This document shows, piece after piece, positions 1-64,000 of a stretch of 64,000 bases of DNA. Positions within the stretch are counted from its first letter, which is position 1; each line of letters opens with the position of its first letter. This stretch comes from Bacteroidetes bacterium RIFCSPLOWO2_12_FULL_35_15 (GTDB taxonomy: Bacteria > Bacteroidota > Bacteroidia > 2-12-FULL-35-15), in the NCBI GenBank assembly GCA_001769385.1, contig MEPB01000094.1, positions 1-64,000 on the forward strand, in the 5' to 3' direction. The notes below the pieces were generated by a model, which saw only the letters and a program-made list of their open reading frames with translations, was not told the origin of the DNA and made no database searches. The position numbers were made by a program, and so were the translations under genes.

Positions 1-190
1 CATTTCGAGTAGCCTTCCTTTTTCAGGAAGGCATATCGAGAAAGTGCGAGAGCTTATTGTTTCGCAATGCTCCCCGCCTTCTCGATACGCTCCCGGAGTT
101 TATCCTGAGCAAAGTCGAAGGGGTCGCAACGAAGTGACCACGCAATTTATGTTATATAGGATTTTATTTTAGGGAAATTTAAACAGGCTC
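1..190 (-). mobile_element. Partial gene-free element with GAGCC-type inverted end
   Basis: The interval is nearly identical, in the opposite orientation, to the complete element at 51285-51524. It contains the same hairpin (CCTTCC/GGAAGG near 13-32) and the same AAATTTAAACAGGCTC end at 175-190. That end is followed by TGA, a TNA-type flank like the TAA beside the other copies. The other end lies outside the window. No reading frame of useful length is present. It is most likely a MITE-like element moved by a transposase encoded elsewhere. Confidence 0.7.
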
Positions 191-246
191 TGAGTAAAAT
201 GGTATAAAATATTATTTTTTATAAAAAAAGGTTCATCCAACACAGT

Positions 247-338
247 TCATTGCGAGGCACATTCTGCGTTGAAGCAGATACTCAATCTCACATCTATCAT
301 TGTTTGAGATTGCTTCGACTGAAAAAGTCTCGCGATGA
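247..338. repeat. Nested palindromic repeat
   Basis: Outer arms TCATTGCGAG and CTCGCGATGA (one mismatch) enclose inner arms CAATCTCA (near 283-290) and TGAGATTG. The stretch can therefore fold into a long nested hairpin. This tcattgcgag type of palindrome is a common dispersed intergenic repeat in Bacteroidota, a statement made from memory. Apart from this and the element at 1-190, nothing is seen in 1-435. Confidence 0.6.
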
Positions 339-435
339 CGTTCTAAATAGGCATTCAATTATTTTAATAAATTAAATGTATAAAGTCTATTAGTGACAAT
401 TAAGCCAAAGCATCATTTAAAAAGGGAAAGAGAGA

Positions 436-1053
436 TTATCTGAAAATTGAATTTCCACTTGAAAACCCGGTTCCAAAAGTATTAAATCCACCTGTAGAAT
501 ATGGATTTTGATTGTTGTAGTAATTACCTTGTCCGGCAGAAATAGTGGTTTCAAATTTTAAGGAAGTATGTTTGGAAGTTTTGTATTCTAAACCAATTGA
601 AGCCGCTTTGTAATTATCTTTTTTATTGGGATTAAATCCGTTTGCATCATACATCACAGCACCCGACAAAATCATTTTTTTATTCAATTTGTATTGACCC
701 TCCACAAATAATAAATTTCCGGAAATAGTTTTTTTACTTGAATTGAATAATGCTTCATTCTGGTTTAACATTGTAAATGTATTTCCTGTAATAGAATAAT
801 GCATTAAACCAATATTCAATTTGAATTTCGGAGTAAGCTGATAACCAATTTTAGGAGCAATGAAAGTTGTATAGGCAGTGTTTTTTGTTGTGTTTAAAAA
901 GCTAACACCGGCACCCATTGAAATAGATGCAGAAACTCTGTCTGTCGCTGTTAGCTTTGCTTTTGAAGGAGTATAATACTCAACGGAATCATTTTGTGCA
1001 ATAACAACAGATGCAAATGCGAATGATAAAATTGATAGTATGCACTTTTTCAT
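436..1053 (-). CDS. Hypothetical exported protein, possibly outer-membrane
   Basis: The 205-residue product has an N-terminal signal peptide (about residues 1-19, ending near VVIAQ). The rest is rich in alternating hydrophobic and polar stretches with many Gly, Asn, Thr and Tyr residues (for example KIGYQLTPKFKLNIGLMHY), as in small outer-membrane beta-barrels or surface beta-proteins. No catalytic motif or T9SS tail is visible. It stands alone, divergent from the RNA-binding protein gene at 1232. I do not recognise the family, and the barrel assignment is inferred from composition. Confidence 0.6.
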   Translation of the reverse strand: MKKCILSILSFAFASVVIAQNDSVEYYTPSKAKLTATDRVSASISMGAGVSFLNTTKNTAYTTFIAPKIGYQLTPKFKLNIGLMHYSITGNTFTMLNQNEALFNSSKKTISGNLLFVEGQYKLNKKMILSGAVMYDANGFNPNKKDNYKAASIGLEYKTSKHTSLKFETTISAGQGNYYNNQNPYSTGGFNTFGTGFSSGNSIFR

Positions 1054-1231
1054 GTTCTATAAATAGTTTTACCAAAATTAATCAAAAATCAATTAAATAA
1101 ATACTTTTGTGAAAGATTAACAGTGAATTTATTAATTAATTAATAACATGTTTATGATTGTGGGATCAATCAAAAAAATCATTTTAAATCTTAATAATCA
1201 TAAAAATCTGCGTTCCATCAAACTATAACCT

Positions 1232-1480
1232 ATGAAACTATTCGTAAAAAACCTCGACCGAGATATTAATGAAGCCCAATTAGAGAGCTTATTTGCTAAG
1301 TTTGGTGAAGTGCTTTCAACAAAAATTATTTATGATACCATTACCTGGGAATCAAAAGGATTTGCCTTTTTAGAAATGGCAAAAAAAGAAGATGGACAAA
1401 AAGCCATTGAAACATTAAATGGGAAAGAAGTAAAGGGCCGTGAATTAATTGTTCAGGAAGCAGAAGAAAGAAGAAGATAA
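1232..1480 (+). CDS. RRM-type RNA-binding protein
   Basis: The 82-residue protein is a single RNA recognition motif. RNP2 is LFVKNL (residues 3-8) and RNP1 is KGFAFLEM (42-49), with the aromatic residues that stack on RNA bases. The C-terminus is short and charged (EEAEERRR-like), without the Gly-rich tail of some homologues. Small single-RRM proteins of this type are widespread in Bacteroidota and cyanobacteria and are thought to act in post-transcriptional control. It is monocistronic and followed by an inverted repeat at 1528-1573. Confidence 0.92.
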   Translation: MKLFVKNLDRDINEAQLESLFAKFGEVLSTKIIYDTITWESKGFAFLEMAKKEDGQKAIETLNGKEVKGRELIVQEAEERRR

Positions 1481-1527
1481 TTAGATTTTATAAAAGTTAA
1501 TTCGTTAATAGGATCAACCGTAATTCT

Positions 1528-1573
1528 CGACAAGCTCGAAATGACTGCGTGCGTGGTCATTTCGAGTTTGTCG
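1528..1573. repeat. Inverted repeat of the gtcatttcga family
   Basis: Arms of 18 bp (cgacaagctcgaaatgac at 1528-1545 and gtcatttcgagtttgtcg at 1556-1573) match at 17 of 18 positions around a 10-base loop. The arm end gtcatttcga recurs in the arrays at 21417 and 45182 and in the element at 38679. No T-run follows on the plus strand, so it is better read as a dispersed palindrome than as a designed terminator. Confidence 0.8.
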
Positions 1574-1674
1574 GGAAAATTGTGTGGAAGCATTTTTAAC
1601 TCTAATTTCATTGTAAACAGTAGGAATATTTTAACTTATTTAAGTCTATTTCTTTTATAAATTTATTTTTTCAA

Positions 1675-3774
1675 ATGAAAAAAAAATTCATTACGCTTTT
1701 ATTTTTATGTTTCAGCTTTAGTTTTTATGCTCAAAACAACTATTTAGATAGTCTGAATAATGTTGTAAAGACAGGCTCTGATACAAACAAGATAAAAGCT
1801 TTGTTTTTTCTATCCGATAATTATGAGTACAATGATATTGCCAGGGCATGGGAATATTCCAGGCAAATTTACGCACTCGCTCATCGTCTGAATATTCAAA
1901 AATATATTGCCAGCTCCTACATTCAATATGGAAATTTGTATGATGATGTCAGCAATTCCGACAGTGCTTTGTTCTACTACCAAAAAGCATTAAGCTATTC
2001 ACAACAGCATGATCTGAAAAAACAACAAGGCAGTGCACTCAATGGTTTGGGATGCGTTTACCTGAATACCGGTGATTATTCCAAATCAATGGAAAACTTA
2101 TTGAAAGCGTTGAAGATCTATGAAACGATCAATTACAAAAGCGGACAGGCCTCCTGTCTGAATAATATGGGATTGGTTGCCAGAAATACAAAAAAACAGA
2201 ATAAAGCCATTGAGTATTATTTACAAGCACTCGCGATCAAAGAAGAGGTTCGTGACACAGCCGCTTTTGGTAATACATTGAATAATATCGGATTGACTTA
2301 TTATGAAACAGAACGTTACGATCAGGCAATGTCTTATTATTTCAAAGCATTGTCCTTTGCAAGGATCTCCGGTGATAGCGGTTCTACTGCTATGATTCTG
2401 CAAAATATTGCCTTGATCTATAATCAGAAATATGATACAAAAAACGCATTGAAGTATTATGAATCAGCAATGAAATTATATCACACCCTGGATGATAAAA
2501 ATGGAGAGGCAATTACTAATTGTAATTTGGGTATGGTATATCACCGGATGCATGATGATGAAAAAGCAATAGCTTTTAACTTAAAGGCATTAAACATGTT
2601 TCGTGAAATTAATTCCAAAGATTGGATAGCAGAGGTATATAAGAATTTGTTTCAGATCTATTCACTCAAACATGACTATGAGAAAGCTTTACATTACCAT
2701 GTGAAATTTGTTGAATTGAAAGACTCCCTGTTTACTACTGAAAACAATCGCTCTTTGGCAGAAATGGAAACAAAATATGAAAGTGAAAAAAAACAGAAAG
2801 AAATTGAAATTTTAAATCAGAAAGCAGAGATAGCATCTATTGCATTTAATAAAAACCGTATTTTATTGTATTCGTTTGTGGGAGGCTTCTTATTGATCTT
2901 ACTCATGGTACTGATCATATTTAATCGTTATAAGATAAAGAAACGGGCCAATATTGCATTGGAACAACAGAATGTGGAAATAACACTGCAAAAAGCAATT
3001 ATTGAGGAAAAAAATAAAGACATTACTGATAGTATCCGGTATGCAAGAAGAATTCAGGAGGCAATACTTCCTTCAAGTGATTTGATAAAAGGATTCTTTC
3101 CGGATTCATTCATATTGTACAAACCGAAAGATATTGTAAGCGGGGATTTCTACTATTTTCATAATTTAAGCGCTTCCCATACTATTGTTGCAGCAGCAGA
3201 TTGCACCGGGCATGGAGTTCCTGGAGCATTTATGAGTTTGTTAGGATATAATGCTTTAGAACACGCCATCAAGGAAAATAAGAAAACAGTTCCTTCGGAT
3301 ATTCTGGATACAATCAATACAATTATTTCCGGGACCTTAAATCAGGAAAAAAAAGATACCACCGTAATGGATGGAATGGATATCGCTTTATGTTCCTTCG
3401 ATAAGGAATCAAATCAATTGAATTATGCAGGCGCAAACAATCCATTATGGATGTTTTCTGATAATCAACTGAAAGAATTTGATGCCGATAAAACGCCTAT
3501 TGGCGCATATTCCGGCATAGAAAATAAATTTACAACTCATAAAATACCTCTTAAAAAAGGAGATTGCTTTTATATTTTTTCGGATGGTTATGCTGATCAG
3601 TTTGGAGGGAAATTAGGAAAAAAATTCAAATACAAACAATTGAAAGAATTGCTTCATGCTGCTCAGGGAAAATTAATGTCTGAACAAAAAGTAATTCTTG
3701 AAAATGCCATAGATCAATGGCGAGGTAATTTAGAGCAGGTCGATGATATTTTGATCATCGGTATTCGCGTATAG
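1675..3774 (+). CDS. TPR-repeat membrane protein with SpoIIE/PP2C phosphatase domain
   Basis: The 699-residue protein starts with a signal peptide (to about YAQN). It continues with roughly seven tetratricopeptide repeats (about 35-350), a charged coiled coil, one membrane helix (about 396-418), a second short coil, and a C-terminal PPM/SpoIIE-type serine phosphatase domain (about 450-699). The metal-binding Asp motifs are intact: SGDFYYF, ADCTGHGVPGAF, FSDGYADQFGG and VDDILIIG. The layout suggests that periplasmic TPRs sense a partner and control a cytoplasmic phosphatase acting on an anti-sigma-antagonist-like (STAS) protein. No kinase or STAS gene is adjacent; the nearest STAS-like gene is at 6916. 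A PAS-fused relative lies at 60195. Confidence 0.9.
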   Translation: MKKKFITLLFLCFSFSFYAQNNYLDSLNNVVKTGSDTNKIKALFFLSDNYEYNDIARAWEYSRQIYALAHRLNIQKYIASSYIQYGNLYDDVSNSDSALFYYQKALSYSQQHDLKKQQGSALNGLGCVYLNTGDYSKSMENLLKALKIYETINYKSGQASCLNNMGLVARNTKKQNKAIEYYLQALAIKEEVRDTAAFGNTLNNIGLTYYETERYDQAMSYYFKALSFARISGDSGSTAMILQNIALIYNQKYDTKNALKYYESAMKLYHTLDDKNGEAITNCNLGMVYHRMHDDEKAIAFNLKALNMFREINSKDWIAEVYKNLFQIYSLKHDYEKALHYHVKFVELKDSLFTTENNRSLAEMETKYESEKKQKEIEILNQKAEIASIAFNKNRILLYSFVGGFLLILLMVLIIFNRYKIKKRANIALEQQNVEITLQKAIIEEKNKDITDSIRYARRIQEAILPSSDLIKGFFPDSFILYKPKDIVSGDFYYFHNLSASHTIVAAADCTGHGVPGAFMSLLGYNALEHAIKENKKTVPSDILDTINTIISGTLNQEKKDTTVMDGMDIALCSFDKESNQLNYAGANNPLWMFSDNQLKEFDADKTPIGAYSGIENKFTTHKIPLKKGDCFYIFSDGYADQFGGKLGKKFKYKQLKELLHAAQGKLMSEQKVILENAIDQWRGNLEQVDDILIIGIRV

Positions 3775-3871
3775 TTTTAAACAATTCCACCAATCTATCC
3801 ACAATCGTTTTTATTTTTAATTTGAATGTGCATTTTTGTGCGCTTAACGAACGCTTCAAATTTTTTAGATT

Positions 3872-5053
3872 GTGAAATACTATATTATTTTTTCTTTTTT
3901 TGTTTTATTATTTACTTGTTGTTCTTCCGAAACATCTAAAAACAGTGAGAATCAGGAAGCCGTTTTATCTAAAGACAGTATCAATAAAATTTTAAAAGAA
4001 ATTCATGCTAAAGAAAAAGCATATCAATTAGATACCCTGTTTAAAAATAAAGTGAAACTGGCCGGTTTTAACGGTTGTGTTTTAGTTGCACAACGCGGAC
4101 AAATTATTTATGAACGATCATTTGGATATGCTGATCTGGAGAAAAAAGATTCATTAAAAATAAATTCCGCTTTTCAACTGGCATCCACTTCAAAAACATT
4201 AACTGCTGCTGCTATTCTTTTATTACGTGATCAGGGGAAATTAAAATTGACCGATTGTATTCAAAAATTCTTTCCTGATTTTCCGTATCAACATATTACG
4301 ATAAACCTATTGTTATCACATCGTTCCGGCTTAGGTAATTACCTTTATTTTTGTGAGCCTTATTGCGACAAGGACAATTGTTATAATGGGAAGGTTTTTG
4401 ATAATGCATCTTTTTTACAGATCATGCTTACCAGCAAACCACCGGTCTATGCTTTGCCCAATAAAAAGTTCGAATATTCTAATACCAATTATGCTTTGTT
4501 AGCTTGTATCGTTGAAAAGGTTTCCGGGATGAGTTTTCCCGATTTTATGGAGCAAACTATTTTTAAACCTCTTGGAATGAAGGATACCTGGGTTCATAGT
4601 GCAAAATATGATTCGCTGCATGCAGATAAAACAGTTGGACATAATGCGAAAGGAAGCTATGAGAAAGAGAAGTTTGCTGATGATGTTTATGGCGACAAAG
4701 GTGTTTTTTCAACTGTGGAAGATATATTCAAATGGGACCAGGCTTTGTATTCTGAAAAATTATTAAGCAAAAAAACACTGGAAGAGGCATTTACCGGTTA
4801 TAGTAATGAACACAAAGGAAAGCGTAATTATGGTTATGGCTGGCGCCTGGTTGATTATGGAAAAGGGAATAAAGTAATTTATCACAATGGCTGGTGGCAT
4901 GGTTATAACAGTTTATTTTTCAGAAGACCAACTGATCAAACAACAATTATAATTTTATCAAATAAGCATAACCGCAGTATTTATCAAATACAAGGAGTCT
5001 TATCTATTCTAAACAGTAATTCTGTGTTAATGGAACTCGAAGGTGCCGAATGA
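3872..5053 (+). CDS. Class C beta-lactamase-like serine hydrolase (lipoprotein)
   Basis: The 393-residue protein has the beta-lactamase/D-Ala carboxypeptidase fold motifs: S105-T-S-K108 (SxxK), Y202-S-N204 (YxN) and a late HNGWWHG box around residue 330. The N-terminus (LLFTCCSS) looks like a lipoprotein signal, placing it on the outer membrane or in the periplasm. The start is GTG at 3872, because no in-frame ATG precedes the signal peptide. A cluster FCEPYCDKDNC (about 160-170) supplies three closely spaced Cys, unusual in this family. Such proteins usually act on peptides or esters rather than giving resistance, so the substrate cannot be assigned. Confidence 0.88.
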   Translation: MKYYIIFSFFVLLFTCCSSETSKNSENQEAVLSKDSINKILKEIHAKEKAYQLDTLFKNKVKLAGFNGCVLVAQRGQIIYERSFGYADLEKKDSLKINSAFQLASTSKTLTAAAILLLRDQGKLKLTDCIQKFFPDFPYQHITINLLLSHRSGLGNYLYFCEPYCDKDNCYNGKVFDNASFLQIMLTSKPPVYALPNKKFEYSNTNYALLACIVEKVSGMSFPDFMEQTIFKPLGMKDTWVHSAKYDSLHADKTVGHNAKGSYEKEKFADDVYGDKGVFSTVEDIFKWDQALYSEKLLSKKTLEEAFTGYSNEHKGKRNYGYGWRLVDYGKGNKVIYHNGWWHGYNSLFFRRPTDQTTIIILSNKHNRSIYQIQGVLSILNSNSVLMELEGAE

Positions 5054-5352
5054 TGAAGACACTGTTTAAATTTGAATCGAAAAATATCGGATAGTATAAA
5101 AGCGCATACTCGCTTCCTTGCGGCAGGAGGGAGCGTATCGAGAAGAGGAGCGAAACAAAAAGTCCATTCACGTCCTTTATACACCTTTCTGAAAAAGAAA
5201 GGTTACCCGAACTAACAAGCCATGTGGTGAATAAATAATCTGAATCAAATTTGAGCAAGTCCCCAATCACAAAAAAATTTTGATTAAAATCACACATTAT
5301 AGTATCAATTTGCTATATCTTTGAGCGAAATTTCAAAAAAACAAAAATCAAA
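5054..5352. other. Intergenic region with a small hairpin and promoter-like -7 motif
   Basis: No gene is seen. A short hairpin (CCTTTCT/AGAAAGG, 5184-5202) sits in sequence related to the agcgtatcgagaa repeats found elsewhere in the window. A TATCTTTG at 5316-5323, 29 bases before the next gene, fits the Bacteroidota -7 consensus TAnnTTTG. No properly spaced -33 TTG is visible. Confidence 0.4.
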
Positions 5353-6204
5353 ATGAAAAAATTAATTTATTTGATCGCTTTACTACCATTAGCGTTTGGC
5401 TGTGGTAATGGAAATAAAGAAGGTGTATTATCCGCTGAAGATAGTTTAACAGCAATTACCGGAGGGCAACAGGTTCGTATCCACAATCAGGATTCGAGCA
5501 TACAATCTTTTATTCTCGGATTTAATGAAATTCAGGATAACCTGGATGCCATAAAAGAAAAAGAAAAAATGATTACTGCTTCCAGCAAAGATGCTGAAAC
5601 CCGTAAAACTAAAGAGGAACAGATTGTTGCTGATATTCAGGCAATGTATGATTTAATGAATAAAAACAAACAACGACTGGCTGCAATGAGAAAAAAGTTC
5701 AACGATTCTAATAAAAAGAACGAAGAACTTGAAAAATTCATTACTCGTTTAACAACTGATATCGAAACAAAAGATGCAGAGATCAATGATTTGAAGACAC
5801 AGTTAGAAAAATTAAATGTTGAGATGGCTACTTTGAATACCAATTATGTGGAAGTAACACAAGAATCAGCTGTTAAAACAGAAAAACTAAATACCGCCTT
5901 TTATGCTTTCGGTACTGCAAAAGAGTTGATCAAAAATGGTGTATTAACCAAAGAAGGTGGATTTATCGGACTAGGTAAAATTCAAAAAATGAAAGATGAT
6001 TTCAATAAAAATTATTTTATTAAAGTAGATGCTTCTGTAACCAATGAAATTATTCTGGGTGCTAAAAAAGCAAAAATAGTAACCACCCATCCTGCCGGTT
6101 CTTATAAAATTGTTGGTGCCGATGGGAAAGCTGAAAAGCTTGTTATTAATAATACAGATGACTTCTGGAGTGCATCGAAATATTTAGTTATTGTGGTAGA
6201 ATAA
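5353..6204 (+). CDS. Coiled-coil lipoprotein, hypothetical
   Basis: The 283-residue protein begins with a lipoprotein signal (LPLAFGCGNG, Cys about 17). A long charged coiled coil follows (about 60-175, with many Lys, Glu, Asp, Asn and Leu). A compact C-terminal segment of about 110 residues contains GGFIGLGKIQKMKDDFNK. Related Bacteroidota lipoproteins are annotated only as hypothetical. It probably faces the periplasm from the inner leaflet of the outer membrane. It is a single-gene unit, closed by the terminator at 6224-6256. Confidence 0.7.
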   Translation: MKKLIYLIALLPLAFGCGNGNKEGVLSAEDSLTAITGGQQVRIHNQDSSIQSFILGFNEIQDNLDAIKEKEKMITASSKDAETRKTKEEQIVADIQAMYDLMNKNKQRLAAMRKKFNDSNKKNEELEKFITRLTTDIETKDAEINDLKTQLEKLNVEMATLNTNYVEVTQESAVKTEKLNTAFYAFGTAKELIKNGVLTKEGGFIGLGKIQKMKDDFNKNYFIKVDASVTNEIILGAKKAKIVTTHPAGSYKIVGADGKAEKLVINNTDDFWSASKYLVIVVE

Positions 6205-6223
6205 TTTTATTAATAAAATTTTA

Positions 6224-6256
6224 AAGCATCAATCCAACGATTGGTGCTTTTTTTTG
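6224..6256 (+). terminator. Rho-independent terminator
   Basis: A 10-bp stem (AAGCATCAAT at 6224-6233 with ATTGGTGCTT at 6240-6249, one G-U pair) has a 6-base loop and is followed by a run of eight T. It lies 20 bases after the stop of the lipoprotein gene. It also argues against an upstream TTG start for the next gene, because that codon falls inside the hairpin. Confidence 0.9.
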
Positions 6257-6270
6257 ATTTATTTTGCGCC

Positions 6271-6921
6271 ATGCAACAAAAAAATATAATCATTCCAAAA
6301 ACTGCCCGCTATTTTGTATTAGGCGAACCTTCTGAAAAGATAGAACACATCTGGATCATTTGTCATGGATACGCTCAATTGGCAAACTATTTTATCAGAA
6401 ATTTTGAAGCGCTGAACAATGGAAAACACTTAATTATTGCAGCGGAAGGATTGCATCGTTTTTACTGGCAGGGATTTACCGGTAGGGTAGTAGCTTCCTG
6501 GATGACAAAGGAAGATAGATTAGAAGACATAAAAGATTATTGCAATTATTTAGACCTTGTTTATAAGGAAGTGCTGTTACCCATAAAAAATAAAAAGGTT
6601 AAAATTAATGTACTTGGTTTTTCACAAGGAACAGCAACTGTTTTGCGATGGCTCACTATTAAAAAACCATTGGTGAATAATTTGTTTTTATGGGGAGGGA
6701 CTTTTCCTTCCGATATTGATTTTAAAATGGATAAGGAGTATTTCAGATCAATAAAAACTTATTTTGTGATGGGCGATAAAGACGAATATAATGATGGAAG
6801 TACGGTCATTAAAATGGAACAGATCCTAAGCAAAAATGAAATTCCATTTGAATTTGTTTCATTCGATGGGAAACATGAAATTGATCAGAAAACTTTACTG
6901 AAACTGGCAGATAAATTATAG
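6271..6921 (+). CDS. Alpha/beta hydrolase, phospholipase/carboxylesterase type
   Basis: Translated from ATG 6271 this is a cytoplasmic serine hydrolase of 216 residues. The nucleophile elbow is GFSQG, preceded by an oxyanion-hole segment ICHGYAQ and followed by a late acid region (MGDKDEYND) and a His in DGKHEID. This order matches the YpfH/predicted-esterase group of the alpha/beta hydrolases. The frame is open back to a TTG at 6241, but that codon lies in the preceding terminator, so ATG is preferred. The 3' end overlaps the convergent STAS-like gene by six bases. The substrate is unknown. Confidence 0.85.
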   Translation: MQQKNIIIPKTARYFVLGEPSEKIEHIWIICHGYAQLANYFIRNFEALNNGKHLIIAAEGLHRFYWQGFTGRVVASWMTKEDRLEDIKDYCNYLDLVYKEVLLPIKNKKVKINVLGFSQGTATVLRWLTIKKPLVNNLFLWGGTFPSDIDFKMDKEYFRSIKTYFVMGDKDEYNDGSTVIKMEQILSKNEIPFEFVSFDGKHEIDQKTLLKLADKL

Positions 6922-7317
6922 AAATGTTTTTAACCATTCAACAGCTTTTACCTCAGAATTGAAAAATTTGGTTGGTCGGGCAGGCTTGTTAAAACTGGTA
7001 TATACATTCGAAACTAATTTTTGAGCAAAAGAATTTATTACATAAGCTTCTGCAATTGCATAGGGATCAGATTCCGGTGTTGCAACATACTCACGGGCTT
7101 CAGCATTTGGCAGGGTGTTTTCTCCTAAAATAATAAGTAAAGGAAATCGCTTGTATTCTCCAATTTTCTCAATAGAATTGACAATACGTTTTACTAAAAC
7201 AACATCAATTTCTTCGTTTGCTTTAATTTCAACCAGCATTATTCCATCGTCTCTTAATGCAACACTTGTTTTGTTAAATTCAACTTTGTCTATGATATGT
7301 ATGTGTTCGTCAAGCAT
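6916..7317 (-). CDS. STAS/SpoIIAA-like small protein
   Basis: This 133-residue soluble protein resembles the SpoIIAA/STAS-like proteins of Bacteroidota. It has an opening beta-strand pair (VALRDDGIMLVEIKANEEID), a helix (VVLVKRIVNSIEKIG), a strand ending in LLIILGENT, a basic motif followed by a helix (NSFAQKLVSNVYTSF), and a last helix EAVEWLKTF-like. The usual phospho-acceptor Ser of true anti-anti-sigma factors is not evident. A link to the SpoIIE-type phosphatases at 1675 and 60195 is possible but is inference only. It converges on the hydrolase gene. Confidence 0.6.
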   Translation of the reverse strand: MLDEHIHIIDKVEFNKTSVALRDDGIMLVEIKANEEIDVVLVKRIVNSIEKIGEYKRFPLLIILGENTLPNAEAREYVATPESDPYAIAEAYVINSFAQKLVSNVYTSFNKPARPTKFFNSEVKAVEWLKTFL

Positions 7318-7434
7318 AATTTATTGTTCGTCATTACCAAATATAGATTAAATTTTTAAGCTGAGCAAGTTTTTTAAATAAATGTATATACATGTATATT
7401 AAGTTTAACTTTGTAAAAAAACACGTTTTTAACA

Positions 7435-9180
7435 ATGAAATTACTTTTATCTTACCTAAAAAAATATAAGGGCTTGGTCTTGTTGGCCTTAGTTTTAGCC
7501 ACAATCAACCAGGTTTTTTCATTATTAGATCCCATCATCTTTAAGCACATCATTAACGAATATGCAACCAAAGTAAATGAACTGTCTAAGCGGGAATTTA
7601 TAAATGGAGTTGCTTTATTTATTCTTTTATCAATGGGAACAGCTATGGTATCCCGTATCGCTAAAAATTTTCAGGATTATTATGTGAATGTAATTACTCA
7701 AAAACTAGGCGCTAAAATATATTCTGACGGATTAAAACATTCATTAGAATTACCTTACCAGGTTTTTGAGGATCAGCGGAGTGGTGAAACCTTGGGCAAA
7801 CTTCAAAAAGTACGAATTGACGTTGAGAAACTCATTAACGCCTTTGTAAACATATTGTTTGCTTCTATTGTAGGAGTTGTTTTTGTGATGGTATATGCCA
7901 TCAAAATTCATTGGTTGATAGCAGTAGTTTATTTTGCCGCAATTCCATTATTGGGGTTTATAAGTTCAACTTTAAGTAAACGCATAAAAATAATCCAAAA
8001 GAAAATAGTGGGTGAAACCACTTCTTTGGCTGGATCAACAACCGAATCATTAAGAAATATCGAATTAATAAAAAGCCTTGGATTAGCTGATCAGGAAATC
8101 AATCGGTTGAATGGCGTAACTATTAAAATACTCGGTCTGGAACTGAAAAAAGTGCGTTACATACGCAGTATCAGCTTTATTCAGGGTACGATGGTGAATT
8201 TTTTACGAAGCTGTATTTTATTTCTATTGTTGTATCTGATCTTTGCCGATAACATGACCTTAGGTGATTTGTTCTTGCTTCAGATCTATTCCTTCTTTAT
8301 TTTCGGACCATTGCAGGAGTTAGGCAACATCATCAACATCTATCGGGAAGCGGAAGTTTCATTGGATAATTTTCAAACAATTCTAAATACCCCTAAAGAA
8401 GAAAAACCGAACAATCCTTTTATAATTAATGGCATTCAGACATTGGAATTTAATGCGGTTAGCTTTAAACATCAAACTTCAAATAATAAGGCCCTTGATG
8501 AAATTTCTTTCAAAACAAAAAATGGGGAAACTATTGCATTTGTTGGTCCTTCGGGTTCAGGGAAAACTACCTTGGTGAAATTATTAGTTGGCTTATATCA
8601 TCCCCAGGAAGGGGAAATATTTTATAATGAGAAATCAGGAAGATCAATTGACCTGGATCAGCTACGCACCCAAATTGGTTTTGTAACGCAGGATACACAA
8701 TTATTTGCCGGTACCATAAAAGAAAATTTATTATTCGTTGCTCCTAATGCAACTGATGAAGAATGTTTAAATGTGCTTCATAAAGCAGCTTGTCAAAATT
8801 TATTGGCAAGAGCTGAAAACGGAATAAATACATTAATTGGCGAGGGTGGGGTAAAAGTTTCCGGGGGTGAAAAACAACGCCTGTCAATTGCCCGTGCATT
8901 ATTACGTAAGCCTTCTTTATTGGTTTTTGATGAAGCTACCTCATCACTTGATTCGATAACGGAAGAAGAGATAAGTAAAACGATCCGCGAATTATCAAAA
9001 GATCAAAATCAAATAACGATATTAATCGCTCACAGGTTAAGCACTGTTATGCATGCCGATAAAATTTTTGTTCTTGAAAAAGGAAAAATTATTGAGCAGG
9101 GTAAGCATGATGAATTGGTGAATCAAAAAGGATTGTATTATGCCATGTGGCGTCAGCAAATTGGTGAGCGATATGATTAA
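7435..9180 (+). CDS. ABC exporter, fused permease and ATPase
   Basis: The 581-residue half-transporter has a six-helix type 1 exporter membrane domain (about 1-310) and a nucleotide-binding domain. The latter carries Walker A GPSGSGKTT (about 371), a Q-loop FVTQDTQLF, signature VSGGEKQRLSIARALL (about 473) and Walker B LLVFDEATSSLD. It would work as a homodimer in the inner membrane, exporting a lipid, peptide or drug; nothing nearby identifies the substrate. A TAACTTTG at 7406-7413 fits the -7 promoter element. Confidence 0.95.
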   Translation: MKLLLSYLKKYKGLVLLALVLATINQVFSLLDPIIFKHIINEYATKVNELSKREFINGVALFILLSMGTAMVSRIAKNFQDYYVNVITQKLGAKIYSDGLKHSLELPYQVFEDQRSGETLGKLQKVRIDVEKLINAFVNILFASIVGVVFVMVYAIKIHWLIAVVYFAAIPLLGFISSTLSKRIKIIQKKIVGETTSLAGSTTESLRNIELIKSLGLADQEINRLNGVTIKILGLELKKVRYIRSISFIQGTMVNFLRSCILFLLLYLIFADNMTLGDLFLLQIYSFFIFGPLQELGNIINIYREAEVSLDNFQTILNTPKEEKPNNPFIINGIQTLEFNAVSFKHQTSNNKALDEISFKTKNGETIAFVGPSGSGKTTLVKLLVGLYHPQEGEIFYNEKSGRSIDLDQLRTQIGFVTQDTQLFAGTIKENLLFVAPNATDEECLNVLHKAACQNLLARAENGINTLIGEGGVKVSGGEKQRLSIARALLRKPSLLVFDEATSSLDSITEEEISKTIRELSKDQNQITILIAHRLSTVMHADKIFVLEKGKIIEQGKHDELVNQKGLYYAMWRQQIGERYD

Positions 9181-9245
9181 GGTTAGGTTTTTATAAAATG
9201 ATTATTTTTATCTTTGCAAGAAAAAAATAAAAAAAAATAAAAAAA

Positions 9246-9680
9246 ATGGAAAATCAGAACTACAAAAACCACAGAAGATTGGTACCAATGTTTCATTACT
9301 TCTTGTTTGCTCTTATTACTTTAGTTTTAATAGGTTCGTTTGTCAATCTATATAAATCAATTGGAGATCATGAACGGATTTATTCGGCAGATCTTATCGT
9401 TTCGCTTTCAATAGCCATGTTATTTTCATTTTTCTTTATGCGGATTTTTGCCTTGAAAGCGCAGGACCGTGCTATTCGTGCGGAAGAAAACTTACGCCAT
9501 TTTGCTTTAACCGGAAAATTGTTAGATACACGTTTAGGTGTTAAGCAAGTTATAGCCTTACGTTTTTCGTCTGATGATGAATTTGTTGAACTTGCAAAAA
9601 AGGCTGCTGATAGTAATATGAGTGCAGAAGCTATTAAAAAAGCTATTAAAAACTGGAAAGGCGATTATTACAGAGCTTAG
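9246..9680 (+). CDS. DUF6526 family membrane protein
   Basis: The 144-residue protein has two membrane helices (about 14-35 and 47-66). A soluble segment opens with AQDRAIRAEENLRHF and closes with a short amphipathic tail ending GDYYRA. The ordered motif and the length match the DUF6526 family, found almost only in Bacteroidota and of unknown function. It starts 65 bases after the ABC exporter in the same direction and may be co-transcribed, although the A-rich spacer could hold its own promoter. Confidence 0.85.
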   Translation: MENQNYKNHRRLVPMFHYFLFALITLVLIGSFVNLYKSIGDHERIYSADLIVSLSIAMLFSFFFMRIFALKAQDRAIRAEENLRHFALTGKLLDTRLGVKQVIALRFSSDDEFVELAKKAADSNMSAEAIKKAIKNWKGDYYRA

Positions 9681-9685
9681 TTTTT

Positions 9686-10345
9686 TTATTTTAGTTTTCT
9701 TTTCTGAAGAAAGCGGGGAGTATTTATTTCGATAGGACAAAAGGTGTTTTTAAAGAGCACCTTTTTCTTTTGGAACCCACCCAGTTTATTATCATAGATC
9801 AAACAATAATATCCTTGGGTAAAATCCGAAATATCAACCGAATTGCCATTGCCTTGCTTTTCGATAACTCCATAAGGATCGTAAATAATATAATATGTAT
9901 CGCTTGAAAACTCAATCGTTTGATTATGATTGGTGATCATATACATCACAGCATCTTTTTTTGAGTAGTACGAAATAGCATCTGAAAACCTGCTTATTTT
10001 ATCATAGCCTTTTTGCCGAACACGATACTTGTTCTCGCCACTATGAAATGATACAGGGACAGAATAGGAATTAGGACTTGGTGTCCCGACACCATCGACT
10101 TCTCCGACTTTTATCCATTTATCATAAATATATTGCTCAACATAAAAAGGTAAGGATCCATTTTCACTTTTTGCGGTCCAGTTAACCAGTCCATCGTTAC
10201 TGATCGTAAAGGATAAAATTTCATAAGTGGAAATTACTTTTTCTCTCTTTACCGTATTTTCGCTGCCTCCATTATCTGCTATGGATTTGATTGGCTGCAA
10301 AACCAAAAGAGCAAAAATAAATAAAATGTAAACCGGACTTTTCAT
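9686..10345 (-). CDS. Hypothetical secreted protein
   Basis: The 219-residue protein has a signal peptide (about 1-23, ending SIADNG) and a mostly beta sequence. Segments such as FTISNDGLVNWTAKSENG, KWIKVGEVDG and NKYRVRQKGYDK resemble fibronectin III or Ig-like sandwich modules. There is a short basic C-terminus. No T9SS tail is evident, although the strand-rich C-terminal third (YGVIEKQGN, FTQGYYCLIYDNKLG) loosely recalls a sorting domain. It stands alone and converges on the DUF6526 gene. The function is not recognised. Confidence 0.6.
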   Translation of the reverse strand: MKSPVYILFIFALLVLQPIKSIADNGGSENTVKREKVISTYEILSFTISNDGLVNWTAKSENGSLPFYVEQYIYDKWIKVGEVDGVGTPSPNSYSVPVSFHSGENKYRVRQKGYDKISRFSDAISYYSKKDAVMYMITNHNQTIEFSSDTYYIIYDPYGVIEKQGNGNSVDISDFTQGYYCLIYDNKLGGFQKKKVLFKNTFCPIEINTPRFLQKRKLK

Positions 10346-11205
10346 CGTATTTTTTCTTGTTTTTAATCAAACAAAAGTAGATTACAATAAAAAAGCTTTT
10401 TACTTAAGAAGTAAAAGTAATTAACAATTGTATGTTAATTAAGTGGTAGATTTCAATGATAGATTGGCATTTATCAATTGTTAATAGTGTTAATAACTAT
10501 GATTTATTTAAATTTTATAAAAATAATTAACAGTATTAATAGTGTTCATTCCGACCATAGCACCATAACTGTTCAAAACATATTAATCTTTTACTTTCTT
10601 TTTCTGCCGCAAAAAGAAAGCGGCAAATACCTGCTAGGTATTTGAGCGAGTATGTGTGAAGGAAGAAAACCCACCACAAAAACCAACCCCAAGTCTTCGT
10701 TTGCACACATCCTGGCACATCATAAATAATGTCCTCTGGACATTATTATACTCAGTCCTCCACAAAAGCCCTTGCGCCATATCTCCACGAAACTTGGCTA
10801 ACCCTTCATGCCGGCTCTTTCACTAAAAAAGTTCGCTGAACTTTTTCTTAACGTTCAGCCCCGCACTTTTTGTGGACGTCAGCCGCACCGCTGTTAATTT
10901 TCTTTTGTGCAGAATTTAATTTGGTAAGAGCGCGTGAGACTTGAACAAACGCGACGCCGAGTTGCATGTGTGGAGCGATCGTTTGTTCTTGATTTTTTCG
11001 TTCTTTTTGATCAAGCAAAAAGAACAAAAGGACAAAACTTACAAGGTTTCGAACAGTAAAGTTTTTTCCTGAGCGAAGCCGAAGGGTTCAAAATAACAAT
11101 GCTTGTAAATAAATTGCTGCTCCCATTTTTAAAATCAATTATTAATCGAGTTCAGGTTATTAGTAATCACTTGAATGTGTCGGAAATAACAAATTTCGTT
11201 GGAAA
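10346..11205. other. Long intergenic region made of degenerate repeats
   Basis: Nothing with a convincing coding pattern is seen in these 860 bases. GC content is locally higher between about 10600 and 11000 than in neighbouring genes. The interval contains CTTTCTTTTT/AAAAAGAAAG (about 10585-10620) and GTTCTTTTT/AAAAAGAAC (about 11001-11026) inverted repeats. It also holds a segment, 11062-11161, repeated at 63128-63230. It looks like accumulated dispersed repeats. Confidence 0.6.
11062..11161 (-). repeat. Dispersed repeat, copy 1
   Basis: Read on the minus strand this begins ataacctgaactcgattaa, continues through attgattttaaaaatgggag and tatttacaagca, and ends in a cccttcggcttcgctcagg motif. 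The same order of blocks, clearly homologous but diverged, is found on the plus strand at 63128-63230. No reading frame is shared. Confidence 0.8.
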
Positions 11206-12444
11206 CTATTTTATGGAAGTACTTGTTACAAAAAGAGTCTGATATTGTTTTTTGCAAAAGTTGGAATCTGTTTCAGTTACATTGATACATCCGCTGGTGC
11301 CACCCCAATTTAAAGTAATGGAATTTGTATTATCGTTTTTTACAACGCTGCAATCAGAAGGGAAGGTCCATAGGTAAGTGGAATTGGCATGCATGGGAAC
11401 AGTGTAAGTAACCTCTTTTTCTTGCTCCGGAACAAAGGATTTTCCGGTAATGACAGGAGTAGGGATCAATCCAAAATCATAAGCTGTCCAAAGTGTAGAA
11501 AAATAATTTTTGTCCTTCGAAAAAAAACCTCGTCTCCCGCCTTCATATTTGCATTTACCGGGATCTATTAAAAGTGCATGACTTAATTTATTCACTTTAT
11601 AAAAAATGACCGCATCTTTTTTTTCTGAATTTTTGTAAACGTTACGTTCAATATCTTTAATGTTTACATAATTTTCTATTGTTTCATCCGGTAATGAGCT
11701 TATTCCATGAACATCGGTCCATTGTTTCATCAGCTCAACACCATTTCTTTTATTTACCACCCAATCGCTGTTCCCCTGGTAAATGATCATTCGAGGGTAA
11801 TTGCCCGAATAATAAGGGTTTTGTTTCCGAACAATATTCCCCCATTTTTTTGCTGATTTTACACGTAAGCCTAACATTCCCATCATTGCCGTGATGTATC
11901 CGTTTCCCGATTTAAAAGCTCCACCGGCAAATATGGCGCCTGCATTGAATGTTTCGGGATAATCAGCCATCATGATCACACTCATGGCTGCACCTGCCGA
12001 AAGTCCGGTTATAAATACTTTTCCCGAATCAATAGCATAATTGCTTTTCATGTGATCGATCATTTGCATGATGGAATAATTTTCTCCCCTGTTTTTATTC
12101 GCATGTTTCCGTTTGAAAAACTTAAAACATTTCATTGGATTGTTGATGGAGCGCATTTGCGGATACAACACATAAAAGCCATATTCATCGGCTAATTTAT
12201 TCCAATCGGTTTGCCTGGCCACTTTTCCGGCACATTGCAAACAACCATGCAATACCACAACCATTGGTGCTGATTTTGTTTTATCAAAATTTGGAGGCGC
12301 ATGCAGGTACATTTTTAAATGTCCTTTGTTCTTTCCAAAATGCTTGACACGTTTTAGATCTTGTGAATGAAGGGGAGAGCAAAAAATAAGAATGAAAAAA
12401 AACAGTGTGATTGTTTTAGAAAAAAGCGAAGCAGTGAAATTCAT
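11206..12444 (-). CDS. PHB depolymerase-family esterase with C-terminal Ig/PKD-like domain
   Basis: The 412-residue protein starts with a signal peptide (to about LHSQ). It has the esterase-PHB/LpqC fold: VVLHGCLQCAGK near residue 65, nucleophile elbow GLSAGAAMS (about 150), and a late catalytic His in KLSHALLIDPG. About 85 C-terminal residues (TPVITGKSF to the end) form a PKD-like beta module with a Cys pair. The family hydrolyses polyhydroxybutyrate or feruloyl and acetyl esters of plant polymers, and the actual substrate cannot be read here. It is secreted. Whether it belongs to the minus-strand cassette-like block is uncertain, because no spacer repeat separates it from the next gene. Confidence 0.87.
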   Translation of the reverse strand: MNFTASLFSKTITLFFFILIFCSPLHSQDLKRVKHFGKNKGHLKMYLHAPPNFDKTKSAPMVVVLHGCLQCAGKVARQTDWNKLADEYGFYVLYPQMRSINNPMKCFKFFKRKHANKNRGENYSIMQMIDHMKSNYAIDSGKVFITGLSAGAAMSVIMMADYPETFNAGAIFAGGAFKSGNGYITAMMGMLGLRVKSAKKWGNIVRKQNPYYSGNYPRMIIYQGNSDWVVNKRNGVELMKQWTDVHGISSLPDETIENYVNIKDIERNVYKNSEKKDAVIFYKVNKLSHALLIDPGKCKYEGGRRGFFSKDKNYFSTLWTAYDFGLIPTPVITGKSFVPEQEKEVTYTVPMHANSTYLWTFPSDCSVVKNDNTNSITLNWGGTSGCINVTETDSNFCKKQYQTLFVTSTSIK

Positions 12445-12514
12445 TTTTAAAATTATGAAGAATTGATTTTTGTTAATTTCAAGAACCTAAGGGTTTGCTT
12501 TTACGGGTTGGTTT

Positions 12515-12853
12515 CTATTTCTTCCAGGTCGTTTTTATATAGGTAGCTTTTGAAAATTCTTCTCCATTGATTTTTGTATTTCCAGCTATTCCACCTAAAT
12601 ATCCAAGCGTGTTGCAGTCGGAATTAATTACTTCAGTTGTCATGTCTGCCCCACATGTTCCAGGTTCAAACGTGTAAACAGTATTTCCTTGAAAAGTATA
12701 TTCTTTAACAGTTGCGTTGTTGCAAGTTGAAGATTTATTGAATTCTTTAATTTTTTCCTCTACACAGGTTGGTGTCCCTTTTTCAATGTGTAGTTTATTA
12801 CAAGCAGCGAACACTGCAACTAGGATTACTAAAATAAATGTTATTTTTTTCAT
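12515..12853 (-). CDS. Small Cys-containing lipoprotein, hypothetical
   Basis: The 112-residue product begins with a lipoprotein signal (VAVFAACNK, Cys about 18). It then has four or five further Cys (TCVEEKI, STCNN, GTCGAD, NSDCNTLGYLGG) compatible with disulfides in the periplasm. The closing segment GGIAGNTKINGEEFSKAT is typical of small Bacteroidota lipoproteins of unknown function. It lies 70 bases before the esterase gene in the same direction and after a spacer carrying the cassette-type repeat. Confidence 0.7.
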   Translation of the reverse strand: MKKITFILVILVAVFAACNKLHIEKGTPTCVEEKIKEFNKSSTCNNATVKEYTFQGNTVYTFEPGTCGADMTTEVINSDCNTLGYLGGIAGNTKINGEEFSKATYIKTTWKK

Positions 12854-12931
12854 GGTGTAAATTTTAATTGTGAAAATATTTTATCGTTTTATAATTTTTC
12901 AAATCGGTTTTCAGCTAGGATGTTACGAAAT

Positions 12932-13133
12932 GTTTAACACTTGACTAAAGCTAGCACAAATATAAATTAAAAGCAGAATAGGAGATGGCAAATGTTTAGA
13001 AATAAATTTATGCAAATGCACTAAACCCATCCTATTGCAAAAAAAAAAATTGTCACAGGGGAAATTTTCTTTCGATTCATATTTTCTATCAGTCGAAATA
13101 CACTACGGTCGTGACACTCAGCAGTCGTTAAAC
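12932..13133. repeat. attC-like spacer site C
   Basis: The spacer is bounded by GTTTAAC (12932-12938) and its exact reverse complement GTTAAAC (13127-13133). These fit the integron attC R''/R' consensus (RYYYAAC, GTTRRRY). Inside is a segment (about 12957-13036) shared with site A at 17109: cacaaatataaattaaaagc followed by gcaaatgtttagaaataaat. No integrase gene is present, so the assignment as a recombination site is a hypothesis. Confidence 0.45.
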
Positions 13134-13172
13134 ATAGTTCGTAAAATAAAAAATAAAAACGGTGTTTTTTTG

Positions 13173-14093
13173 TTATTTTTTGATGATTTTTTTATTTATT
13201 TTTTCTCCTAAACTGTTTTCAAATGTTGCAAAATAAATTCCTGTTGGTAAATCGCTAATGTCAATATCTATTGATTGTTTTTTTTGATTTCTTATTTCAA
13301 TTATTTTTTCTCCAAGTAAATTATAAATAAAAATTCGATAATCTTTTTTCTTAAGGAAGGTAATGTTAAATTTATCTTCAACCGGATTTGGAAAATAATG
13401 AATTCCATCTGTATCTTCAGATATTTCAATCATTCCGACATGGTATGGATTTTCACATTCAGCAGGAGTAACAAGAAGAAAGCTTGTTGTAATATCTTGA
13501 AAACAAGAAAAACTATAAAAATGGAAATCTACAACACCTTGAGAGCAATTTCTATATGTAGGAAATAGATAATTCATGGAGCCAATATGTTCAATAATTG
13601 CACCTGTTATACCTACTGATGAATTTGCTGAATCGCTTGTAAATAAAACCCTATGAGAGTTCGAGTTTATCATTAATGATGATATACTATCAACTTTAAC
13701 AATTGATTTGGAGCAATTCATATCGCTGGTATCAACACCCAAGTCCCATTTGTCGTTCACCTGTGCACCAAAGTTGTAAAGTATATTAAATGTGTTATTG
13801 TTTAAATAAAAAACAGTATCTCCGTTATTGTAAGTATAGTCATTCCACTTCCCGGAACTGACTAATCCTATTGGTGGGGATTGAGTATAAATGTCTTCGG
13901 TTGTTTTTAATATTTGACAAGTCTTTCCAAACAAAATAGTATCATGTGTATATTCAATTTTGACAACCCCATTAATTCCAATATTCCAAAATTTATAATT
14001 CCATATTGCGCCTTGACCAATCCAAGGGGTTGTTTGAGCTTTTGTCCCCAATGCTGTTGCAATAACAAACGAAAGAATTATTATTTTTTTCAT
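13173..14093 (-). CDS. Secreted protein with T9SS type A sorting domain
   Basis: Read from ATG 14093, where the signal peptide MKKIIILSF begins (an in-frame ATG at 14114 would add seven residues before it). The protein of about 306 residues has a secretion signal, a beta-rich body of about 210 residues with no recognised domain, and a C-terminal T9SS sorting domain. That domain contains IHYFPNPVEDKFNI, YNLLGEKI and DLPTGIYFATFEN and ends in basic residues (KINKKIIKK). Such proteins cross the outer membrane through T9SS and stay on the surface or are released. It immediately follows the truncated toxin remnant. Confidence 0.85.
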   Translation of the reverse strand: MKKIIILSFVIATALGTKAQTTPWIGQGAIWNYKFWNIGINGVVKIEYTHDTILFGKTCQILKTTEDIYTQSPPIGLVSSGKWNDYTYNNGDTVFYLNNNTFNILYNFGAQVNDKWDLGVDTSDMNCSKSIVKVDSISSLMINSNSHRVLFTSDSANSSVGITGAIIEHIGSMNYLFPTYRNCSQGVVDFHFYSFSCFQDITTSFLLVTPAECENPYHVGMIEISEDTDGIHYFPNPVEDKFNITFLKKKDYRIFIYNLLGEKIIEIRNQKKQSIDIDISDLPTGIYFATFENSLGEKINKKIIKK

Positions 14094-14110
14094 GTGAATG
14101 ATTTTAGCAG

Positions 14111-14236
14111 TCATGCTGTTAACTTGATTAGTTTTTCAGCAAAATTTCTTGAGCCATTATGTTTTATCCAATATTTTAAAACTTCTCTTCTATGTCTACC
14201 TGCCGTTTCAGTCCAAATTACATTCCTTTTAGCCAT
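14111..14236 (-). pseudogene. Truncated ParE/RelE-family toxin
   Basis: A frame starting at ATG 14236, overlapping the antitoxin gene by 19 bases, encodes 41 residues. It opens MAKRNVIWTETAG and continues with REVLKYWIKHNGS, then stops after KLIKLTA. This matches the first 40% of ParE/RelE toxins (about 95-100 residues; compare the intact one at 36203). The catalytic beta-sheet and C-terminus are absent. The stop is followed directly by the start of the T9SS gene, and a GTTAAC palindrome lies at the join (14118-14123). The toxin is very probably inactive. Confidence 0.75.
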
Positions 14237-14460
14237 TTCAAGTCGTCTTTGTCTAATTGGGCTTGAGAAATCAACTTTCCATTTTTAATATCCTCGTCAC
14301 TTAATTGAAGCATTAAAATTTGTTCTTCAGGTAATTCCACAATGTCTTTATCGACAGCACTTGTCTTAACCAACTGATAAAGAGCTGATAGATAATCTTT
14401 ATTAGAAATTGTCAAAAGTTTGTCGATAATGTTATTTCTTAAAATGTCTGTTGTACTCAT
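14218..14460 (-). CDS. Antitoxin of a ParE/RelE-type module (orphaned)
   Basis: The 80-residue protein has the layout of short Bacteroidota antitoxins. A helical N-terminus (IIDKLLTISNKDYLSALYQL) is followed by an acidic linker and a C-terminal toxin-wrapping segment (SDEDIKNGKLISQAQLDKDD, then LKWLKGM). Its last codons overlap the start of the truncated toxin frame, as in intact modules. With its toxin reduced to 41 residues, it would be an orphan that might still neutralise related toxins, such as the one at 36203; this is inference. Confidence 0.7.
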   Translation of the reverse strand: MSTTDILRNNIIDKLLTISNKDYLSALYQLVKTSAVDKDIVELPEEQILMLQLSDEDIKNGKLISQAQLDKDDLKWLKGM

Positions 14461-14567
14461 TGGCCAATTATTTTCTCAAATAAATATCGTAATTTTCTGG
14501 CTGTTTACAAAATGCTGCAAAATGATTTATCACCTATACGATGACCGGAATTTCTCCAACGTTTGCC

Positions 14568-14715
14568 ATTAACGATTCGCTAGGTTATGAGGCCGACTCG
14601 TAAAACGAAATTATAAAATTATCGGTGGCAAAAACTAATAAAAAATAAATTTAATACGCTCTGAAAAATATTTGCAAATGCACTTGCTCCGCATTTATTT
14701 TAGTGTTAGTAGCAG
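14568..14715. repeat. attC-like spacer site B
   Basis: The right part (about 14642-14715) closely matches site A: aataaatttaatacgctctg, then atttgcaaat, a short hairpin region and tagtgttagtagcag. The left end ccattaacgattcgct parallels ctactaacgaacgaagct of site A. Together they form an element of about 150 bp between imperfect inverted ends (ATTAACG and GTTAGTAG), filling most of the gap between the S41 peptidase gene and the antitoxin gene. The remaining spacer sequence shows nothing else. Confidence 0.5.
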
Positions 14716-14784
14716 ACCAATGTATATTCATGTCAGTTGTCTGTGATTACTCTGTTGCTCTGATTCAAGCAGAGTAAAAATCAA

Positions 14785-17091
14785 TTATTTAGCTTCGTTT
14801 GCTAATTCTATTGCTGTTTCTAAAAACTCATCTCTACTTTCAATGACACCTTTAATTGTTTTAGAAACAAAGACATTAGGAATTATCCCAACACCATGCT
14901 GTTGGCTGCCATCATGTTTAATTACTTTCATTCCCGTCCATGAAACTTGGTAATGCCCTGGCAATACAAAGGAATTAACATTCCCATTCGTTCCTGCTGT
15001 TGGCTGACCAACTATTGTTGCTAACTTATAACCTTCAATAAAGCCCATATAACTTTCAGAATAACTGATAGCACTGCCATCAGTTATAAAAATAATTTTC
15101 GCATTGATGTGCGGCTTTTTTGCCTTCATCTCCCATCCTCCCTTTTCATATCCTGCAATCTTTTCCTGATCTGGATAAATAAATTCAGGCACGAACATCC
15201 ATTTATCTTTATCATTTTTTGTTAAGAGATATGAAATTAATTCATGATTCCCGTTTGGATATCCTCTCAAATCGCAAATGACTGCTTTAGCTTTTGTAAG
15301 CTGTGGCAATAAGCTATCAATAGTCTTCATTTCAATAAGGTCTAAATTCAAATAGATAATATCATTGCCTATGAGTTTATATTTAAAATTTGACGATGAT
15401 ATGGAATTATCACAACCTCTTGAATCAGGTTCAATATTGCGCGTTAATTCAACTAGAGTATTATTTACCACTATGGACAATTTGGAATCTTTATCCCCAG
15501 TCAAAGACGTAGTATTGGCCCTATAAGCTAACCATCCCGAAGTAGCAGCAGAAATCCTTCTTTCAATATTTTCAAAATACTTTTCAGGAGTAACTCCATT
15601 TATTTGAGTAACTATATCTCCAACTTTTAGCCTTAGATTACTATCGCAAACCTTAGTTATAGTTAATTTGTTTTCTATAAACTCCCAAGCGATTGGAGGA
15701 GTAAATGACCCCATAGATCCTCCAGAAACCCATATATGACCATCTTTTAATGGTGCGGTGAATTGCTGAAGTGTAATTAAAAAGTCATTTTCATTCTTGT
15801 CTTCATAAGATTTTAGTAATGCATTTCCTAATTCTTTTTCCCAATCTACATTGGCTACATCAAAATAGGGAAAAAAATGTTGAAATACATTCCATGTAAT
15901 AATTATATCTCCTAATCTAACTGGTAAGTCTATATCTTTTGTATTTATAGTTTTCAGAATACTATCTAATTCATTCTTCTTTGATTCAGGATAGGTATTT
16001 GAATCAGTGCAATAAAGCACTAATGGAACGATGCAGGAAATTCCACTACCAATATTTTTATTAATGGCTTCTCCAATTGTAGGTTCGGCTTCAAATATTT
16101 TTTTTCCTTTTTGAATTTCGGTAGTATTATTTTTTTTTATTGATACACACTTCTTTCCTTCAAAACTATCCTCACTAACTATTTTAATCGAATAATCGTC
16201 TCCCCAATAAATCCATGTTTTTTCTTTCATTGAAGTCCCAAGCTCGTCTGATTCAAAATCATTATTCTTGATTGGTATTTCAATCCATTTTTCATTTTCC
16301 TGATAAAAAAGTTTCAAATCATCTGTCAATAATTCACCGCTACCTTCCAAAAAACAACCTAAAGCAATACCTATAGCCATAGTATCCACATCACCTATAA
16401 TTTCATATTTTTTCCATCCATTTTCAGTAATTGGACTATTGTCCATATTATTAAAAAAACCGGTTTGACGATTGGGCTTATCTACCCGTAACCACAAATG
16501 ACCTGTACCTTTTGAGCCATCAATTAATTTTACCTCTCCAGTAAATTTTATTATTCTGCCATTATATTTCTGAGCGTCCACATAGGTCATAAGATTCCCA
16601 AATCCGGCAGATTTAGGTGAAGTTTTGTCAATTGCTATTTTTCGATTGACACGAATACTTCTATAAATATTTTCGCCTTGATACACCTTCATCCCATTAC
16701 TTACTCCTAAATGTTGCCAATAAGTAGGTTTGTAATTCTTTAGATTGGTCGGTGTAATTGAGTTAATATCGAATTTTACATTTTCTTCGGTATAATAAAA
16801 TTTTATTGTGGGAGCAATCGGATAAAAGAGGTCATGTAGTGTCTTAAAAAGTTCTTCTTTGGTTTGGCATTTTTCAACTTTTCCCGACCCATAAATAGAA
16901 AACTTTTCCCAATCAATATTCGCAGCCTGATCACTGGGATGGAAGTATTTCACATAGCCATAGACCTTTGCAAAGGTTTTAAGATTTTCAATTTTAGCAA
17001 GTGTTTCAAAACTGGGATTTGGAACAAAATTTTGTCCATGCCCAACCGTTTGGGTACAAAAAGTTGTCAAGATAAATAGATACTTTTTCAT
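14785..17091 (-). CDS. S41-family peptidase (tail-specific protease type)
   Basis: The 768-residue exported protein has a signal peptide (MKKYLFILTTFCTQTV). An N-terminal region of about 350 residues, partly carbohydrate-binding-like, includes a galactose-binding-type beta segment around residues 150-270. After a helical lid comes a PDZ-like segment (KVGDIVTQINGVTPEKYFE, about 500) and the S41 core. The core shows ICDLRGYPNGN, FITDGSAISYSES with the catalytic Ser, GQPTAGTNGNVN and GVGIIPNVFVS. It would cleave periplasmic or extracellular proteins. It is the longest gene of the minus-strand cassette-like block, with a repeat-type spacer on each side. Confidence 0.88.
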   Translation of the reverse strand: MKKYLFILTTFCTQTVGHGQNFVPNPSFETLAKIENLKTFAKVYGYVKYFHPSDQAANIDWEKFSIYGSGKVEKCQTKEELFKTLHDLFYPIAPTIKFYYTEENVKFDINSITPTNLKNYKPTYWQHLGVSNGMKVYQGENIYRSIRVNRKIAIDKTSPKSAGFGNLMTYVDAQKYNGRIIKFTGEVKLIDGSKGTGHLWLRVDKPNRQTGFFNNMDNSPITENGWKKYEIIGDVDTMAIGIALGCFLEGSGELLTDDLKLFYQENEKWIEIPIKNNDFESDELGTSMKEKTWIYWGDDYSIKIVSEDSFEGKKCVSIKKNNTTEIQKGKKIFEAEPTIGEAINKNIGSGISCIVPLVLYCTDSNTYPESKKNELDSILKTINTKDIDLPVRLGDIIITWNVFQHFFPYFDVANVDWEKELGNALLKSYEDKNENDFLITLQQFTAPLKDGHIWVSGGSMGSFTPPIAWEFIENKLTITKVCDSNLRLKVGDIVTQINGVTPEKYFENIERRISAATSGWLAYRANTTSLTGDKDSKLSIVVNNTLVELTRNIEPDSRGCDNSISSSNFKYKLIGNDIIYLNLDLIEMKTIDSLLPQLTKAKAVICDLRGYPNGNHELISYLLTKNDKDKWMFVPEFIYPDQEKIAGYEKGGWEMKAKKPHINAKIIFITDGSAISYSESYMGFIEGYKLATIVGQPTAGTNGNVNSFVLPGHYQVSWTGMKVIKHDGSQQHGVGIIPNVFVSKTIKGVIESRDEFLETAIELANEAK

Positions 17092-17108
17092 TGTCGGGGT
17101 TGTTTTGC

Positions 17109-17290
17109 CTTGCTACTAACGAACGAAGCTAAAAGATTGCGGATTTACTTGCACTCAGCTGTTCATTATCACAAATATAAATTAAAAGCACAACTGATTA
17201 TAGCAAATGTTTAGAAATAAATTTAATACGCTGTGACAAACATTTGCAAATGCAGAAACTCTGCATGTATTTTAGGTAGTGTTAGTGGTA
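17109..17290. repeat. attC-like spacer site A
   Basis: This fills the gap between the S41 start and the stop of the next gene. Ends CTACTAACG (17112-17120) and GTTAGTGGTAG (17280-17290) are imperfect inverted repeats. Inside lie a 10-bp pair GCAAATGTTT/AAACATTTGC, the 12-bp palindrome CATTTGCAAATG and the hairpin ATGCAGA/TCTGCAT. Shared blocks link it to sites B and C. Size, position directly after a stop codon and terminal symmetry resemble integron attC sites, but the R boxes deviate from the strict consensus. Confidence 0.5.
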
Positions 17291-17305
17291 GTTTTTTGTT
17301 TGGGT

Positions 17306-17857
17306 TTAACCATAAATTCCAACTAAATATTTCACCTCCATTAATAAATAAAAAAGTTGAAGAGCCAAAATACTAATTAATGAAGCACCTAAATATTTTT
17401 TTTTGTAGCTCAATTCTTTGTACGGAAATAGACTTAATATTAAACCAAGAATAAAACCAAATGCTGTGATAGTCACAATTAAAGTGGTAATTAACGCTTG
17501 TTTTACACCAGCTGAAGAAACGACTTGTCCCTGTAGATTTGTAGTTGTTCCTGTTGGTTGTACAATTGATAGAGTGATATTTATAAAAAGAATTGAAATA
17601 GAATAAATAAGCAATCGTCTTATTTTTCCCTTTGGAATACTTTCAAGGCTCTTGTTTTTAACATTTACTTTTTCTTGAACTATCTTTTGTTCTTTCTTGA
17701 TTTCTTCTATTTGCTCCGGAGAAATTTGTCTTCTATCCATTTCTAATTGCGCAGAATTCAATGCAGCCTCAATATAGTCTGAGCGTTTGGTTGTCAAAAT
17801 GGTTACTAATTGTTCATCAGTTTGCTTAGCCATTACTTCGTTAAAATCTATTGCCAT
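17306..17857 (-). CDS. Hypothetical two-helix membrane protein
   Basis: The 183-residue protein has a soluble helical N-terminal part starting MAIDFNEVMAKQTDEQLVTI with a basic ALNSAQLEMDRRQIS motif. That segment is shared by a number of Bacteroidota proteins that describe a residue-counting helix before a membrane anchor. Three hydrophobic segments follow (about 87-105, 125-145 and 158-178). No catalytic motif is present. It is flanked on both sides by GTTAGTGG-type ends, so it behaves like a single-gene cassette. The function is unknown. Confidence 0.65.
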   Translation of the reverse strand: MAIDFNEVMAKQTDEQLVTILTTKRSDYIEAALNSAQLEMDRRQISPEQIEEIKKEQKIVQEKVNVKNKSLESIPKGKIRRLLIYSISILFINITLSIVQPTGTTTNLQGQVVSSAGVKQALITTLIVTITAFGFILGLILSLFPYKELSYKKKYLGASLISILALQLFYLLMEVKYLVGIYG

Positions 17858-17884
17858 ATTTTTAAAAGTTTAGTACTTAAAATT

Positions 17885-17921
17885 ACCACTAACAATCTAA
17901 TACGCTATACTTTCTATTTCT
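17885..17921. repeat. Half copy of the spacer repeat
   Basis: The sequence taccactaacaatctaatac followed by gct repeats the GTTAGTGG end and the taatacgct block of sites A and B, 28 bases before the start of the 17306-17857 gene on the minus strand. The other half of the element is not recognisable before the NamZ gene. It may mark the entry edge of the block. Confidence 0.4.
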
Positions 17922-17998
17922 GCATGAACCTCAAAATCAAGCCTAAAAACAGGATTTTTAATTTTATGTAAAACAGTTCTTATAAACTAAAACCTACT

Positions 17999-19210
17999 TC
18001 AGTCAAAATCTTTATACAACAAATATTTTTTACGAACAATCTTAAATTTTTTAATTCCTTCATGCCAGCTTTTTCTGATCTCCTCTTCGGTAGCACCATC
18101 CTTTATTTGCTTTTGCAAGGTGGCATTCCCGGCATGGTAATTAAAATTATCATCAAAAAAAACAGTTTTGTCGGGTGTATTTTGATACGTACCTATTAGC
18201 CAAAACAAATAAATATGTTTCAGTTCTTTTAAATACTCTTCACCAAATTCTGATAAATTATATCCATTACAAATTTGTCCCTTATACTTTGGATCCATTG
18301 CTCCTGGCTTTGGTTGTGGAGTAAAAATGTAATTTGCTTTTAGTAAAGTTGGATGTCCTATCACCTGGAAAGGCAGATCAGTTCCTCTGCCTACAGATAC
18401 AATTGTTCCTTCAAATAGCCCCAGGCTTGGATATAAATAAACGGATGACATATTTGGTAAATTAGGACTAGGTTTTACAGGCAATTCATACAGATCTTTA
18501 TGGGTATAATTTCCAATTGTAATAACTTTAAAATTACATTTTACTCCGGATTTTAACCAACCTTCACCGTTGATCATTTGCGCATATTCTCCAATGGTCA
18601 TACCGTAAACAATGGGAACGGTATGCATTCCTAAAAATGATTTATACGCATCTTCCATTACCGGTCCATCAATATAATACCCGTTTGGATTAGGACGGTC
18701 GAGTACTATCAGGGATTTATTGTTTTCAGCGCAAGCTTCCATCACATAATGTAAAGTGGATAAATACGTATAAAAACGAACACCCACATCCTGGATATCA
18801 AAGATCACCACATCAATATTTTTAAGATCTTCCGGACTTGGTTTTAAATTTTTTCCATAAAGGGAAATTACCGGTAATCCTGTTTTTGAATCTTTGTATG
18901 TTTTTACTTTTTCTCCTGCATCTTTTTCGCCACGAAAACCATGCTCCGGACAAAATACTTTTTTTACTGAAATACCTAATGATAAAAGGCTATCAACTAA
19001 ATGTGTTTTATTTATATTGGAGGATTGATTAGCAACAATTGCAATTGATTTTCCTTTTAATAATGGAAGATATTCAACTGTACGGTCGGCCCCAACCTTC
19101 AGATCTTTCCCTGTTTTGTTGTTGTTGTCAACCGCTGTAATTCCTTGTGCATTGCCATTAAGTGCAAGTGCAACAGTAAAAAACAATATAAAATTTTTAT
19201 AACCCATCAT
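17999..19210 (-). CDS. namZ: DUF1343 exo-beta-N-acetylmuramidase (NamZ-like)
   Basis: The 403-residue protein has a signal peptide and the full DUF1343 sequence order. This includes VANQSS, FCPEHGFRGEKDAGE (about 85), FDIQDVGVRFYTYLSTLHY (about 140), LDRPNPNGYYIDGPV, PIVYGMTIGEYAQMI, SVGRGTDLPFQVIGHP and a conserved C-terminal lysine/tyrosine run. Members such as Bacillus subtilis NamZ remove terminal MurNAc from peptidoglycan fragments, and Tannerella uses a homologue in MurNAc recycling. It is probably periplasmic and involved in cell-wall recovery. It is transcribed divergently from the permease at 19327. Confidence 0.88.
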   Translation of the reverse strand: MMGYKNFILFFTVALALNGNAQGITAVDNNNKTGKDLKVGADRTVEYLPLLKGKSIAIVANQSSNINKTHLVDSLLSLGISVKKVFCPEHGFRGEKDAGEKVKTYKDSKTGLPVISLYGKNLKPSPEDLKNIDVVIFDIQDVGVRFYTYLSTLHYVMEACAENNKSLIVLDRPNPNGYYIDGPVMEDAYKSFLGMHTVPIVYGMTIGEYAQMINGEGWLKSGVKCNFKVITIGNYTHKDLYELPVKPSPNLPNMSSVYLYPSLGLFEGTIVSVGRGTDLPFQVIGHPTLLKANYIFTPQPKPGAMDPKYKGQICNGYNLSEFGEEYLKELKHIYLFWLIGTYQNTPDKTVFFDDNFNYHAGNATLQKQIKDGATEEEIRKSWHEGIKKFKIVRKKYLLYKDFD

Positions 19211-19326
19211 CTTACACCTAAAATAGTATTTTTGTAATTCTTTACATTCGCAACGAATATTTTGCTATTTGTAATTCGCAAAAATTCGTATTTCGTAGTA
19301 ATTTTAAACATCAAAGCTAATAAATT

Positions 19327-20577
19327 TTGAATACCGAAAGTTTCATTGCCAAACGAATCATTTTTGGAACCGAAAATTCCAAACAGTTATCGCGTCCCAT
19401 CGTCCGGATCTCTGTGATAGGAATCGCGTTGGGATTGGCGGTAATGATTCTTACAGTAGCTATTGTTACCGGTTTTCAACGTGAGATCAGGAATAAATTA
19501 ATTGGTATCGGTTCACATATTCAAATTACAAATTATGATAACAATGCAAGTAATGAACCACAACCTATCAGTAAACATCAATCCTTTCTTGAAAAATTAA
19601 AAAACAATCCGGAGGTCAATCATTTTCAGGTGTATGCTACAAAAAGCGGGATCATAAAAACCAAAACGGATAATGAAGGGGTTATGCTGAAAGGGATTGG
19701 CTCAGATTACGATTGGGGTTTTATTAATGAGAATTTGAAAAGTGGAAAAGCATTCAATGTTAAGGATACTGTAGCTTCAAAAAATATAATCATTTCAAAA
19801 TATTTAGCTGATAAGTTAGAGTTGAAACAGGATGATAAAATGATCATTTATTTTTTGACAAAGAAAGAGGATAGCACCAGCACTCAATATGAACAACGGG
19901 TAAAAGCATTTTATATTTCCGGAATATATGAAACAGGTTTCGAAGATATTGATAAACAACTTGTATTGGTTGATATACGTCAGATTCAAAAATTAAATTA
20001 TTGGGAGGAGGATCAGATTGGTGGATTTGAAATTGCCATTAAGGATTATAAAAAAATTGATAAAACAGGAGAAGATATAAATGAAATTGTGGGGCAGGGG
20101 TTGGTGGCACAAACGGTTAAAGAAATAAACCCGGCTGTTTTTTCGTGGCTCGATCTGCAAGATGTAAATGCGATCATTGTGATCACATTAATGATTTTGG
20201 TGGCAGGTATTAATATGATTTCAGCATTACTGATCCTTATTTTAGAACGTACCAATATTATTGGAATCCTGAAAGCCTTAGGAGCAAAAAACAATAGCAT
20301 CCAAAAAATATTTTTATACAATGCAGCCTATTTAATAGGTAAAGGATTGTTATGGGGAAATATTATTGGCATTGGAATTGCCTTGTTCCAGCAGCATTTC
20401 GGTTTGTTTAAATTGGATCAGGCAACCTATTATGTTTCAGTGATTCCTATTAATATTAATTTAGTATATGTTTTATTATTAAACATAGGCACCTTATTAA
20501 GTTGTCTGATCATGTTAATTATCCCCAGTTTTATTGTTTCAAAAATTACTCCGGTAAAGGCAATCCGCTATAGCTGA
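19327..20577 (+). CDS. ABC transporter permease, LolC/LolE-FtsX type
   Basis: The 416-residue protein has one N-terminal membrane helix (ISVIGIALGLAVMILTVAIV) followed by QREIRNKL. A periplasmic MacB-like domain (about 50-265) and three C-terminal helices with the FtsX-type LKALGAKNNSIQKIFLYNA motif complete it. This is the layout of LolC/LolE, which passes lipoproteins to LolA. The ATPase LolD is not adjacent. The start is TTG at 19327; MNTESFIAKRI is the expected beginning of Bacteroidota homologues. Confidence 0.87.
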   Translation: MNTESFIAKRIIFGTENSKQLSRPIVRISVIGIALGLAVMILTVAIVTGFQREIRNKLIGIGSHIQITNYDNNASNEPQPISKHQSFLEKLKNNPEVNHFQVYATKSGIIKTKTDNEGVMLKGIGSDYDWGFINENLKSGKAFNVKDTVASKNIIISKYLADKLELKQDDKMIIYFLTKKEDSTSTQYEQRVKAFYISGIYETGFEDIDKQLVLVDIRQIQKLNYWEEDQIGGFEIAIKDYKKIDKTGEDINEIVGQGLVAQTVKEINPAVFSWLDLQDVNAIIVITLMILVAGINMISALLILILERTNIIGILKALGAKNNSIQKIFLYNAAYLIGKGLLWGNIIGIGIALFQQHFGLFKLDQATYYVSVIPININLVYVLLLNIGTLLSCLIMLIIPSFIVSKITPVKAIRYS

Positions 20578-20657
20578 AAAATATCATTTTTTTTATTGTG
20601 TTATTAGTATAGCTTTGTTTTTTAGAAACATTTTATTCTCATTAAAAAAATAATCAC

Positions 20658-21362
20658 ATGAAAACACTTCAAAAAATCATTTATTTTATTTTTATTGGAA
20701 TCCTGTTTATTGCATTATCAAACACTTTTGTTCTTGCGCAGAATAAACCAAAAGGAAAAGAATGGAAAGTTCCTGATGCGGATGCAAAAAAGAAAAGTGC
20801 TATAAAAGCAGATGATGCAGCAATAAAAGCAGGTAAAGAAATCTGGGTACAACAATGTAAATCATGCCATGGTTCAAAAGGATTGGGTGATGGCGCAAAA
20901 GCTGAAAAAATAGATATTTCCTGTGGTGATTTTTCTTCGGCAGAGGTACAAAATTTAAGTGATGGTGCTCTTTACTGGAAAATAACCCAGGGAAGAAAAC
21001 CAATGCCTGGTTTTTCAGATAAACTTAGTGATAACGAGCGTTGGCAAGTTGTGGCATTTATGAGAACATTAAAAAAAGGCGGAGCTGCAACAACTACTTC
21101 TACAACAACAACTAATACAACCACTACAACTACCAAAACAACTGACAGTAATCCGGTTAAAAAAGATGACACAACAGTTAAAAAGGATACGGTAAGTACA
21201 ACCACTGTGGTGAAAACAGAAAATTTGATCAAGTCGGATACCACAAAAATTATGTTCTACCAATACCAGCAATTGCAAACTGAGATTGAACTTTTGAAAA
21301 AGCAAATGGCTGAATTGAAAGCTAAGATGGAAGCAATAAAAGAAGAAAAGGATAAAAAATAA
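20658..21362 (+). CDS. Exported c-type cytochrome with Thr-rich linker and coiled coil
   Basis: The 234-residue protein has a signal peptide (ending VLAQN). One cytochrome c domain follows (about 50-135) with heme motif CKSCHG (residues 72-77) and axial Met in KPMPGFSDKL. A low-complexity linker of Thr with Ser, Asn and Lys (about 140-165) comes next, then a Lys/Asp/Thr-rich segment and a final coiled coil (QLQTEIELLKKQMAELKAKM). A short soluble heme domain on an extended tether suggests attachment to, or contact with, a larger periplasmic complex. The stop codon TAA (21360-21362) is also the left target duplication of a mobile element. Confidence 0.9.
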   Translation: MKTLQKIIYFIFIGILFIALSNTFVLAQNKPKGKEWKVPDADAKKKSAIKADDAAIKAGKEIWVQQCKSCHGSKGLGDGAKAEKIDISCGDFSSAEVQNLSDGALYWKITQGRKPMPGFSDKLSDNERWQVVAFMRTLKKGGAATTTSTTTTNTTTTTTKTTDSNPVKKDDTTVKKDTVSTTTVVKTENLIKSDTTKIMFYQYQQLQTEIELLKKQMAELKAKMEAIKEEKDKK

Positions 21363-21865
21363 GAGCCTGTTTAAAATTGGGTAAAAGATTAGATTTTTAA
21401 TATTTTTTAGCGTTTTGTCATTCGACCAGAGGGAGAAATTTCATCTCGGTAAACAGATTTCTCTCTTCATTTCATTGCGTTCGAAATGCAGTCCCTAATG
21501 TCATTTCGACCAGAGGGAGAAATCTCATCTCGGTAAACAGATTTCTCTCTTCATTTCATTGCGTTCGAAATGACAGTCCCTAATGTCATTTCGACCAGAG
21601 GGAGAAATTTCATCTCGGTAAACAGATTTCTCTCTTCATTTCATTGCGTTCGAAATGACAGTCCCTAATGTCATTTCGACCAGATGGAGAAATTTCATCT
21701 CCGTAAACAGATTTCTCTCTTCATTTCATTGCGTTCGAAATGACAGTCCCTAATGTCATTTCGACCAGAGGGAGAAATCTCATCTCGGTAAACAGATTTC
21801 TCTCCTCATTTCATTGCGTTCGAAATGAACATATAAAACATTTTGAATGAAACTTAAACAGGCTC
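21363..21865. mobile_element. GAGCC-ended gene-free element with TAA duplication
   Basis: The ends are GAGCCTGTTTAA and its exact reverse complement TTAAACAGGCTC, a 12-bp perfect terminal inverted repeat. They are flanked by direct TAA triplets at 21360-21362 and 21866-21868. The interior is five copies of an 85-bp palindromic unit plus short arms. No transposase is encoded. Removal of the element and one TAA rejoins the cytochrome c stop codon to its own terminator at 21890. Confidence 0.85.
21417..21829. repeat. Tandem array, five 85-bp palindromic units
   Basis: Units start at about 21417 (first one slightly shortened), 21500, 21585, 21670 and 21755. Each opens gtcatttcgaccagaggga, passes through gagaaat and atttctc complementary blocks and closes gcgttcgaaatgac, then agtccctaat. 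Each unit is therefore an imperfect hairpin. Units differ by only a few bases, which points to recent amplification. Confidence 0.9.
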
Positions 21866-21889
21866 TAAATTTTTCAAAAAAAATTCTTG

Positions 21890-21916
21890 AAAGCCGAAAT
21901 TTTTTTCGGCTTTTTT
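21890..21916 (+). terminator. Rho-independent terminator
   Basis: Stem AAAGCCGAAA (21890-21899) with TTTCGGCTTT (21904-21913), a 4-base loop and a six-T run. It would lie about 20 bases after the cytochrome c stop if the mobile element were absent, so it is the original terminator of that gene, now displaced by 506 bases. Confidence 0.9.
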
Positions 21917-21980
21917 ATTGGCTTAAACGTCTCTGAATTTTTTTATCATGGAATAGTAAGGGTCTGTTTGTGTGGTCAGT

Positions 21981-22122
21981 TCGAGTATTTTTCTTTTTTT
22001 GAAAAATGTATCGAGAACGTGTGTAGGCAATAAGAGTTCGAAACAAATTTTCGTGTAATTACTTCTCTAGTTGCACTCGAGTATTTTTCTTTTTTGAAAA
22101 ATGTATCTGGAACGTGTGTAAA
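21981..22122. repeat. Two copies of a 46-bp repeat
   Basis: The block tcgagtatttttcttttttt, then gaaaaatgtatcgagaacgt, then gtgta occurs at 21981-22025 and again, with tctgg for tcgag, at 22077-22120. Each copy folds on itself (TTTTTC/GAAAAA). From 22123 to 22282 the spacer holds only AT-rich sequence with small aattcg-type repeats leading to the cystathionine beta-synthase gene. Confidence 0.7.
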
Positions 22123-22282
22123 GCTTTCAAACTTAAAAAAAATACGAATAGTTTTTTTTAATCACAATAAGCCAATTATTTGCTCGAAAAAAACAAGATT
22201 ACTTGAAACTTTATTTTCGTATTTTCGCATTCTGAAAAAAACAAGATTCGTAATTCGCTAAATTCATAATTCGTAGTACAAT

Positions 22283-23653
22283 ATGAAAAAAACATGTAAC
22301 AATATCCTTGAAACAATTGGTAACACGCCTTTGGTACGTATCAATAAATTAACAAAAGACGTAAAAGCAACAGTTTACGCAAAGGTGGAGACTTTTAATC
22401 CCGGTAATTCAATAAAGGACCGTATGGCTCTTAAAATGATCGAAGATGCTGAAAAAAGCGGAGCTTTAAAACCGGGTGGAACCATCATTGAAGGTACAAG
22501 CGGTAATACAGGAATGGGGTTGGCCATTGCTGCCATCATAAAAGGATACAAATGTATTTTTACAACTACCGATAAACAATCGAAAGAAAAAGTGGACGCT
22601 TTAAAAGCATTTGGTGCCGATGTAATTGTTTGTCCTACCGATGTTGAACCGGAAGATCCTCGTTCCTACTATTCTGTTTCTTCACGTTTAGTAGCTGAAG
22701 TTCCAAACGCCTGGAAACCGAATCAATACGATAATTTAAGCAATTCACAAGCACATTACGAACAAACAGGTCCTGAAATATGGGATCAGACTGATGGTAA
22801 AATCACGCATTTGGTGGTTGGTGTTGGAACAGGTGGAACTATTTGTGGTACCGGGAAATTTTTAAAAGAAAAAAATCCGAATATCAAAATATGGGGAATT
22901 GATACGTATGGCTCTGTTTTCAAGAAATACAAAGAGACCGGCATTTTTGATAAGAACGAAATTTACCCATATATCACCGAAGGAATTGGAGAAGATTTTT
23001 TACCAAAGAATGTTGACTTTAATATCATTGATCGTTTCGAAAAAGTGACTGATAAAGATGCTGCGATCATGACACGTGAGATCACCAAGCAAGAAGGTAT
23101 TTTTGCCGGAAACTCTGCGGGATCTGCAATGGCCGGATTGATTCAGTTAAAAAATGAATTAAAAGAAACAGATGTTGTTGTTGTCATTTTCCATGATCAT
23201 GGAACACGTTATTTAGGTAAAATGTTTAATGATGAATGGATGATGGAAAAAGGATTTTTTGATAAAAAAGGCTTGATCGCTAAAGATCTGGTAAATACAA
23301 ATACCAATGCAAAATTAATTACTATCGAAAGTTCTGATACTATTGCAAATGCAGTAAAATTGATGAATAAGATGGATATTTCCCAGATCCCTGTGACTCA
23401 TGATAAACGTATCATCGGTTCGTTGAATGAAAGTTTATTGTATGCTAAAGTAATTGGTAATCCGGAGATCAAGAATAATAAGATAGAAACCATTATGCAA
23501 CCTGCTTTTCCATTTGTCGATATTTCAGCACCAATTGATTCCCTTTCTGCAATGATCACAGATAAAAATCCGGCTGTTTTAATCCGCGACTTCAAATTAG
23601 ATAAAAATTATATCATTACTCGTTACGATATTATTAATGCATTAACGAAGTAA
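22283..23653 (+). CDS. Cystathionine beta-synthase (PLP and CBS domains)
   Basis: The 456-residue enzyme has a PLP fold type II core with the Schiff-base lysine in NPGNSIKDRMA (about 45), substrate loop EGTSGNTGMGLA (about 73-84) and phosphate-binding GVGTGGTICGTG (about 177). A CBS-domain pair (about 335-456) contains MDISQIPV and IIGSLNESLL. This order is that of cystathionine beta-synthase, which condenses serine (or activated serine) with homocysteine. The absence of the eukaryotic N-terminal heme domain is normal for bacteria. Cysteine-synthase activity cannot be excluded from sequence. Confidence 0.92.
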   Translation: MKKTCNNILETIGNTPLVRINKLTKDVKATVYAKVETFNPGNSIKDRMALKMIEDAEKSGALKPGGTIIEGTSGNTGMGLAIAAIIKGYKCIFTTTDKQSKEKVDALKAFGADVIVCPTDVEPEDPRSYYSVSSRLVAEVPNAWKPNQYDNLSNSQAHYEQTGPEIWDQTDGKITHLVVGVGTGGTICGTGKFLKEKNPNIKIWGIDTYGSVFKKYKETGIFDKNEIYPYITEGIGEDFLPKNVDFNIIDRFEKVTDKDAAIMTREITKQEGIFAGNSAGSAMAGLIQLKNELKETDVVVVIFHDHGTRYLGKMFNDEWMMEKGFFDKKGLIAKDLVNTNTNAKLITIESSDTIANAVKLMNKMDISQIPVTHDKRIIGSLNESLLYAKVIGNPEIKNNKIETIMQPAFPFVDISAPIDSLSAMITDKNPAVLIRDFKLDKNYIITRYDIINALTK

Positions 23654-23785
23654 GAAAAAATGAATTATTTCCCCCTTGTGTGATTGTTTGTGTGTATGAG
23701 ATGGGGGGAGTGCGGGAAGGTGTGTTGCAGGGGGATGTTTTTGTAGAGATGTTTTTTGTGCAAAAAGGAAAATAAAACACAGTTT

Positions 23786-23975
23786 CGTATTCGTAGATTT
23801 ATATAGCAAACACAGATTCGTAAATTCGTACAAATTCGTATTCGTAGATTAACACAGATTAGTAAATTCGTAAAAATTCGTATTCGTAGATTTATATAGC
23901 AAACACAGATTCGTAAATTCGTACAAATTCGTATTCGTAGATTAACACAGATTAGTAAATTCGTAACAATTCGTT
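23786..23975. repeat. Two tandem 93-bp units of attcgta-rich DNA
   Basis: The block cgtattcgtagatttatata, then gcaaacacagattcg, occurs at 23786 and again at 23879 with an almost identical continuation. Within each unit shorter attcgta and cagatt motifs are repeated. Neither strand looks coding (composition is biased and no domain is seen). The rest of the 344-base gap (23654-23785) shows a G-rich patch (23700-23740) but nothing identifiable. Confidence 0.85.
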
Positions 23976-23997
23976 TATTCGTAACCAAAATTGCTTC

Positions 23998-25158
23998 ATG
24001 ACTTTAAAAAAATTAATAATCCTTTTTTCTTTTGCAATTTGTTTGATCTCAACAAACGCCTATTCTCAACTCGATAATCAAATTTTGAGTACTGAGCTGC
24101 CTATAAATGCAAAGGATACCAACAAACTGGTATTCAGTTTCAATAGTTTAAATTTTTTAAGAAACACAGAATATTTTGGTTCGATCGAATTTGGAAAAAC
24201 CTTGTTTGGTTATTCCTTAAATCCTAAATTGGTTTATTATCCTAATTCTTTTGTAAGGGTTGATATAGGCGGGATTTTTCGAAAAGATTTTGGAACTGCT
24301 GAATTTACAATAATAGCCCCAACGTATTCTATAAAAATTTCTAAAAATGGGTATTCAGGAATCTTCGGAAATTATGAAGGAGGTATGTCCCATCAATTTA
24401 TCGAACCATTATTTAATATTGATTATGCAATTACCAAACCTCTCGAAAATGGCTTGCAATTTAAAATAAACAAAAAACGGATTTTTAGCGATACCTGGAT
24501 CGATTGGCAACGAATGATCTATCAAGGATCACCATTCAAAGAAGAAATTTCAGCCGGTACATCTAACCTGATTACAATTTTAGGAGCCGATAAAAAATTT
24601 AAAATTTCCATACCATTACAAGGTATTGTGCATCATTTTGGCGGACAAATAGATACTGCCAGAACAGCTCCATTATCCACCCTGGTAAATTTAGCTGGTG
24701 GCTTGCGTTTTTCAGTAGTATTTGCGGAAAATTCATTTGTAAAAGAATTGCGTTCGGATAATTACCTTGTAACTTTTCATGATGGATCGCCTAAAAAAGT
24801 GGAACCTTATGAAGATGGTTATGGCATCTATTTAAACCTGTTAGTACGAACAAAATTGCTGAATGTAATGGCAAGTTACTGGAACGGGGAGTATTATATG
24901 GCAGCCAATGGAACTCAGATTTATGGATCATTAAATCCTGTTGAACCAACCGTAAAGTCATTTAGGGAAGATAGCCGTCAATTGCTTTTTTTAAGACTTT
25001 TTTATGAGCAAAAATTTTACAAAGGGTTGAACTTAGAAGTAAGAGTTGAGCCTTTTTATGAGTTCAGCCGTAAAGCTGTTGATTTCTCTTATTCAATCTA
25101 TCTTCGCTATAATCTGGATGTGAAATTAGCGCATATGAAGCCTAATTTTTCTGAGTAG
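23998..25158 (+). CDS. Putative outer-membrane beta-barrel protein
   Basis: The 386-residue protein has a signal peptide (ending NAYSQ). Many short amphipathic strands end in aromatic residues (YSLNPKLVYYP, FRKDFGTAEF, LNLEVRVEPFYEFS, YSIYLRYNLDV), the pattern of a bacterial outer-membrane barrel. No plug, POTRA or T9SS domain is visible. It is separated from the preceding gene by the 93-bp repeats, and the next gene lies about 200 bases on. The specific family is not recognised. Confidence 0.7.
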   Translation: MTLKKLIILFSFAICLISTNAYSQLDNQILSTELPINAKDTNKLVFSFNSLNFLRNTEYFGSIEFGKTLFGYSLNPKLVYYPNSFVRVDIGGIFRKDFGTAEFTIIAPTYSIKISKNGYSGIFGNYEGGMSHQFIEPLFNIDYAITKPLENGLQFKINKKRIFSDTWIDWQRMIYQGSPFKEEISAGTSNLITILGADKKFKISIPLQGIVHHFGGQIDTARTAPLSTLVNLAGGLRFSVVFAENSFVKELRSDNYLVTFHDGSPKKVEPYEDGYGIYLNLLVRTKLLNVMASYWNGEYYMAANGTQIYGSLNPVEPTVKSFREDSRQLLFLRLFYEQKFYKGLNLEVRVEPFYEFSRKAVDFSYSIYLRYNLDVKLAHMKPNFSE

Positions 25159-25356
25159 GAGTAGTGTTATGGGAACGCAGATTTCGCAGATTTTTAGGAT
25201 TAAAAAGGATGTAATTTTAGTAGTTTATATGATTCGCCTTTTGAGTAAAAATCATAACATAAATAGCTTTAAATCTCAAATCCCATTTTTTTATAATTAT
25301 CCTGATAAATCCGCGTTCCAATAAAAAATGATTTTAATAAATCTAATACAGCATAC

Positions 25357-26154
25357 ATGATTTTTATTGATCAAATGGCTAATGAACTCAATTTAGCTAC
25401 TACTCCCAAACGCATTATTTCTTTGGTTCCATCCCAGACAGAATTATTATTTGATCTGAGTTTGCGAGACGAAGTAATTGGTATCACCAAATTTTGCATT
25501 CATCCTGATGAATGGTTTCGCACAAAAACAAAAGTTGGAGGGACAAAAACAATTGATCTTGAAAAGATCAAACAATTGAACCCAGATTTAATTATTGGCA
25601 ATAAAGAAGAAAATGAGCAAGAACAAATAGAAGAATTAATGAAACATTATCCTGTTTGGATGAGTGATATCAACACCTTAAAACAAGCGTTTGATATGAT
25701 AACACGAGTAGGGATGATGGTGGATAAAAATTTTGAAGCTATTAATTTAAAATTAAAAATCGAAGCGGCATTTAAAAATTTAGCGTCCTTAATTGAGCCT
25801 GCACAAATCCAAAATGTTTCTTATTTCATTTGGCGGAATCCTTTTATGGTTGCCGGAAACAATACCTTTATAAACGAAATGTTACAACGTAGTGGTTTTA
25901 AAAATGTGTTTGCATCGAATGATCTTGGTCGTTACCCGATTATTTCAACCGAACAACTAGCCAATGCAAATCCTCATCTTATTTTCCTTTCCTCTGAGCC
26001 TTATCCTTTTCAGGAAAAACATTTTCAGGAGTTTCAACTTATTTGTCCGGATGCGCAAATAGTGTTGGTAGATGGCGAACTTTTTTCATGGTATGGCTCC
26101 AGGTTATTACAAGCTCCTGAGTATTTTTTGAAACTAGTTGCAAAATTGAAATAA
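25357..26154 (+). CDS. Helical-backbone metal-receptor (BtuF/FecB-like) protein
   Basis: The 265-residue protein shows the periplasmic-binding-protein type III start (PKRIISLVPSQTELLFDL), GITKFCIHPDEW, the VGGTKTIDLEKIKQLNPDLI strand-helix unit and a long central helix. This matches cobalamin/iron-siderophore receptor domains. It has no signal peptide or lipobox, so this copy would be cytoplasmic unless the start is wrong. Bacteroidota carry such soluble versions, of unclear role. No ABC permease or ATPase gene accompanies it. Confidence 0.85.
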   Translation: MIFIDQMANELNLATTPKRIISLVPSQTELLFDLSLRDEVIGITKFCIHPDEWFRTKTKVGGTKTIDLEKIKQLNPDLIIGNKEENEQEQIEELMKHYPVWMSDINTLKQAFDMITRVGMMVDKNFEAINLKLKIEAAFKNLASLIEPAQIQNVSYFIWRNPFMVAGNNTFINEMLQRSGFKNVFASNDLGRYPIISTEQLANANPHLIFLSSEPYPFQEKHFQEFQLICPDAQIVLVDGELFSWYGSRLLQAPEYFLKLVAKLK

Positions 26155-26218
26155 TAAAATACGAATGTACTTTTTCTCTCGATGAATTCTTATTAGTTTT
26201 GCATGAATAATAATACTC

Positions 26219-28528
26219 ATGATTAGTTTTCGAAAACCACTACTCTGTTTTTTTTTCTTAATTTTTTTTCTCCCGTTTTTAAGCCAAAACATCAAGGCTC
26301 AAAAGGTCGGAGTCGTGCTTAGTGGTGGTGCGGCAAGCGGTATTTCACATATTGGCGTATTAAAGGCATTAGAAGATAATCACATTCCGGTTGATTATAT
26401 AGCAGGTACCTCCATGGGGGCATTGATCGGTTCCTTATATGCAATGGGTAATTCACCACAGGAAATAGAAGAGCTTGTGAAGACCGAAAAATTTAAAAAC
26501 TGGTCGGAAGGAATTATTGATGAGAAATATGCATATTACTTTAAACGTAATGATGATAATGCTTCCTGGATTGTTTATCCTCTTTCACTGGATTCAAATT
26601 CAAGCATAATTTCTTCATTTCCTACCAATGTAATGTCTCCGATCCCAATGGATTTTAATATTATGGAGCTTTCCTCTGGTCCGTCAGCTGCTGCAAAATA
26701 TAATTTTGATAGCTTATTTATTCCATTTCGTTGTGTGGCATCTGATATCGAATTAAAGGAATCGGTTATTTTTAAAGGAGGTGACTTAGGGGAATCCGTA
26801 AGAGCATCCATGACGTATCCTTTTTACATTCCACCAATTAAAGTGGATGGAAAATTATTGTTTGATGGAGGCTTATACAATAATTTCCCTACCAATATTA
26901 TGCTGAATGATTTTTATCCTGATTTTATTATTGGTAGCAATGTAAGTGCAAATAGTCCACCACCAGATGAAGATAACCTCTTTTCTCAGATAAAAAGTAT
27001 GCTTAAAAGTAAATCCAATTATACCATGTTATGTGAGGCAGGTGTTATTATTGAGCCTGAAACAGAGGTGCCTCTCTTTAATTTCAGTGACCTGCAATCT
27101 ACCATTGATAGTGGCTATGTTGCCGCTATGCGTAAGATGGATTTCATTAAACAAAATATTCAGGTAAGAGTGGATTCTACAGAATTGTATTCAAAACGAA
27201 ATACTTTTAAAAATAAACAACCAAAAGTTATTTTTGAAAATATTAACATCGAAGGTTTAAATAAAAAACAGTCGGAATATGCGCGTAAAGTGTTGCGCCA
27301 TAAAAACAAACAAATCAGTTTAGAGGATATTAAAGAGGGCTATTTTCGATTAGCATCTGATAGCAAAATAAAAACCATTTATCCGAAAGCAAAATTTAAT
27401 CCGCAAACAGGTTTTTTCGACTTATTTTTGAAAATAAAAAAGCAACGTGACCTTATTACTTATTTTGGTGGAAACTTTTCCAATCGCCCGATAAGTGAAG
27501 GATATGTTGGGTTACAATATAATTATCTGGGAAAGTCTGCTGCCAGCATAATGGCAAATGGCTATTTTGGAAAATTGTATAGTTCCGTACAAATAAAAAC
27601 ACGTTTAGATTTTCCATTTAAAATACCCATTTATATTGAACCATCAGTTACCTGGAACAAATGGGATTATTATAAAAGCAGCAATACATTCCTGGAAGAT
27701 ATTAAACCTGCTTATCTAATTCAATATGAAGAGTCGGGTGATTTGAATCTTGGTTTCCCAACCGGAAAAAAGGGGCGTATTGTTGCCGGGGCAGGAGTAA
27801 CGCGTATTACAGACAGGTATTATCAAATTCCACATTTTTCGCAACAAGATACAGCTGACCGTACTGATTTTAGTGCTGTTACGTCACAGTTATATTATGA
27901 AATCAATTCTTTAAATCGAAAACAATATGCGAATCAGGGATCTTATGTGAATCTGAAAGTTCGTTATATCAACGGCCTGGAAGAAAACACACCGGGTTCT
28001 ACTTCATTGGATACGGTTAGATTATTTAAAAAACAACACGAATGGGTCCAATTGAAATTTTCTGCAGAAAAATATTTTAATCGTAGGGGCTCTTTTAAAA
28101 TAGGCTTATTAGGTGAAGCGGCTTATTCCACACAAACATTATTTAACAATTATACTTCAAGTATTTTGTCGGCTCCTGCATTTCAGCCAACTCCGGATAG
28201 CAAAACTGTTTTTTTACCAAATTATCGTGCATTTAAATATCTGGCAGGAGGTATTAAGTTCATTGTCAATATTCGAAAAAATATCGAATTACGAGCAGAG
28301 GGTTATATTTTTCAACCTTACGAAACGCTTATAAAAAATTCTGAATATAAAACAGATTACAGTCAGCCATTTGCTTTTCAGCATTTTATTGGGACAGGTG
28401 CTCTTGTTTGGAATACACCTGTTGGACCAATGAGTTTAAGTTTAAATTATTATGATCAGGAAAAAAATCCTTTTTCTATTCTCTTTCATTTCGGCTATAT
28501 CATGTTCAACAAGCGTCCAATCGATTAG
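26219..28528 (+). CDS. Patatin-like phospholipase fused to POTRA and outer-membrane barrel
   Basis: The 769-residue protein has a signal peptide (about 1-28) and a patatin domain (about 30-330). The latter has the oxyanion glycine run GVVLSGGAASGISHIGVL, nucleophile GTSMG (Ser about 63) and catalytic Asp in DGGLYNNFP. A POTRA-like segment (about 337-415, VIFENINIEGLNKKQ) and a C-terminal 16-strand-type barrel (about 420-769) follow. This is the type Vd (PlpD-like) autotransporter layout, which displays a phospholipase at the cell surface. Catalytic residues are intact. It appears monocistronic. Confidence 0.93.
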   Translation: MISFRKPLLCFFFLIFFLPFLSQNIKAQKVGVVLSGGAASGISHIGVLKALEDNHIPVDYIAGTSMGALIGSLYAMGNSPQEIEELVKTEKFKNWSEGIIDEKYAYYFKRNDDNASWIVYPLSLDSNSSIISSFPTNVMSPIPMDFNIMELSSGPSAAAKYNFDSLFIPFRCVASDIELKESVIFKGGDLGESVRASMTYPFYIPPIKVDGKLLFDGGLYNNFPTNIMLNDFYPDFIIGSNVSANSPPPDEDNLFSQIKSMLKSKSNYTMLCEAGVIIEPETEVPLFNFSDLQSTIDSGYVAAMRKMDFIKQNIQVRVDSTELYSKRNTFKNKQPKVIFENINIEGLNKKQSEYARKVLRHKNKQISLEDIKEGYFRLASDSKIKTIYPKAKFNPQTGFFDLFLKIKKQRDLITYFGGNFSNRPISEGYVGLQYNYLGKSAASIMANGYFGKLYSSVQIKTRLDFPFKIPIYIEPSVTWNKWDYYKSSNTFLEDIKPAYLIQYEESGDLNLGFPTGKKGRIVAGAGVTRITDRYYQIPHFSQQDTADRTDFSAVTSQLYYEINSLNRKQYANQGSYVNLKVRYINGLEENTPGSTSLDTVRLFKKQHEWVQLKFSAEKYFNRRGSFKIGLLGEAAYSTQTLFNNYTSSILSAPAFQPTPDSKTVFLPNYRAFKYLAGGIKFIVNIRKNIELRAEGYIFQPYETLIKNSEYKTDYSQPFAFQHFIGTGALVWNTPVGPMSLSLNYYDQEKNPFSILFHFGYIMFNKRPID

Positions 28529-28560
28529 TTTTATTATAAATTGCTGACAATCAGTCGTTT

Positions 28561-28590
28561 TTGATATTTGCTATTAATTACCTAAGTTTG
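28561..28590 (+). promoter_or_regulatory. Bacteroidota-type promoter
   Basis: TTG at 28561-28563 and TAAGTTTG at 28583-28590 are separated by 19 bases, in agreement with the Bacteroidota sigma-ABfr consensus TTG-N17-23-TAnnTTTG. The start codon of the pyrophosphatase gene follows 86 bases later, leaving a long A/T-rich leader. Confidence 0.6.
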
Positions 28591-28676
28591 CAGCCCTTTT
28601 TGGAAAATACATTTAATGATTTTTTTATCGAAAATAATTTTTAGTCAAATAACCAATTATAAATTAAAAAAATAGT

Positions 28677-31325
28677 ATGAACATAATTTATTTGATTCCG
28701 TTATTCGGAGTAGTAGGATTGCTGGTAATGGCAATTAAAAGTGCATGGGTAACTAAACAAGATGCCGGTGATGCTAACATGCAAGAACTTGCAGGATATA
28801 TCGCTAAAGGTGCAATGGCATTTCTTAAAGCGGAATGGAAAGTATTAGGCATTTTTGTTGCCATTACGTCCATTTTATTAGCATGGTCGGGTACTGCTGT
28901 CGCAGATTCAAGTCCTATCATTGCGATAGCATTTATTATCGGTGCCGTATTATCTGCGTTAGCTGGTTACATTGGGATGAACATTGCTACAAAAGCAAAT
29001 GTGCGTACCACCCAGGCTGCCAGAACAAGTTTAGCCAAAGCATTGAAAGTTTCTTTCACGGGTGGAACCGTTATGGGACTTGGTGTTGCAGGTTTAGCAA
29101 TTATCGGTATCGGTGGATTATTTATCGTATTCTATCAATTATTTGTTCCTGCAGGTGCTGCCATTACCGGTCCTGAAATGAGAAAAGCAATTGAAGTGCT
29201 GGCAGGTTTTTCTTTAGGAGCTGAATCAATAGCTTTATTTGCTCGTGTTGGTGGTGGTATTTATACAAAAGCTGCCGATGTTGGAGCTGACCTTGTTGGA
29301 AAAGTAGAAGCAGGCATCCCTGAAGATGATGTTCGTAACCCTGCAACTATAGCTGATAACGTTGGAGATAATGTTGGTGATGTGGCAGGTATGGGAGCCG
29401 ATCTATTTGGTTCTTATGTTGCTACCATATTAGCTACAATGGTTCTCGGACAAGAGATTGATGCATCACAGGATAATTATGGTGGTTTATCACCAATCAT
29501 TCTACCGATGTTTATTGCCGGTTTAGGATTATTGTTTTCTATCGTTGGTACCTGGTTTGTAAAGATCACAAAAGAAACAGACAGTGTGCAAAAAGCGTTG
29601 AACTTTGGAAACTGGTCATCTATCATACTTACAGCTATTGCTTGTTATTTTGCTGTTACCATATTATTACCTGCTGTAATGGTGCATAGAAGTGTAACTT
29701 TTACTTCCATGGATGTTTATTATGCAATAATAGTGGGATTAGTAGTTGGAACATTAATGAGTATGATCACCGAATATTATACTGCAATGGGCAAACGCCC
29801 GGTTTTATCTATCATCAAACAATCCGGTACCGGTCATGCAACCAATATTATTGGTGGTTTAGCGGTAGGTATGGAATCCACTGTTGCTCCAATCCTTGTA
29901 TTAGCAGGTGGTATCATGGCATCTTATCATTTTGCAGGTTTATATGGTGTTTCTATAGCAGCTGCCGGAATGATGGCAACAACTGCGATGCAATTATCAA
30001 TCGATGCTTTCGGACCAATTGCAGATAATGCAGGTGGTATAGCTGAAATGAGTCGTTTACCTGAAGAAGTTCGTCACCGTACTGATAATCTGGATGCGGT
30101 AGGAAATACCACAGCAGCTACAGGAAAAGGATTTGCAATTGCTTCAGCTGCTTTAACTTCATTGGCTTTATTTGCAGCTTTTGTTGGCATCGCAGGAATT
30201 CATGCGATCGATATTTACAAAGCGAATGTACTTGCCGGATTATTTATCGGTGGTATGATCCCGTTTATTTTTTCTTCTTTATGTATCGCTGCTGTTGGTC
30301 GTGCTGCAATGGACATGGTAAATGAGGTGCGCAGACAGTTTCGCGAAATTCCGGGAATCATGGAATATAAAGCAAAACCGGAATACGAGAAATGTGTTGC
30401 TATTTCTACCAAAGCATCTATCCGTGAAATGATCCTGCCTGGGGCTATTGCTTTAATTGTTCCGGTAATTGTTGGTTTTACCTTCGGTCCGGAAGTATTA
30501 GGTGGTTTACTTGCCGGTGTAACTGTTAGTGGTGTTTTGATGGGAATGTTTCAATCAAATGCCGGTGGTGCCTGGGATAATGCAAAAAAATCATTCGAAA
30601 AAGGTGTGGAAATAAATGGTGAAATGTTCTATAAAAAATCAGAACCACACAAAGCTTCTGTAACGGGTGATACTGTTGGTGATCCTTTTAAAGATACATC
30701 CGGTCCTTCCATGAATATTTTAATTAAATTGATGAGTATCGTATCATTAGTAATTGCTCCTCACATTGCCGTTACCTCGTCAGAAGGTGGAATGAACGCG
30801 GATTGCGATATGATGAAGAGTGAATGTGGTATGAGCGGAATGGGTTCTGAATCCCATATGCAGATGGGGGCTTCTTGTGATATGAGCAGCATGAATGCTA
30901 AATGTGATATGAGCAAATGTGCTTCTATGACAAAAGAAGAATGTGCTAAAATGTGTGATGAAAAAGGATGTTCAGCTGAAGATAAAGCTTTTTGTATGAG
31001 TATGTATGGAGCTGATGGAAAATATATTGCTACCAAATGCGACATGAGCAAAGTGTCAGCAATGACTCCCGAGCAAATTACCGCTTATTGCGATTCAATG
31101 AAATGTTCTCCTAACGAAAAATTAATGTGTTTGAAACATGCCGCAATGTGTCAGACCAAAGGAATGGGAGTTAAAAAAGATTGTTGCAAAAAAGAAACGG
31201 AAGCTGTAAAAACCAGTTCATGCGGACATTCAGCAAAAACATGTATGGAAGGCTGTGATAAAGCTTGCAAAACAAAAGAAGAGTGTATGGAAAAATGCGG
31301 AGAAACATGTGCAAAGAATCACTAA
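28677..31325 (+). CDS. hppA: Membrane pyrophosphatase (Na+/H+-pumping) with Cys/Met-rich tail
   Basis: The 882-residue protein contains a complete 16-helix membrane pyrophosphatase (about 1-698). It has the substrate-binding [18 protein letters not shown] and [20 protein letters not shown] motifs, and the C-terminal [30 protein letters not shown] near residue 477 has Ala where K+-independent enzymes have Lys, so it should be K+-dependent, the class that includes Na+ pumps. After residue 698 come 184 extra residues with 23 Cys and 22 Met in [14 protein letters not shown] and [11 protein letters not shown] motifs. With both ends of the core thought to face the periplasm, this tail would be extracytoplasmic. 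Confidence 0.95.
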
Positions 31326-31345
31326 ACACTAATTAATTATTTTTT

Positions 31346-31380
31346 AATAGCCCTTTCGGAAACTCGGAAGGGCTATTTTA
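31346..31380 (+). terminator. Rho-independent terminator
   Basis: Stem AATAGCCCTT (31346-31355) pairs with AAGGGCTATT (31368-31377), with a 12-base loop that can extend the stem, followed by TTTA. It lies about 20 bases after the pyrophosphatase stop codon. Confidence 0.9.
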
Positions 31381-31527
31381 TTGGCTATCCGGACAGTAAG
31401 TAACAATGAATAACAAAAACAAAATAATGCTAAACAACTCCGTTAAAAAATTAAACCGTACCTTGCGTAAAATCTCTACAATTTTTTTACTACCAATTTA
31501 ATTCCCAAAAAACTTTAAAAATAATTC

Positions 31528-32826
31528 ATGCAATTTCAATCATTAAACATTATTGAACCTATTCTTAAATCATTAAAAGAAGAAGGTTATACAACTCCAA
31601 CACCTATTCAGGCTCAAGCAATACCAATCGTTTTACAAGGAACCGATCTGCTGGGATGTGCACAAACCGGCACAGGAAAAACAGCCGCATTTGCCATTCC
31701 TATCCTACAATTATTAAGTGCAAATAAACAGTATGACCGGAAAAGAAAGATCAGAAGTTTAATTGTAACCCCAACACGAGAATTAGCGATTCAAATAGGC
31801 GAAAGTTTTAAAGCCTATGGACGACATACCGGATTAACATGTACCGTAATTTTTGGTGGGGTTAATCAAAGCTCACAGGTGTCAGCCTTACAAAACGGTG
31901 TGGATGTTTTAATCGCTACACCAGGAAGGTTGCTCGACTTAATGAATCAACGTCATGTTTCTTTAAAAGATGTGGAAATATTTGTATTGGATGAAGCTGA
32001 TCGAATGCTCGATATGGGTTTTATCCATGATGTTAAAAAACTTTTAACTGCCCTGCCGGCAAAACGTCAATCACTTTTTTTCTCGGCTACCATGCCACCC
32101 GAAATTGTGAAACTGGCAAATACTATTTTGAAAAACCCTTCAAAGGTGGCTGTTACGCCTGTTTCATCAACAGTGGACATCATCAAACAAAATGTGTTTT
32201 TTGTTGATAAAGGAAATAAAAATGCATTGCTGGTAGATATCTTAAAAGACAAGAACATTAAAACAGCATTAGTATTTACACGCACTAAACATGGTGCTGA
32301 TAAAGTTGTAAAAATTCTTATCAAGCATAATATCAAGGCCGAAGCGATACATGGCAACAAAGGGCAAAATGCCCGTCAGCGCGCTTTAACAAATTTTAAG
32401 GCACAAACTACACGGGTGCTTGTTGCAACTGATATTGCAGCGCGAGGAATTGATGTGGATGATCTTGAATTTGTTATAAATTATGAAATGCCAAATGTTG
32501 CTGAAACCTATGTTCATCGTATTGGCAGAACAGGAAGAGCAGGGGCAAAGGGGACCGCATTTTCGTTTTGCGATGCCGAAGAAAAAGAATATTTAAGGGA
32601 TATTGAAAAATTGATCTCCAAAAAAATACCGGTGATTGATGATCATGCCTATCCATTAATCGATCACAACCCTATTCCTGCTCCAAAACAACAGTTCCAA
32701 AGAAGAGGGAATTCTCAGGGACATTCCAATCATTCACAAGCTAAACCAGGAAATCATTCGCAGGCAAAACCTGCAGGGAATTCGAACAAGAAAAAATGGT
32801 TTGGTAAACCTAAAAGCACCAGATAA
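31528..32826 (+). CDS. DEAD-box RNA helicase, RhlE type
   Basis: The 432-residue protein has every helicase motif: Q motif PTPIQAQ, Walker A AQTGTGKT, PTRELAIQ, TPGRLLDL, VLDEADRMLDMG, FSATMP, ARGIDVDD-like motif V and HRIGRTGRAG. The C-terminal tail is basic and low-complexity with a repeated NHSQAKP unit, likely for RNA contact. It probably acts in ribosome assembly or mRNA turnover, especially in the cold. The hemerythrin gene follows after eight bases. Confidence 0.94.
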   Translation: MQFQSLNIIEPILKSLKEEGYTTPTPIQAQAIPIVLQGTDLLGCAQTGTGKTAAFAIPILQLLSANKQYDRKRKIRSLIVTPTRELAIQIGESFKAYGRHTGLTCTVIFGGVNQSSQVSALQNGVDVLIATPGRLLDLMNQRHVSLKDVEIFVLDEADRMLDMGFIHDVKKLLTALPAKRQSLFFSATMPPEIVKLANTILKNPSKVAVTPVSSTVDIIKQNVFFVDKGNKNALLVDILKDKNIKTALVFTRTKHGADKVVKILIKHNIKAEAIHGNKGQNARQRALTNFKAQTTRVLVATDIAARGIDVDDLEFVINYEMPNVAETYVHRIGRTGRAGAKGTAFSFCDAEEKEYLRDIEKLISKKIPVIDDHAYPLIDHNPIPAPKQQFQRRGNSQGHSNHSQAKPGNHSQAKPAGNSNKKKWFGKPKSTR

Positions 32827-32834
32827 TTTTATTC

Positions 32835-33320
32835 ATGGAAAAAAAATCTCCTTTAAAACGAGATAAAAGTTTAATTTTTTTCTCCCAGGAACACCATCAT
32901 GCGCTTGTTTTTTGCACACGATTAAAGAAGGCTGATGCTTCAATCGAAGAAAAAATAATTAAAGATTTTATACAAGATTTTTGGGAGAATAATTTAGACG
33001 AACATTTTCGCCTGGAAGAAAAATTGTTTCTTCAGTCTCTATCTGTTAAAAATGAATTAACAGATAAATTTCTGAATGATCATCACGAACTAAGAGCACT
33101 ATTCTCTTATGGTTTGCAAACATCTCCTCCCGATCTTACAAAACTTAAGGTCCTTGCTGATACCTTAATTGCTCACATCAGATTTGAAGAACGAATTTTT
33201 TTTCCATTCCTGGAAAAAGAACTTTCAACAGAAGTACTTGCTGAAATTGGTGAGGAGCTTGCTCACAAACAAATTGTATGTACTACTTTTAAACCTGAAT
33301 TCTGGAAGCAGAGGAATTGA
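32835..33320 (+). CDS. Hemerythrin HHE-domain protein
   Basis: The 161-residue soluble four-helix protein has iron-ligand positions in order: EHHHALVF, EHFRLEEKLF, NDHHELRAL and HIRFEERIFFPFLEKEL. This is the diiron HHE cation-binding fold, used for O2, NO or iron sensing or storage. It starts eight bases after the helicase stop, so the two are probably co-transcribed. A functional link between the helicase and oxygen or nitrosative stress is inference. Confidence 0.9.
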   Translation: MEKKSPLKRDKSLIFFSQEHHHALVFCTRLKKADASIEEKIIKDFIQDFWENNLDEHFRLEEKLFLQSLSVKNELTDKFLNDHHELRALFSYGLQTSPPDLTKLKVLADTLIAHIRFEERIFFPFLEKELSTEVLAEIGEELAHKQIVCTTFKPEFWKQRN

Positions 33321-33379
33321 GTAAATTTTTAAAATTTCGTAAAACTATTTATTGAACAGATTCTATATATTTGCAGGAT

Positions 33380-34534
33380 ATGTCAGTACAAAAGCAAAAA
33401 GTAATTATTGTTGGTCCGGCATTTCCATTGCGAGGTGGCATTGCTAATTTTAACGAAGCTTTATGCCGAGCCATGAATGTAGCGGGTATCGAAACAAAAA
33501 TCATTTCTTTTTCCTTACAGTATCCCAATTTTTTATTTCCCGGAAAAACACAATTTGATACCGGAAACGGACCGCAAGACATTGTGGTAGAAACAAAAAT
33601 AAATTCCATAAACCCTTTCAATTGGCTCAGTGTTGCCAAACAAATAAAGTCTGAGCAACCCGATTATGTCATCTTTCGTTATTGGTTACCTTTTATGGGA
33701 CCCTGTTTGGGAAGCATTGCTAAATGGATAAAAAAGAAAACAAACATTAAAGTTATTGCGATCACTGATAATGTAATTCCTCACGAAAAACGTTTTGGCG
33801 ACAGCATGTTCACCAATTATTTTGTAAAACAATGCGATGGATTTATTGCCATGTCACAATCGGTGTTAAATGATTTGAGTGAATTTACTAAAACAACAAA
33901 TAAAGTTTTTTTACCTCATCCCATTTATGATATTTTTGGTGAAAAGGTTGAGAAATCGGTTGCTTTGAAACAGTTGAATTTAAATTCAGCCGACAAACAT
34001 ATTTTGTTTTTTGGATTTATCCGCAAATACAAAGGCTTGGATCTCTTGCTGGAGGCAATGACTGATGAACGAATCAAACAATTGAATGTAAAATTAATTG
34101 TTGCCGGTGAATATTACGAAGATGCAGCACCTTATAACGAGATTATCAAAAAAAATAATCTGGAAAACAACATCATTTTAAAAACAGAGTACATTCCTTC
34201 CGAAGAAGTAAAATATTATTTCTGTGCTGCCGATATTATTGCACAACCATACCGTAATGCTACACAAAGTGGTGTTACACAAATTGCTTATCATTTCGAA
34301 AAACCCATGTTGGTGACCAATGTGGGTGGTTTGCCCGAAATAGTACCCCATAATAAAGTTGGTTATGTTACCCAAATAAATTCAAAAGCCATTGCTGATG
34401 CGATTGTTGATTTTTATACAAACAATAAAGAAGAAGAGTTTATAAAAAATACTGTTGTTGAAAAGCAACGGTTCCTTTGGAGTGCTTTTGTGAAGGGGGT
34501 AGTAGGTTTGTATGGAAAAATTTCTAAAAATTAA
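33380..34534 (+). CDS. Glycosyltransferase family 4 protein
   Basis: Read from ATG 33380; a TTG nine bases upstream overlaps the TATATTTG promoter-like element (33366-33373). The 384-residue enzyme has the GT-B fold: an N-terminal VGPAFPLRGGIANFNEAL glycine-rich loop, ILFFGFIRKYKGLDLLLEA at the start of the C-terminal half, and the E-x7-E type nucleotide-sugar region around GLPEIVPHNKVGYV. It would transfer a sugar from a nucleotide donor to a surface glycan or lipid. No polysaccharide cluster surrounds it. Confidence 0.9.
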   Translation: MSVQKQKVIIVGPAFPLRGGIANFNEALCRAMNVAGIETKIISFSLQYPNFLFPGKTQFDTGNGPQDIVVETKINSINPFNWLSVAKQIKSEQPDYVIFRYWLPFMGPCLGSIAKWIKKKTNIKVIAITDNVIPHEKRFGDSMFTNYFVKQCDGFIAMSQSVLNDLSEFTKTTNKVFLPHPIYDIFGEKVEKSVALKQLNLNSADKHILFFGFIRKYKGLDLLLEAMTDERIKQLNVKLIVAGEYYEDAAPYNEIIKKNNLENNIILKTEYIPSEEVKYYFCAADIIAQPYRNATQSGVTQIAYHFEKPMLVTNVGGLPEIVPHNKVGYVTQINSKAIADAIVDFYTNNKEEEFIKNTVVEKQRFLWSAFVKGVVGLYGKISKN

Positions 34535-34538
34535 AAAG

Positions 34539-35927
34539 ATGAAATCAAAATTAATTATTGGAGCAATTTTATTAGTGGCTTTCAATTGTACTGCACAGTA
34601 TACAAAACTTTATGATTTTGATAGTATCAATGGGCGTTTACCTAGGTGTACGCTATTTTCTTACGGATCGTTTTTATACGGGATTACAAACAATGGTGGT
34701 TTACATGACGATGGAGTAATTTTCAAGTTGATGCCTGATGGAACAAGTTTTACCAAATTACATGATTTTATTAGTAATTCAACAGACGGGTATGATCCTG
34801 AAGGATCACTTATTTCTGTCGACTCTTTTCTGTTTGGTATGACAACAGCAGGAGGTTTCAACAATATGGGCACAATTTTTAAAATAAAACCAGATGGAAC
34901 TGGTTATTTAAAAATATTTGATTTTACTGGCTATCCCAATGGAGGATATCCGGGCGGATCACTTATTTTTGATGGAACATTTCTTTATGGAGTCACAGTT
35001 AGTGAAGGGTTATATTTCCAAGGTTCCATTTTTAAAATAAAACCGGATGGTACGGGGTATGTTAATATCTATAATTTTGGAGGAACTACAACAGATGGAA
35101 AAGGAGCTAATTCATTAATTACAGATGGAACATTCCTATACGGAACGACATATAGTGGTGGTACAAATGATTTGGGAATAATTTATAAAATAAAGTTAGA
35201 TGGGACAGGTTATTCCAATTTTTTTAATTTTTCTGGTTCATTAAACGGAAGACATCCGTCTAATCTTTATTATGATGGTACATTTCTATATGGAACAACG
35301 GCATCTGGAGGTTCAAATAATTATGGAACTAGTTATAAAGTTAAACCTGATGGGACGGGATATTTGATGCTTGTTGATTTCACCGGAGGAATAATTGGTG
35401 GTTGTCCATTTGGTTCACTTTTTTATGACGGAACTTATGTATACGGTGGGACAGGTTGCGGAGGAGCAAATAATAAAGGCATTGTCTATAAAATAAAAGC
35501 AGATGGAACAGGAAATGCAAAAATAATAGATTATGATGGCACAAATGGAACTTCTTCTTGGGGTAATTTTATTTCAATCGGAAATTTTCTTTATGGAACA
35601 ACAGTAAGTGGTGGAATTAGTAATAATGGTACAATATTTAAGATTGATATTTCAACTGGAATAAAAGAGAATAATTTGACATATAATATTTTTATTTCCC
35701 CCAACCCAACAAATGGAATATTTACAATCTCAGCCGAAAATTTGAAAATGGAAAGCGTCACTATTTACAATGTATTAGGAGAAATAGTTTACCAATTACC
35801 TAATTTTCAAATTAACACATCTTCAAATTTTCAAATTGACCTCACCAACCAACCAAATGGTATTTATTTCATTAATCTCAAAACAGAACAAGGGATTGTT
35901 TCTAAAAAGATTATCATCAATAAATAA
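34539..35927 (+). CDS. GloVer-repeat secreted protein with T9SS sorting domain
   Basis: An ATG at 34512 would overlap the glycosyltransferase, so ATG 34539, which begins the signal peptide MKSKLIIGAIL, is chosen (462 residues). The body is about eight tandem units of some 45 residues, each with GTFLYG-T-x-GG and G-x-IFKIKPDGTGY motifs. This is the GloVer choice-of-anchor repeat, expected to fold as a beta-propeller. A T9SS tail follows, with FISPNPTNGIFTI, YNVLGEIV and QPNGIYFINLKT. It is exported through T9SS, and the ligand is unknown. Confidence 0.88.
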   Translation: MKSKLIIGAILLVAFNCTAQYTKLYDFDSINGRLPRCTLFSYGSFLYGITNNGGLHDDGVIFKLMPDGTSFTKLHDFISNSTDGYDPEGSLISVDSFLFGMTTAGGFNNMGTIFKIKPDGTGYLKIFDFTGYPNGGYPGGSLIFDGTFLYGVTVSEGLYFQGSIFKIKPDGTGYVNIYNFGGTTTDGKGANSLITDGTFLYGTTYSGGTNDLGIIYKIKLDGTGYSNFFNFSGSLNGRHPSNLYYDGTFLYGTTASGGSNNYGTSYKVKPDGTGYLMLVDFTGGIIGGCPFGSLFYDGTYVYGGTGCGGANNKGIVYKIKADGTGNAKIIDYDGTNGTSSWGNFISIGNFLYGTTVSGGISNNGTIFKIDISTGIKENNLTYNIFISPNPTNGIFTISAENLKMESVTIYNVLGEIVYQLPNFQINTSSNFQIDLTNQPNGIYFINLKTEQGIVSKKIIINK

Positions 35928-35978
35928 AACCTTCAGAAAAAAATTACTACATTAGCATATAGTATAAAAACAAAACAA

Positions 35979-36200
35979 ATGAACAATATTTTAGAAAAAA
36001 AACTCAATATCATTGAATGGCTTTTAAAATTAAAAGACGATACAATTATTAGTAAAATTGAGCTATTGCAAAAAACTAATGTTGATAGTTGGGACGAACT
36101 TACTAAAGAGCAGAAGCAAGAAATTGAAGAAGCATTCTCCGAATTAGAAAACGGGAAAGGGATTCCTCATCGTGAAGTAATTGCAAAGTTTAAAAGATAA
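35979..36200 (+). CDS. Antitoxin of ParE/RelE-type module
   Basis: The 73-residue acidic protein has an N-terminal amphipathic helical part (ILEKKLNIIEWLLKLKDD) and a C-terminal ELTKEQKQEIEEAFSELENG helix. The tail GIPHREVIAKFKR resembles the toxin-binding ends of Bacteroidota addiction-module antitoxins. The toxin gene begins two bases after its stop codon. Such antitoxins usually repress their own operon, but no operator palindrome could be identified upstream. Confidence 0.8.
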   Translation: MNNILEKKLNIIEWLLKLKDDTIISKIELLQKTNVDSWDELTKEQKQEIEEAFSELENGKGIPHREVIAKFKR

Positions 36201-36202
36201 TT

Positions 36203-36502
36203 GTGAGTAATAAAAAAATAGTTTGGTCTCCTAAAGCCGTTAATAGTTTAAAGCAATTAATTGCTTTTGTCGAACTTAAATGGTCAAATAAAGTAGTTAA
36301 TAGTTTGCTGAATGAAATTGATGAAGTAATTCTATCAATTGCAAATAATCCCAAAATTTATCCTTTATTTTCTCGTAAAAAACAATTGAGAAAATGTGTG
36401 ATAAAAAAGAAGACATTGTTATTTTATAGAGAGAGATCAAATAAGATAGAAATTGTTTTATTAATTGATTCAAGGCAAAATCCCAAAAAATATAGTTTCT
36501 GA
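36203..36502 (+). CDS. ParE/RelE-family toxin
   Basis: The 99-residue basic protein starts at GTG 36203, directly after the antitoxin. It has the ParE/RelE order: IVWSPKAVNSLKQL at the N-terminus, a helical pair (NSLLNEIDEVILSIANNP), KIYPLFSRKKQLRKCVIKKK, and the final strands LLFYRERSNKIEIVLLIDSRQNP. ParE members poison gyrase and RelE members cut ribosomal mRNA, and sequence alone does not decide which. It is intact, unlike the remnant at 14111. Confidence 0.85.
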   Translation: MSNKKIVWSPKAVNSLKQLIAFVELKWSNKVVNSLLNEIDEVILSIANNPKIYPLFSRKKQLRKCVIKKKTLLFYRERSNKIEIVLLIDSRQNPKKYSF

Positions 36503-36617
36503 AAAATCGAAACACCCAATACTCAACAACCATCAACTATTTTTCGTATTTTTGGCGTTATGATTGTAGTAAGATGGTATCTTTTTCTAAATCAATCGTT
36601 ATAAAGAAAATTTGAAT

Positions 36618-37406
36618 ATGAACTATATAAAAAACAGTGTTTTATTTCTTTTTTGTTTATTTGCGTTAAGCTCGTTTGCACAAAACGACAGCATCAATAA
36701 AAAAGATGCAGCCGGTAAAAAACAAGGTCATTGGATAAAACTGGATGACAATCAAAAGAAAATGTATGATGGTCATTTTATCGATGATATCCCTGTTGGG
36801 AAATTCATCTATTATTATGATACCGGAATCCCCTGGTCAGAAACTGTTTTTTCAAAAAACGGGACAGTAGCCTATACCAAAATGTTTGATGCAGGTGGAA
36901 AGTTGAAAGGTGAAGGGAAATATGTGGATCAGAAAAAGGATAGCATATGGAGATTTTATAATGAGGAAGGGAAATTGCTGTCAGATGAAATATATGTGAA
37001 TGGCTTAAAAAATGGTAGTTGTAAAGTATATTATGCCAGTGGTCAGATCTCAGAAGAAAAAATATGGAAAAATGGTGTGCTTAATGGCCCCTGTAAAAAG
37101 TTTTTTGAATCAGGACAAACAAAATATATTGGTGAATACGTCAATAATAAAGTAGAAGGAAAGGCTGTATTTTACTATCCAACCGGAAAAGTGAATGCAG
37201 AAGGAGTATATAAAAATGACCTGAAAAATGGTGATTGGAAATATTATAAAGAGGATGGGAAATTAGAGAGAACCGACCCTTATATAGATGGAAGGTTTGT
37301 TGGTAAAAAGGATGTAATTTCAAAAGAGCAAGCAGAAAAAGAGAAAAAGCAATTCGAAAATTTCGAAATTAAAGATCCATACCAGGAAGGCTACACTCCC
37401 CATTAA
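36618..37406 (+). CDS. YwqK/MORN-repeat exported protein
   Basis: ATG 36618 is preferred to the TTG six bases before it. The 262-residue protein has a signal peptide (ending SFAQN) and about eight MORN-like repeats, recognisable as GHWIKLDDNQKKMYDG, GKLKGEGKYV, NGLKNGSCKVYYASGQ and GKVNAEGVYKNDLKNGDWKYY. It belongs to the YwqK family, in which toxin-antitoxin naming is historical. The repeats probably bind another periplasmic or surface partner. It overlaps the start of mnmA by one base (TAATG), suggesting translational coupling. Confidence 0.88.
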   Translation: MNYIKNSVLFLFCLFALSSFAQNDSINKKDAAGKKQGHWIKLDDNQKKMYDGHFIDDIPVGKFIYYYDTGIPWSETVFSKNGTVAYTKMFDAGGKLKGEGKYVDQKKDSIWRFYNEEGKLLSDEIYVNGLKNGSCKVYYASGQISEEKIWKNGVLNGPCKKFFESGQTKYIGEYVNNKVEGKAVFYYPTGKVNAEGVYKNDLKNGDWKYYKEDGKLERTDPYIDGRFVGKKDVISKEQAEKEKKQFENFEIKDPYQEGYTPH

Positions 37407-38512
37407 TGAGTAAAAAAGGTAAAGTTTTATTGGCAATGAGTGGTGGGATAGATAGTTCCATTGCTGCATTATTACTGCATGAACAAGGTTATGAAGTAGT
37501 TGGGATCACCATGAAAACATGGGATTATGCTTCATCAGGCGGCTCCACAAAGGAAACAGGTTGCTGTAGTTTGGATTCTATTAACGATGCCCGAATGTTA
37601 GCCGTGAACCTGGGTTTTCCGCATTTTATACTGGATATCAGAAATGAATTTGGTAATTATATCATCGATAATTTTGTAGATGAATATTTAGCCGGCCGTA
37701 CACCAAATCCTTGTGTTTTGTGTAATACGCATATTAAATGGGAGGCGCTTTTAAAGCGTGCTGATATGCTGGATTGCGAATTTATTGCAACAGGTCATTA
37801 TGCACGTATCCGTGAAGAAAACAACAGGTATGTGATTTCAAAAGGTTTGGATCAAACAAAAGATCAATCGTATGTTTTGTGGGGCCTGACGCAGGAAAGT
37901 TTAAAACGTACTATTTTTCCTTTACAAAACTTTCGCAAATCAGAAATTAAACAAATGGCCATTGATAATGGATATGTTGATCTGGCAACAAAAAGCGAGA
38001 GCTACGAAATATGTTTTGTGCCTGATAATGATTATCGCGGATTTTTAAAACGCAAAGTAGAGGGTTTGGAAGAACGTGTAGCAGGAGGCAATTTTGTGGA
38101 TCGTACAGGAAAGATCCTTGGGAAACACAAAGGTTATCCTTTTTATACTATTGGTCAGCGAAAAGGATTAGTAATAGCTATTGGCGAACCTCTTCATGTA
38201 CTGGAAATTATCCCGGAAACAAATACGGTGGTTCTCGGAAGCAAAGAAGAACTGGAACTGCAACAAATGACTGTTGGCAAATACAATCTCATCAAATATG
38301 CATCCTTACCGGATAATTTTGAAACACTTACAAAAATTCGTTACAAAGATCCGGGAACAATGTCAAATGTTTCTTATAAAGAGGATAAATTGAATGTATT
38401 ATTTCATAGTACTGTTTCTGCCATTGCACCCGGACAATCAGCTGTTTTTTACGAAGGTGATGATCTGGTTGGTGGCGGAATAATCGAACGACAGTTTCCT
38501 GTTATAAGTTAG
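37406..38512 (+). CDS. mnmA: tRNA 2-thiouridylase MnmA
   Basis: The 368-residue enzyme has the PP-loop SGGIDSS (about 11-17) and the ATP-binding region KTWDYASSGG. The first catalytic Cys is in TPNPCVLCN (about 100) and the second in SYEICFVPDNDY (about 205), with the beta-barrel C-terminal part ending in ERQFPVIS. It transfers sulfur to U34 of tRNA Lys, Glu and Gln. Length and motifs are normal. It overlaps the preceding MORN gene by one base. Confidence 0.96.
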   Translation: MSKKGKVLLAMSGGIDSSIAALLLHEQGYEVVGITMKTWDYASSGGSTKETGCCSLDSINDARMLAVNLGFPHFILDIRNEFGNYIIDNFVDEYLAGRTPNPCVLCNTHIKWEALLKRADMLDCEFIATGHYARIREENNRYVISKGLDQTKDQSYVLWGLTQESLKRTIFPLQNFRKSEIKQMAIDNGYVDLATKSESYEICFVPDNDYRGFLKRKVEGLEERVAGGNFVDRTGKILGKHKGYPFYTIGQRKGLVIAIGEPLHVLEIIPETNTVVLGSKEELELQQMTVGKYNLIKYASLPDNFETLTKIRYKDPGTMSNVSYKEDKLNVLFHSTVSAIAPGQSAVFYEGDDLVGGGIIERQFPVIS

Positions 38513-38533
38513 AATTTTAAATAAGACTCGCGG

Positions 38534-38588
38534 TCATTCTTAAATGATTCAGAATCTGCGCACAGATTGCTGAATCATTTAAGAGTGA
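38534..38588. repeat. Long near-perfect hairpin after mnmA
   Basis: TCATTCTTAAATGATTCAG (38534-38552) with CTGAATCATTTAAGAGTGA (38570-38588) continues inward with AATCTG/CAGATT and a CGCA loop. It gives a stem of about 25 bp with one bulge and one mismatch. No T-run follows, so it is not a classical terminator, although it may stop or stabilise the mnmA transcript. Confidence 0.85.
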
Positions 38589-38678
38589 CTTTCCGTAACT
38601 CCCACATTCAAATCATACGGTGTATTTCCTTCAGAATTTTCTTTACAAAACAAAATTCCTTAACTTAGCAGTAGATTA

Positions 38679-38825
38679 TACCAATTCTAAATATATTATA
38701 GTCCGAAATTTAGCCCAACACACTTCTCGACTCCGCTCGAAATGACAGCGCTGTGGTCATTTCGAGCGGAGTCGAGAAACGAGCGAGGCAATTTAAATTA
38801 GACTAGTTTATATTGATAAATGGTA
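38679..38825. mobile_element. TACCA-ended gene-free element with TTA duplication
   Basis: The 25-bp ends (TACCAATTCTAAATATA outward left, and the reverse complement of the right end TACCATTTATCAATATA) match at about 19 of 25 positions. They are flanked by TTA at 38676-38678 and 38826-38828. Inside lies a perfect 22-bp inverted repeat (38725-38746 with 38756-38777) of the gtcatttcga family. The size of 147 bp and absence of genes fit a MITE. Confidence 0.7.
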
Positions 38826-38873
38826 TTAAATGCTGTTTGGAATTTCCTAAGTAATTTAAATTTTCAACCGGGT

Positions 38874-38942
38874 GTCAATTTCGACCATTTGGAAGAAATC
38901 TTTTTAAAAAGAAAACAAGATTTCTCCTTGCATCGAAATGAC
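38874..38942. repeat. Single gtcatttcga-type palindrome
   Basis: The arms gtcaatttcgacc and tcgaaatgac enclose the inner pair agaaatctttt/aagatttct. It is one diverged unit of the family amplified at 21417 and 45182. It lies 42 bases before the next gene and could act in the leader of that transcript. Confidence 0.7.
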
Positions 38943-38984
38943 TTGAAAAAACAGTTAAAATATAATTTAGATATCGCATAAGCA

Positions 38985-39731
38985 ATGAAGCGAATTGTAT
39001 CACTTCTCTTAATTTTTACCAGTATTGGTTTTGGACTTTTTTCTTGTAAGAAGGATAAATCGACAGTACCAGATATGGGCTATAATTATTTCCCTGATCA
39101 AGTAGGAAAATATGTGGTGTATGATGTTGATTCATTTTATTATGATAATAATTTTTCTCCTGTGAAAATTGATTCCTTTAAATTTCAGGTAAAAGAAAAA
39201 ATTGAATCTATTTATTCTGACAATCAGAATCGTCCAACCATTCGTTTAGAAAGATATAGGAAATATTATAATTCATCAACTCCGTATAGCACTTTACCAT
39301 GGATGCTGACAGATATTTGGGCGGAAAACAAAACAGCAACAACGGTAGAAAAGGTAGAAGAAAATGATAGATATATTCGATTGATCTTTCCAACAAAAGC
39401 GAGTCAGTTTTGGAATGCAAACATTCAAAATACTTATGAAGAAAGAATGTTCAATTATCTGTTTCTTGATCAGTCAAGAACAATTGGTTCCATTCAGTTC
39501 GATTCGGTTTTGCAAACTGTTTATGATGCCGGAGCTATTTTAACCAAAAGAGAATATCGCACCGAAAAATATGCCCGGAATGTTGGTATGATCTACCGTC
39601 AGATAATTGATGTAGAATCACAGCCGGGTACTAATCCTCCTCCAAATTTCTTTCAAATACCTATTATGCAAAGGGTAACATCCGGTTATCAATATACAAT
39701 GACGGTAAATTCGTTCGGTATCGAACCCTAA
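38985..39731 (+). CDS. Hypothetical lipoprotein
   Basis: The 248-residue protein begins with a lipoprotein signal (GFGLFSCKKDKS, Cys about 21). The body starts DMGYNYFPDQVGKYVVYDVDSFYYDN and contains an alternating strand pattern to the end, as in other single-domain Bacteroidota lipoproteins. No known catalytic motif was found. The subtilisin gene begins eight bases after its stop, so the two are likely one operon and the products may meet at the cell surface. Confidence 0.7.
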   Translation: MKRIVSLLLIFTSIGFGLFSCKKDKSTVPDMGYNYFPDQVGKYVVYDVDSFYYDNNFSPVKIDSFKFQVKEKIESIYSDNQNRPTIRLERYRKYYNSSTPYSTLPWMLTDIWAENKTATTVEKVEENDRYIRLIFPTKASQFWNANIQNTYEERMFNYLFLDQSRTIGSIQFDSVLQTVYDAGAILTKREYRTEKYARNVGMIYRQIIDVESQPGTNPPPNFFQIPIMQRVTSGYQYTMTVNSFGIEP

Positions 39732-39739
39732 TTATTATT

Positions 39740-41407
39740 ATGAAAAAACAGCTCTCTCTCTTTTTATTTTTAGTTACATTTCAATTTGCTTTTTCTCAAA
39801 CAAAAACGAATTATTGGATCTTGTTCAAGGACAAAGATGCAAGTCCTTTTACGTTGACAAAACCTTCCGACTATTTATCCGCAAAAGCAATTGAACGTAG
39901 AACAAAACAAAACATACCTGTTTCATTTACCGATCTGCCTGTTAATCCGAATTATATAAATACCTTAAAATCATTTGGTGTAAGTATTATCAATCAATCA
40001 AAATGGTTTAATGCAATTTTAGTTTCTACAAACGATGAAAATAAAATAGATGCAATTAGATCATTAGCATTTGTAAAGCAAGTAAGATCAATTACGATTT
40101 CTCAACAATCAAAAGTCAGTTCTAAATTTGAACTGGAAAATAATTCAGCTATTGTTCCAAATGAGAAAAGTGTTTCAACAACAACTTCAACAACTTTAAA
40201 TTATGGATTATCATTTAAGCAAGCCAATCAGATAGGCGTTGATTGTTTACATGATCTGGGTTTTCAGGGGCAAGGAATGACAATAGCAGTGCTTGATGCG
40301 GGTTATTACAATACAAATATTTTACCTGTTTTCGATAGTTTGAATATACAAAATCAAATTTTAGGTTGTCGTGATTTTGTTATTGGAGATACCTTAGTTT
40401 ATGAAGATTTTCCACATGGAATGAATGTGCTTTCATGCATGGGTGGCAATCTGCCGGGCCGATTGGTTGGCACTTCACCAAAAGCAAAGTTTTGGTTGCT
40501 GCGCACAGAAGATGCGGCAAGCGAAAGTATTCAGGAGGAGATCAATTGGCTGGTAGGAGCAGAGTTTGCTGATAGTGTAGGTGCTGATCTTATTACATCT
40601 TCATTAGGATATAATTTATTCGACAATGCTGCAGATAATCATACCTATGCGGATATGGATGGAAATACGACCATTGTTACAAAAGCAGCTGACTGGGCTG
40701 TTAGTAAAGGAATGTTTGTTGTTATTGCTGCCGGAAACGCAGGTGGCTCCGCATGGTCTAAAATAACAGCACCCGGGGATGCGGATAGTGTGTTAACTAT
40801 CGGTGCCGTGGATTCACTTGGTTTTATTGGGTCTTTCAGTTCCCGTGGTCCTACATCTGATTTCAGAATAAAACCAAATACCGTTGCACGCGGTGTTGAT
40901 GCAATTGTTGCTTCTCAAAATGGCGATGTATGGGGGCAAAATGGTACCTCTTTTGCAACACCCATTACAGCAGGAGCGGTAGCATGTTTATGGCAGGCAA
41001 ATCCTGCAAAAACAAATATGGAAATTCTAAATGCCATACAGCAAAGTGCCAGTCAGTATTTTATACCTGATACAATAAAAGGTTTTGGTATTCCTGATTT
41101 TTGTGCCGCCAATCAGCTGCTTGCCGGTATTGATGAAAATATGTTGAATAATGAAAATTTAATAGTGTATCCTAATCCTTTCAGTTCAACATTTGAAATT
41201 TCGTTTTATTCAGATAAAAAACAAATCGTAGAAATTGAATTGCTTGATATTTCCGGCAGAACATTAATTTCTCAAACAAAGCTTCTCAATGGAAGCAGCA
41301 CTAATCAGATCAGCATTTCTGAAATAAAGGATCTGTCAAATGGTATTTACATAGTACACTTAAAAACACCGGAGAGAAGGTATTTTAAAAAAATAATAAA
41401 GAACTAG
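39740..41407 (+). CDS. Subtilisin-like S8 serine protease with T9SS sorting domain
   Basis: The 555-residue protease has a signal peptide (ending FAFSQ) and an inhibitory I9-like propeptide region (about 20-135). The catalytic domain has Asp in IAVLDAGYYN (about 183), His in FPHGMNVLSC (about 232), the oxyanion Asn in VIAAGNAGG and Ser in NGTSFATP (about 410). A T9SS tail (IVYPNPFSSTFEI, LDISGRTLIS, LSNGIYIVHLK) completes it. All catalytic residues are present. It is a secreted protease, likely for nutrition or surface-protein processing. Confidence 0.93.
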   Translation: MKKQLSLFLFLVTFQFAFSQTKTNYWILFKDKDASPFTLTKPSDYLSAKAIERRTKQNIPVSFTDLPVNPNYINTLKSFGVSIINQSKWFNAILVSTNDENKIDAIRSLAFVKQVRSITISQQSKVSSKFELENNSAIVPNEKSVSTTTSTTLNYGLSFKQANQIGVDCLHDLGFQGQGMTIAVLDAGYYNTNILPVFDSLNIQNQILGCRDFVIGDTLVYEDFPHGMNVLSCMGGNLPGRLVGTSPKAKFWLLRTEDAASESIQEEINWLVGAEFADSVGADLITSSLGYNLFDNAADNHTYADMDGNTTIVTKAADWAVSKGMFVVIAAGNAGGSAWSKITAPGDADSVLTIGAVDSLGFIGSFSSRGPTSDFRIKPNTVARGVDAIVASQNGDVWGQNGTSFATPITAGAVACLWQANPAKTNMEILNAIQQSASQYFIPDTIKGFGIPDFCAANQLLAGIDENMLNNENLIVYPNPFSSTFEISFYSDKKQIVEIELLDISGRTLISQTKLLNGSSTNQISISEIKDLSNGIYIVHLKTPERRYFKKIIKN

Positions 41408-41648
41408 TGTTAAGTTAAAAGTAACATGACGTTTATTCAGATATTTGCAAAGCATTAAAACATTTTGCAAATGAGTGGCCCCTCTATTGTCCCCGGGTAA
41501 ATTCGGTTGAAAGAACTGACCAAAAGTAAAACCAGCAATAATCCAAACCAATATTTTAAAAATTTAAAATGGGGGAAATGGCAGGTTTTAAATTTTAAAT
41601 ATCTTAATGGAAATAGCCAACTTTTTTTGGTTTTGATATATTAATTAT

Positions 41649-42809
41649 TCATATTTTTAGCTTGCTAATTGTCTTCCAATTTTGCATTCTTATTTTATCT
41701 TTTCTTGTAAATTCTTGTTCGCCATCATAAAGGAGTAATCCACCTACGTTACCACTAAAGTTATTCCATTGCTGCATTGGTTTCAAATGACTTTCTTGAA
41801 AAGTTTGAGAGGCTTTTATTTGTATCGGAAATAGGGTACTTCCATTATCCAACAAAATATCAATTTCAACACCTTTATTATCACGCCAGAAAAAAATATT
41901 TGTATAAGACCCTGAATTATATTTTAGTTTTAAAAGTTCCGTTACCACATAGTTTTCAAACAACGCTCCTCTGAAATGAGAATTAGCAACTTCTTTTTCC
42001 TGTCTGATTCCAAGCAGCGAACATGCAAGTCCAGTATCAATAAAGTATAACTTAGGAGTTTTAACCACACGTTTATTAAAATTTTTTTGATGTGGAGGAA
42101 TTAAATAAATTATATAGCTGCTTTGTAATATGCTTAACCATGAATTTACCGTTTTAACATCAATACCGCACTCATTACTTAATGCTGATACCGAAAGTTG
42201 CTGCCCAATTCTTCCGGCACAAAGTTGAATGAATCGGGTAAACAAAAGTGTATTGTCGATATTACGAAGTTGTTTTACGTCCCGCTCTATATAAGTACGG
42301 ATGTAAGCTGGATACCAGATGCCAGGTTTTCTATGTTTATCATATAATTCAGGATAACAACCAGTAAGAATAAGTTCGTTGGTGCTTAACTTAGTTTGCT
42401 CGAAAGTATTAATTTCGTTGAAACTCAGAGGTAATAAATCAACATACCCTATCCGGCCTGCTAATGACTGCGTAACAGATTGCTGTAAAAGAAAATTATT
42501 GCTTCCTGTAAGAATAAACAGTCCTTCTTTTTTTGTCTCATCAAGTATTTGCTGTAAATAACTGAATAGTGCAGGGACACGTTGTGCTTCGTCAATAATT
42601 GCACCATTGCGAAACCTGCTTAAAAAAGCTCTTGGATCAGTATTAGCCTGAAGTTGTTCATCCGGGTTTTCAAGCGAAACATAAGGCTTGTTAGGGAATA
42701 CCTTTCTCACAAGAGTTGTTTTACCACTCTGTCTTGGTCCCACAACAGCTAATGCTCTGAACTGACGACTATATTTCTTGAGAAGTTTTTCGGCTGTTCG
42801 GTTTATCAT
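41649..42809 (-). CDS. AAA ATPase with DUF4143 domain
   Basis: The 386-residue protein has Walker A GPRQSGKTT (about 24-32), Walker B-like GAIIDEAQRV (about 69-78), a sensor segment FILTGSNNFLL, and the C-terminal DUF4143 domain. The latter includes YFIDTGLACSLLG and FWRDNKGVEIDILL, the latter a restriction-nuclease-like E/D-x-D pattern. Members are common, often mobile, single genes proposed to act in stress or defence, and none has a firm function. It has no partner gene here. The flanking gaps (41408-41648 and 42810 on) show no gene. Confidence 0.88.
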   Translation of the reverse strand: MINRTAEKLLKKYSRQFRALAVVGPRQSGKTTLVRKVFPNKPYVSLENPDEQLQANTDPRAFLSRFRNGAIIDEAQRVPALFSYLQQILDETKKEGLFILTGSNNFLLQQSVTQSLAGRIGYVDLLPLSFNEINTFEQTKLSTNELILTGCYPELYDKHRKPGIWYPAYIRTYIERDVKQLRNIDNTLLFTRFIQLCAGRIGQQLSVSALSNECGIDVKTVNSWLSILQSSYIIYLIPPHQKNFNKRVVKTPKLYFIDTGLACSLLGIRQEKEVANSHFRGALFENYVVTELLKLKYNSGSYTNIFFWRDNKGVEIDILLDNGSTLFPIQIKASQTFQESHLKPMQQWNNFSGNVGGLLLYDGEQEFTRKDKIRMQNWKTISKLKI

Positions 42810-43321
42810 ATCATTTCATTTTGTACAAATATAGGTATTAATTACCATAATTGTACTTTTGTGTTGGAATCTTCAGCTTACAATTGCTAATCACGGTGGG
42901 GTCGGAGGGATCCGAATTCTATTAAAAATAGATTTTTCACCTAGTCATTCATTTTATGCTTTTTCTGAATGAAAAACTTCACTGTATCGTAGGAGTTGGT
43001 CTTGTGAATAAAGATTTAACTTTTCTTCAATGCCAGCAAATTTCCATATTTACCGTTAGTTGATATTGCATCTAAATTTCTATCATTATCATAACCTATT
43101 GCAGAATTATGATTAAACACATTTTAATTTTTTCAAATGGAAATATAAACCAATATTTTTTTTGAAATTAATTCCATTTGAATATTTCATTCTCAATGAC
43201 GTATTTTGAAAGTTTTCAACACCTTGATAATATTGAGAGATATCGAATACTTCTTCTACAACCCTCTACTGTCAAGCATTTTTAAATTCCATCCAGCGGC
43301 ACGTCCAGGAGTAAAAAAGAA
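42810..43321. other. Intergenic stretch, nothing recognised
   Basis: About 510 bases of mixed-composition sequence contain no plausible coding frame and no close copy of the repeat families seen elsewhere. A GC-richer patch near 42890-42915 (cggtggggtcggagggatcc) is the only local anomaly. The tRNA-Asp terminator begins at its right end. Confidence 0.5.
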
Positions 43322-43352
43322 AAACCCTCAAGTGCTTGACACTTAAGGGTTT
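43311..43352 (-). terminator. Rho-independent terminator of the tRNA-Asp transcript
   Basis: On the minus strand AAACCCTTAAGTG and CACTTGAGGGTTT (43322-43352, one mismatch) form a stem with a 5-base loop, followed by TTTTTCTTTTTT. It lies 15 bases beyond the 3' end of the tRNA. Confidence 0.9.
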
Positions 43353-43367
43353 AACGTTTATTTTGAG

Positions 43368-43441
43368 CGGTCTGGACGGGACTCGAACCCGCGACCTCCT
43401 GCGTGACAGGCAGGCATTCTAACCAGCTGAACTACCAAACC
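43368..43441 (-). tRNA. tRNA-Asp (anticodon GTC)
   Basis: This 74-base gene folds as a cloverleaf. Acceptor GGTTTGG pairs with CCAGACC (one G-U), the D arm includes GTTCAGCTGGTTAGAAT, anticodon stem CCTGC/GCAGG encloses loop CTGTCAC, and the T arm is CGGGTTCGAGTCCCG. The discriminator is G73, the identity base for Asp. The CCA end is not encoded. Confidence 0.97.
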
Positions 43442-43649
43442 TCAAAATAGTACAATTCTAAACGATATTCCTCAGAATTGGACTGCAAAAATAGCTTTAT
43501 TTTCCAATCCAACAAAAAAATAAATCAAAAAAACTTTTATTCCCTTTTCAGCCTTGGAAATCAATCCTTTATTGATTCCTTTTAATTACTTCCACATTCC
43601 TATATAAGAATATTGCTGTATTTTTGCAGAAATTATATACACAAATAAA

Positions 43650-44387
43650 ATGGTATCACTTTCTATCTTTTTCGCATTTTCCCTTATCGGGATCATTATT
43701 GGAGGATTAGCTACTCTGGTAACATTAATATTTACAATACTTGCATTAGTAGCAGGGAAAAACGAAAATGCTGCCTATTGGGCAATTGGTTTTGCCATTT
43801 CTATTTCAGTAGTTATTTTTTCGGTAGTTCAAATGGCTGAGCGTGTAAGTAATAAAGTTAAATCTGGCGTGGAGTGGTTGAAAGAACACGAAAATACTAG
43901 TTTTACCACGGAAGATGATCAGTTAGATTATTCAAGATCGGAACGTGATAATTTAATGGATACCCTTAAATTATTTGTTGATAACAGATATAAGAATGTT
44001 ATTCCTTTTTCCTTTTATCAAGATAAGGGTCTGGATTCTGATACACTGCCTTTTATTTATCCGTATGCATTTGAATACAAAGACTATAATTTTAATTTGG
44101 TGAATGTGCTTCAAAAGAATTCTATACCCATGGTTGGCCATATCTCCCAATTGGCATACGATAACCAGTATCTGTTGTTGAAAGTAGATAAAACAAATAT
44201 GGAATTAAAAAATAATGAACCGGAAATTTCCTATTTTCTGATTGATCTGAAAAGCGGCAAACAAACTCAATTCTTAAATTCAAAAAAATTAATAGAAGAG
44301 GCTTCCGCAATGGGATATAAAGGAAATACCGAAATGATGTATATTTCAGATCTTTACCAGGCTTGGTTTGCAACTAATTATGATTAA
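43650..44387 (+). CDS. Hypothetical membrane protein
   Basis: The 245-residue protein opens with two membrane helices (about 3-38 and 42-62: FAFSLIGIIIGGLATLVTLI, then AYWAIGFAISISVVIF). A soluble region of about 180 residues contains SRSERDNLMDTLKLFVDN, SFYQDKGLDSDTLPFIYPY and a final FLIDLKSGKQTQFL segment. No family is recognised. A TATTTTTG promoter element (43619-43626) precedes it. Its stop overlaps the next gene's start by eight bases, so the two are translationally linked. Confidence 0.7.
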   Translation: MVSLSIFFAFSLIGIIIGGLATLVTLIFTILALVAGKNENAAYWAIGFAISISVVIFSVVQMAERVSNKVKSGVEWLKEHENTSFTTEDDQLDYSRSERDNLMDTLKLFVDNRYKNVIPFSFYQDKGLDSDTLPFIYPYAFEYKDYNFNLVNVLQKNSIPMVGHISQLAYDNQYLLLKVDKTNMELKNNEPEISYFLIDLKSGKQTQFLNSKKLIEEASAMGYKGNTEMMYISDLYQAWFATNYD

Positions 44388-45171
44388 AAAGATTTTTACT
44401 ACTGCCTATTCTTCTGCTGAAAGCGAAATTAAAGCATCCTCCAAACCCGACTACAAAGTAATACTTATTTGTATCACTGTTGCTTTTTCTCTAACGATGA
44501 TCAAGTATTTGGGCGATTTTAAATTCATGCTTTCTTTTCTTCATAATGCCGGATTCACAGGCTTGTCAGACTCTTTTGAGGATCTCTGTACCATCAATAA
44601 AAATGCGGAACTCTACCGGTTGCTCTATTGGGTTTCAACTGTAATTTTTTTCTATTTAATTCCTCCGGTCATCTTGATAAAATTTGTTTTCAAAGAAAAA
44701 TTTTCATCCTATGGTTTAAATCTCAAAGGTGCTTTCGCGGATTATAAAATTTACCTGTTGATGCTGTGTGTGATGATCCCTTTAGTGTTGTTTTTCTCTC
44801 GTACCGAAAGTTTCCAGGCTCGTTATCCATTTTATAACATCGCTAAAGGCGAATCGTTTTACCCCAATTTAGTGATCTGGGAACTGTTTTATTTCATTCA
44901 GTTTTTTGCACTCGAATTTTTCTTTCGCGGATTTATGTTGCATGGTACCAAACAACGTTTTGGATATTATTCTGTTTTTGTCATGACCATTCCGTATTGC
45001 ATGATACATTTCGGAAAACCGCTACCGGAAACTATTGCAGCGATCATTGCAGGAATTGTATTAGGCACTTTAAGTTTAAAAAGCAGGAGTATCTGGCTCG
45101 GAGTTGCTATTCATTACAGTGTGGCCATTACTATGGATCTGTGTTCGATGTGGCAGAAAGGGGTATTATAA
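44380..45171 (+). CDS. CPBP-family intramembrane metalloprotease
   Basis: Read from ATG 44380, inside the end of the preceding gene; a TTG at 44368 also exists. The 263-residue protein has six or more membrane helices and the CPBP/Abi motifs: FALEFFFRGFM (motif 1), MIHFGKPLPE (motif 2) and a late AIHYSVA (motif 3). The first Glu of the usual EExxxR is Leu here, while the second Glu, Arg and both His are kept. Relatives are Rce1-like proteases or bacteriocin-immunity proteins, and the partner gene upstream suggests a two-component membrane unit. Confidence 0.87.
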   Translation: MIKKIFTTAYSSAESEIKASSKPDYKVILICITVAFSLTMIKYLGDFKFMLSFLHNAGFTGLSDSFEDLCTINKNAELYRLLYWVSTVIFFYLIPPVILIKFVFKEKFSSYGLNLKGAFADYKIYLLMLCVMIPLVLFFSRTESFQARYPFYNIAKGESFYPNLVIWELFYFIQFFALEFFFRGFMLHGTKQRFGYYSVFVMTIPYCMIHFGKPLPETIAAIIAGIVLGTLSLKSRSIWLGVAIHYSVAITMDLCSMWQKGVL

Positions 45172-45181
45172 TTAACGACTG

Positions 45182-45589
45182 GCATTTCGAACATAATGGA
45201 AATGGAGAGAGAAATCTGTAAATCGAAGATGAGATTTCTCCCCTTGGTCGAAATGACATTAAACGCTGTCATTTCGAACGGAATGAAATGAAGAGAGAAA
45301 TCTGTTAATCGAAATGAGATTTCTCCCCTTGGTCGAAATTGACATTAACGAAGCCATTTCGAACGCAATGAAATGAAAAAAAATCTGTTAATGGAAGATG
45401 AGATTTCTCCCCTTGGTCGAAATGACATTAACGACAGTCATTTCGAACGGAATGAAACCAAGAGAGAAATCTGTTTATCGAAGAAGAGATTTCTCCTTCC
45501 AGTCGAAATGACAAATTCAAACTGTCATTTCGAACGCAATGAAATGAAGAGAGAAATCTGTTGATGAAAGATGAGATTTCTTCTTGGTT
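45182..45589. repeat. Tandem array, five units of about 86 bp
   Basis: Units start near 45182, 45268, 45353, 45437 and 45524. They read gtcatttcgaacggaatgaa, then gagagaaatctgttaatcga, then gagatttctcccc, and close ggtcgaaatgac. It is the reverse complement of the array at 21417 but more diverged, and is not enclosed by visible terminal inverted repeats. It occupies the whole gap between the CPBP and PBP4 genes. Confidence 0.88.
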
Positions 45590-45605
45590 TTAACTATTAA
45601 CTGTA

Positions 45606-47096
45606 TTACTCCGTTTCCGCAATAGCAATAAGCAACTTCTCGAGTTTTAATTTCATTTCGGTAGGTGTACAATCATAGTTATTTACCAGCACCGAAAAAC
45701 AAAGCAGTTCTCCTTTTTTATTTTTCACATAACCTGCGTATCCGCGGGCACGTGTAATATATCCGCTTTTAGCGCGTAAGTTATTTTCTGCACAGGTTCC
45801 TTCACATAATCCTCCCAGTGATCCCGATTTTCCTGCCAGAGGTAATGAATTGTAAAAAGCATTAAAGTTTTTGTCCTTTACCATCAAGCGTAAAATTTGT
45901 GTTTCGGTTTTTGTAGTGATCACATTAGCGCGAGCCAAACCACAGCCATCATTCATAAAAAATCCACTCACATCTACACCTTTATTTTTCCAGAAATTAC
46001 TAACGATCTCAGTCCCTTGCGACTCACAACCTAAATTTGTTTTTTTATAACTGATATATTTTAAAAGATGTTCGGCATATAAATTAATACTTTTCAGATT
46101 GGTCCAATAAACGATCTTATCAAGGGTAGGAGAGTAGTTGGTGTAAAGTGTTCGTGTGGTTGCTTCCGAAAATTCATTTGTTTCTTTCAACGCTCTTATG
46201 GTAGTCGCTTTTTCGCTTACCGTGATACCAATTGATTTTAAGGATCGTTCCAAAGCCTGGGCACAAAATAATGCCGGGTCAGGAATAGAACCTTCTACCT
46301 CATAATTATTTTTGTTGGCAGGAATGGTGCCCTGAACGAATCTGTAATTGCTATATGGCGAGCCATATATAAAAGCATTGTCGTCATTTCCACCTGAACT
46401 TACATTGTTGATCAGTTGCAAGCCGGTAACATCCGGAAGTATTTTATTGATAGATGTTTTTGCACCTGCTGCACCGGATTTAAAATAGAGGGTGTATTTA
46501 TTATCATGATATGTTAAACCGCAGGCTCCTGCCCCAAAATAGTTTCCCAGGTCGCCCCAGATCCATTGTGATGGAACCATATTGTCCTCAAATATACCTG
46601 CATCGCCTATTACAGCTCCCTCAATTTTTTTTATCCCTTTTGATTTTAGAATAGCAGCCCATTTTTCGGTGGTAGTAAGGCTGTCTTTTTTATTTTTAAA
46701 ATACTCTGATTCAAGCGTTGGGTCTCCACCACCAAGGATGTATAAATTTCCTTTAAGCAAACCGGTAACGGTATCCAATGCGCCATCGTACTGAATTTTT
46801 GTTTCAAACTTAAAATCACTTCCAAGAATTGATAGCGCTGCTCCGGTGGTAACAATTTTCAAGGTACTTGCCGGAACAAGGCTGATGTTGCTGTTGTATT
46901 CGGCAATTGCAGAATCCTTTTTTGTGTTCATCACGCAAATGCTCCAGCTGGCATGTTTCAAGGCATTATCTTTTTTCAGATTTTCAATTGTAGCATTCAA
47001 CTTAGTGGTTGATTGTGCATGCAATTGAAAGATCGAAAAGCAAATACTTAAAAAGCATGGGATGTATTTACAAAAAGAGGATAGAACGTAGTTCAT
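45606..47096 (-). CDS. dacB: D-Ala-D-Ala carboxypeptidase/endopeptidase (PBP4, DacB type)
   Basis: The 496-residue S13 peptidase has a signal peptide (ending LHAQS) and catalytic SxxK in PASTLKIVTTG (Ser about 70). The motif-2 region is MNDGCGLARANVIT (a variant of the usual DGSGLSR) and motif 3 is LAGKSGSLGG. The domain inserted between motifs 1 and 2 is of normal size. It trims peptidoglycan cross-links in the periplasm. It lies four bases after the thioesterase gene on the same strand and probably shares its transcript. Confidence 0.93.
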   Translation of the reverse strand: MNYVLSSFCKYIPCFLSICFSIFQLHAQSTTKLNATIENLKKDNALKHASWSICVMNTKKDSAIAEYNSNISLVPASTLKIVTTGAALSILGSDFKFETKIQYDGALDTVTGLLKGNLYILGGGDPTLESEYFKNKKDSLTTTEKWAAILKSKGIKKIEGAVIGDAGIFEDNMVPSQWIWGDLGNYFGAGACGLTYHDNKYTLYFKSGAAGAKTSINKILPDVTGLQLINNVSSGGNDDNAFIYGSPYSNYRFVQGTIPANKNNYEVEGSIPDPALFCAQALERSLKSIGITVSEKATTIRALKETNEFSEATTRTLYTNYSPTLDKIVYWTNLKSINLYAEHLLKYISYKKTNLGCESQGTEIVSNFWKNKGVDVSGFFMNDGCGLARANVITTKTETQILRLMVKDKNFNAFYNSLPLAGKSGSLGGLCEGTCAENNLRAKSGYITRARGYAGYVKNKKGELLCFSVLVNNYDCTPTEMKLKLEKLLIAIAETE

Positions 47097-47100
47097 TTAT

Positions 47101-47562
47101 CTATTGCTGTGGTCCGTTTCCTAAATAACTTCTGTCGGAAGGAGCACTTAAAACAGCCATTGTGAGCCTGCTGATACAAACCAATTTACCTTCTTCATTG
47201 GTGATTTCAATACCCCAAACATGCGTTTTTTTTCCAATATGAATTGGTTTTGCTTCTGCATAAACGAATCCGCTTTTTACCGAACGCAGGTGATTGGCAT
47301 TAATATCAAGTCCGACACAAACATATTTGTTGTAATCTACAATCAAGTTGGAGGCAATACTACCAAGTGTCTCAGCCAAAGCAGCAGAAGCGCCTCCATG
47401 CAAAATACCCATGGATTGCTTTGTTTTATTGGAGACCGGCATACTGCACTTTAATGAGTTTTCGGTTAATTCTGTTAACTCAATGCCAATGGCTTCAGCC
47501 AATGTATTTTTAATTGTCCATTTAATATCTTCCAATACATAGGGTTTAAACCAAATACTCAT
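47101..47562 (-). CDS. PaaI-type hotdog thioesterase
   Basis: The 153-residue protein has the hotdog fold signature of the PaaI/YbgC-like family: a central helix preceded by GILHGGASAALAETLGSIAS, a strand YVCVGLDINANHLRSV, and KTHVWGIEITNEEGKLV. It would hydrolyse aromatic or short acyl-CoA thioesters in the cytoplasm, perhaps in menaquinone synthesis (DHNA-CoA) or phenylacetate degradation. Only the fold is certain. It is first in an operon with PBP4. Confidence 0.87.
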   Translation of the reverse strand: MSIWFKPYVLEDIKWTIKNTLAEAIGIELTELTENSLKCSMPVSNKTKQSMGILHGGASAALAETLGSIASNLIVDYNKYVCVGLDINANHLRSVKSGFVYAEAKPIHIGKKTHVWGIEITNEEGKLVCISRLTMAVLSAPSDRSYLGNGPQQ

Positions 47563-47717
47563 AATTTATTTATTGAATTTAATATTTGCTTCAAAATTTT
47601 TGAAGTATTTTAACAGTGTAAAATTAAGAAGAATAGTTTATGGATTTTTTTATTTTATTGCATCTGCTTTTGAAATAATCGTAAAACAACAGCGTTAACC
47701 TTTTAAAAACTCTAAAA

Positions 47718-48590
47718 ATGAAAACCATGTATTCACTCATTCTGGCATTTGTAATGCTAAGTTCCTGCGGTAGTAAATCTTCCTCCTATGATGTTGGTTT
47801 AGCGAAGGAGGAAAGTGCAGCAATAACACTCTCTGAACCATCGCCCGTTTCAGAAACAGTAAAATTTACACCACCATTAGTTTCAGAGGAGTCTTCAGGA
47901 AATAATTATTCAACAACCGTTACGATTAAAATTCCCTCTAAAATTAAAAAGACTGCTGATCTGAATATTACGGTGGATGATTACAAAAAAGCCCGTGTAG
48001 AGATCGAAAAGATCGTGAAATCAGGAAACGGGTACATCGGAAGTGAGAACGAGCAAAATAGCACTTACAGCATTACTAACGACATGGTAATTCGGGTGGT
48101 GAATAAAGATTTCGATGTTATGGTATCGAAATTATTAACTGTTGCAAGCAATGTAAATTCAAAAAACATTTCGGCAGAAGATGTTACAGCAGAATTTGTT
48201 GATATTCAATCGCGATTAAAATCAAAAAAAGAAATTGAAAAACGTTATGTGGATATTTTGCAGAAAGCTTCCAAAGTTTCTGACATATTAGAGATCGAAG
48301 AAAAAATTGGTGAGATACGGGAAGAAATAGAGGCGAAGGAAGGGGAATTAAAATTACTATCCGATCAGGTTGATTACAGTACAATCAATCTAAATTTTCA
48401 TCAGGAGTTTGAATATACACCAACTGATAGACCGGGTTTCTTTGGCCGATTAGGAACTGCATTTGGAAATGGATGGAGCGGGTTTTTAAGTTTTGTTGTT
48501 GGAATGGTTTATGCATGGCCCCTTTGGGTGATAATCGGTTTAATAAGTTATTTCCTGGTTAGATTTATTAAACGTAAAATAAAAAAGTAA
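47718..48590 (+). CDS. DUF4349 domain lipoprotein
   Basis: The 290-residue protein has a lipoprotein signal (FVMLSSCGSKSS) and a disordered Ser/Glu/Pro segment. The DUF4349 domain (about 75-260) starts KKTADLNITVDDYKKARVEI and includes the coiled helical hairpin IEEKIGEIREEIEAKEGEL followed by VDYSTINLNF. A membrane helix (about 258-282) and a basic KRKIKK end complete it. The domain is widespread and uncharacterised. The terminator at 48603 follows. Confidence 0.9.
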   Translation: MKTMYSLILAFVMLSSCGSKSSSYDVGLAKEESAAITLSEPSPVSETVKFTPPLVSEESSGNNYSTTVTIKIPSKIKKTADLNITVDDYKKARVEIEKIVKSGNGYIGSENEQNSTYSITNDMVIRVVNKDFDVMVSKLLTVASNVNSKNISAEDVTAEFVDIQSRLKSKKEIEKRYVDILQKASKVSDILEIEEKIGEIREEIEAKEGELKLLSDQVDYSTINLNFHQEFEYTPTDRPGFFGRLGTAFGNGWSGFLSFVVGMVYAWPLWVIIGLISYFLVRFIKRKIKK

Positions 48591-48602
48591 ACAAGTAGTA
48601 AA

Positions 48603-48648
48603 ATAAAAAAAACGATGGCTAAATTAATTTGGTCATCGTTTTTTTTAT
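48603..48648 (+). terminator. Rho-independent terminator
   Basis: AAAAAAAACGATG and CATCGTTTTTTTT form a 13-bp stem around a 16-base loop, ending in a run of T. It lies 12 bases after the DUF4349 stop. A possible upstream start for the next gene (ATG 48615) falls in this hairpin, which is why the later start is used. Confidence 0.9.
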
Positions 48649-48740
48649 TGATTTTAATCACTCTCTTAACTGAAATATATCATTACGAAAAAAAAATTGC
48701 GATAGTAGTTTTGCCCTGTAACTTAATTAAAACTAAACTT

Positions 48741-49136
48741 ATGACAACACTATCAATTAACCGGAAACCTTTAAATTATTTACATGAAGATCATAAAAAA
48801 TGGCTGGAAGAAGTGCTTTTTTACAAAGATGAAGTAAAAATATTTACCAAGCGATTAGAAGAAATTGCCAGTAGAAACACCGGAATTGATGTCCAAAAAC
48901 AGGTAGAACATTTTCAAAATCAGTTTATAATTCAAAAGGAAAAGTTAGATATGTTGCAGCATGATTTGAATATTCATGAACAATGGCTCGCTATTTATGC
49001 AAAGGAGCATCCCAGTCATATAGAAGAAGAGTTGTTTGCAGATCATGCGGTGATGAGAAGGCAAATAAATATGTTTGAAAAAATCTATACAGAATTAAAA
49101 ACTGAATATTTAGACTTTTTAGAAAAGTGGATGTAA
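48741..49136 (+). CDS. Hypothetical coiled-coil protein
   Basis: Starting at ATG 48741, the 131-residue soluble protein is almost entirely helical and charged: KPLNYLHEDHKKWLEEVLFY, KRLEEIASRNTG, VEHFQNQFIIQKEKLDMLQH, EELFADHAVMRRQINMFEK. Heptad patterns suggest a coiled coil. A TAGTTTTG promoter element (48706-48713) is well placed for this start, whereas the longer frame begins in the upstream terminator. The function is unknown. The 3' end is convergent with the acyltransferase gene. Confidence 0.7.
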   Translation: MTTLSINRKPLNYLHEDHKKWLEEVLFYKDEVKIFTKRLEEIASRNTGIDVQKQVEHFQNQFIIQKEKLDMLQHDLNIHEQWLAIYAKEHPSHIEEELFADHAVMRRQINMFEKIYTELKTEYLDFLEKWM

Positions 49137-49138
49137 TA

Positions 49139-50497
49139 TTAATTCTTTTCCATTGACTCCACATATTCATTCTTAGCCTTATTAAATTCGGCAATGATCT
49201 GTTCGCGCTCAGAAATGAGGTTGGAAATAAATACACTTTTTTTATAAAATAACATCATTAAGATCCATTTCGTGCGGATCTTATTCACCGTGTGCCAATA
49301 CCAATATGCAAACAATCCACTTAACGGAAGGCTTATTCCATAAGCTATTGTGAGCCATTGACTGTGAGATAATTTCCAAACCGTAATAATTTGTAAGGAA
49401 TAAAAGATCGAAAAAGTAAACATCCCACCAACCATTCCGATAGCTCCCTTATATTCAATTTCTTTGGATATTTTTCCTGCTATCCAACCCGGTATTTCAA
49501 ATGGCAGAAAATTGTTAATTGCTCCGAACAACCAAACAGGAAATCCCAAAAATAGTATTAATAAGGATTTTAGATTACTTCCAAAAAAAGAATTACTTTT
49601 TTCGTTCGCATTCAGATCACTATCACTTAAACCCAATTCTTTTAAATTATTAAAGTAATCTTTAATTCGATTACGCATTGCTTCAACACGTGCCGGTTGC
49701 AATATTTTGTAATAATTTACAGTTTCTATAATTCCTTTTGTGATTAAAAATTCTTTTGATTTATCTTCATTTTCAATTCCTATTTCCTTCGAAATAGAAT
49801 ATTTATACAATGTCTCAATATCATTCACCAACTCATCTGTTTTTTTATCTTCAATAGCGATCACTAATTTTTCAAGTTGTTTGCGAATATCTTCCGATAA
49901 AAGCTCTGCTGCCTTGAAAGTATCTGTTGCATAAATTTCCTTGTATTCTTTTGTTTGTAATGGCTTATTAATATTGATAAACAAGTGGCGATTGAACTTA
50001 TGAGGATTTTCATAATTCAATCCAATGTTGATGATCTGAACACCTAATTCAAAATTGTTTCTGGCTTCAGCACCCAGCACAATGCGAGCTGCACCGGTTT
50101 TTATTGGTTTCAATTTTCTTTCGGTGATACTTACTCCTTCAGGGAACATTAAAATTGCGCCACCTTTTTCTAAATGCTCAAAACATTTTTTAAAAGTATC
50201 ATCATTTTTATTCATCTGGGAAGGATCATCCTGTTTACGATAAACAGGTATCATGTTAAATTTAGGCAACAACCATTTAGCAAATGAACCCCTGAATAAT
50301 TCTCCTTTTGCTAAAAAGAAAACTTCCCGGTCAAGTATGGTTGCAATAACTATCGGATCCATAAATGTACTGGGGTGATTTGCTAATACAAGCAATGGTC
50401 CATGCGAAGGGATCAACTCTTTATTACGAATAGTGATGGAACGGAAGAATACACTTCTCGTAATTTTCATCAATGTCTTTAAAATCGTATAGAGCAT
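49139..50497 (-). CDS. PlsC-like acyltransferase with C-terminal membrane domain
   Basis: The 452-residue protein has the glycerophosphate acyltransferase motifs ANHPSTFMDP (motif I, about 35-44), PVYRKQDDP and MFPEGVSITERKLKPIKTGA (motif III, about 115). It continues with a helical linker (about 210-300) and four hydrophobic segments (about 325-415), typical of the longer Bacteroidota form. It would acylate glycerophosphate or a lyso-lipid at the inner membrane. A 1,255-base repeat-filled gap lies between its start and the next gene. Confidence 0.9.
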   Translation of the reverse strand: MLYTILKTLMKITRSVFFRSITIRNKELIPSHGPLLVLANHPSTFMDPIVIATILDREVFFLAKGELFRGSFAKWLLPKFNMIPVYRKQDDPSQMNKNDDTFKKCFEHLEKGGAILMFPEGVSITERKLKPIKTGAARIVLGAEARNNFELGVQIINIGLNYENPHKFNRHLFININKPLQTKEYKEIYATDTFKAAELLSEDIRKQLEKLVIAIEDKKTDELVNDIETLYKYSISKEIGIENEDKSKEFLITKGIIETVNYYKILQPARVEAMRNRIKDYFNNLKELGLSDSDLNANEKSNSFFGSNLKSLLILFLGFPVWLFGAINNFLPFEIPGWIAGKISKEIEYKGAIGMVGGMFTFSIFYSLQIITVWKLSHSQWLTIAYGISLPLSGLFAYWYWHTVNKIRTKWILMMLFYKKSVFISNLISEREQIIAEFNKAKNEYVESMEKN

Positions 50498-50560
50498 TTT
50501 CGTTTTTTATTGTGCCAAATTAAGAATTTTAAATTATAGATTAGGTGGATGTTGAAATAC

Positions 50561-51160
50561 TGTGTAGTATGGTACGCAGATTTATTAAGATTGTTAGGAT
50601 GAAAAATGATTTTTAATCAGGTGGGGAAAGGAGTATGATGGATTTTAAGATTTAGATTTTGAATTGATTAGAATACTGTGTTGGATGGTACGCAGATTTA
50701 TTAAGATTGTTAGGATGAAAAATGATTTTTAATCAGGTGGGGAAAGGAGTATGATTGGATTTTATAATGAATTTAGATTGTTAAAAAATAGTGTACTGTG
50801 TAGTATGGTACGCAGATTTTTTAAGATTGTTAGGATGAAAAATGATTTTTAATTTGGTGGGGAAAGGATTAGGATTGGGTTTTATGATGAAATTAGATTA
50901 GTTAATAAATAGTGTATTGTGTAGTATGGTACGCAGATTTTTTAAGATTGTTAGGATGAAAAATGATTTTTAAATAGGTGGGGAAAGGATTAAGATTGGA
51001 TTTTATAATGAATTTAGATTAGTTAATAAATAGTGTATTGTGTAGTATGATATGCCGATTTATTAAGATTGTTTGGATGAAGATATTTTGAATTCTTTAT
51101 TTTAAGATACTGGTGTTATGGTAGAAGATTAATAAGATTAAAAAAAAAGAATTTAAAACT
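50561..51160. repeat. Tandem array, five units of about 120 bp
   Basis: Units begin at about 50561, 50678, 50798, 50919 and 51040 with gtgtagtatggtacgcagat. They run through ttaagattgttaggatgaaa, aatgatttttaat, aggtggggaaagga and gattggattttataatg. The acgcagattt/ttaagattgttaggat motif is related to a dispersed repeat also seen near 25170 and 55030. The last unit is degraded. Nothing else is seen in the gap apart from this, a gtcatttcgaccg half unit at 51243 and the mobile element at 51285. Confidence 0.88.
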
Positions 51161-51284
51161 TAAAGTAAAAAGGAGTATGATAAAAAGTAAGAACCTATAA
51201 AAACCTATTTAATTTCTAATAAAATATTCAACTTTAAGAAAATGTCATTTCGACCGTAGCGGAGAAATCTTTTTATTTGTTTAA

Positions 51285-51524
51285 GAGCCTGTTTAAATTT
51301 CCCTAAAATAAAATCCTATATAACATAAATTGCATGGTCACTTCGTTGCGACCCCTTCGACTTTGCTCAGGGTAAACTCCGGGAGTGTATCGAGAAGGCG
51401 GGGAGCATTGCGAAACAATAAGCTCTCGCACTTTCTCGATATGCCTTCCTGAAAAAGGAAGGCTACTCGAAATGACAACCCGCATTACGATAACAAATAA
51501 TTTGAACAAAATTTAAAAAGGCTC
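51285..51524 (+). mobile_element. Complete GAGCC-ended gene-free element
   Basis: The 240-bp element has ends GAGCCTGTTTAAATTT and the reverse complement of AAATTTAAAAAGGCTC (15 of 16 match). It is flanked by TAA at 51282-51284 and 51525-51527. The interior holds the CCTTCC/GGAAGG hairpin. It is nearly identical to 1-190 in the opposite orientation. Between 51528 and the aminotransferase gene only a TAACTTTG promoter element (51741-51748) is recognised. Confidence 0.85.
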
Positions 51525-51752
51525 TAAAAGTATGCTAATAAATATAAAGATTCTTCCTCAGGTGTTATACTGCGCGAAGGTGACGTAGTCGGAAAGACTC
51601 TAAAACATTCTGACTGATATTTATTAGAAGAATAATCATTTTTAATCCTAAAATATCCGCGACAATCTGCGTTCCATACTACAATCCATATCAAGCAAAT
51701 ATTTGCATACTTAAATACACTAATTTATGTAAAGTCTATTTAACTTTGCCGC

Positions 51753-52931
51753 ATGTTAACACAGCGCCAATTATTTTTTGATCATCTTGCACAAACCAGT
51801 GAAACTCCTTTAGCGCTTGAAATTGTAAAAGCTGAAGGAGTTTATTTATATGATGTTTCAGGTAAACGGTATCTGGATCTGATCTCCGGTATTTCTGTTT
51901 CAAATGTGGGACATCGTCATCCAAAAGTTATCAATGCCATAAAAGATCAAGTGGATAAGTATATGCACCTGATGGTTTATGGTGAATATATTCAAAGTCC
52001 GCAAGTGCAATTAGCACAGGCTTTAGCTGATGTATTACCTGATAATTTAAGCTCTGTTTATTTTGTGAATTCGGGTAGCGAAGCAATTGAAGGTGCCATG
52101 AAATTAGCAAAGCGTTTTACCGGAAGAACCGAAATAATTTCTTTCAAAAATGGCTACCATGGAAGCACACAAGGCAGTTTAAGCATCATGGGAAACGAAG
52201 AGTTTAAAAATGCGTATCGTCCTTTATTGCCTGATACAAAACAAATTGAATACAATAATTTGGAAGATCTAAATGAAATAACTTCCCGGACGGCCTGCGT
52301 TTTTGTTGAAACGATTCAAGGGGAGGCAGGAGCAATTGTTCCGGAAAATGATTTTTTGAAGCACCTTCGAGAACACTGTAATAAAGTTGGAGCATTGCTT
52401 GTCGCAGATGAGATACAATGTGGTTTTGGAAGAACAGGTAAATTATTTGCTTTTGAACATTACCATTTTGTTCCTGATATACTATGTTTGGCGAAAGGAA
52501 TGGGAGGAGGGATGCCCATCGGAGCTTTTATTGCATCAAAAAAAATAATGAATTCATTTACAAATAATCCGATACTTGGACACATTACTACTTTTGGCGG
52601 ACATCCGGTTTGCTGTGCTGCAAGTTTTGCAACATTAAATGTATTATTGGAAGAAAAATTAATTGCCGGTGTAGAAACGAAAGAAAAATTATTTCGTAAA
52701 TTTTTAAAACATCCTAAAATAAAATCAATAAATGGTAAAGGATTATTGCTTGCCATTGAATTCGAAAGTTACGAACAAAATAAGACCATTATTGATTTGT
52801 GCATTGAGAAAGGTGTGATCGTTGATTGGTTTTTATTTAATGCAAATTCAATGCGCATTGCCCCACCACTAACTATTTCAGAGGAGGAGATAGTTTTTGC
52901 CTGCAAAATTATTTTGGAATCTATTCATTGA
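51753..52931 (+). CDS. Class III aminotransferase (ornithine/acetylornithine type)
   Basis: The 392-residue PLP enzyme has FVNSGSEAIEGAMKLAKRF (cofactor phosphate contact), VETIQGEAG, VADEIQCGFGRTGK (Asp binding the pyridine N) and the Schiff-base Lys in CLAKGMGGGMPIGAF (about 250). It most resembles the ArgD/aspartate-aminotransferase-family subgroup. The amino donor cannot be fixed, and there are no arginine-pathway neighbours. A TAACTTTG element lies five bases before the start codon. Confidence 0.92.
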   Translation: MLTQRQLFFDHLAQTSETPLALEIVKAEGVYLYDVSGKRYLDLISGISVSNVGHRHPKVINAIKDQVDKYMHLMVYGEYIQSPQVQLAQALADVLPDNLSSVYFVNSGSEAIEGAMKLAKRFTGRTEIISFKNGYHGSTQGSLSIMGNEEFKNAYRPLLPDTKQIEYNNLEDLNEITSRTACVFVETIQGEAGAIVPENDFLKHLREHCNKVGALLVADEIQCGFGRTGKLFAFEHYHFVPDILCLAKGMGGGMPIGAFIASKKIMNSFTNNPILGHITTFGGHPVCCAASFATLNVLLEEKLIAGVETKEKLFRKFLKHPKIKSINGKGLLLAIEFESYEQNKTIIDLCIEKGVIVDWFLFNANSMRIAPPLTISEEEIVFACKIILESIH

Positions 52932-53053
52932 TCAATTTCGCATCGTCTAACGGTTTTCTTTTTTTTGGCATAAACATTGCGCTGGGTTTAGTAATTAAAA
53001 AACTCATAAAAAGAAATAGCCTTTTGTTTTGTTTGTGATTAAAATTTCAAGAT

Positions 53054-53086
53054 GTCCCGTTCTCTTAAAACAGTCCGGGACTTTTT
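53054..53086 (+). terminator. Probable terminator
   Basis: GTCCCG (53054-53059) pairs with CGGGAC (53076-53081) over a 16-base loop and is followed by TTTTT. It lies about 120 bases after the aminotransferase stop codon, just before the convergent CoA-binding gene. Confidence 0.55.
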
Positions 53087-53090
53087 GATT

Positions 53091-53453
53091 CTAGTAAGTT
53101 CCGATGGAAAGCATTACCAAAGTGCATGCTTCAATTGGTTCGATATTATTTTTGCGGAGTAATTGTTCAAAGACCTCATTTTCTGTACCGGGATTGAAAA
53201 TAACACGTTTTGGTTTTAAGCTCAATACATACTCTATCCATTCTGCCTGATTCTGAGGTCCTACATAAAGTGTAACAGTATCAACATCCATAACAACAGG
53301 TTTCCCTTTTATTATTTCAAGTCCATTAATTTGCCCTTCTTTAATACCAACGGGAATCACTTCATGATGATGTCTTTGCAAAGCTATAGTTGCTTTGTAC
53401 GAATATCTCTCCCGATTTACGGAAGCACCAATGACTACTGTTTTTTTGCTCAT
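53091..53453 (-). CDS. CoA-binding (Rossmann) protein
   Basis: The 120-residue protein starts with KKTVVIGASVNRERYSYKAT and contains GLEIIKGKPVVMDVDTVTLYVGP and KPKRVIFNPGTENEVFEQLL. These are the features of the single-domain CoA-binding family (YccU/PA5-like) related to succinyl-CoA ligase alpha. It is cytoplasmic and its role is unclear. It begins one base after the MFS gene stop on the same strand, so the two are probably one operon. Confidence 0.92.
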   Translation of the reverse strand: MSKKTVVIGASVNRERYSYKATIALQRHHHEVIPVGIKEGQINGLEIIKGKPVVMDVDTVTLYVGPQNQAEWIEYVLSLKPKRVIFNPGTENEVFEQLLRKNNIEPIEACTLVMLSIGTY

Positions 53454-53454
53454 A

Positions 53455-54678
53455 TTAATCAGTTTCTAAATAATCAAGATCTTTACCATAACTTTCTTCA
53501 AGGAAGAATACCGCTATCATTGCCAATACAATAACAACAGCACCCACAATCATAGACGATTGAATGATGCCCATTCCTTCGGTCATGTATTGCCACCAAA
53601 TGGTCATTGGGAAAGTTGCCCCCCTTACAAAATTTGGAATGGTAGTAGTTGCTGTTGAGCGGATGTTGGTTCCGAATTGCTCGGAAGCCACCGTAATAAA
53701 TACGGCCCAATATCCTTGCGCAAGGCCAAGCATGAAAATGATAATATAAAACAGTGTAGGCGAAGATCCCTTTGCATTAAAATACCATACACATAAAAAT
53801 GAAAGAGCAGTTATTGCGATCCATAAGGCTTTTTTTCTGGATTTTAATTTTTGACTGATATAACCGGTTACAATACTTCCGAGTGCCGCGCCAAAATAAT
53901 GATACATGATGGACTTTCCGGGGTTTACTGTACCTGTGATCCCTAAAGCATTTGCAAAATCGTTTGAAAAGAAAACAAGGATCCCGATGGTAAACCAAAC
54001 AGGAATACCAATAAAAATGGAGGCGATATATTTGACAAATTTTTTCCAATTCTTAAATAAACTAAAAAAGTCTCCACGTTTTGCCTTAGACTCTTTGACT
54101 TTGTCAAACATGCCTGATTCATGGATATAAACACGAAGTCCGAGTAATAATAATCCCAATACTCCACCGATCCAATAGGCTTCTCTCCATCCAAGTTCTG
54201 CTACTAAATAAGCCAATGTAGCTCCAAGAATTCCTATTCCTGATACGATACTTGTTCCCCATGCACGTGTTTCTTTGGTCATTACTTCGGATACTAAGGT
54301 GATCCCGATCCCTAATTCACCTGCCAGACCAAAACCTGCAATTAATCTTAGTACCGCATATTGATCAAGCGTTTGAACAAAGCCATTGGCGATATTAGCA
54401 AGCGAATACATCAAAATGGTTAAAAATAACGTGGATAAACGCCCTTTTTTATCTCCTAACATTCCCCATACAATTCCTCCAAGAAGCATCCCGACCATTT
54501 GCATGTTTAAAAGATATACTCCGGCATTTTTCATTTGATCGGGAGCAATTCCGATGGCTTGTAAACTGGGGACCCTTACAATTCCAAAAAGAACTAAATC
54601 ATATATGTCAACAAAATAGCCAAGTGCGGCTACAATAACTACAATGTTTAATGGATTTGTATGTCCTTGTTTTAGCAT
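53455..54678 (-). CDS. MFS transporter, metabolite:H+ symporter type
   Basis: The 407-residue protein has 12 predicted membrane helices. The loop 2-3 signature is GMLGDKKGRLSTLF, and the later GLAGELGIGITLVSEVMTKETRAWG stretch is typical of the sialate/shikimate/aromatic-acid symporters. A central soluble loop (HESGMFDKVKESKAKRGDF) separates the two bundles. It would import an organic anion with protons, the substrate being unknown. It is first in a pair with the CoA-binding protein gene. Confidence 0.9.
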   Translation of the reverse strand: MLKQGHTNPLNIVVIVAALGYFVDIYDLVLFGIVRVPSLQAIGIAPDQMKNAGVYLLNMQMVGMLLGGIVWGMLGDKKGRLSTLFLTILMYSLANIANGFVQTLDQYAVLRLIAGFGLAGELGIGITLVSEVMTKETRAWGTSIVSGIGILGATLAYLVAELGWREAYWIGGVLGLLLLGLRVYIHESGMFDKVKESKAKRGDFFSLFKNWKKFVKYIASIFIGIPVWFTIGILVFFSNDFANALGITGTVNPGKSIMYHYFGAALGSIVTGYISQKLKSRKKALWIAITALSFLCVWYFNAKGSSPTLFYIIIFMLGLAQGYWAVFITVASEQFGTNIRSTATTTIPNFVRGATFPMTIWWQYMTEGMGIIQSSMIVGAVVIVLAMIAVFFLEESYGKDLDYLETD

Positions 54679-55288
54679 AAATTAAATTTTTTTTAATGCT
54701 TAAATGTAAGAAAATTTCTAAAATAAAAATTTCAACAATTCATTTCTGTAAACTTAACTATATGATAAATTAAAAACGGGCCTGATGGATTTAATAGCAG
54801 AACCCTTCACCGGTTCTGATCATATGCATTTTTCCAATATTGATAAAATACTATTTATTACTAGACTTTATCCATTTAAATCACAGTAGTCCGCATTATA
54901 GGATTGCAGTTTTTTAAGATCATTATAAAAAAATGATTTAGCACTTTACGAGTTTTTATGATCTTATACTGCTCATGGAAATTAATCCTGTTCGTCAAAA
55001 GAGAATCAAATATACACTTACGTAATAAAAATCATTTTCAATCTTAACGATCTTGTGAGGATCCGCCTTCCCATAATACACTGCACATCAATACCAGATT
55101 AGGGTTCAGTAAAAACTTAACAGCTATAAGATCTACAATAAATGCGAAAACGCAGGATTGAAAATCAAAAAAAAAGGAGGTGAGTATTATCACTCCATCT
55201 TTTGATTCGACTCAAGAAAACTTTATTTTAATGCTGATACATTTGTTCCATTAATAAGCTTCAATTTTTAATTTAGGGTTATTAGAAG
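54679..55288. other. Intergenic region with remnants of dispersed repeats
   Basis: No gene is seen in 610 bases. The part near 54890-55080 contains diverged forms (gcagttttttaagatcatta and atcttaacgatcttgtgagg) of the acgcagatt-type repeat amplified at 50561. A hairpin is listed separately at 55163. Confidence 0.5.
55163..55207. repeat. Hairpin upstream of the UPF0114 gene
   Basis: Outer arms AATCAAAA (55163-55170) and TTTTGATT (55200-55207) enclose GGAGGTGA/TCACTCC with one bulged G. It ends about 80 bases before the start codon. Reading plus, the short T-run is inside the stem, so it could be a weak terminator or a leader structure. Confidence 0.5.
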
Positions 55289-55828
55289 ATGTTAAAAAAA
55301 ATATTCGGGTTGGGAAAACTGCTCGGAAAAAGCAAATGGATAGCATTATTAGGTGTATTAGTTCTTAATCTTTCAGCTATAACACTGGTAATTATAGGTT
55401 TTGTAAAACTTTATAATATAATTACTGATTTATATAGCCATTTAGACCATCCTGAAAAAATAGATACCATTTTGTTTTCTGCTAATTTTCTGATTATCAT
55501 CGAAATATATTTGCAAGCGATCATATTTTATATTTTCGCGGTTGGAATATATAAGCTATTTGTAGGGGAGTTTACACTTCTGGGATGGTATCATATTGAC
55601 TCACTTGATGAAATGAAAGCGGAGCTTGCAAAGGCGATTATAATATTCCTTTCGGTTTTTATTTTGCAAAAAATTGTGGAATGGAAGGATCCTGAAAAAT
55701 TGCTTTATATTGGAGTTGTTATAGCTATTACATGCGCCAATCTTATTTGGTATATGAATTCTTTAAAAAACGGTAAAAAAAATCATAATCATACTAATAT
55801 TGATACTTCTCATAAGAGCATGGATTAA
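55289..55828 (+). CDS. UPF0114/YqhA family membrane protein
   Basis: The 179-residue protein has four membrane helices. The conserved UPF0114 motifs are VGIYKLFVGEF (about 84-94), HIDSLDEMKAELAKAIIIFL and FILQKIVEWKDPEKLLYIG. The C-terminus is His/Asn/Ser-rich (KKNHNHTNIDTSHK). The family is conserved but uncharacterised. No operon partner is apparent. Confidence 0.88.
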   Translation: MLKKIFGLGKLLGKSKWIALLGVLVLNLSAITLVIIGFVKLYNIITDLYSHLDHPEKIDTILFSANFLIIIEIYLQAIIFYIFAVGIYKLFVGEFTLLGWYHIDSLDEMKAELAKAIIIFLSVFILQKIVEWKDPEKLLYIGVVIAITCANLIWYMNSLKNGKKNHNHTNIDTSHKSMD

Positions 55829-55913
55829 TTCCTTTTAGTTTTAAAGCGTCCTTATCCTGAATTTTAAGAAAATAATAAGGGACAAAAAATAGAAGTCCAA
55901 TCTTTCAATTTTA

Positions 55914-56012
55914 TACCAATTGAAATATAGGTCTCGATTTTTAAAACCTCAGCCAAACCTTCTCCTTGAAAAAAGGAGAGGATGATTGGACTATTTTATC
56001 TTTCAATTGGTA
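55914..56012. mobile_element. Short TACCAATT-ended element with TTA duplication
   Basis: The perfect 12-bp ends TACCAATTGAAA (55914-55925) and TTTCAATTGGTA (56001-56012) are flanked by TTA (55911-55913 and 56013-56015). The interior of 75 bp holds a CTTCTCCTT/AAGGAGAGG hairpin. End sequence and flank match the element at 38679, indicating one family of very small MITEs. Confidence 0.7.
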
Positions 56013-56066
56013 TTAACGTAAGAAATAGAAGCACTTCGGATCAATCTTTCGTTTTTTTTCGGAAAC

Positions 56067-56093
56067 AAAAAAAGTCCCGCAAAAGCGGGACTT
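56067..56093 (-). terminator. Rho-independent terminator of the tRNA-Ser transcript
   Basis: On the minus strand AAGTCCCGC and GCGGGACTT (56072-56093) form a perfect 9-bp stem with a TTTT loop, followed by a T-run, 15 bases after the tRNA 3' end. Confidence 0.93.
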
Positions 56094-56108
56094 CATTGGG
56101 TTTTTCAG

Positions 56109-56193
56109 CGGAGAAATAGGGATTCGAACCCCAGGAGGTGTAACCCTCAACAGTTTTCAAGACTGCCGCAATAGACCACTCTGCCATTTCTCC
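56109..56193 (-). tRNA. tRNA-Ser (anticodon TGA)
   Basis: This 85-base type II tRNA has acceptor GGAGAAA/TTTCTCC, anticodon stem GCAGT/ACTGT with loop CTTGAAA, a long variable arm (GAGGGTTACACCTC) and T arm GGGGTTCGAATCCC, with discriminator G. The extended variable arm confirms serine. CCA is not encoded. Confidence 0.97.
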
Positions 56194-56305
56194 ACTGCGA
56201 AAGTACTATTTTTTTTATTTCATAAATAAAAAAGTGTAAAAAATATATTTTTTGCTTAATTTTGTAATACTCCCCATTAATTTGATTTTTCAATAAAATT
56301 ATAGT

Positions 56306-57739
56306 ATGAAAAAGTTTTTTGCTCTTTTTTGTTTGACATTTATTGTTACAATAAACGTCAGCACTTCAGCTAATGTTACTGCATATTTAACCCATGCCAC
56401 CTTTAATTCGCCCTTAAAAGGACCTTTTCTGGAAACGTATTTAACCGTTATGGGACATTCTTTGAAATTTGTTAAGAATTCGGCAGGAAACTATCAGGGA
56501 GCTGTTGACATTGCTATTAGTATCAGCCAAAACGGAGAGATTAAAAGTGCTCAGAAATATACTTTAAACAGTCCTGAAATTGCGGACACCACTAAAGGGT
56601 TTCCGAATTTCATTGATCAACAGCGCTTTACATTAACAAATGGTTCCTATAGCATGGAACTTTCTATTTCTGATAAAAATGCTACTATTAAAAAACCATT
56701 TATTACTACTGTTCCAATTACTATTAATTTCACAGATGAGAGAATAATGATATCCGACATTCAGTTTTTAGAATCATTTACAAAATCAAGTGTTCCTAAC
56801 GCCTTAAGTAAAAGTGGCTATGATCTGCTTCCTTATGTTTCCAACTACTATCCTGAAAATATAAATAAAATTAAACTTTATGCTGAAATTTATAATTCAA
56901 AAAAAATACTTGGAGCAGAACAAAAAATAATTTTGAGCTACTTTCTGGAATCATTTGAATCAAAAACCAGATTGAGTGATTATTCTGCTTTTTCAAAGCA
57001 AACGGCTAATGATGTTAATATTCTGCTAACAGAATTAAATATTGAAGCTTTGCCCTCCGGAAACTATAATTTAGTTATCGAAATTCGTGATAAGGATAAC
57101 AAGCTCCAGGAAGAAAAAAAATCATTTATTCAACGACAAAATAAAAAAAATTCCTTAAGCTTCAATGATTTAAAATCGATAGATGTTAGCAAGACCTTTG
57201 TCCGTGAATATAAAAGTATAGATACATTAACTGAATATATCCGCTGCTTATATCCGATATCTGGCAGTTCAGAACTTCAATTTGCTGAAAATCAGCTAAG
57301 AGGAAAAAATCTGGAATTAATGCAGCAGTACTTTTACAATTTCTGGCAGTCCCGCGATTTGGATGATCCACAAATCGCTTGGTTAGAATATTATAAAGAG
57401 GTAATGAAAGCTAATAAACAATTCGGATCAACAAATATAAAGGGGTACAATACCGATAGAGGAAGGGTGTATTTGCAATATGGGCCTCCAAACATACGCG
57501 GTGGATACGAAAATGATCCAACCGGATCTCTTTATGAAATATGGCAATACAATACGCTGGTTGATAAATCAAAAATAATTTCCAATCCGAATAACAAACA
57601 ATCGAATAGAAAATTTGTTTTTTATAATTCAGATTTGATTAGCAGATACAAACTCATTCATTCAGATGCGATAGGGGAAATTCATAATACTCGTTGGGAT
57701 GCTAATAATCAAGACGATAATTATAATAATCCACGCTAA
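56306..57739 (+). CDS. GWxTD-domain exported protein
   Basis: The 477-residue protein has a signal peptide (about 1-22, ending TSANV). It has a beta-sandwich N-terminal half and a C-terminal GWxTD domain (about 310-450) marked by YFYNFWQSRDLDDPQIAWLE, GYNTDRGRVYLQYGPPN (Tyr replaces the signature Trp) and LYEIWQYN. The family is found in Bacteroidota and relatives, without known function. A TAATTTTG promoter element (56257-56264) precedes it. A GT2 gene follows after 46 bases. Confidence 0.88.
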   Translation: MKKFFALFCLTFIVTINVSTSANVTAYLTHATFNSPLKGPFLETYLTVMGHSLKFVKNSAGNYQGAVDIAISISQNGEIKSAQKYTLNSPEIADTTKGFPNFIDQQRFTLTNGSYSMELSISDKNATIKKPFITTVPITINFTDERIMISDIQFLESFTKSSVPNALSKSGYDLLPYVSNYYPENINKIKLYAEIYNSKKILGAEQKIILSYFLESFESKTRLSDYSAFSKQTANDVNILLTELNIEALPSGNYNLVIEIRDKDNKLQEEKKSFIQRQNKKNSLSFNDLKSIDVSKTFVREYKSIDTLTEYIRCLYPISGSSELQFAENQLRGKNLELMQQYFYNFWQSRDLDDPQIAWLEYYKEVMKANKQFGSTNIKGYNTDRGRVYLQYGPPNIRGGYENDPTGSLYEIWQYNTLVDKSKIISNPNNKQSNRKFVFYNSDLISRYKLIHSDAIGEIHNTRWDANNQDDNYNNPR

Positions 57740-57785
57740 TAAAAATTTTTTTTATGATACGTTGCATTTCAATTACATTTGCTGA

Positions 57786-58820
57786 ATGAAGGTTGCAATT
57801 GTTATTTTAAATTGGAATGGCAAAAAATTTTTAGAAAAATTTTTGCCAAGTGTTGTTTCAAATAATGTTTCTTACGCCCAAGTAATTGTTGCTGATAATG
57901 CTTCAACAGATGATTCTGTTTCTTTTTTAAAAAATACCTATCCTCAGATCCAAATAATTCAAAATACCAGCAATGGCGGTTTTGCTAAAGGGTATAATGA
58001 TGCTTTAAAACAGGTAGAGGCAGAATATTATGTATTACTTAATTCGGATGTAGAGGTAACACCAAACTGGATCGGCAGCATCATTAAATTGATGGATACT
58101 GACAAACTTATTGCTGCCTGTCAGCCGAAATTAAAAGATTTTAACCGAAGGAATTATTTTGAATATGCCGGTGCAGCCGGTGGTTTCATCGACAAATATG
58201 CGTATCCATTTTGCAGGGGAAGAATTCTGGAAAATATTGAAGAAGATAAAGGACAGTATGATGATGTGCGTGAAATATTCTGGGCCACAGGTGCCTGTTT
58301 ATTCATTAGAGCAGAATGTTTTCACTTAGTTCATGGATTCGATGAAGATTTTTTTGCCCACATGGAAGAAATAGATCTTTGCTGGCGATTAAAAAACCGT
58401 GGTTACAAAATTATGTATTGTCCTGATTCTATTGTTTATCATGTGGGAGGAGGAACTCTTAATAAAACCAATCCCAAAAAAACATTTTTGAATTTTCGGA
58501 ACAACCTGGTTCTGATCACAAAAAATCACCCCCCAGCGTATTTCCTTTTAAAAATAATTACCCGAATGATTCTGGATGGAGTAGCAGGTATGAAATTTCT
58601 ATTATCGGGACAGATAAACCATTTTTTAGCGGTAATTAAAGCACATTATAGTTTTTATACCTCACTTGGAGCCACAATAAACAAAAGAAAAGAGTTAAAA
58701 AAACACATAAAAAATTATACTACTTCAGCTGTTTATCTTCATAGTATTGTTGCTGATTTTTATATCCGGGGAAAAAAAACATTTAAAGAAATTGACCACA
58801 ACGAAAGGTTTAGGCACTAA
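57786..58820 (+). CDS. Glycosyltransferase family 2 (rhamnosyltransferase-like)
   Basis: The 344-residue GT-A enzyme starts VAIVILNWNGKKFLEKFLPS. It has VADNASTDDSVSFL, the metal-binding LLNSDVEV (about 89-96), the acceptor-loop ATGACLFIRAECF and the catalytic-base region DEDFFAHMEEIDLCWRLKNRG, as in WbbL-type transferases. The C-terminal part has an amphipathic membrane-associating stretch. It would add a sugar to a cell-surface glycan. It probably follows the GWxTD gene in one transcript. Confidence 0.92.
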   Translation: MKVAIVILNWNGKKFLEKFLPSVVSNNVSYAQVIVADNASTDDSVSFLKNTYPQIQIIQNTSNGGFAKGYNDALKQVEAEYYVLLNSDVEVTPNWIGSIIKLMDTDKLIAACQPKLKDFNRRNYFEYAGAAGGFIDKYAYPFCRGRILENIEEDKGQYDDVREIFWATGACLFIRAECFHLVHGFDEDFFAHMEEIDLCWRLKNRGYKIMYCPDSIVYHVGGGTLNKTNPKKTFLNFRNNLVLITKNHPPAYFLLKIITRMILDGVAGMKFLLSGQINHFLAVIKAHYSFYTSLGATINKRKELKKHIKNYTTSAVYLHSIVADFYIRGKKTFKEIDHNERFRH

Positions 58821-59234
58821 TTAAATAAAACTTTCTATTGCCAATCGATACGAATCCATACCAAAACCTGAAATAGAACCTTTGCATTTTGCTGCGATCA
58901 ATGAATGATGACGAAAATCTTCGCGTGCAAAAACATTGGAGATATGTACCTCAATAACCGGAGTTTTGATAGAAGCAATGGCATCCCGCAGCGCAACAGA
59001 AGTATGTGTGTATCCACCGGCATTTAAGATAATACCATCATACGAAAATCCTACCTCATGCAGTTTATTGATTAGTTCCCCTTCCACATTACTTTGATAG
59101 GACGTTAAATCGATCTCCGGGAATTTTTTTTTCAATGTTAAAAAATATTCTTCAAAAGTTTGATTCCCATAAACATTGGTTTCGCGGGTACCTAAAAGAT
59201 TCAGATTAGGGCCATTTATTATAATAAGTTTCAT
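58821..59234 (-). CDS. aroQ: Type II 3-dehydroquinate dehydratase
   Basis: ATG 59234 is used, since KLIIINGPNLNLLG is the usual family start; an in-frame ATG 39 bases upstream would add 13 odd residues. The 137-residue enzyme has NGPNLNLLGTRETNVYGN, the catalytic Tyr of the active loop (VYG), YQSNVEGELI, ILNAGGYTHTSVALRDAI and the C-terminal EVHISNVFAREDFRHHS with the catalytic His. It dehydrates 3-dehydroquinate in the shikimate pathway. It abuts the end of the GT2 gene. Confidence 0.95.
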   Translation of the reverse strand: MKLIIINGPNLNLLGTRETNVYGNQTFEEYFLTLKKKFPEIDLTSYQSNVEGELINKLHEVGFSYDGIILNAGGYTHTSVALRDAIASIKTPVIEVHISNVFAREDFRHHSLIAAKCKGSISGFGMDSYRLAIESFI

Positions 59235-59369
59235 AATGGAATAAATATGCAACGAATTTACGAATATTGACAATCAGATTTAAGTTTACTATAAATTAAT
59301 AAATCAAAGATTTTAATTAGATTTGTCCGAACCAAATATTATTTCAAGAATTTTAAAACAATTTATCAT

Positions 59370-59741
59370 ATGAAAACTTTTTTTTCAATTTCCTTTTTGC
59401 TAAGCTTAACAATGTTTTTTTCCTGTTCTCAAGAAAAAAAACCTATTGCTGAAAAGGTTGCTACAATAGATACATTGGCTAAAACCGAAGTAAAAACCAT
59501 TTCTGCCGGGGAAAAAATATTTAATGATGACTGTGTGACTTGTCATGGATTTGATGGAAAAAAGAAACATAGTGGAGCAAAAGATTTATCAATTTCTGAG
59601 TTGAATATTGACGAGATCGTTAAAATAATAAAATCTGCACAAATTATAGGAAATAAACTGCATTCCCCAAGATTTCCGGAAGTTTTAAGAGATGATCAAA
59701 TAAAAGAAGTTGGTGAATATATTCTTACTTTAAGGAAATAA
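59370..59741 (+). CDS. Cytochrome c lipoprotein
   Basis: The 123-residue protein has a lipoprotein signal (LTMFFSCSQEKK) and one small cytochrome c domain. The heme motif is CVTCHG (residues 55-60), and the C-terminal helix is DDQIKEVGEYILTLRK. No convincing distal Met is seen in the usual place, so the sixth ligand is unclear. It is tethered to a membrane in the periplasm and probably carries electrons. It stands alone. Confidence 0.87.
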   Translation: MKTFFSISFLLSLTMFFSCSQEKKPIAEKVATIDTLAKTEVKTISAGEKIFNDDCVTCHGFDGKKKHSGAKDLSISELNIDEIVKIIKSAQIIGNKLHSPRFPEVLRDDQIKEVGEYILTLRK

Positions 59742-59948
59742 AATTTGCGTTTCTATTCTTAAACATTTCAAAGTTATTTAAAGCCTGTTTAAATTTTACT
59801 CAAAATGTAGTGTATGTCATTTCGAACGCAATGAAATGAAGAGAGAAATCTGCTTGTCGAGATGAGATTTTTTCCTCTGGTCTAAAGACATTAAACTGTT
59901 TTAATAATCTATTCTTCAATTTTAAAATTTCAGAGAAATAAATTTCTG
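59742..59948. repeat. Decayed GAGCC-type element with one gtcatttcga palindrome
   Basis: At 59781 the sequence aagcctgtttaaattt differs by one base from the GAGCC end and follows TTA, a TNA-type flank. A single palindromic unit (59816-59889), the same as those amplified at 21417 and 45182, comes next. The matching right end is not recognisable. No gene is present. Confidence 0.55.
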
Positions 59949-59981
59949 TTGTTCTAAGTATTAAAAAAAATTATACATTTG
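59949..59981 (+). promoter_or_regulatory. Bacteroidota-type promoter
   Basis: TTG (59949-59951) and TACATTTG (59974-59981) are 22 bases apart, fitting TTG-N17-23-TAnnTTTG. A short frame begins 17 bases downstream, and the PAS-phosphatase gene 213 bases downstream. Confidence 0.55.
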
Positions 59982-59998
59982 TACCGTATAAAATAAAA

Positions 59999-60115
59999 AT
60001 GTCACAACAATTACATATCATTATTTCTACTATTATTCCTTGCTTTCTGAGCATAGGGATGTGGCATTTTATGCAAAATCACAACCGATTTAATTATTGT
60101 ATTTCAAGACAGTAA
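59999..60115 (+). CDS. Possible small protein of 38 residues
   Basis: The frame ATG 59999 to TAA 60115 encodes a small peptide with one hydrophobic stretch (IIISTIIPCFLSIGMWHF), long enough to span a membrane. It is well placed behind a good promoter and before the phosphatase gene. Nothing but length and position supports translation, and no family is recognised. It may instead be an untranslated leader. Confidence 0.3.
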   Translation: MSQQLHIIISTIIPCFLSIGMWHFMQNHNRFNYCISRQ

Positions 60116-60194
60116 TTTTTTATCAGCTATTTTAATCCATTCATTTATTCTCAATTTTTTTCAAAAAGGTTTTTGCCTTTATATATTTATTTTT

Positions 60195-61355
60195 ATGTCA
60201 ATAGTTACAGAAGCAATACTTGAAAAGCTAAACAGCTTAATTGTAGTAGTTAATAGCGATGGTAAGGTGGAATATGTTAGTCCGTCTGTTAAACGTTTAC
60301 TTGGATATGAACCTGAACAAATGATGGGTGAGGGCTGGTGGAATTTAACCCGCCATACTGAATTTGAACGTGAAAGTGTGAAAGCATTGATGAATAATTT
60401 CCTTCAACAGGATTCATTGCAGGAAGCTGTGCCTTATGAGCGTTTGTTGAAAACAGCAAGTGGTGGTGAACGGTGGATCTTATGGAACACCTCAAAAGGA
60501 CCGTCAAACAGTCTTGTTGGGATAGGCCATGATATTACGGAAAGGAAAAATGCAGAGGAAAAACTGCTTGAAAAAAATAAAGAACTGACACAGTTCAATA
60601 AAGATGTAACAGATAGTTTGCAGTATGCATGCCGGATACAGGAAGCAATATTGCCCGATGTACAAAAAATAAAAAATGTATTTAAAGATGCATTCGTTTT
60701 ATATTTACCAAAGGATGTGGTAAGTGGCGATTATTATTTCTTTTTTCAGAAAAACAAAAAAATAATTATTGCTGCTGTAGATTGTACCGGACATGGTGTT
60801 CCCGGAGCTTTAATGTCTGTTATAGCAAATTCTATTTTAAAGGAGGTGATCGTAAAAAAAGGAATAGAAGAACCCTCAGAAATATTATATGCTTTGGATG
60901 AAGAACTATTTTCGGCTCTAAATAAACAAAATACTGCGGTAGTTGCAAATGATGGAATGGATGTATCTTTGGGTGTTTTTGATTTTGAAAGTAACACAAT
61001 TACTTATTCAGGAGCATTTCGCCCTATGTTATTGGTGCGTAATAAGGAAGTGATCGAATTTGAAGGAAATCGTTATCCTATAGGGATGTATGGGGATATA
61101 AAAAAAGAATTTGTGTCAAAACAAATACAGTTACTGGAAGATGATACCTTTTATTTTTTTACAGATGGTTATTGCGATCAATTTGGTGGTGAGCAAAAAA
61201 AGAAATTTAATCGAAAACGATTTAAGGAATTATTGCTTTCTGCACAATCCATGGAAATGGAGGAGCAAGAATCATTTTTACAATATGCTTTACTCAACTG
61301 GAGGCAAAACGAACCTCAGGTGGATGATGTATTGGTGATGGGAATAAAAATTTGA
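60195..61355 (+). CDS. PAS-domain SpoIIE/PP2C-type phosphatase
   Basis: The 386-residue soluble protein has a PAS domain (about 5-118: VEYVSPSVKRLLGYEPEQMM, then WILWNTSKGPSNSLVGIGHD and ITERKNAEEKL). After a coiled linker comes a SpoIIE phosphatase domain (about 135-386) with VSGDYYFF, AAVDCTGHGVPGALMS, FTDGYCDQFGGE and VDDVLVMG. All metal-binding acidic residues are present. The phosphatase part closely resembles that of the gene at 1675. It would dephosphorylate an STAS-type regulator in response to a ligand or redox signal. A terminator follows at 61437. Confidence 0.92.
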   Translation: MSIVTEAILEKLNSLIVVVNSDGKVEYVSPSVKRLLGYEPEQMMGEGWWNLTRHTEFERESVKALMNNFLQQDSLQEAVPYERLLKTASGGERWILWNTSKGPSNSLVGIGHDITERKNAEEKLLEKNKELTQFNKDVTDSLQYACRIQEAILPDVQKIKNVFKDAFVLYLPKDVVSGDYYFFFQKNKKIIIAAVDCTGHGVPGALMSVIANSILKEVIVKKGIEEPSEILYALDEELFSALNKQNTAVVANDGMDVSLGVFDFESNTITYSGAFRPMLLVRNKEVIEFEGNRYPIGMYGDIKKEFVSKQIQLLEDDTFYFFTDGYCDQFGGEQKKKFNRKRFKELLLSAQSMEMEEQESFLQYALLNWRQNEPQVDDVLVMGIKI

Positions 61356-61436
61356 GCTTTTTTTAATCAGAGAAACGATTGAAACAAAAATCAATTAGAA
61401 ACATCGTTGCTGTATTTTTTTTGCTATGAACATTAC

Positions 61437-61470
61437 AATCCTAAAGATTTAAAAAATCTTTAGGATTTTT
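61437..61470. terminator. Rho-independent terminator
   Basis: AATCCTAAAGATTT (61437-61450) with AAATCTTTAGGATT (61454-61467) forms a 14-bp perfect stem with a 3-base loop and a T-run after it. It closes the PAS-phosphatase transcript. From 61471 to 61707 the spacer holds nothing recognised. Confidence 0.85.
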
Positions 61471-61707
61471 ATTAAAGAATGCCCCCAAGCAATATGTATT
61501 AAACTTTAACAGGGATTACTTATCATAAGAACCTTGATAAGAATTTTGAGGGTGTTTTTGTAAGATTACAAAATGAGTTACATTTGTTTAGGTAATCTAT
61601 TGAGTTTAGCTTTATATTTTACTTCTGCTAATTCGGATATATTGAAAGGGATTTGCATATAAACATGTATCATAAATATTTCAAATCACCATTTAAAAAG
61701 CTAAGAA

Positions 61708-62244
61708 ATGAAAAAAACGGTATTACTAATTTTGGCACTCACTACATCATTTGTTTTGGGTTTCTTTTTCAATAAAATAATTGCCAAACAAGCTAACAAC
61801 ATTAGTAAAGCGAAAAATGATACTGATAAAACCAAAAAAGTAACAGGAGTTGGCGGTATCTTTTTTAAATGTAAAGACCCTGGCAAAATGAAAGAGTGGT
61901 ATAAAACTCACTTAGGTTTAAACACCGATCAATATGGGACAAATTTTGAATGGCGACAAGGTGCAGACTCAACAAAAAAAGGATTTACACAATGGAGTCC
62001 ATTTATGGATACAACAACCTATTTTGCCCCTTCTACAAAGGATTTTATGATAAACTACCGGGTTGAAAACCTGACAACACTCGTTGAAGAGTTAAAAAAA
62101 GAAGGGGTTATAATTGCCGACAAGATGGAGATATTTGAATATGGTAAATTTATTCACATTATTGATCTTGAAGGGAACAAAGTTGAATTATGGGAACCCA
62201 ACGATATTGAATATGACAAGTTCCCGGGTGGACGAACAAAATAA
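61708..62244 (+). CDS. VOC-superfamily (glyoxalase-like) protein with N-terminal anchor
   Basis: The 178-residue protein starts with a hydrophobic signal-anchor (VLLILALTTSFVLGFFFNKI) and a Lys/Asn-rich linker. One vicinal-oxygen-chelate domain follows (about 48-170), with VGGIFFKCKDPGKMKEWYKT, a LGLNTDQYGTNFEWRQG strand-turn, and FIHIIDLEGNKVELWEP carrying the C-terminal Glu metal ligand. An isomerase, resistance or binding function is possible. The exported location is unusual for a single-VOC enzyme. Confidence 0.87.
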   Translation: MKKTVLLILALTTSFVLGFFFNKIIAKQANNISKAKNDTDKTKKVTGVGGIFFKCKDPGKMKEWYKTHLGLNTDQYGTNFEWRQGADSTKKGFTQWSPFMDTTTYFAPSTKDFMINYRVENLTTLVEELKKEGVIIADKMEIFEYGKFIHIIDLEGNKVELWEPNDIEYDKFPGGRTK

Positions 62245-62315
62245 ATAGAGCAAAGCAATATCAATATATGTAGAACCGCGAAAATTTTTTCACCTGTTTC
62301 AACAGTATCTAAAAT

Positions 62316-62942
62316 TTATTGTAACAAAACTTTCTTTGAAAGAACCCTATCCTTTGTTTCTAATGTAATTAAATACATTCCTTTACTTAGGCTTGGTAAC
62401 ATGTATGTATGAGAATATTTCCCGGCAACTTGTGCTGTTGAAACAAAACTATAAATTGCTTCCCCTAGAATATTGAACATTCGAATCTTAAGTAGTGTTG
62501 TTTCTGGAATGTTGTAAACTAACTGAAACTCCTCGATAACCGGATTAGTTATGTTTAATTCAAAGGAGGCGCCAGACCACTTTTCAATTATCCCGGAAGC
62601 GGGTAGCACTGTGAAATGACCAAACATTCCTGTTGAAAAATGCTGCGAACAAATATAACTATAGCTTCCTGCAATAGTTGGAATATAAGTAAAAACAGGA
62701 TTAAGTGAACTAATCTCCTGATCCCATGGCAAAGCACCTGCTGGAATAGAGGTGGAAGCAGTGGTATGCATTCCTGCGCTATTGTCCCATGCCCATTTAA
62801 TAGTATCTCCAATATTGATGGTGAAATCACCCGGATTAAATTCAAAATCTTCAACATTTATTAGTATTGTTGAGGCTTTAAAATTCAAATTGCAAGAAAA
62901 AATCAATACAATTGCTATGAATATTTTATAGACAGTTTTCAT
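62316..62942 (-). CDS. Cupredoxin (plastocyanin-like) protein with T9SS sorting domain
   Basis: The 208-residue protein has a signal peptide and a plastocyanin/azurin-like domain (about 25-120) that keeps all four type 1 copper ligands. These are the His in AGMHTTAS, and Cys, His and Met in YICSQHFSTGMFGH. The C-terminal 80 residues are a T9SS sorting domain (VYNIPETTLLKIRMFNILGE, LSKGMYLITLET). It would be an electron carrier or copper binder on the cell surface or outside the cell, where cupredoxins are rarely placed. Confidence 0.9.
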   Translation of the reverse strand: MKTVYKIFIAIVLIFSCNLNFKASTILINVEDFEFNPGDFTINIGDTIKWAWDNSAGMHTTASTSIPAGALPWDQEISSLNPVFTYIPTIAGSYSYICSQHFSTGMFGHFTVLPASGIIEKWSGASFELNITNPVIEEFQLVYNIPETTLLKIRMFNILGEAIYSFVSTAQVAGKYSHTYMLPSLSKGMYLITLETKDRVLSKKVLLQ

Positions 62943-63427
62943 TTTGTTTCTGTTTAAAAGATTTAAATTTTAAAACAAAATTACTGTCGGGATCAGCTAA
63001 ATGAAATGAAAATCGTCATTTCCAAAATTGATTTACAACAAATGATCAAACAATAAAAAAATAATTTTTTCATTGTGGAATATGAGAAAAAAAAGAAACA
63101 ATACTATACTATATTTTTTAAATGTTTATAACCTGAGTTCGATTAATAATTGATTTTTAAAATGGGAGCATTGGTACTTATTTACAAGCACCTGTCATTT
63201 TGGACCCTTCAGCAACGCTCAGGATAAACTCTGCGAAAAATATTTTTTTTTAGTGGCAAGATGCTTCATTCCATTCAACAGGACAAAACTAAACACCTGA
63301 TTTCATAAATACCCCTGTTTGTTGACGTTTTTGAGGCATTATTAATCTAAACAGGTTAATAAGTTAGAGGGATTCTTAAAAGGGTTGGTAATTATTAAAA
63401 CTATACAGCTTGACTTATAATCAGATT
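62943..63427. other. Intergenic region containing the second dispersed repeat copy
   Basis: No gene is seen. The 63128-63230 part repeats 11062-11161 on the opposite strand (listed separately). The remaining sequence is AT-rich, with a taaacaggttaat at about 63350 faintly like the GAGCC-type element end. Confidence 0.5.
63128..63230 (+). repeat. Dispersed repeat, copy 2
   Basis: It opens ataacctgagttcgattaat, continues aattgatttttaaaatggga and tatttacaagca, and ends cccttcagcaacgctcagg. It matches the reverse complement of 11062-11161 block by block, with several small gaps and substitutions. No reading frame is conserved. Confidence 0.8.
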
Positions 63428-63979
63428 TTAGAATTTCAGCAGTTCTTCGTACAGTTCTCTTATTGGCAAACCCATAACATTGAAGTAAGATCCTTCAATT
63501 TTTTCAACCGCAATATAACCTATCCACTCTTGTGCACCGTAAGCACCGGCTTTGTCGTAAGGAGAAAAGTTGTTGATGTAATATTCTATTTCCTGATCGG
63601 ATAATTCTTTAAAATAAACTTTTGTAACTGCATAAAATGATTTAGTTTTATTTTTTGATCTCAAACAAACACCTGTAAATACTTCATGCATTTTTCCGGA
63701 AAGTAATTTTAGCATCCTCACTGCATCATCATAATTTTCAGGTTTGTTGAGAACCTGATTTTCGATCCAAACGATTGTGTCTGCTGTGATAACTATGGTA
63801 TTATTTGTTAATTCCTCCTCAAATGCATTCGCTTTTTTCTCGCATAAATAAAGAGGGATTTGTTGTGCTACCAGATTCGCAGGAAAACTCTCATCCACAT
63901 CTTTAATGCATACCTCAAAATTTAATCCCAGTTCTTTGATCAGGTATTGTCTGCGTGGTGATTTTGAAGCCAAAATCAA
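63428..63979 (-). CDS. maf: Maf-family nucleotide pyrophosphatase
   Basis: The 183-residue protein starts with the family signature ILASKSPRRQYLIKELGL and has ITADTIVWIENQVLNKP (metal-binding Asp) and YDKAGAYGAQEWIGYIAVEKI near the C-terminus. It is a house-cleaning enzyme that hydrolyses non-canonical nucleoside triphosphates such as dTTP/UTP or modified forms. The start codon lies 21 bases from the window edge, so its upstream neighbour is not visible. Confidence 0.94.
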   Translation of the reverse strand: MILASKSPRRQYLIKELGLNFEVCIKDVDESFPANLVAQQIPLYLCEKKANAFEEELTNNTIVITADTIVWIENQVLNKPENYDDAVRMLKLLSGKMHEVFTGVCLRSKNKTKSFYAVTKVYFKELSDQEIEYYINNFSPYDKAGAYGAQEWIGYIAVEKIEGSYFNVMGLPIRELYEELLKF

Positions 63980-64000
63980 ATGAATTTTTTTTAGATCTTC

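Follow-up and report, generated by a model that had tools for sequence, protein, structure and literature searches.

The closest described relatives of the element analysed here come from Porphyromonas gingivalis. BrickBuilt, a MITE of intergenic DNA in that species, lacks a transposase and carries an internal minisatellite of 23-bp units between IS5-like ends that start with GAG and resemble GAGACCTTTGCA; its duplications are irregular (CT, GAAA, AAAAA) (PMC4596501). MITEPgRS/MITE464, from the same species, combines IS5-type 12-bp ends, GAGACTGTTGCA, with internal tandem repeats of 41-bp units (PMC4596501).

Our analysis of the window, by which we mean the whole stretch of 64,000 nucleotides, revealed a 503-bp element of comparable build, inserted at the TAA that ends a cytochrome c gene. 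Like BrickBuilt, it is an intergenic Bacteroidota MITE with GAG-starting IS5-type ends, internal tandem repeats and no transposase. Unlike BrickBuilt, it has an 85-bp unit and ends reading GAGCCTGTTTAA, and the duplications of its family are uniformly TAA or TTA; with this unit and these ends it falls outside BrickBuilt itself and is similar to it in its working. IS5-type 12-bp ends and internal tandem repeats are also found in MITEPgRS/MITE464, but the 41-bp units and the ends of that group differ from those of the window element. We are highly confident in reading the 503-bp segment as a non-autonomous MITE that depends on the IS5 transposase family.

Results

Structure of the element

The features of the locus are as follows.

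20658–21362, plus strand: cytochrome c gene, 234 aa (ORF list; Pfam Cytochrom_C and Cytochrome_CBB3)
21360–21362, plus strand: left target-site duplication TAA, the stop codon of the cytochrome c gene (sequence)
21363–21374, plus strand: left terminal inverted repeat GAGCCTGTTTAA (sequence)
21363–21865, no strand: 503-bp MITE without a gene (sequence, repeat pairing, frame translation)
21416–21828, no strand: 85-bp hairpin unit in tandem, 4.9 copies forming five hairpins (TRF; nhmmer unit positions)
21854–21865, minus strand: right terminal inverted repeat TTAAACAGGCTC (sequence)
21866–21868, plus strand: right target-site duplication TAA (sequence)
21889–21917, plus strand: T-run hairpin, probable terminator of the cytochrome c gene (folding; counterpart in a relative)

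These coordinates agree throughout with the sequence-only reading, which had described a 503-bp segment with perfect 12-bp repeats and TAA flanks, the left of them the cytochrome c stop: GAGCCTGTTTAA and TTAAACAGGCTC are perfect inverted repeats, and the ORF at 20658–21362 ends at that TAA. The segment had also been called gene-free, and the longest stop-to-stop frame inside it spans 60 codons. Translation of the element in frame 0 starts EPV*, and the left terminal repeat brings with it another in-frame stop three codons on (TAA GAG CCT GTT TAA). The element thus has the attributes of a MITE, being short, bounded by perfect 12-bp repeats, devoid of a transposase and flanked by a target-site duplication (TAA/TAA), with dispersed copies in the genome and an empty site in a relative. 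Its array has a period of 85 with 4.9 copies and 96% matches (TRF). Each of two single units that were folded forms a long hairpin (-20.9 and -23.5 kcal/mol), and the element together with the terminator reaches a folding z of -10.1 against shuffles. An Rfam search of the window returned two tRNAs and nothing else.

Origin of the hairpin array

The units of the window element are homologous to hairpin units elsewhere in its own genome, where a profile of the five units finds them singly or in arrays of up to eight, with or without ends. The sizes of the elements follow the number of units, with 75–92 bp for none, 161–164 bp for one, 281 bp for three and 503 bp for five. Expansion of the unit in place, within the element, is the simplest account of the array. 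It is also conceivable, if unlikely, that the core was an independent hairpin array captured between element ends, or that the MITE formed around such an array, since arrays of two to eight units without terminal repeats occur at several places, one of them in the window (45171–45581), and since three different core types are found between the same ends. Against capture, one-unit elements are the commonest form with the window-type core, and a one-unit size of 163 bp plus 4 × 85 bp gives 503 bp; moreover, units within the window copy are about 96% alike, versus a maximum of 88% with the other arrays identified, apart from one stray 76-bp match at 99%.

The second array of the same unit in the window comprises about 4.8 copies with an 86-bp period and follows directly on the TAA that ends the ORF at 44368–45171. 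Two further sets of tandem repeats in the window are unrelated: one at 23784–23983, with periods of 42–93 bp, is built on TTCGTATTCGTAGATT, and the other, at 50558–51081, is a 121-bp array of 4.4 copies.

Landing on the stop codon

Whenever a stop codon is duplicated, the stop is restored automatically. What was proposed for this locus was an insertion at a TAA stop whose duplication rebuilt the stop; the insertion itself stands, and the landing on a stop is nothing special. Among 76 elements with matching flanks, taken from many genomes, three (3.9%) lie on the TAA of an ORF longer than 230 codons, namely the window element and, in two other genomes, elements at the genes for a 775-aa OmpA/PD40 protein (L102) and a 428-aa MFS protein (L214). 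The expected share is 3.7% (P(≥3) = 0.54), a rough null that takes the proportion of TAA stops among TWA sites outside coding sequence from simple ORF calls and the composition of one window. Because observation and expectation agree in this way, the landing is at about chance level and reflects no targeting of stop codons. That the family specifically seeks out gene 3′ ends or stop codons, so that the landing on TAA was selected or directed, is accordingly very improbable; such a preference could appeal to three exact landings on long ORFs in three genomes and to the second in-frame stop brought by the terminal repeat, but the observed share is that of a TWA-targeting element confined to non-coding DNA.

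A natural empty site and a probable displaced terminator

The best same-genus ortholog of the cytochrome c gene, in genome G006, encodes a protein 75% identical to that of the window and is followed by the same downstream gene. Its 3′ end reads gataaaaaaTAAattcc..., directly into the terminator, with the sequence ...GATAAAAAATAAATTCC... followed by a hairpin with a T-run within about 20 bases, and the flanks of the window element, joined across the element and one TAA, align to it directly. An empty site had been predicted for genomes without the element, and in this one relative it is there, the opposite of a conserved intervening sequence with no empty site. A precise secondary deletion in G006, in place of an original empty site, is formally possible but unlikely.

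When the element and one TAA are removed in silico, 21 bases (21869–21889) separate the stop from the hairpin at 21890, exactly the spacing that had been claimed. The hairpin with its T-run from 21890 folds at -14.1 kcal/mol (z -5.7) and its counterpart in G006 at -11.7 kcal/mol (z -4.7). Because both fold strongly, the ancestral cytochrome c gene most likely ended just before this hairpin, and the insertion with its duplicated TAA displaced the probable terminator 506 bp downstream. The terminator call rests on folding and on the G006 counterpart; a consensus terminator scan of the region flagged nothing, either inside the element or at the hairpin at 21890, which it missed. Since that scan found no site within the element, it is reasonable to suppose that the cytochrome c mRNA would read through five hairpins before reaching the terminator.

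Between the terminator and the next gene, the window carries at 21957–22130 a sequence, starting TAAGGGTCTGTTTG, that is probably related in degraded form to the second core type described below; G006 lacks about 250 bp corresponding to this region.

A family in the genome and across Bacteroidota

The end sequence GAGCCTGTTTAA occurs at 41 exact sites in the 5.39-Mb genome to which the window belongs and, with up to one mismatch, at 115 sites, compared with 20 for a reversed control pattern. All 16 end pairs with matching 3-bp flanks in this genome have TAA (8) or TTA (8), and the elements enclosed by paired ends there range from 75 to 503 bp. The same ends bound at least three core types: the hairpin of the window element, a second hairpin type with 29 matches in the genome and a third with 10. 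A scan of GTDB genomes for TWA plus the extended end gave at least 117 stretches, and among the matches listed nearly all are from Bacteroidota; the TAA and TTA counts of that scan are biased by a search pattern that demanded TWA on one side, and those of the own genome alone are unbiased. A literature text search for the GAGCCTGTTTAA string returned no match.

Several other copies lie in the window. A 240-bp MITE of the family, flanked by TAA duplications and built on another hairpin core, occupies 51285–51524, with a partial hairpin unit of the window-element type just to its left. A truncated MITE with the second core type stands at the contig start (1–190; end repeat at 179–190), and a one-ended copy (AAGCCTGTTTAA) with one hairpin unit is found at 59778–59893, downstream of another cytochrome-like ORF. 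At a further locus (L202, 960–2498), two family ends with matching TTA enclose an ORF that resembles fructose-1,6-bisphosphatase, an arrangement that may represent either a composite or two MITEs next to each other.

A probable partner insertion sequence in the same genus

An 863-bp IS in a same-genus genome (L227) has the same 12-bp ends, is flanked by TAA/TAA and encodes an intact transposase of 252 aa that scores 181.6 bits to NF033580 IS5 (cut-off 110). The search that led to it started from the protein of L209, a decayed IS of 856 bp that shares these ends and encodes DUF4096 and DDE_Tnp_1; a further copy with these ends measures 858 bp (L232). The probable partner of the family is an IS with the same ends, a target duplication and a DDE transposase of the IS5 family (L227; L209). 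The three ISs share with the window element the 12-bp ends and the 3-bp TWA target, but are about 860 bp long and have one transposase gene, which the window element lacks; MITE and IS ends have little sequence in common, 12 bp in all four ends and about 16 in some pairs. The three may belong to the IS1031-like group of IS5, with which their GAG ends and TNA target agree. The insertion in L227 (1262–2124) ends a neighbouring deaminase-like ORF of 157 aa with TAG, whose TA comes from the duplication and whose G is that of the terminal repeat.

Searches of the window's own genome with PF13340 and with the L209 transposase gave no match. That assembly consists of 110 contigs and is 99.4% complete, and the contig-edge repeats read in a check for hidden IS ends looked like MITE ends or chance matches and unlike the ends of an IS. 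Because no such transposase was found there, the local MITEs are either orphaned at present or served by an IS hidden in an assembly gap. Matches to PF01609, PF13340 and PF13359 in the own genome or the genus belong to unrelated IS5/IS1380 genes without these ends. A terminal repeat beside a transposase in L092 was also set aside; the IS there, whose own ends are different, appears to have jumped into the end of a MITE.

With 115 near-exact repeat sites against 20 for the control and a related genome whose site is naturally empty, the arrangement at the cytochrome c stop lies far beyond chance, and the claim of the sequence-only reading that it reflects true transposition is upheld by that empty site, by many other copies with 3-bp TAA or TTA duplications and by the IS with the same ends. 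A chance origin, in which TAA triplets and inverted repeats happen to surround an intergenic repeat of the ordinary sort and nothing has transposed, has a negligible probability, even in an AT-rich region where TAA and TTA are common (3863 of 64,000 positions); it is refuted by the empty site and by a genome-wide family with like duplications and an IS, both of which carry the same perfect 12-bp ends.

Discussion

We propose the following model for the origin of the element. A transposase of the IS5 family, encoded by an IS of about 860 bp with GAGCCTGTTTAA ends, would have moved the MITE in trans; the ISs of the relatives suggest that the enzyme acting on the window element was of this family. 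Insertion was into a TWA target (TAA or TTA), with duplication of 3 bp. At this locus the TAA target was the cytochrome c stop, and the left duplicate leaves the protein intact. The core would derive from a dispersed hairpin repeat that multiplied in situ from a single 85-bp unit to about five, and this growth probably proceeded by slippage or recombination inside the element.

What might the association between these ends and unrelated hairpins mean? We speculate, with considerable doubt, that one set of IS5-type ends, that of GAGCCTGTTTAA, acts throughout Bacteroidota as an exchangeable casing for several kinds of hairpin repeat unrelated to one another, and that these repeats also exist free of the casing and expand into tandem arrays. 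Were this so, the MITEs would disperse REP-like hairpins to the 3′ ends of genes and thereby alter mRNA tails.

The transposition event is well documented: its ends and duplication are present, one relative has a naturally empty site, and there is an IS bearing the same ends. The locus is a clean but ordinary example that leaves the current understanding in place. It illustrates that a TWA-targeting element can hit a TAA stop without damage to the protein while adding a second in-frame stop. In addition, it connects dispersed hairpin repeats with a MITE family found throughout the phylum, and shows that a minisatellite within a MITE is not confined to P. gingivalis.

Follow-up and report, generated by a model that had tools for sequence, protein, structure and literature searches.

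How does a perfect palindrome come to lie inside what looks like a small transposon, and which of the two is the mobile part? The question is raised by a 147-bp element in an intergenic spacer of Bacteroidetes bacterium RIFCSPLOWO2_12_FULL_35_15. The window, that is, the whole 64,000-nucleotide stretch of DNA analysed, belongs to a genome of 5.39 Mb in 110 contigs (G000, 'own genome' below). We refer to the outer ends of the element as the shell and to the palindrome as the core.

The element in the window

An earlier note, made from the sequence alone, had described an element of 147 bp with TTA on both sides, 25-bp ends matching at about 19 positions and a perfect 22-bp inverted repeat in its centre. 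The element is confirmed at 38679-38825, with TTA at 38676-38678 and 38826-38828, and a count on the sequence gives agreement at 19/25 positions between the two 25-bp ends. The central inverted repeat is perfect as described, but 23 bp long rather than 22: its arms, 38724-38746 and 38756-38778, are 100% complementary with 9 nt between them. The features are as follows.

38676..38678, no strand: target duplication, left copy, TTA (sequence; identical flanking 3-mers in 14/18 copies)
38679..38706, + strand: shell left end, TACCAATTCTAAATATATTATAGTCCGA (19-copy alignment; TACCA...TAGTC(C/T)AA ends in other genomes)
38724..38746, - strand: first REP unit, GTC tag toward the centre (perfect 23-bp inverted repeat; the unit folds as a hairpin)
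38747..38755, no strand: 9-nt spacer separating the two REP heads (inverted-repeat search; spacers of candidate pairs)
38756..38778, + strand: second REP unit, GTCATTTCGAGCGGAGTCGAGAA (inverted repeat; motif count; hairpin)
38798..38825, - strand: shell right end, reading TACCATTTATCAATATAAACTAGTCTAA on the - strand (19-copy alignment; ends in other genomes)
38826..38828, no strand: target duplication, right copy, TTA (sequence; flank comparison)
38874..38942, no strand: a further, separate REP-like pair, its tags facing outward, which shares the intergenic spacer and is likewise missing in the same-genus genome G024

The pattern TTATACCA-N130-145-TGGTATTA has a single occurrence in the window, as compared with 0.00 expected from 100 shuffles. 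Folding of the element gives -61.4 kcal/mol versus -26.6 +/- 3.7 for shuffled sequences (z -9.4). The spacer is bounded by an open reading frame ending at 38512, which we take, by eye and without a family search, to be mnmA, and by a 248-codon frame starting at 38985. No frame of at least 80 amino acids overlaps the window copy, a simple scan of 38450-39000 detects no terminator-like site, and Rfam yields no match above the gathering score for the element, the weak sub-threshold ones being mostly to microRNA families. A further 20-bp inverted repeat (95%, 17-nt loop) starts with GTCATT and lies at 38533-38589, shortly after the frame ending at 38512; it too has no terminator score in the simple scan.

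A family of MITEs flanked by TTA or TAA

There are 74 matches to the element in its own genome, whole or partial, and 19 near full-length copies of 145-165 bp were aligned together with their flanks. Both ends lie within one mismatch of TACCA[A/T]T in 18 of the 19; the remaining copy, L003, has two mismatches in its left end and was left out of the flank count. The flanking 3-mers are identical in 14/18 copies, every one TTA or TAA (p = 0.0044 against permuted right flanks), and unequal in the other four. TTA or TAA stands on both sides of 16 copies, with a concordant middle base in 14 of these. Of 17 copies examined for their coding context, not one falls within an open frame of at least 100 codons. 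Some copies of the family (L025, L026) are missing one end. The core occupies a constant position across the 19 aligned copies, all of which had been found with a query that contained it.

The same-genus genome G024 (85% identity over the mnmA part) can be aligned on both sides of the target spacer, and has neither the element nor the REP-like pair that follows it. We searched G024 with a joined query made of the flanks of six further copies and of three palindromes that have no shell, the flank pair of L043 being left out. The element is missing at 7/7 orthologous spacers, the target and the six other copies. Other sequence occupies the G024 spacers for L006 and L013, and those for L003 and L006 contain other REP-like halves; since the G024 spacers have diverged, the pre-insertion triplet is not cleanly readable at any junction. 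Among the shell-less pairs, L027 and L038 are missing in G024, and at L034 the G024 sequence differs and has one REP half.

The family thus has the terminal inverted repeats, the target duplication, the many short non-coding copies and the absence from orthologous sites by which a MITE is recognised. The TACCA-ended MITE family with a TTA duplication that the earlier note proposed is borne out, with TAA used as well. That note had named a lack of further copies and of a common TTA flank in other strains as evidence against itself; we find 19 copies with identical flanks in 14/18, the comparison with other strains having been made in other species only.

The core is a head-to-head pair of GTC-tagged hairpins

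GTCATTTCGA occurs 21 times in the window versus 0.16 expected. The palindrome consists of two hairpins standing head to head, each of which leaves its GTC tag unpaired. The main REP type has a 6-bp stem and a 6-nt loop; its loop is of two types, either GCGGAG or a longer sequence that forms a hairpin of its own. Using a pattern that requires the head-to-head arrangement and allows spacers of 4-16 nt, we collected 73 distinct candidate pairs, a few of them chance matches. Their spacers measure 8-14 nt; GTC is near-constant and the base preceding it variable. Arms differ at 3.7 of 21 positions within pairs versus 6.0 between pairs (0/20000 shuffles as low), a weak signal of arm matching to which species relatedness contributes and in which a few rows are chance matches. 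Judged by sequence, the palindrome is a head-to-head pair of REPs resembling the CGTC superfamily.

The REP tail reads approximately GTGTGNNGGC, and the inner flanks of the element (e.g. GTGTGTTGGGC) agree with the tails of shell-less pairs, where conservation fades about 10-12 nt beyond the arms (52 tails from 26 loci; two of the 28 listed loci, L043 and L101, yielded no tail). The element can therefore be divided into a shell end of about 33-37 bp per side and a REP pair of about 77 bp. Elsewhere in the window, at 45181-45533 and 21363-21865, REPs form clusters of alternating orientation that repeat about every 85 bp.

Core and shell occur apart

To follow the shell regardless of its interior, 26 genomes were searched with the end-only pattern TACCAWT-N11-18-TAGTCYAA, with the reversed pattern as control. 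The own genome has 25 matches (reversed control 9, which is not small), G008 has 7 (control 1), G013, of the same genus, 6 (control 3) and G029, from another family of the class, 17 (control 2). Any match at all is found in 8/26 genomes, four of which (G003, G005, G015, G034) have a single one, the level of the reversed control. The 25 ends in the own genome lead into a REP core in 12 cases and, in two, into a REP arm that another element has split; two belong to remnants with a partly deleted core, and nine (eight elements) enclose other interiors, several of them other palindromes. Ends lead into REPs in 3/7 cases in G008, 0/6 in G013 and 0/6 examined in G029, the classification of interiors covering 6/17 ends in G029 and none of the four single matches. 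One shell with another core lies in the window:

55914..56012, no strand: TACCA element of 99 bp, TTA on both sides, with the core CTCCTTG...AAGGAGAGG in place of the REPs

A 191-bp TACCA element in G008 (L153, G008:C53:32034-32224) has a long CACATAG-type inverted repeat as its core.

Conversely, G002, G007, G010 and G011 each have at least 37-47 matches to the element, the best among those listed being confined to the palindrome, and the strict end pattern finds no end in any of the four. The G002 and G010 loci that were read show no TACCA end, and a few matches in these two genomes extend past the palindrome on one side. At none of 26 shell-less loci do TWATACCAWT-like ends, with one mismatch tolerated, lie within 70 nt on each side, and two (L034, L038) have a one-sided match with one mismatch; the same test on nine true TACCA elements reveals at least one end in 9/9 and both in 5/9. 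AT-rich, shell-like stretches are kept at the shell-less pairs L118 and L119 of G008, and some of the pairs counted as shell-less could therefore be decayed TACCA elements. Cores and shells are separable, in both directions.

The shell and its transposase relatives

Two long copies in G013, one of 1010 bp (between two TAA triplets, and with TGCTA in place of TACCA at one end) and one of 526 bp (between two TTA triplets), both include the end of a decayed transposase gene. The C-terminal 91 amino acids of the transposase in the 1010-bp copy match Pfam DDE_3 (E 7e-10, 39.3 bits, cut-off 28.6). Partial copies in G029 show a similar C-terminus leading into the same end; they lie at contig ends, a placing that would be expected of a multi-copy element. 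Relatives of the DDE_3-type protein were found at eight loci in named genomes: a decayed one in Komarekiella (cyanobacteria; L193) is flanked by TAA left and right of its ends, TATCAATTCTC and TACCAATTCTC, and a relative in a Chitinophaga MAG shows a TACCA end with TAA next to it. No intact transposase with TACCA-type ends was found among these sequences, and the 110 contigs of the own genome give no DDE_3 match at all, so the shell family may now be stranded there, its parent perhaps lost or unassembled.

On this sequence evidence the shell appears to be the MITE form of an IS630-like insertion sequence of the DDE_3 type, a grouping that we make because decayed coding relatives have such ends and flanks. 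IS630 elements duplicate TA; here the duplication appears to be 3-bp TWA, and we therefore call the shell IS630-like rather than IS630. A 28-base pattern has no match in viral contigs, plasmids likewise give none, and an exact 38-base right-end pattern has none in a genome contig collection that may leave out the own genome.

A second shell carries the same tag class in the opposite arrangement

According to the earlier note, the same palindrome class also sits inside an unrelated family with GAGCC ends. GAGCCTKTTTAAAWTT marks 35 such ends in the own genome and none in the reversed control. From 30 end-loci and the window, allowing up to three mismatches per end, we paired 20 GAGCC elements, leaving out five unpaired ends; a locus was lacking for five of the 35, and the window covers two of those five. 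The flanking triplets are identical (TTA or TAA) in 12/20 elements, and one or more REP motifs of the GTCA-TTCGA class (up to one mismatch) are present in 16/20. Two elements of this family lie in the window:

51285..51524, no strand: GAGCC-ended MITE, TAA on both sides, two REPs tail to tail
21363..21865, no strand: GAGCC-ended element of 503 bp, flanked by TAA left and right, with a REP array inside

In the 12 GAGCC elements with exactly two recognised REPs, these stand tail to tail with tags outward, and their loops are unlike those of the TACCA core. What the two families share is thus the tag class GTCANTTCGA and not the same palindrome, which in the GAGCC family has other loops and the tail-to-tail arrangement. 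The broader proposal, that palindromes hitch-hike in different shells, holds insofar as cores and shells are separable and two shells carry the tag class; the identity of the palindrome in both does not stand. REP pairs may have entered shells that already existed, or each shell may have captured a pair once and then been amplified.

The transposase of the GAGCC shell was not found in our searches. DDE_Tnp_1 genes were considered as an autonomous partner and rejected: the genome has only two, and their loci lack paired TACCA or GAGCC ends, with single degenerate matches only. At L123 (G002:C6, about 245-400) a head-to-head REP pair adjoins a GAGCCGTTTAAATTT end; in a relative, then, the GAGCC shell may also be associated with pairs in head-to-head order.

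REPs are the landing site of a third element

An element of about 150 bp (GGGGTAATTTTTTTTC...CACGTCAATGGT) is inserted in REPs; its left junction can be read at 14 places and falls at GTCANTTCGA in all of them, nine exactly and five with one substitution or indel. Two chance matches (L057 + and the second of L065) were left out of this count, and the query contained a few flanking REP bases. Most of 10 right junctions continue into the REP loop and tail. TACCA elements are interrupted by the nested element in six loci read: L018, L022, L023, L024, L030 and L033. The nested element behaves as REP-specific.

It has no obvious terminal repeats (L018 1355-1503 in G000:C49; L022-L024, L030, L033, L035, L042 and L055-L074). 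A high-copy insertion sequence (ends about AAGGGCAATGTCATATG, gene start MELIEITKKLNTQKRC) gives 37 matches, many at contig ends (L229, L230 and L234-L238 in G000), and some of its copies sit within the REP-specific element, in its central hairpin. We considered this insertion sequence, whose gene starts MELIEITKKLN, as the parent of the nested element; it starts about AAGGGCAATGTCATATG and occupies other sites too, and we therefore treat it as separate.

How the palindrome may move

We consider it probable that the element is a composite miniature transposon in which IS630-like (DDE_3) ends inserting at TWA carry a CGTC-like REP pair as cargo, the whole being moved in trans. The outer 33-37 bp or so of each side would be the IS630-like ends, and the unit would insert into TWA and duplicate three bases. 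The TACCA...TAGTCYAA ends would be all that a DDE_3 transposase produced elsewhere recognises, and as the whole unit moved, the REP pair would be copied along with it. We infer that the TACCA shell captured a pre-existing REP pair and was then amplified; the constant position of the core in the aligned copies fits a single capture, though REP pairs may also have entered repeatedly.

The strongest alternative, tentative by comparison, is that the palindrome is itself mobile: REP pairs would move by their own HUH/RAYT-like enzyme, inserting repeatedly into MITEs and elsewhere. REP pairs without a visible shell at many loci, REPs of the class in two shell families and the absence of two shell-less pairs (L027, L038) from G024 all speak for it. 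Against it, the core sits at one position in the 19 aligned copies, as a single capture would leave it, though the query contained the core, and a dedicated transposase is reported to be lacking for CGTC-REPs (PMC3733652). The own genome has 11 Y1_Tnp matches, and at none of 10 loci (two overlapping) does GTCATTTCGA occur within about 1.5 kb at up to one mismatch; the looser GTCANTTCGA (one mismatch) gives scattered matches at 5/10 of these loci, none found paired. Four Y1 loci were checked for inverted repeats, and in two of them (L046, L049) the gene is accompanied by palindromes of another kind. We have accordingly rejected the Y1/HUH transposases of the genome as REP movers at these thresholds. 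The palindromes beside the Y1/HUH genes at L046 and L049 are CCGCCTTTCAAGGCGG and CAACCCTGAAAGGGTTG.

That the element is a regulatory or structural hairpin under selection, acting as a terminator or on mRNA stability and spreading only incidentally, seems improbable to us. The fold is very stable (z -9.4), 0/17 copies lie inside open frames of at least 100 codons and the arms agree better within pairs than between them (3.7 versus 6.0 mismatches of 21), all of which speaks for this reading; yet the simple scan of 38450-39000 shows no terminator-like site, the element is missing at 7/7 orthologous G024 spacers and the flanking duplications point to transposition.

The equally doubtful reading of palindrome and ends as having a single origin, an ordinary MITE with a palindromic middle whose decayed remains would be the REP pairs found outside, could draw on the loss of one end in L025 and L026, the shell traces at L118/L119 and the few G002 and G010 matches that extend beyond the palindrome on one side, but is already strained by the at least 37-47 matches without strict-pattern ends in each of G002, G007, G010 and G011, by TACCA shells with other cores in G000, G008 and G013 and by REPs of the class in GAGCC shells.

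REP pairs inside two TWA-duplicating MITE shells offer a concrete and testable route for the movement of CGTC-tagged REPs, and suggest that repeated palindromes in such Bacteroidota genomes be annotated as modules, alone or in either shell. A more general picture, possible but speculative at this stage, is that CGTC-like REPs spread mainly as passengers of DDE-transposase MITEs, in at least two unrelated shells (TACCA, GAGCC) and in opposite arrangements, while a third, REP-specific element uses them as its landing sites. The palindromes would then be a currency shared by several transposon families.

Comparison with known systems

REPIN/RAYT systems combine a GTAG tag with a RAYT gene that has REPs on either side. 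Inverted REP pairs dispersed between genes are common to these systems and to the present family, in which, by contrast, neither the GTAG tag nor a REP-flanked RAYT gene is seen. With IS630-like insertion sequences the family shares a DDE_3 transposase, present in its decayed coding copies; it differs in the apparent TWA instead of TA duplication, and no intact coding copy of it was found.

CGTC-REPs carry a CGTC tag, for which TGTC and CCTC are also allowed, at one end of a short hairpin, are predominantly head to head and occur in Bacteroidetes and other phyla (PMC3733652). The TACCA core resembles them in its near-constant GTC tag and in the head-to-head order of its two units. Their stem of 8-9 bp and loop of 4-5 nt differ from the 6-bp stem and 6-nt or longer loop found here, where in addition the first tag base is variable and there is no CCA tail (PMC3733652). 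CGTC-REPs are reported without a dedicated or flanking transposase, and the same source states their mode of movement as open; MITEs that have target duplications and contain CGTC-REPs are not among the arrangements described in the accessible text of Di Nocera et al. 2013 (PMC3733652). It does report CGTC-1 dimers within 41-bp palindromes in H. neapolitanus, an arrangement that, by analogy, is reminiscent of a shell (PMC3733652).

In a literature search, with subscription papers outside its scope, none of the titles listed is on CGTC-REPs inside MITEs of Bacteroidota, and among the matches listed for the printed REP motif none is on repeats by title. RepRanger tables REP counts for Flavobacterium, and the terms MITE, RAYT and transposase do not appear in its accessible text (PMC12306157). 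A Cardinium MITE is described as belonging to ISCca4, which is listed as IS982 (PMC9769881).

The closest precedent is QMITE2 of Coxiella burnetii, described as a MITE of 150-190 bp that contains a GTAG-REP and is an insertion target of IS1111 (PMC5896051). As in QMITE2, a MITE contains a REP and a second element is inserted in the REP. Unlike QMITE2, with its GTAG-REP and variable direct repeats of 7-11 nt (PMC5896051), the present family has a GTC-tagged REP and a 3-bp TWA duplication; its TACCA ends are associated with DDE_3 genes, and REPs are found in two different shells.
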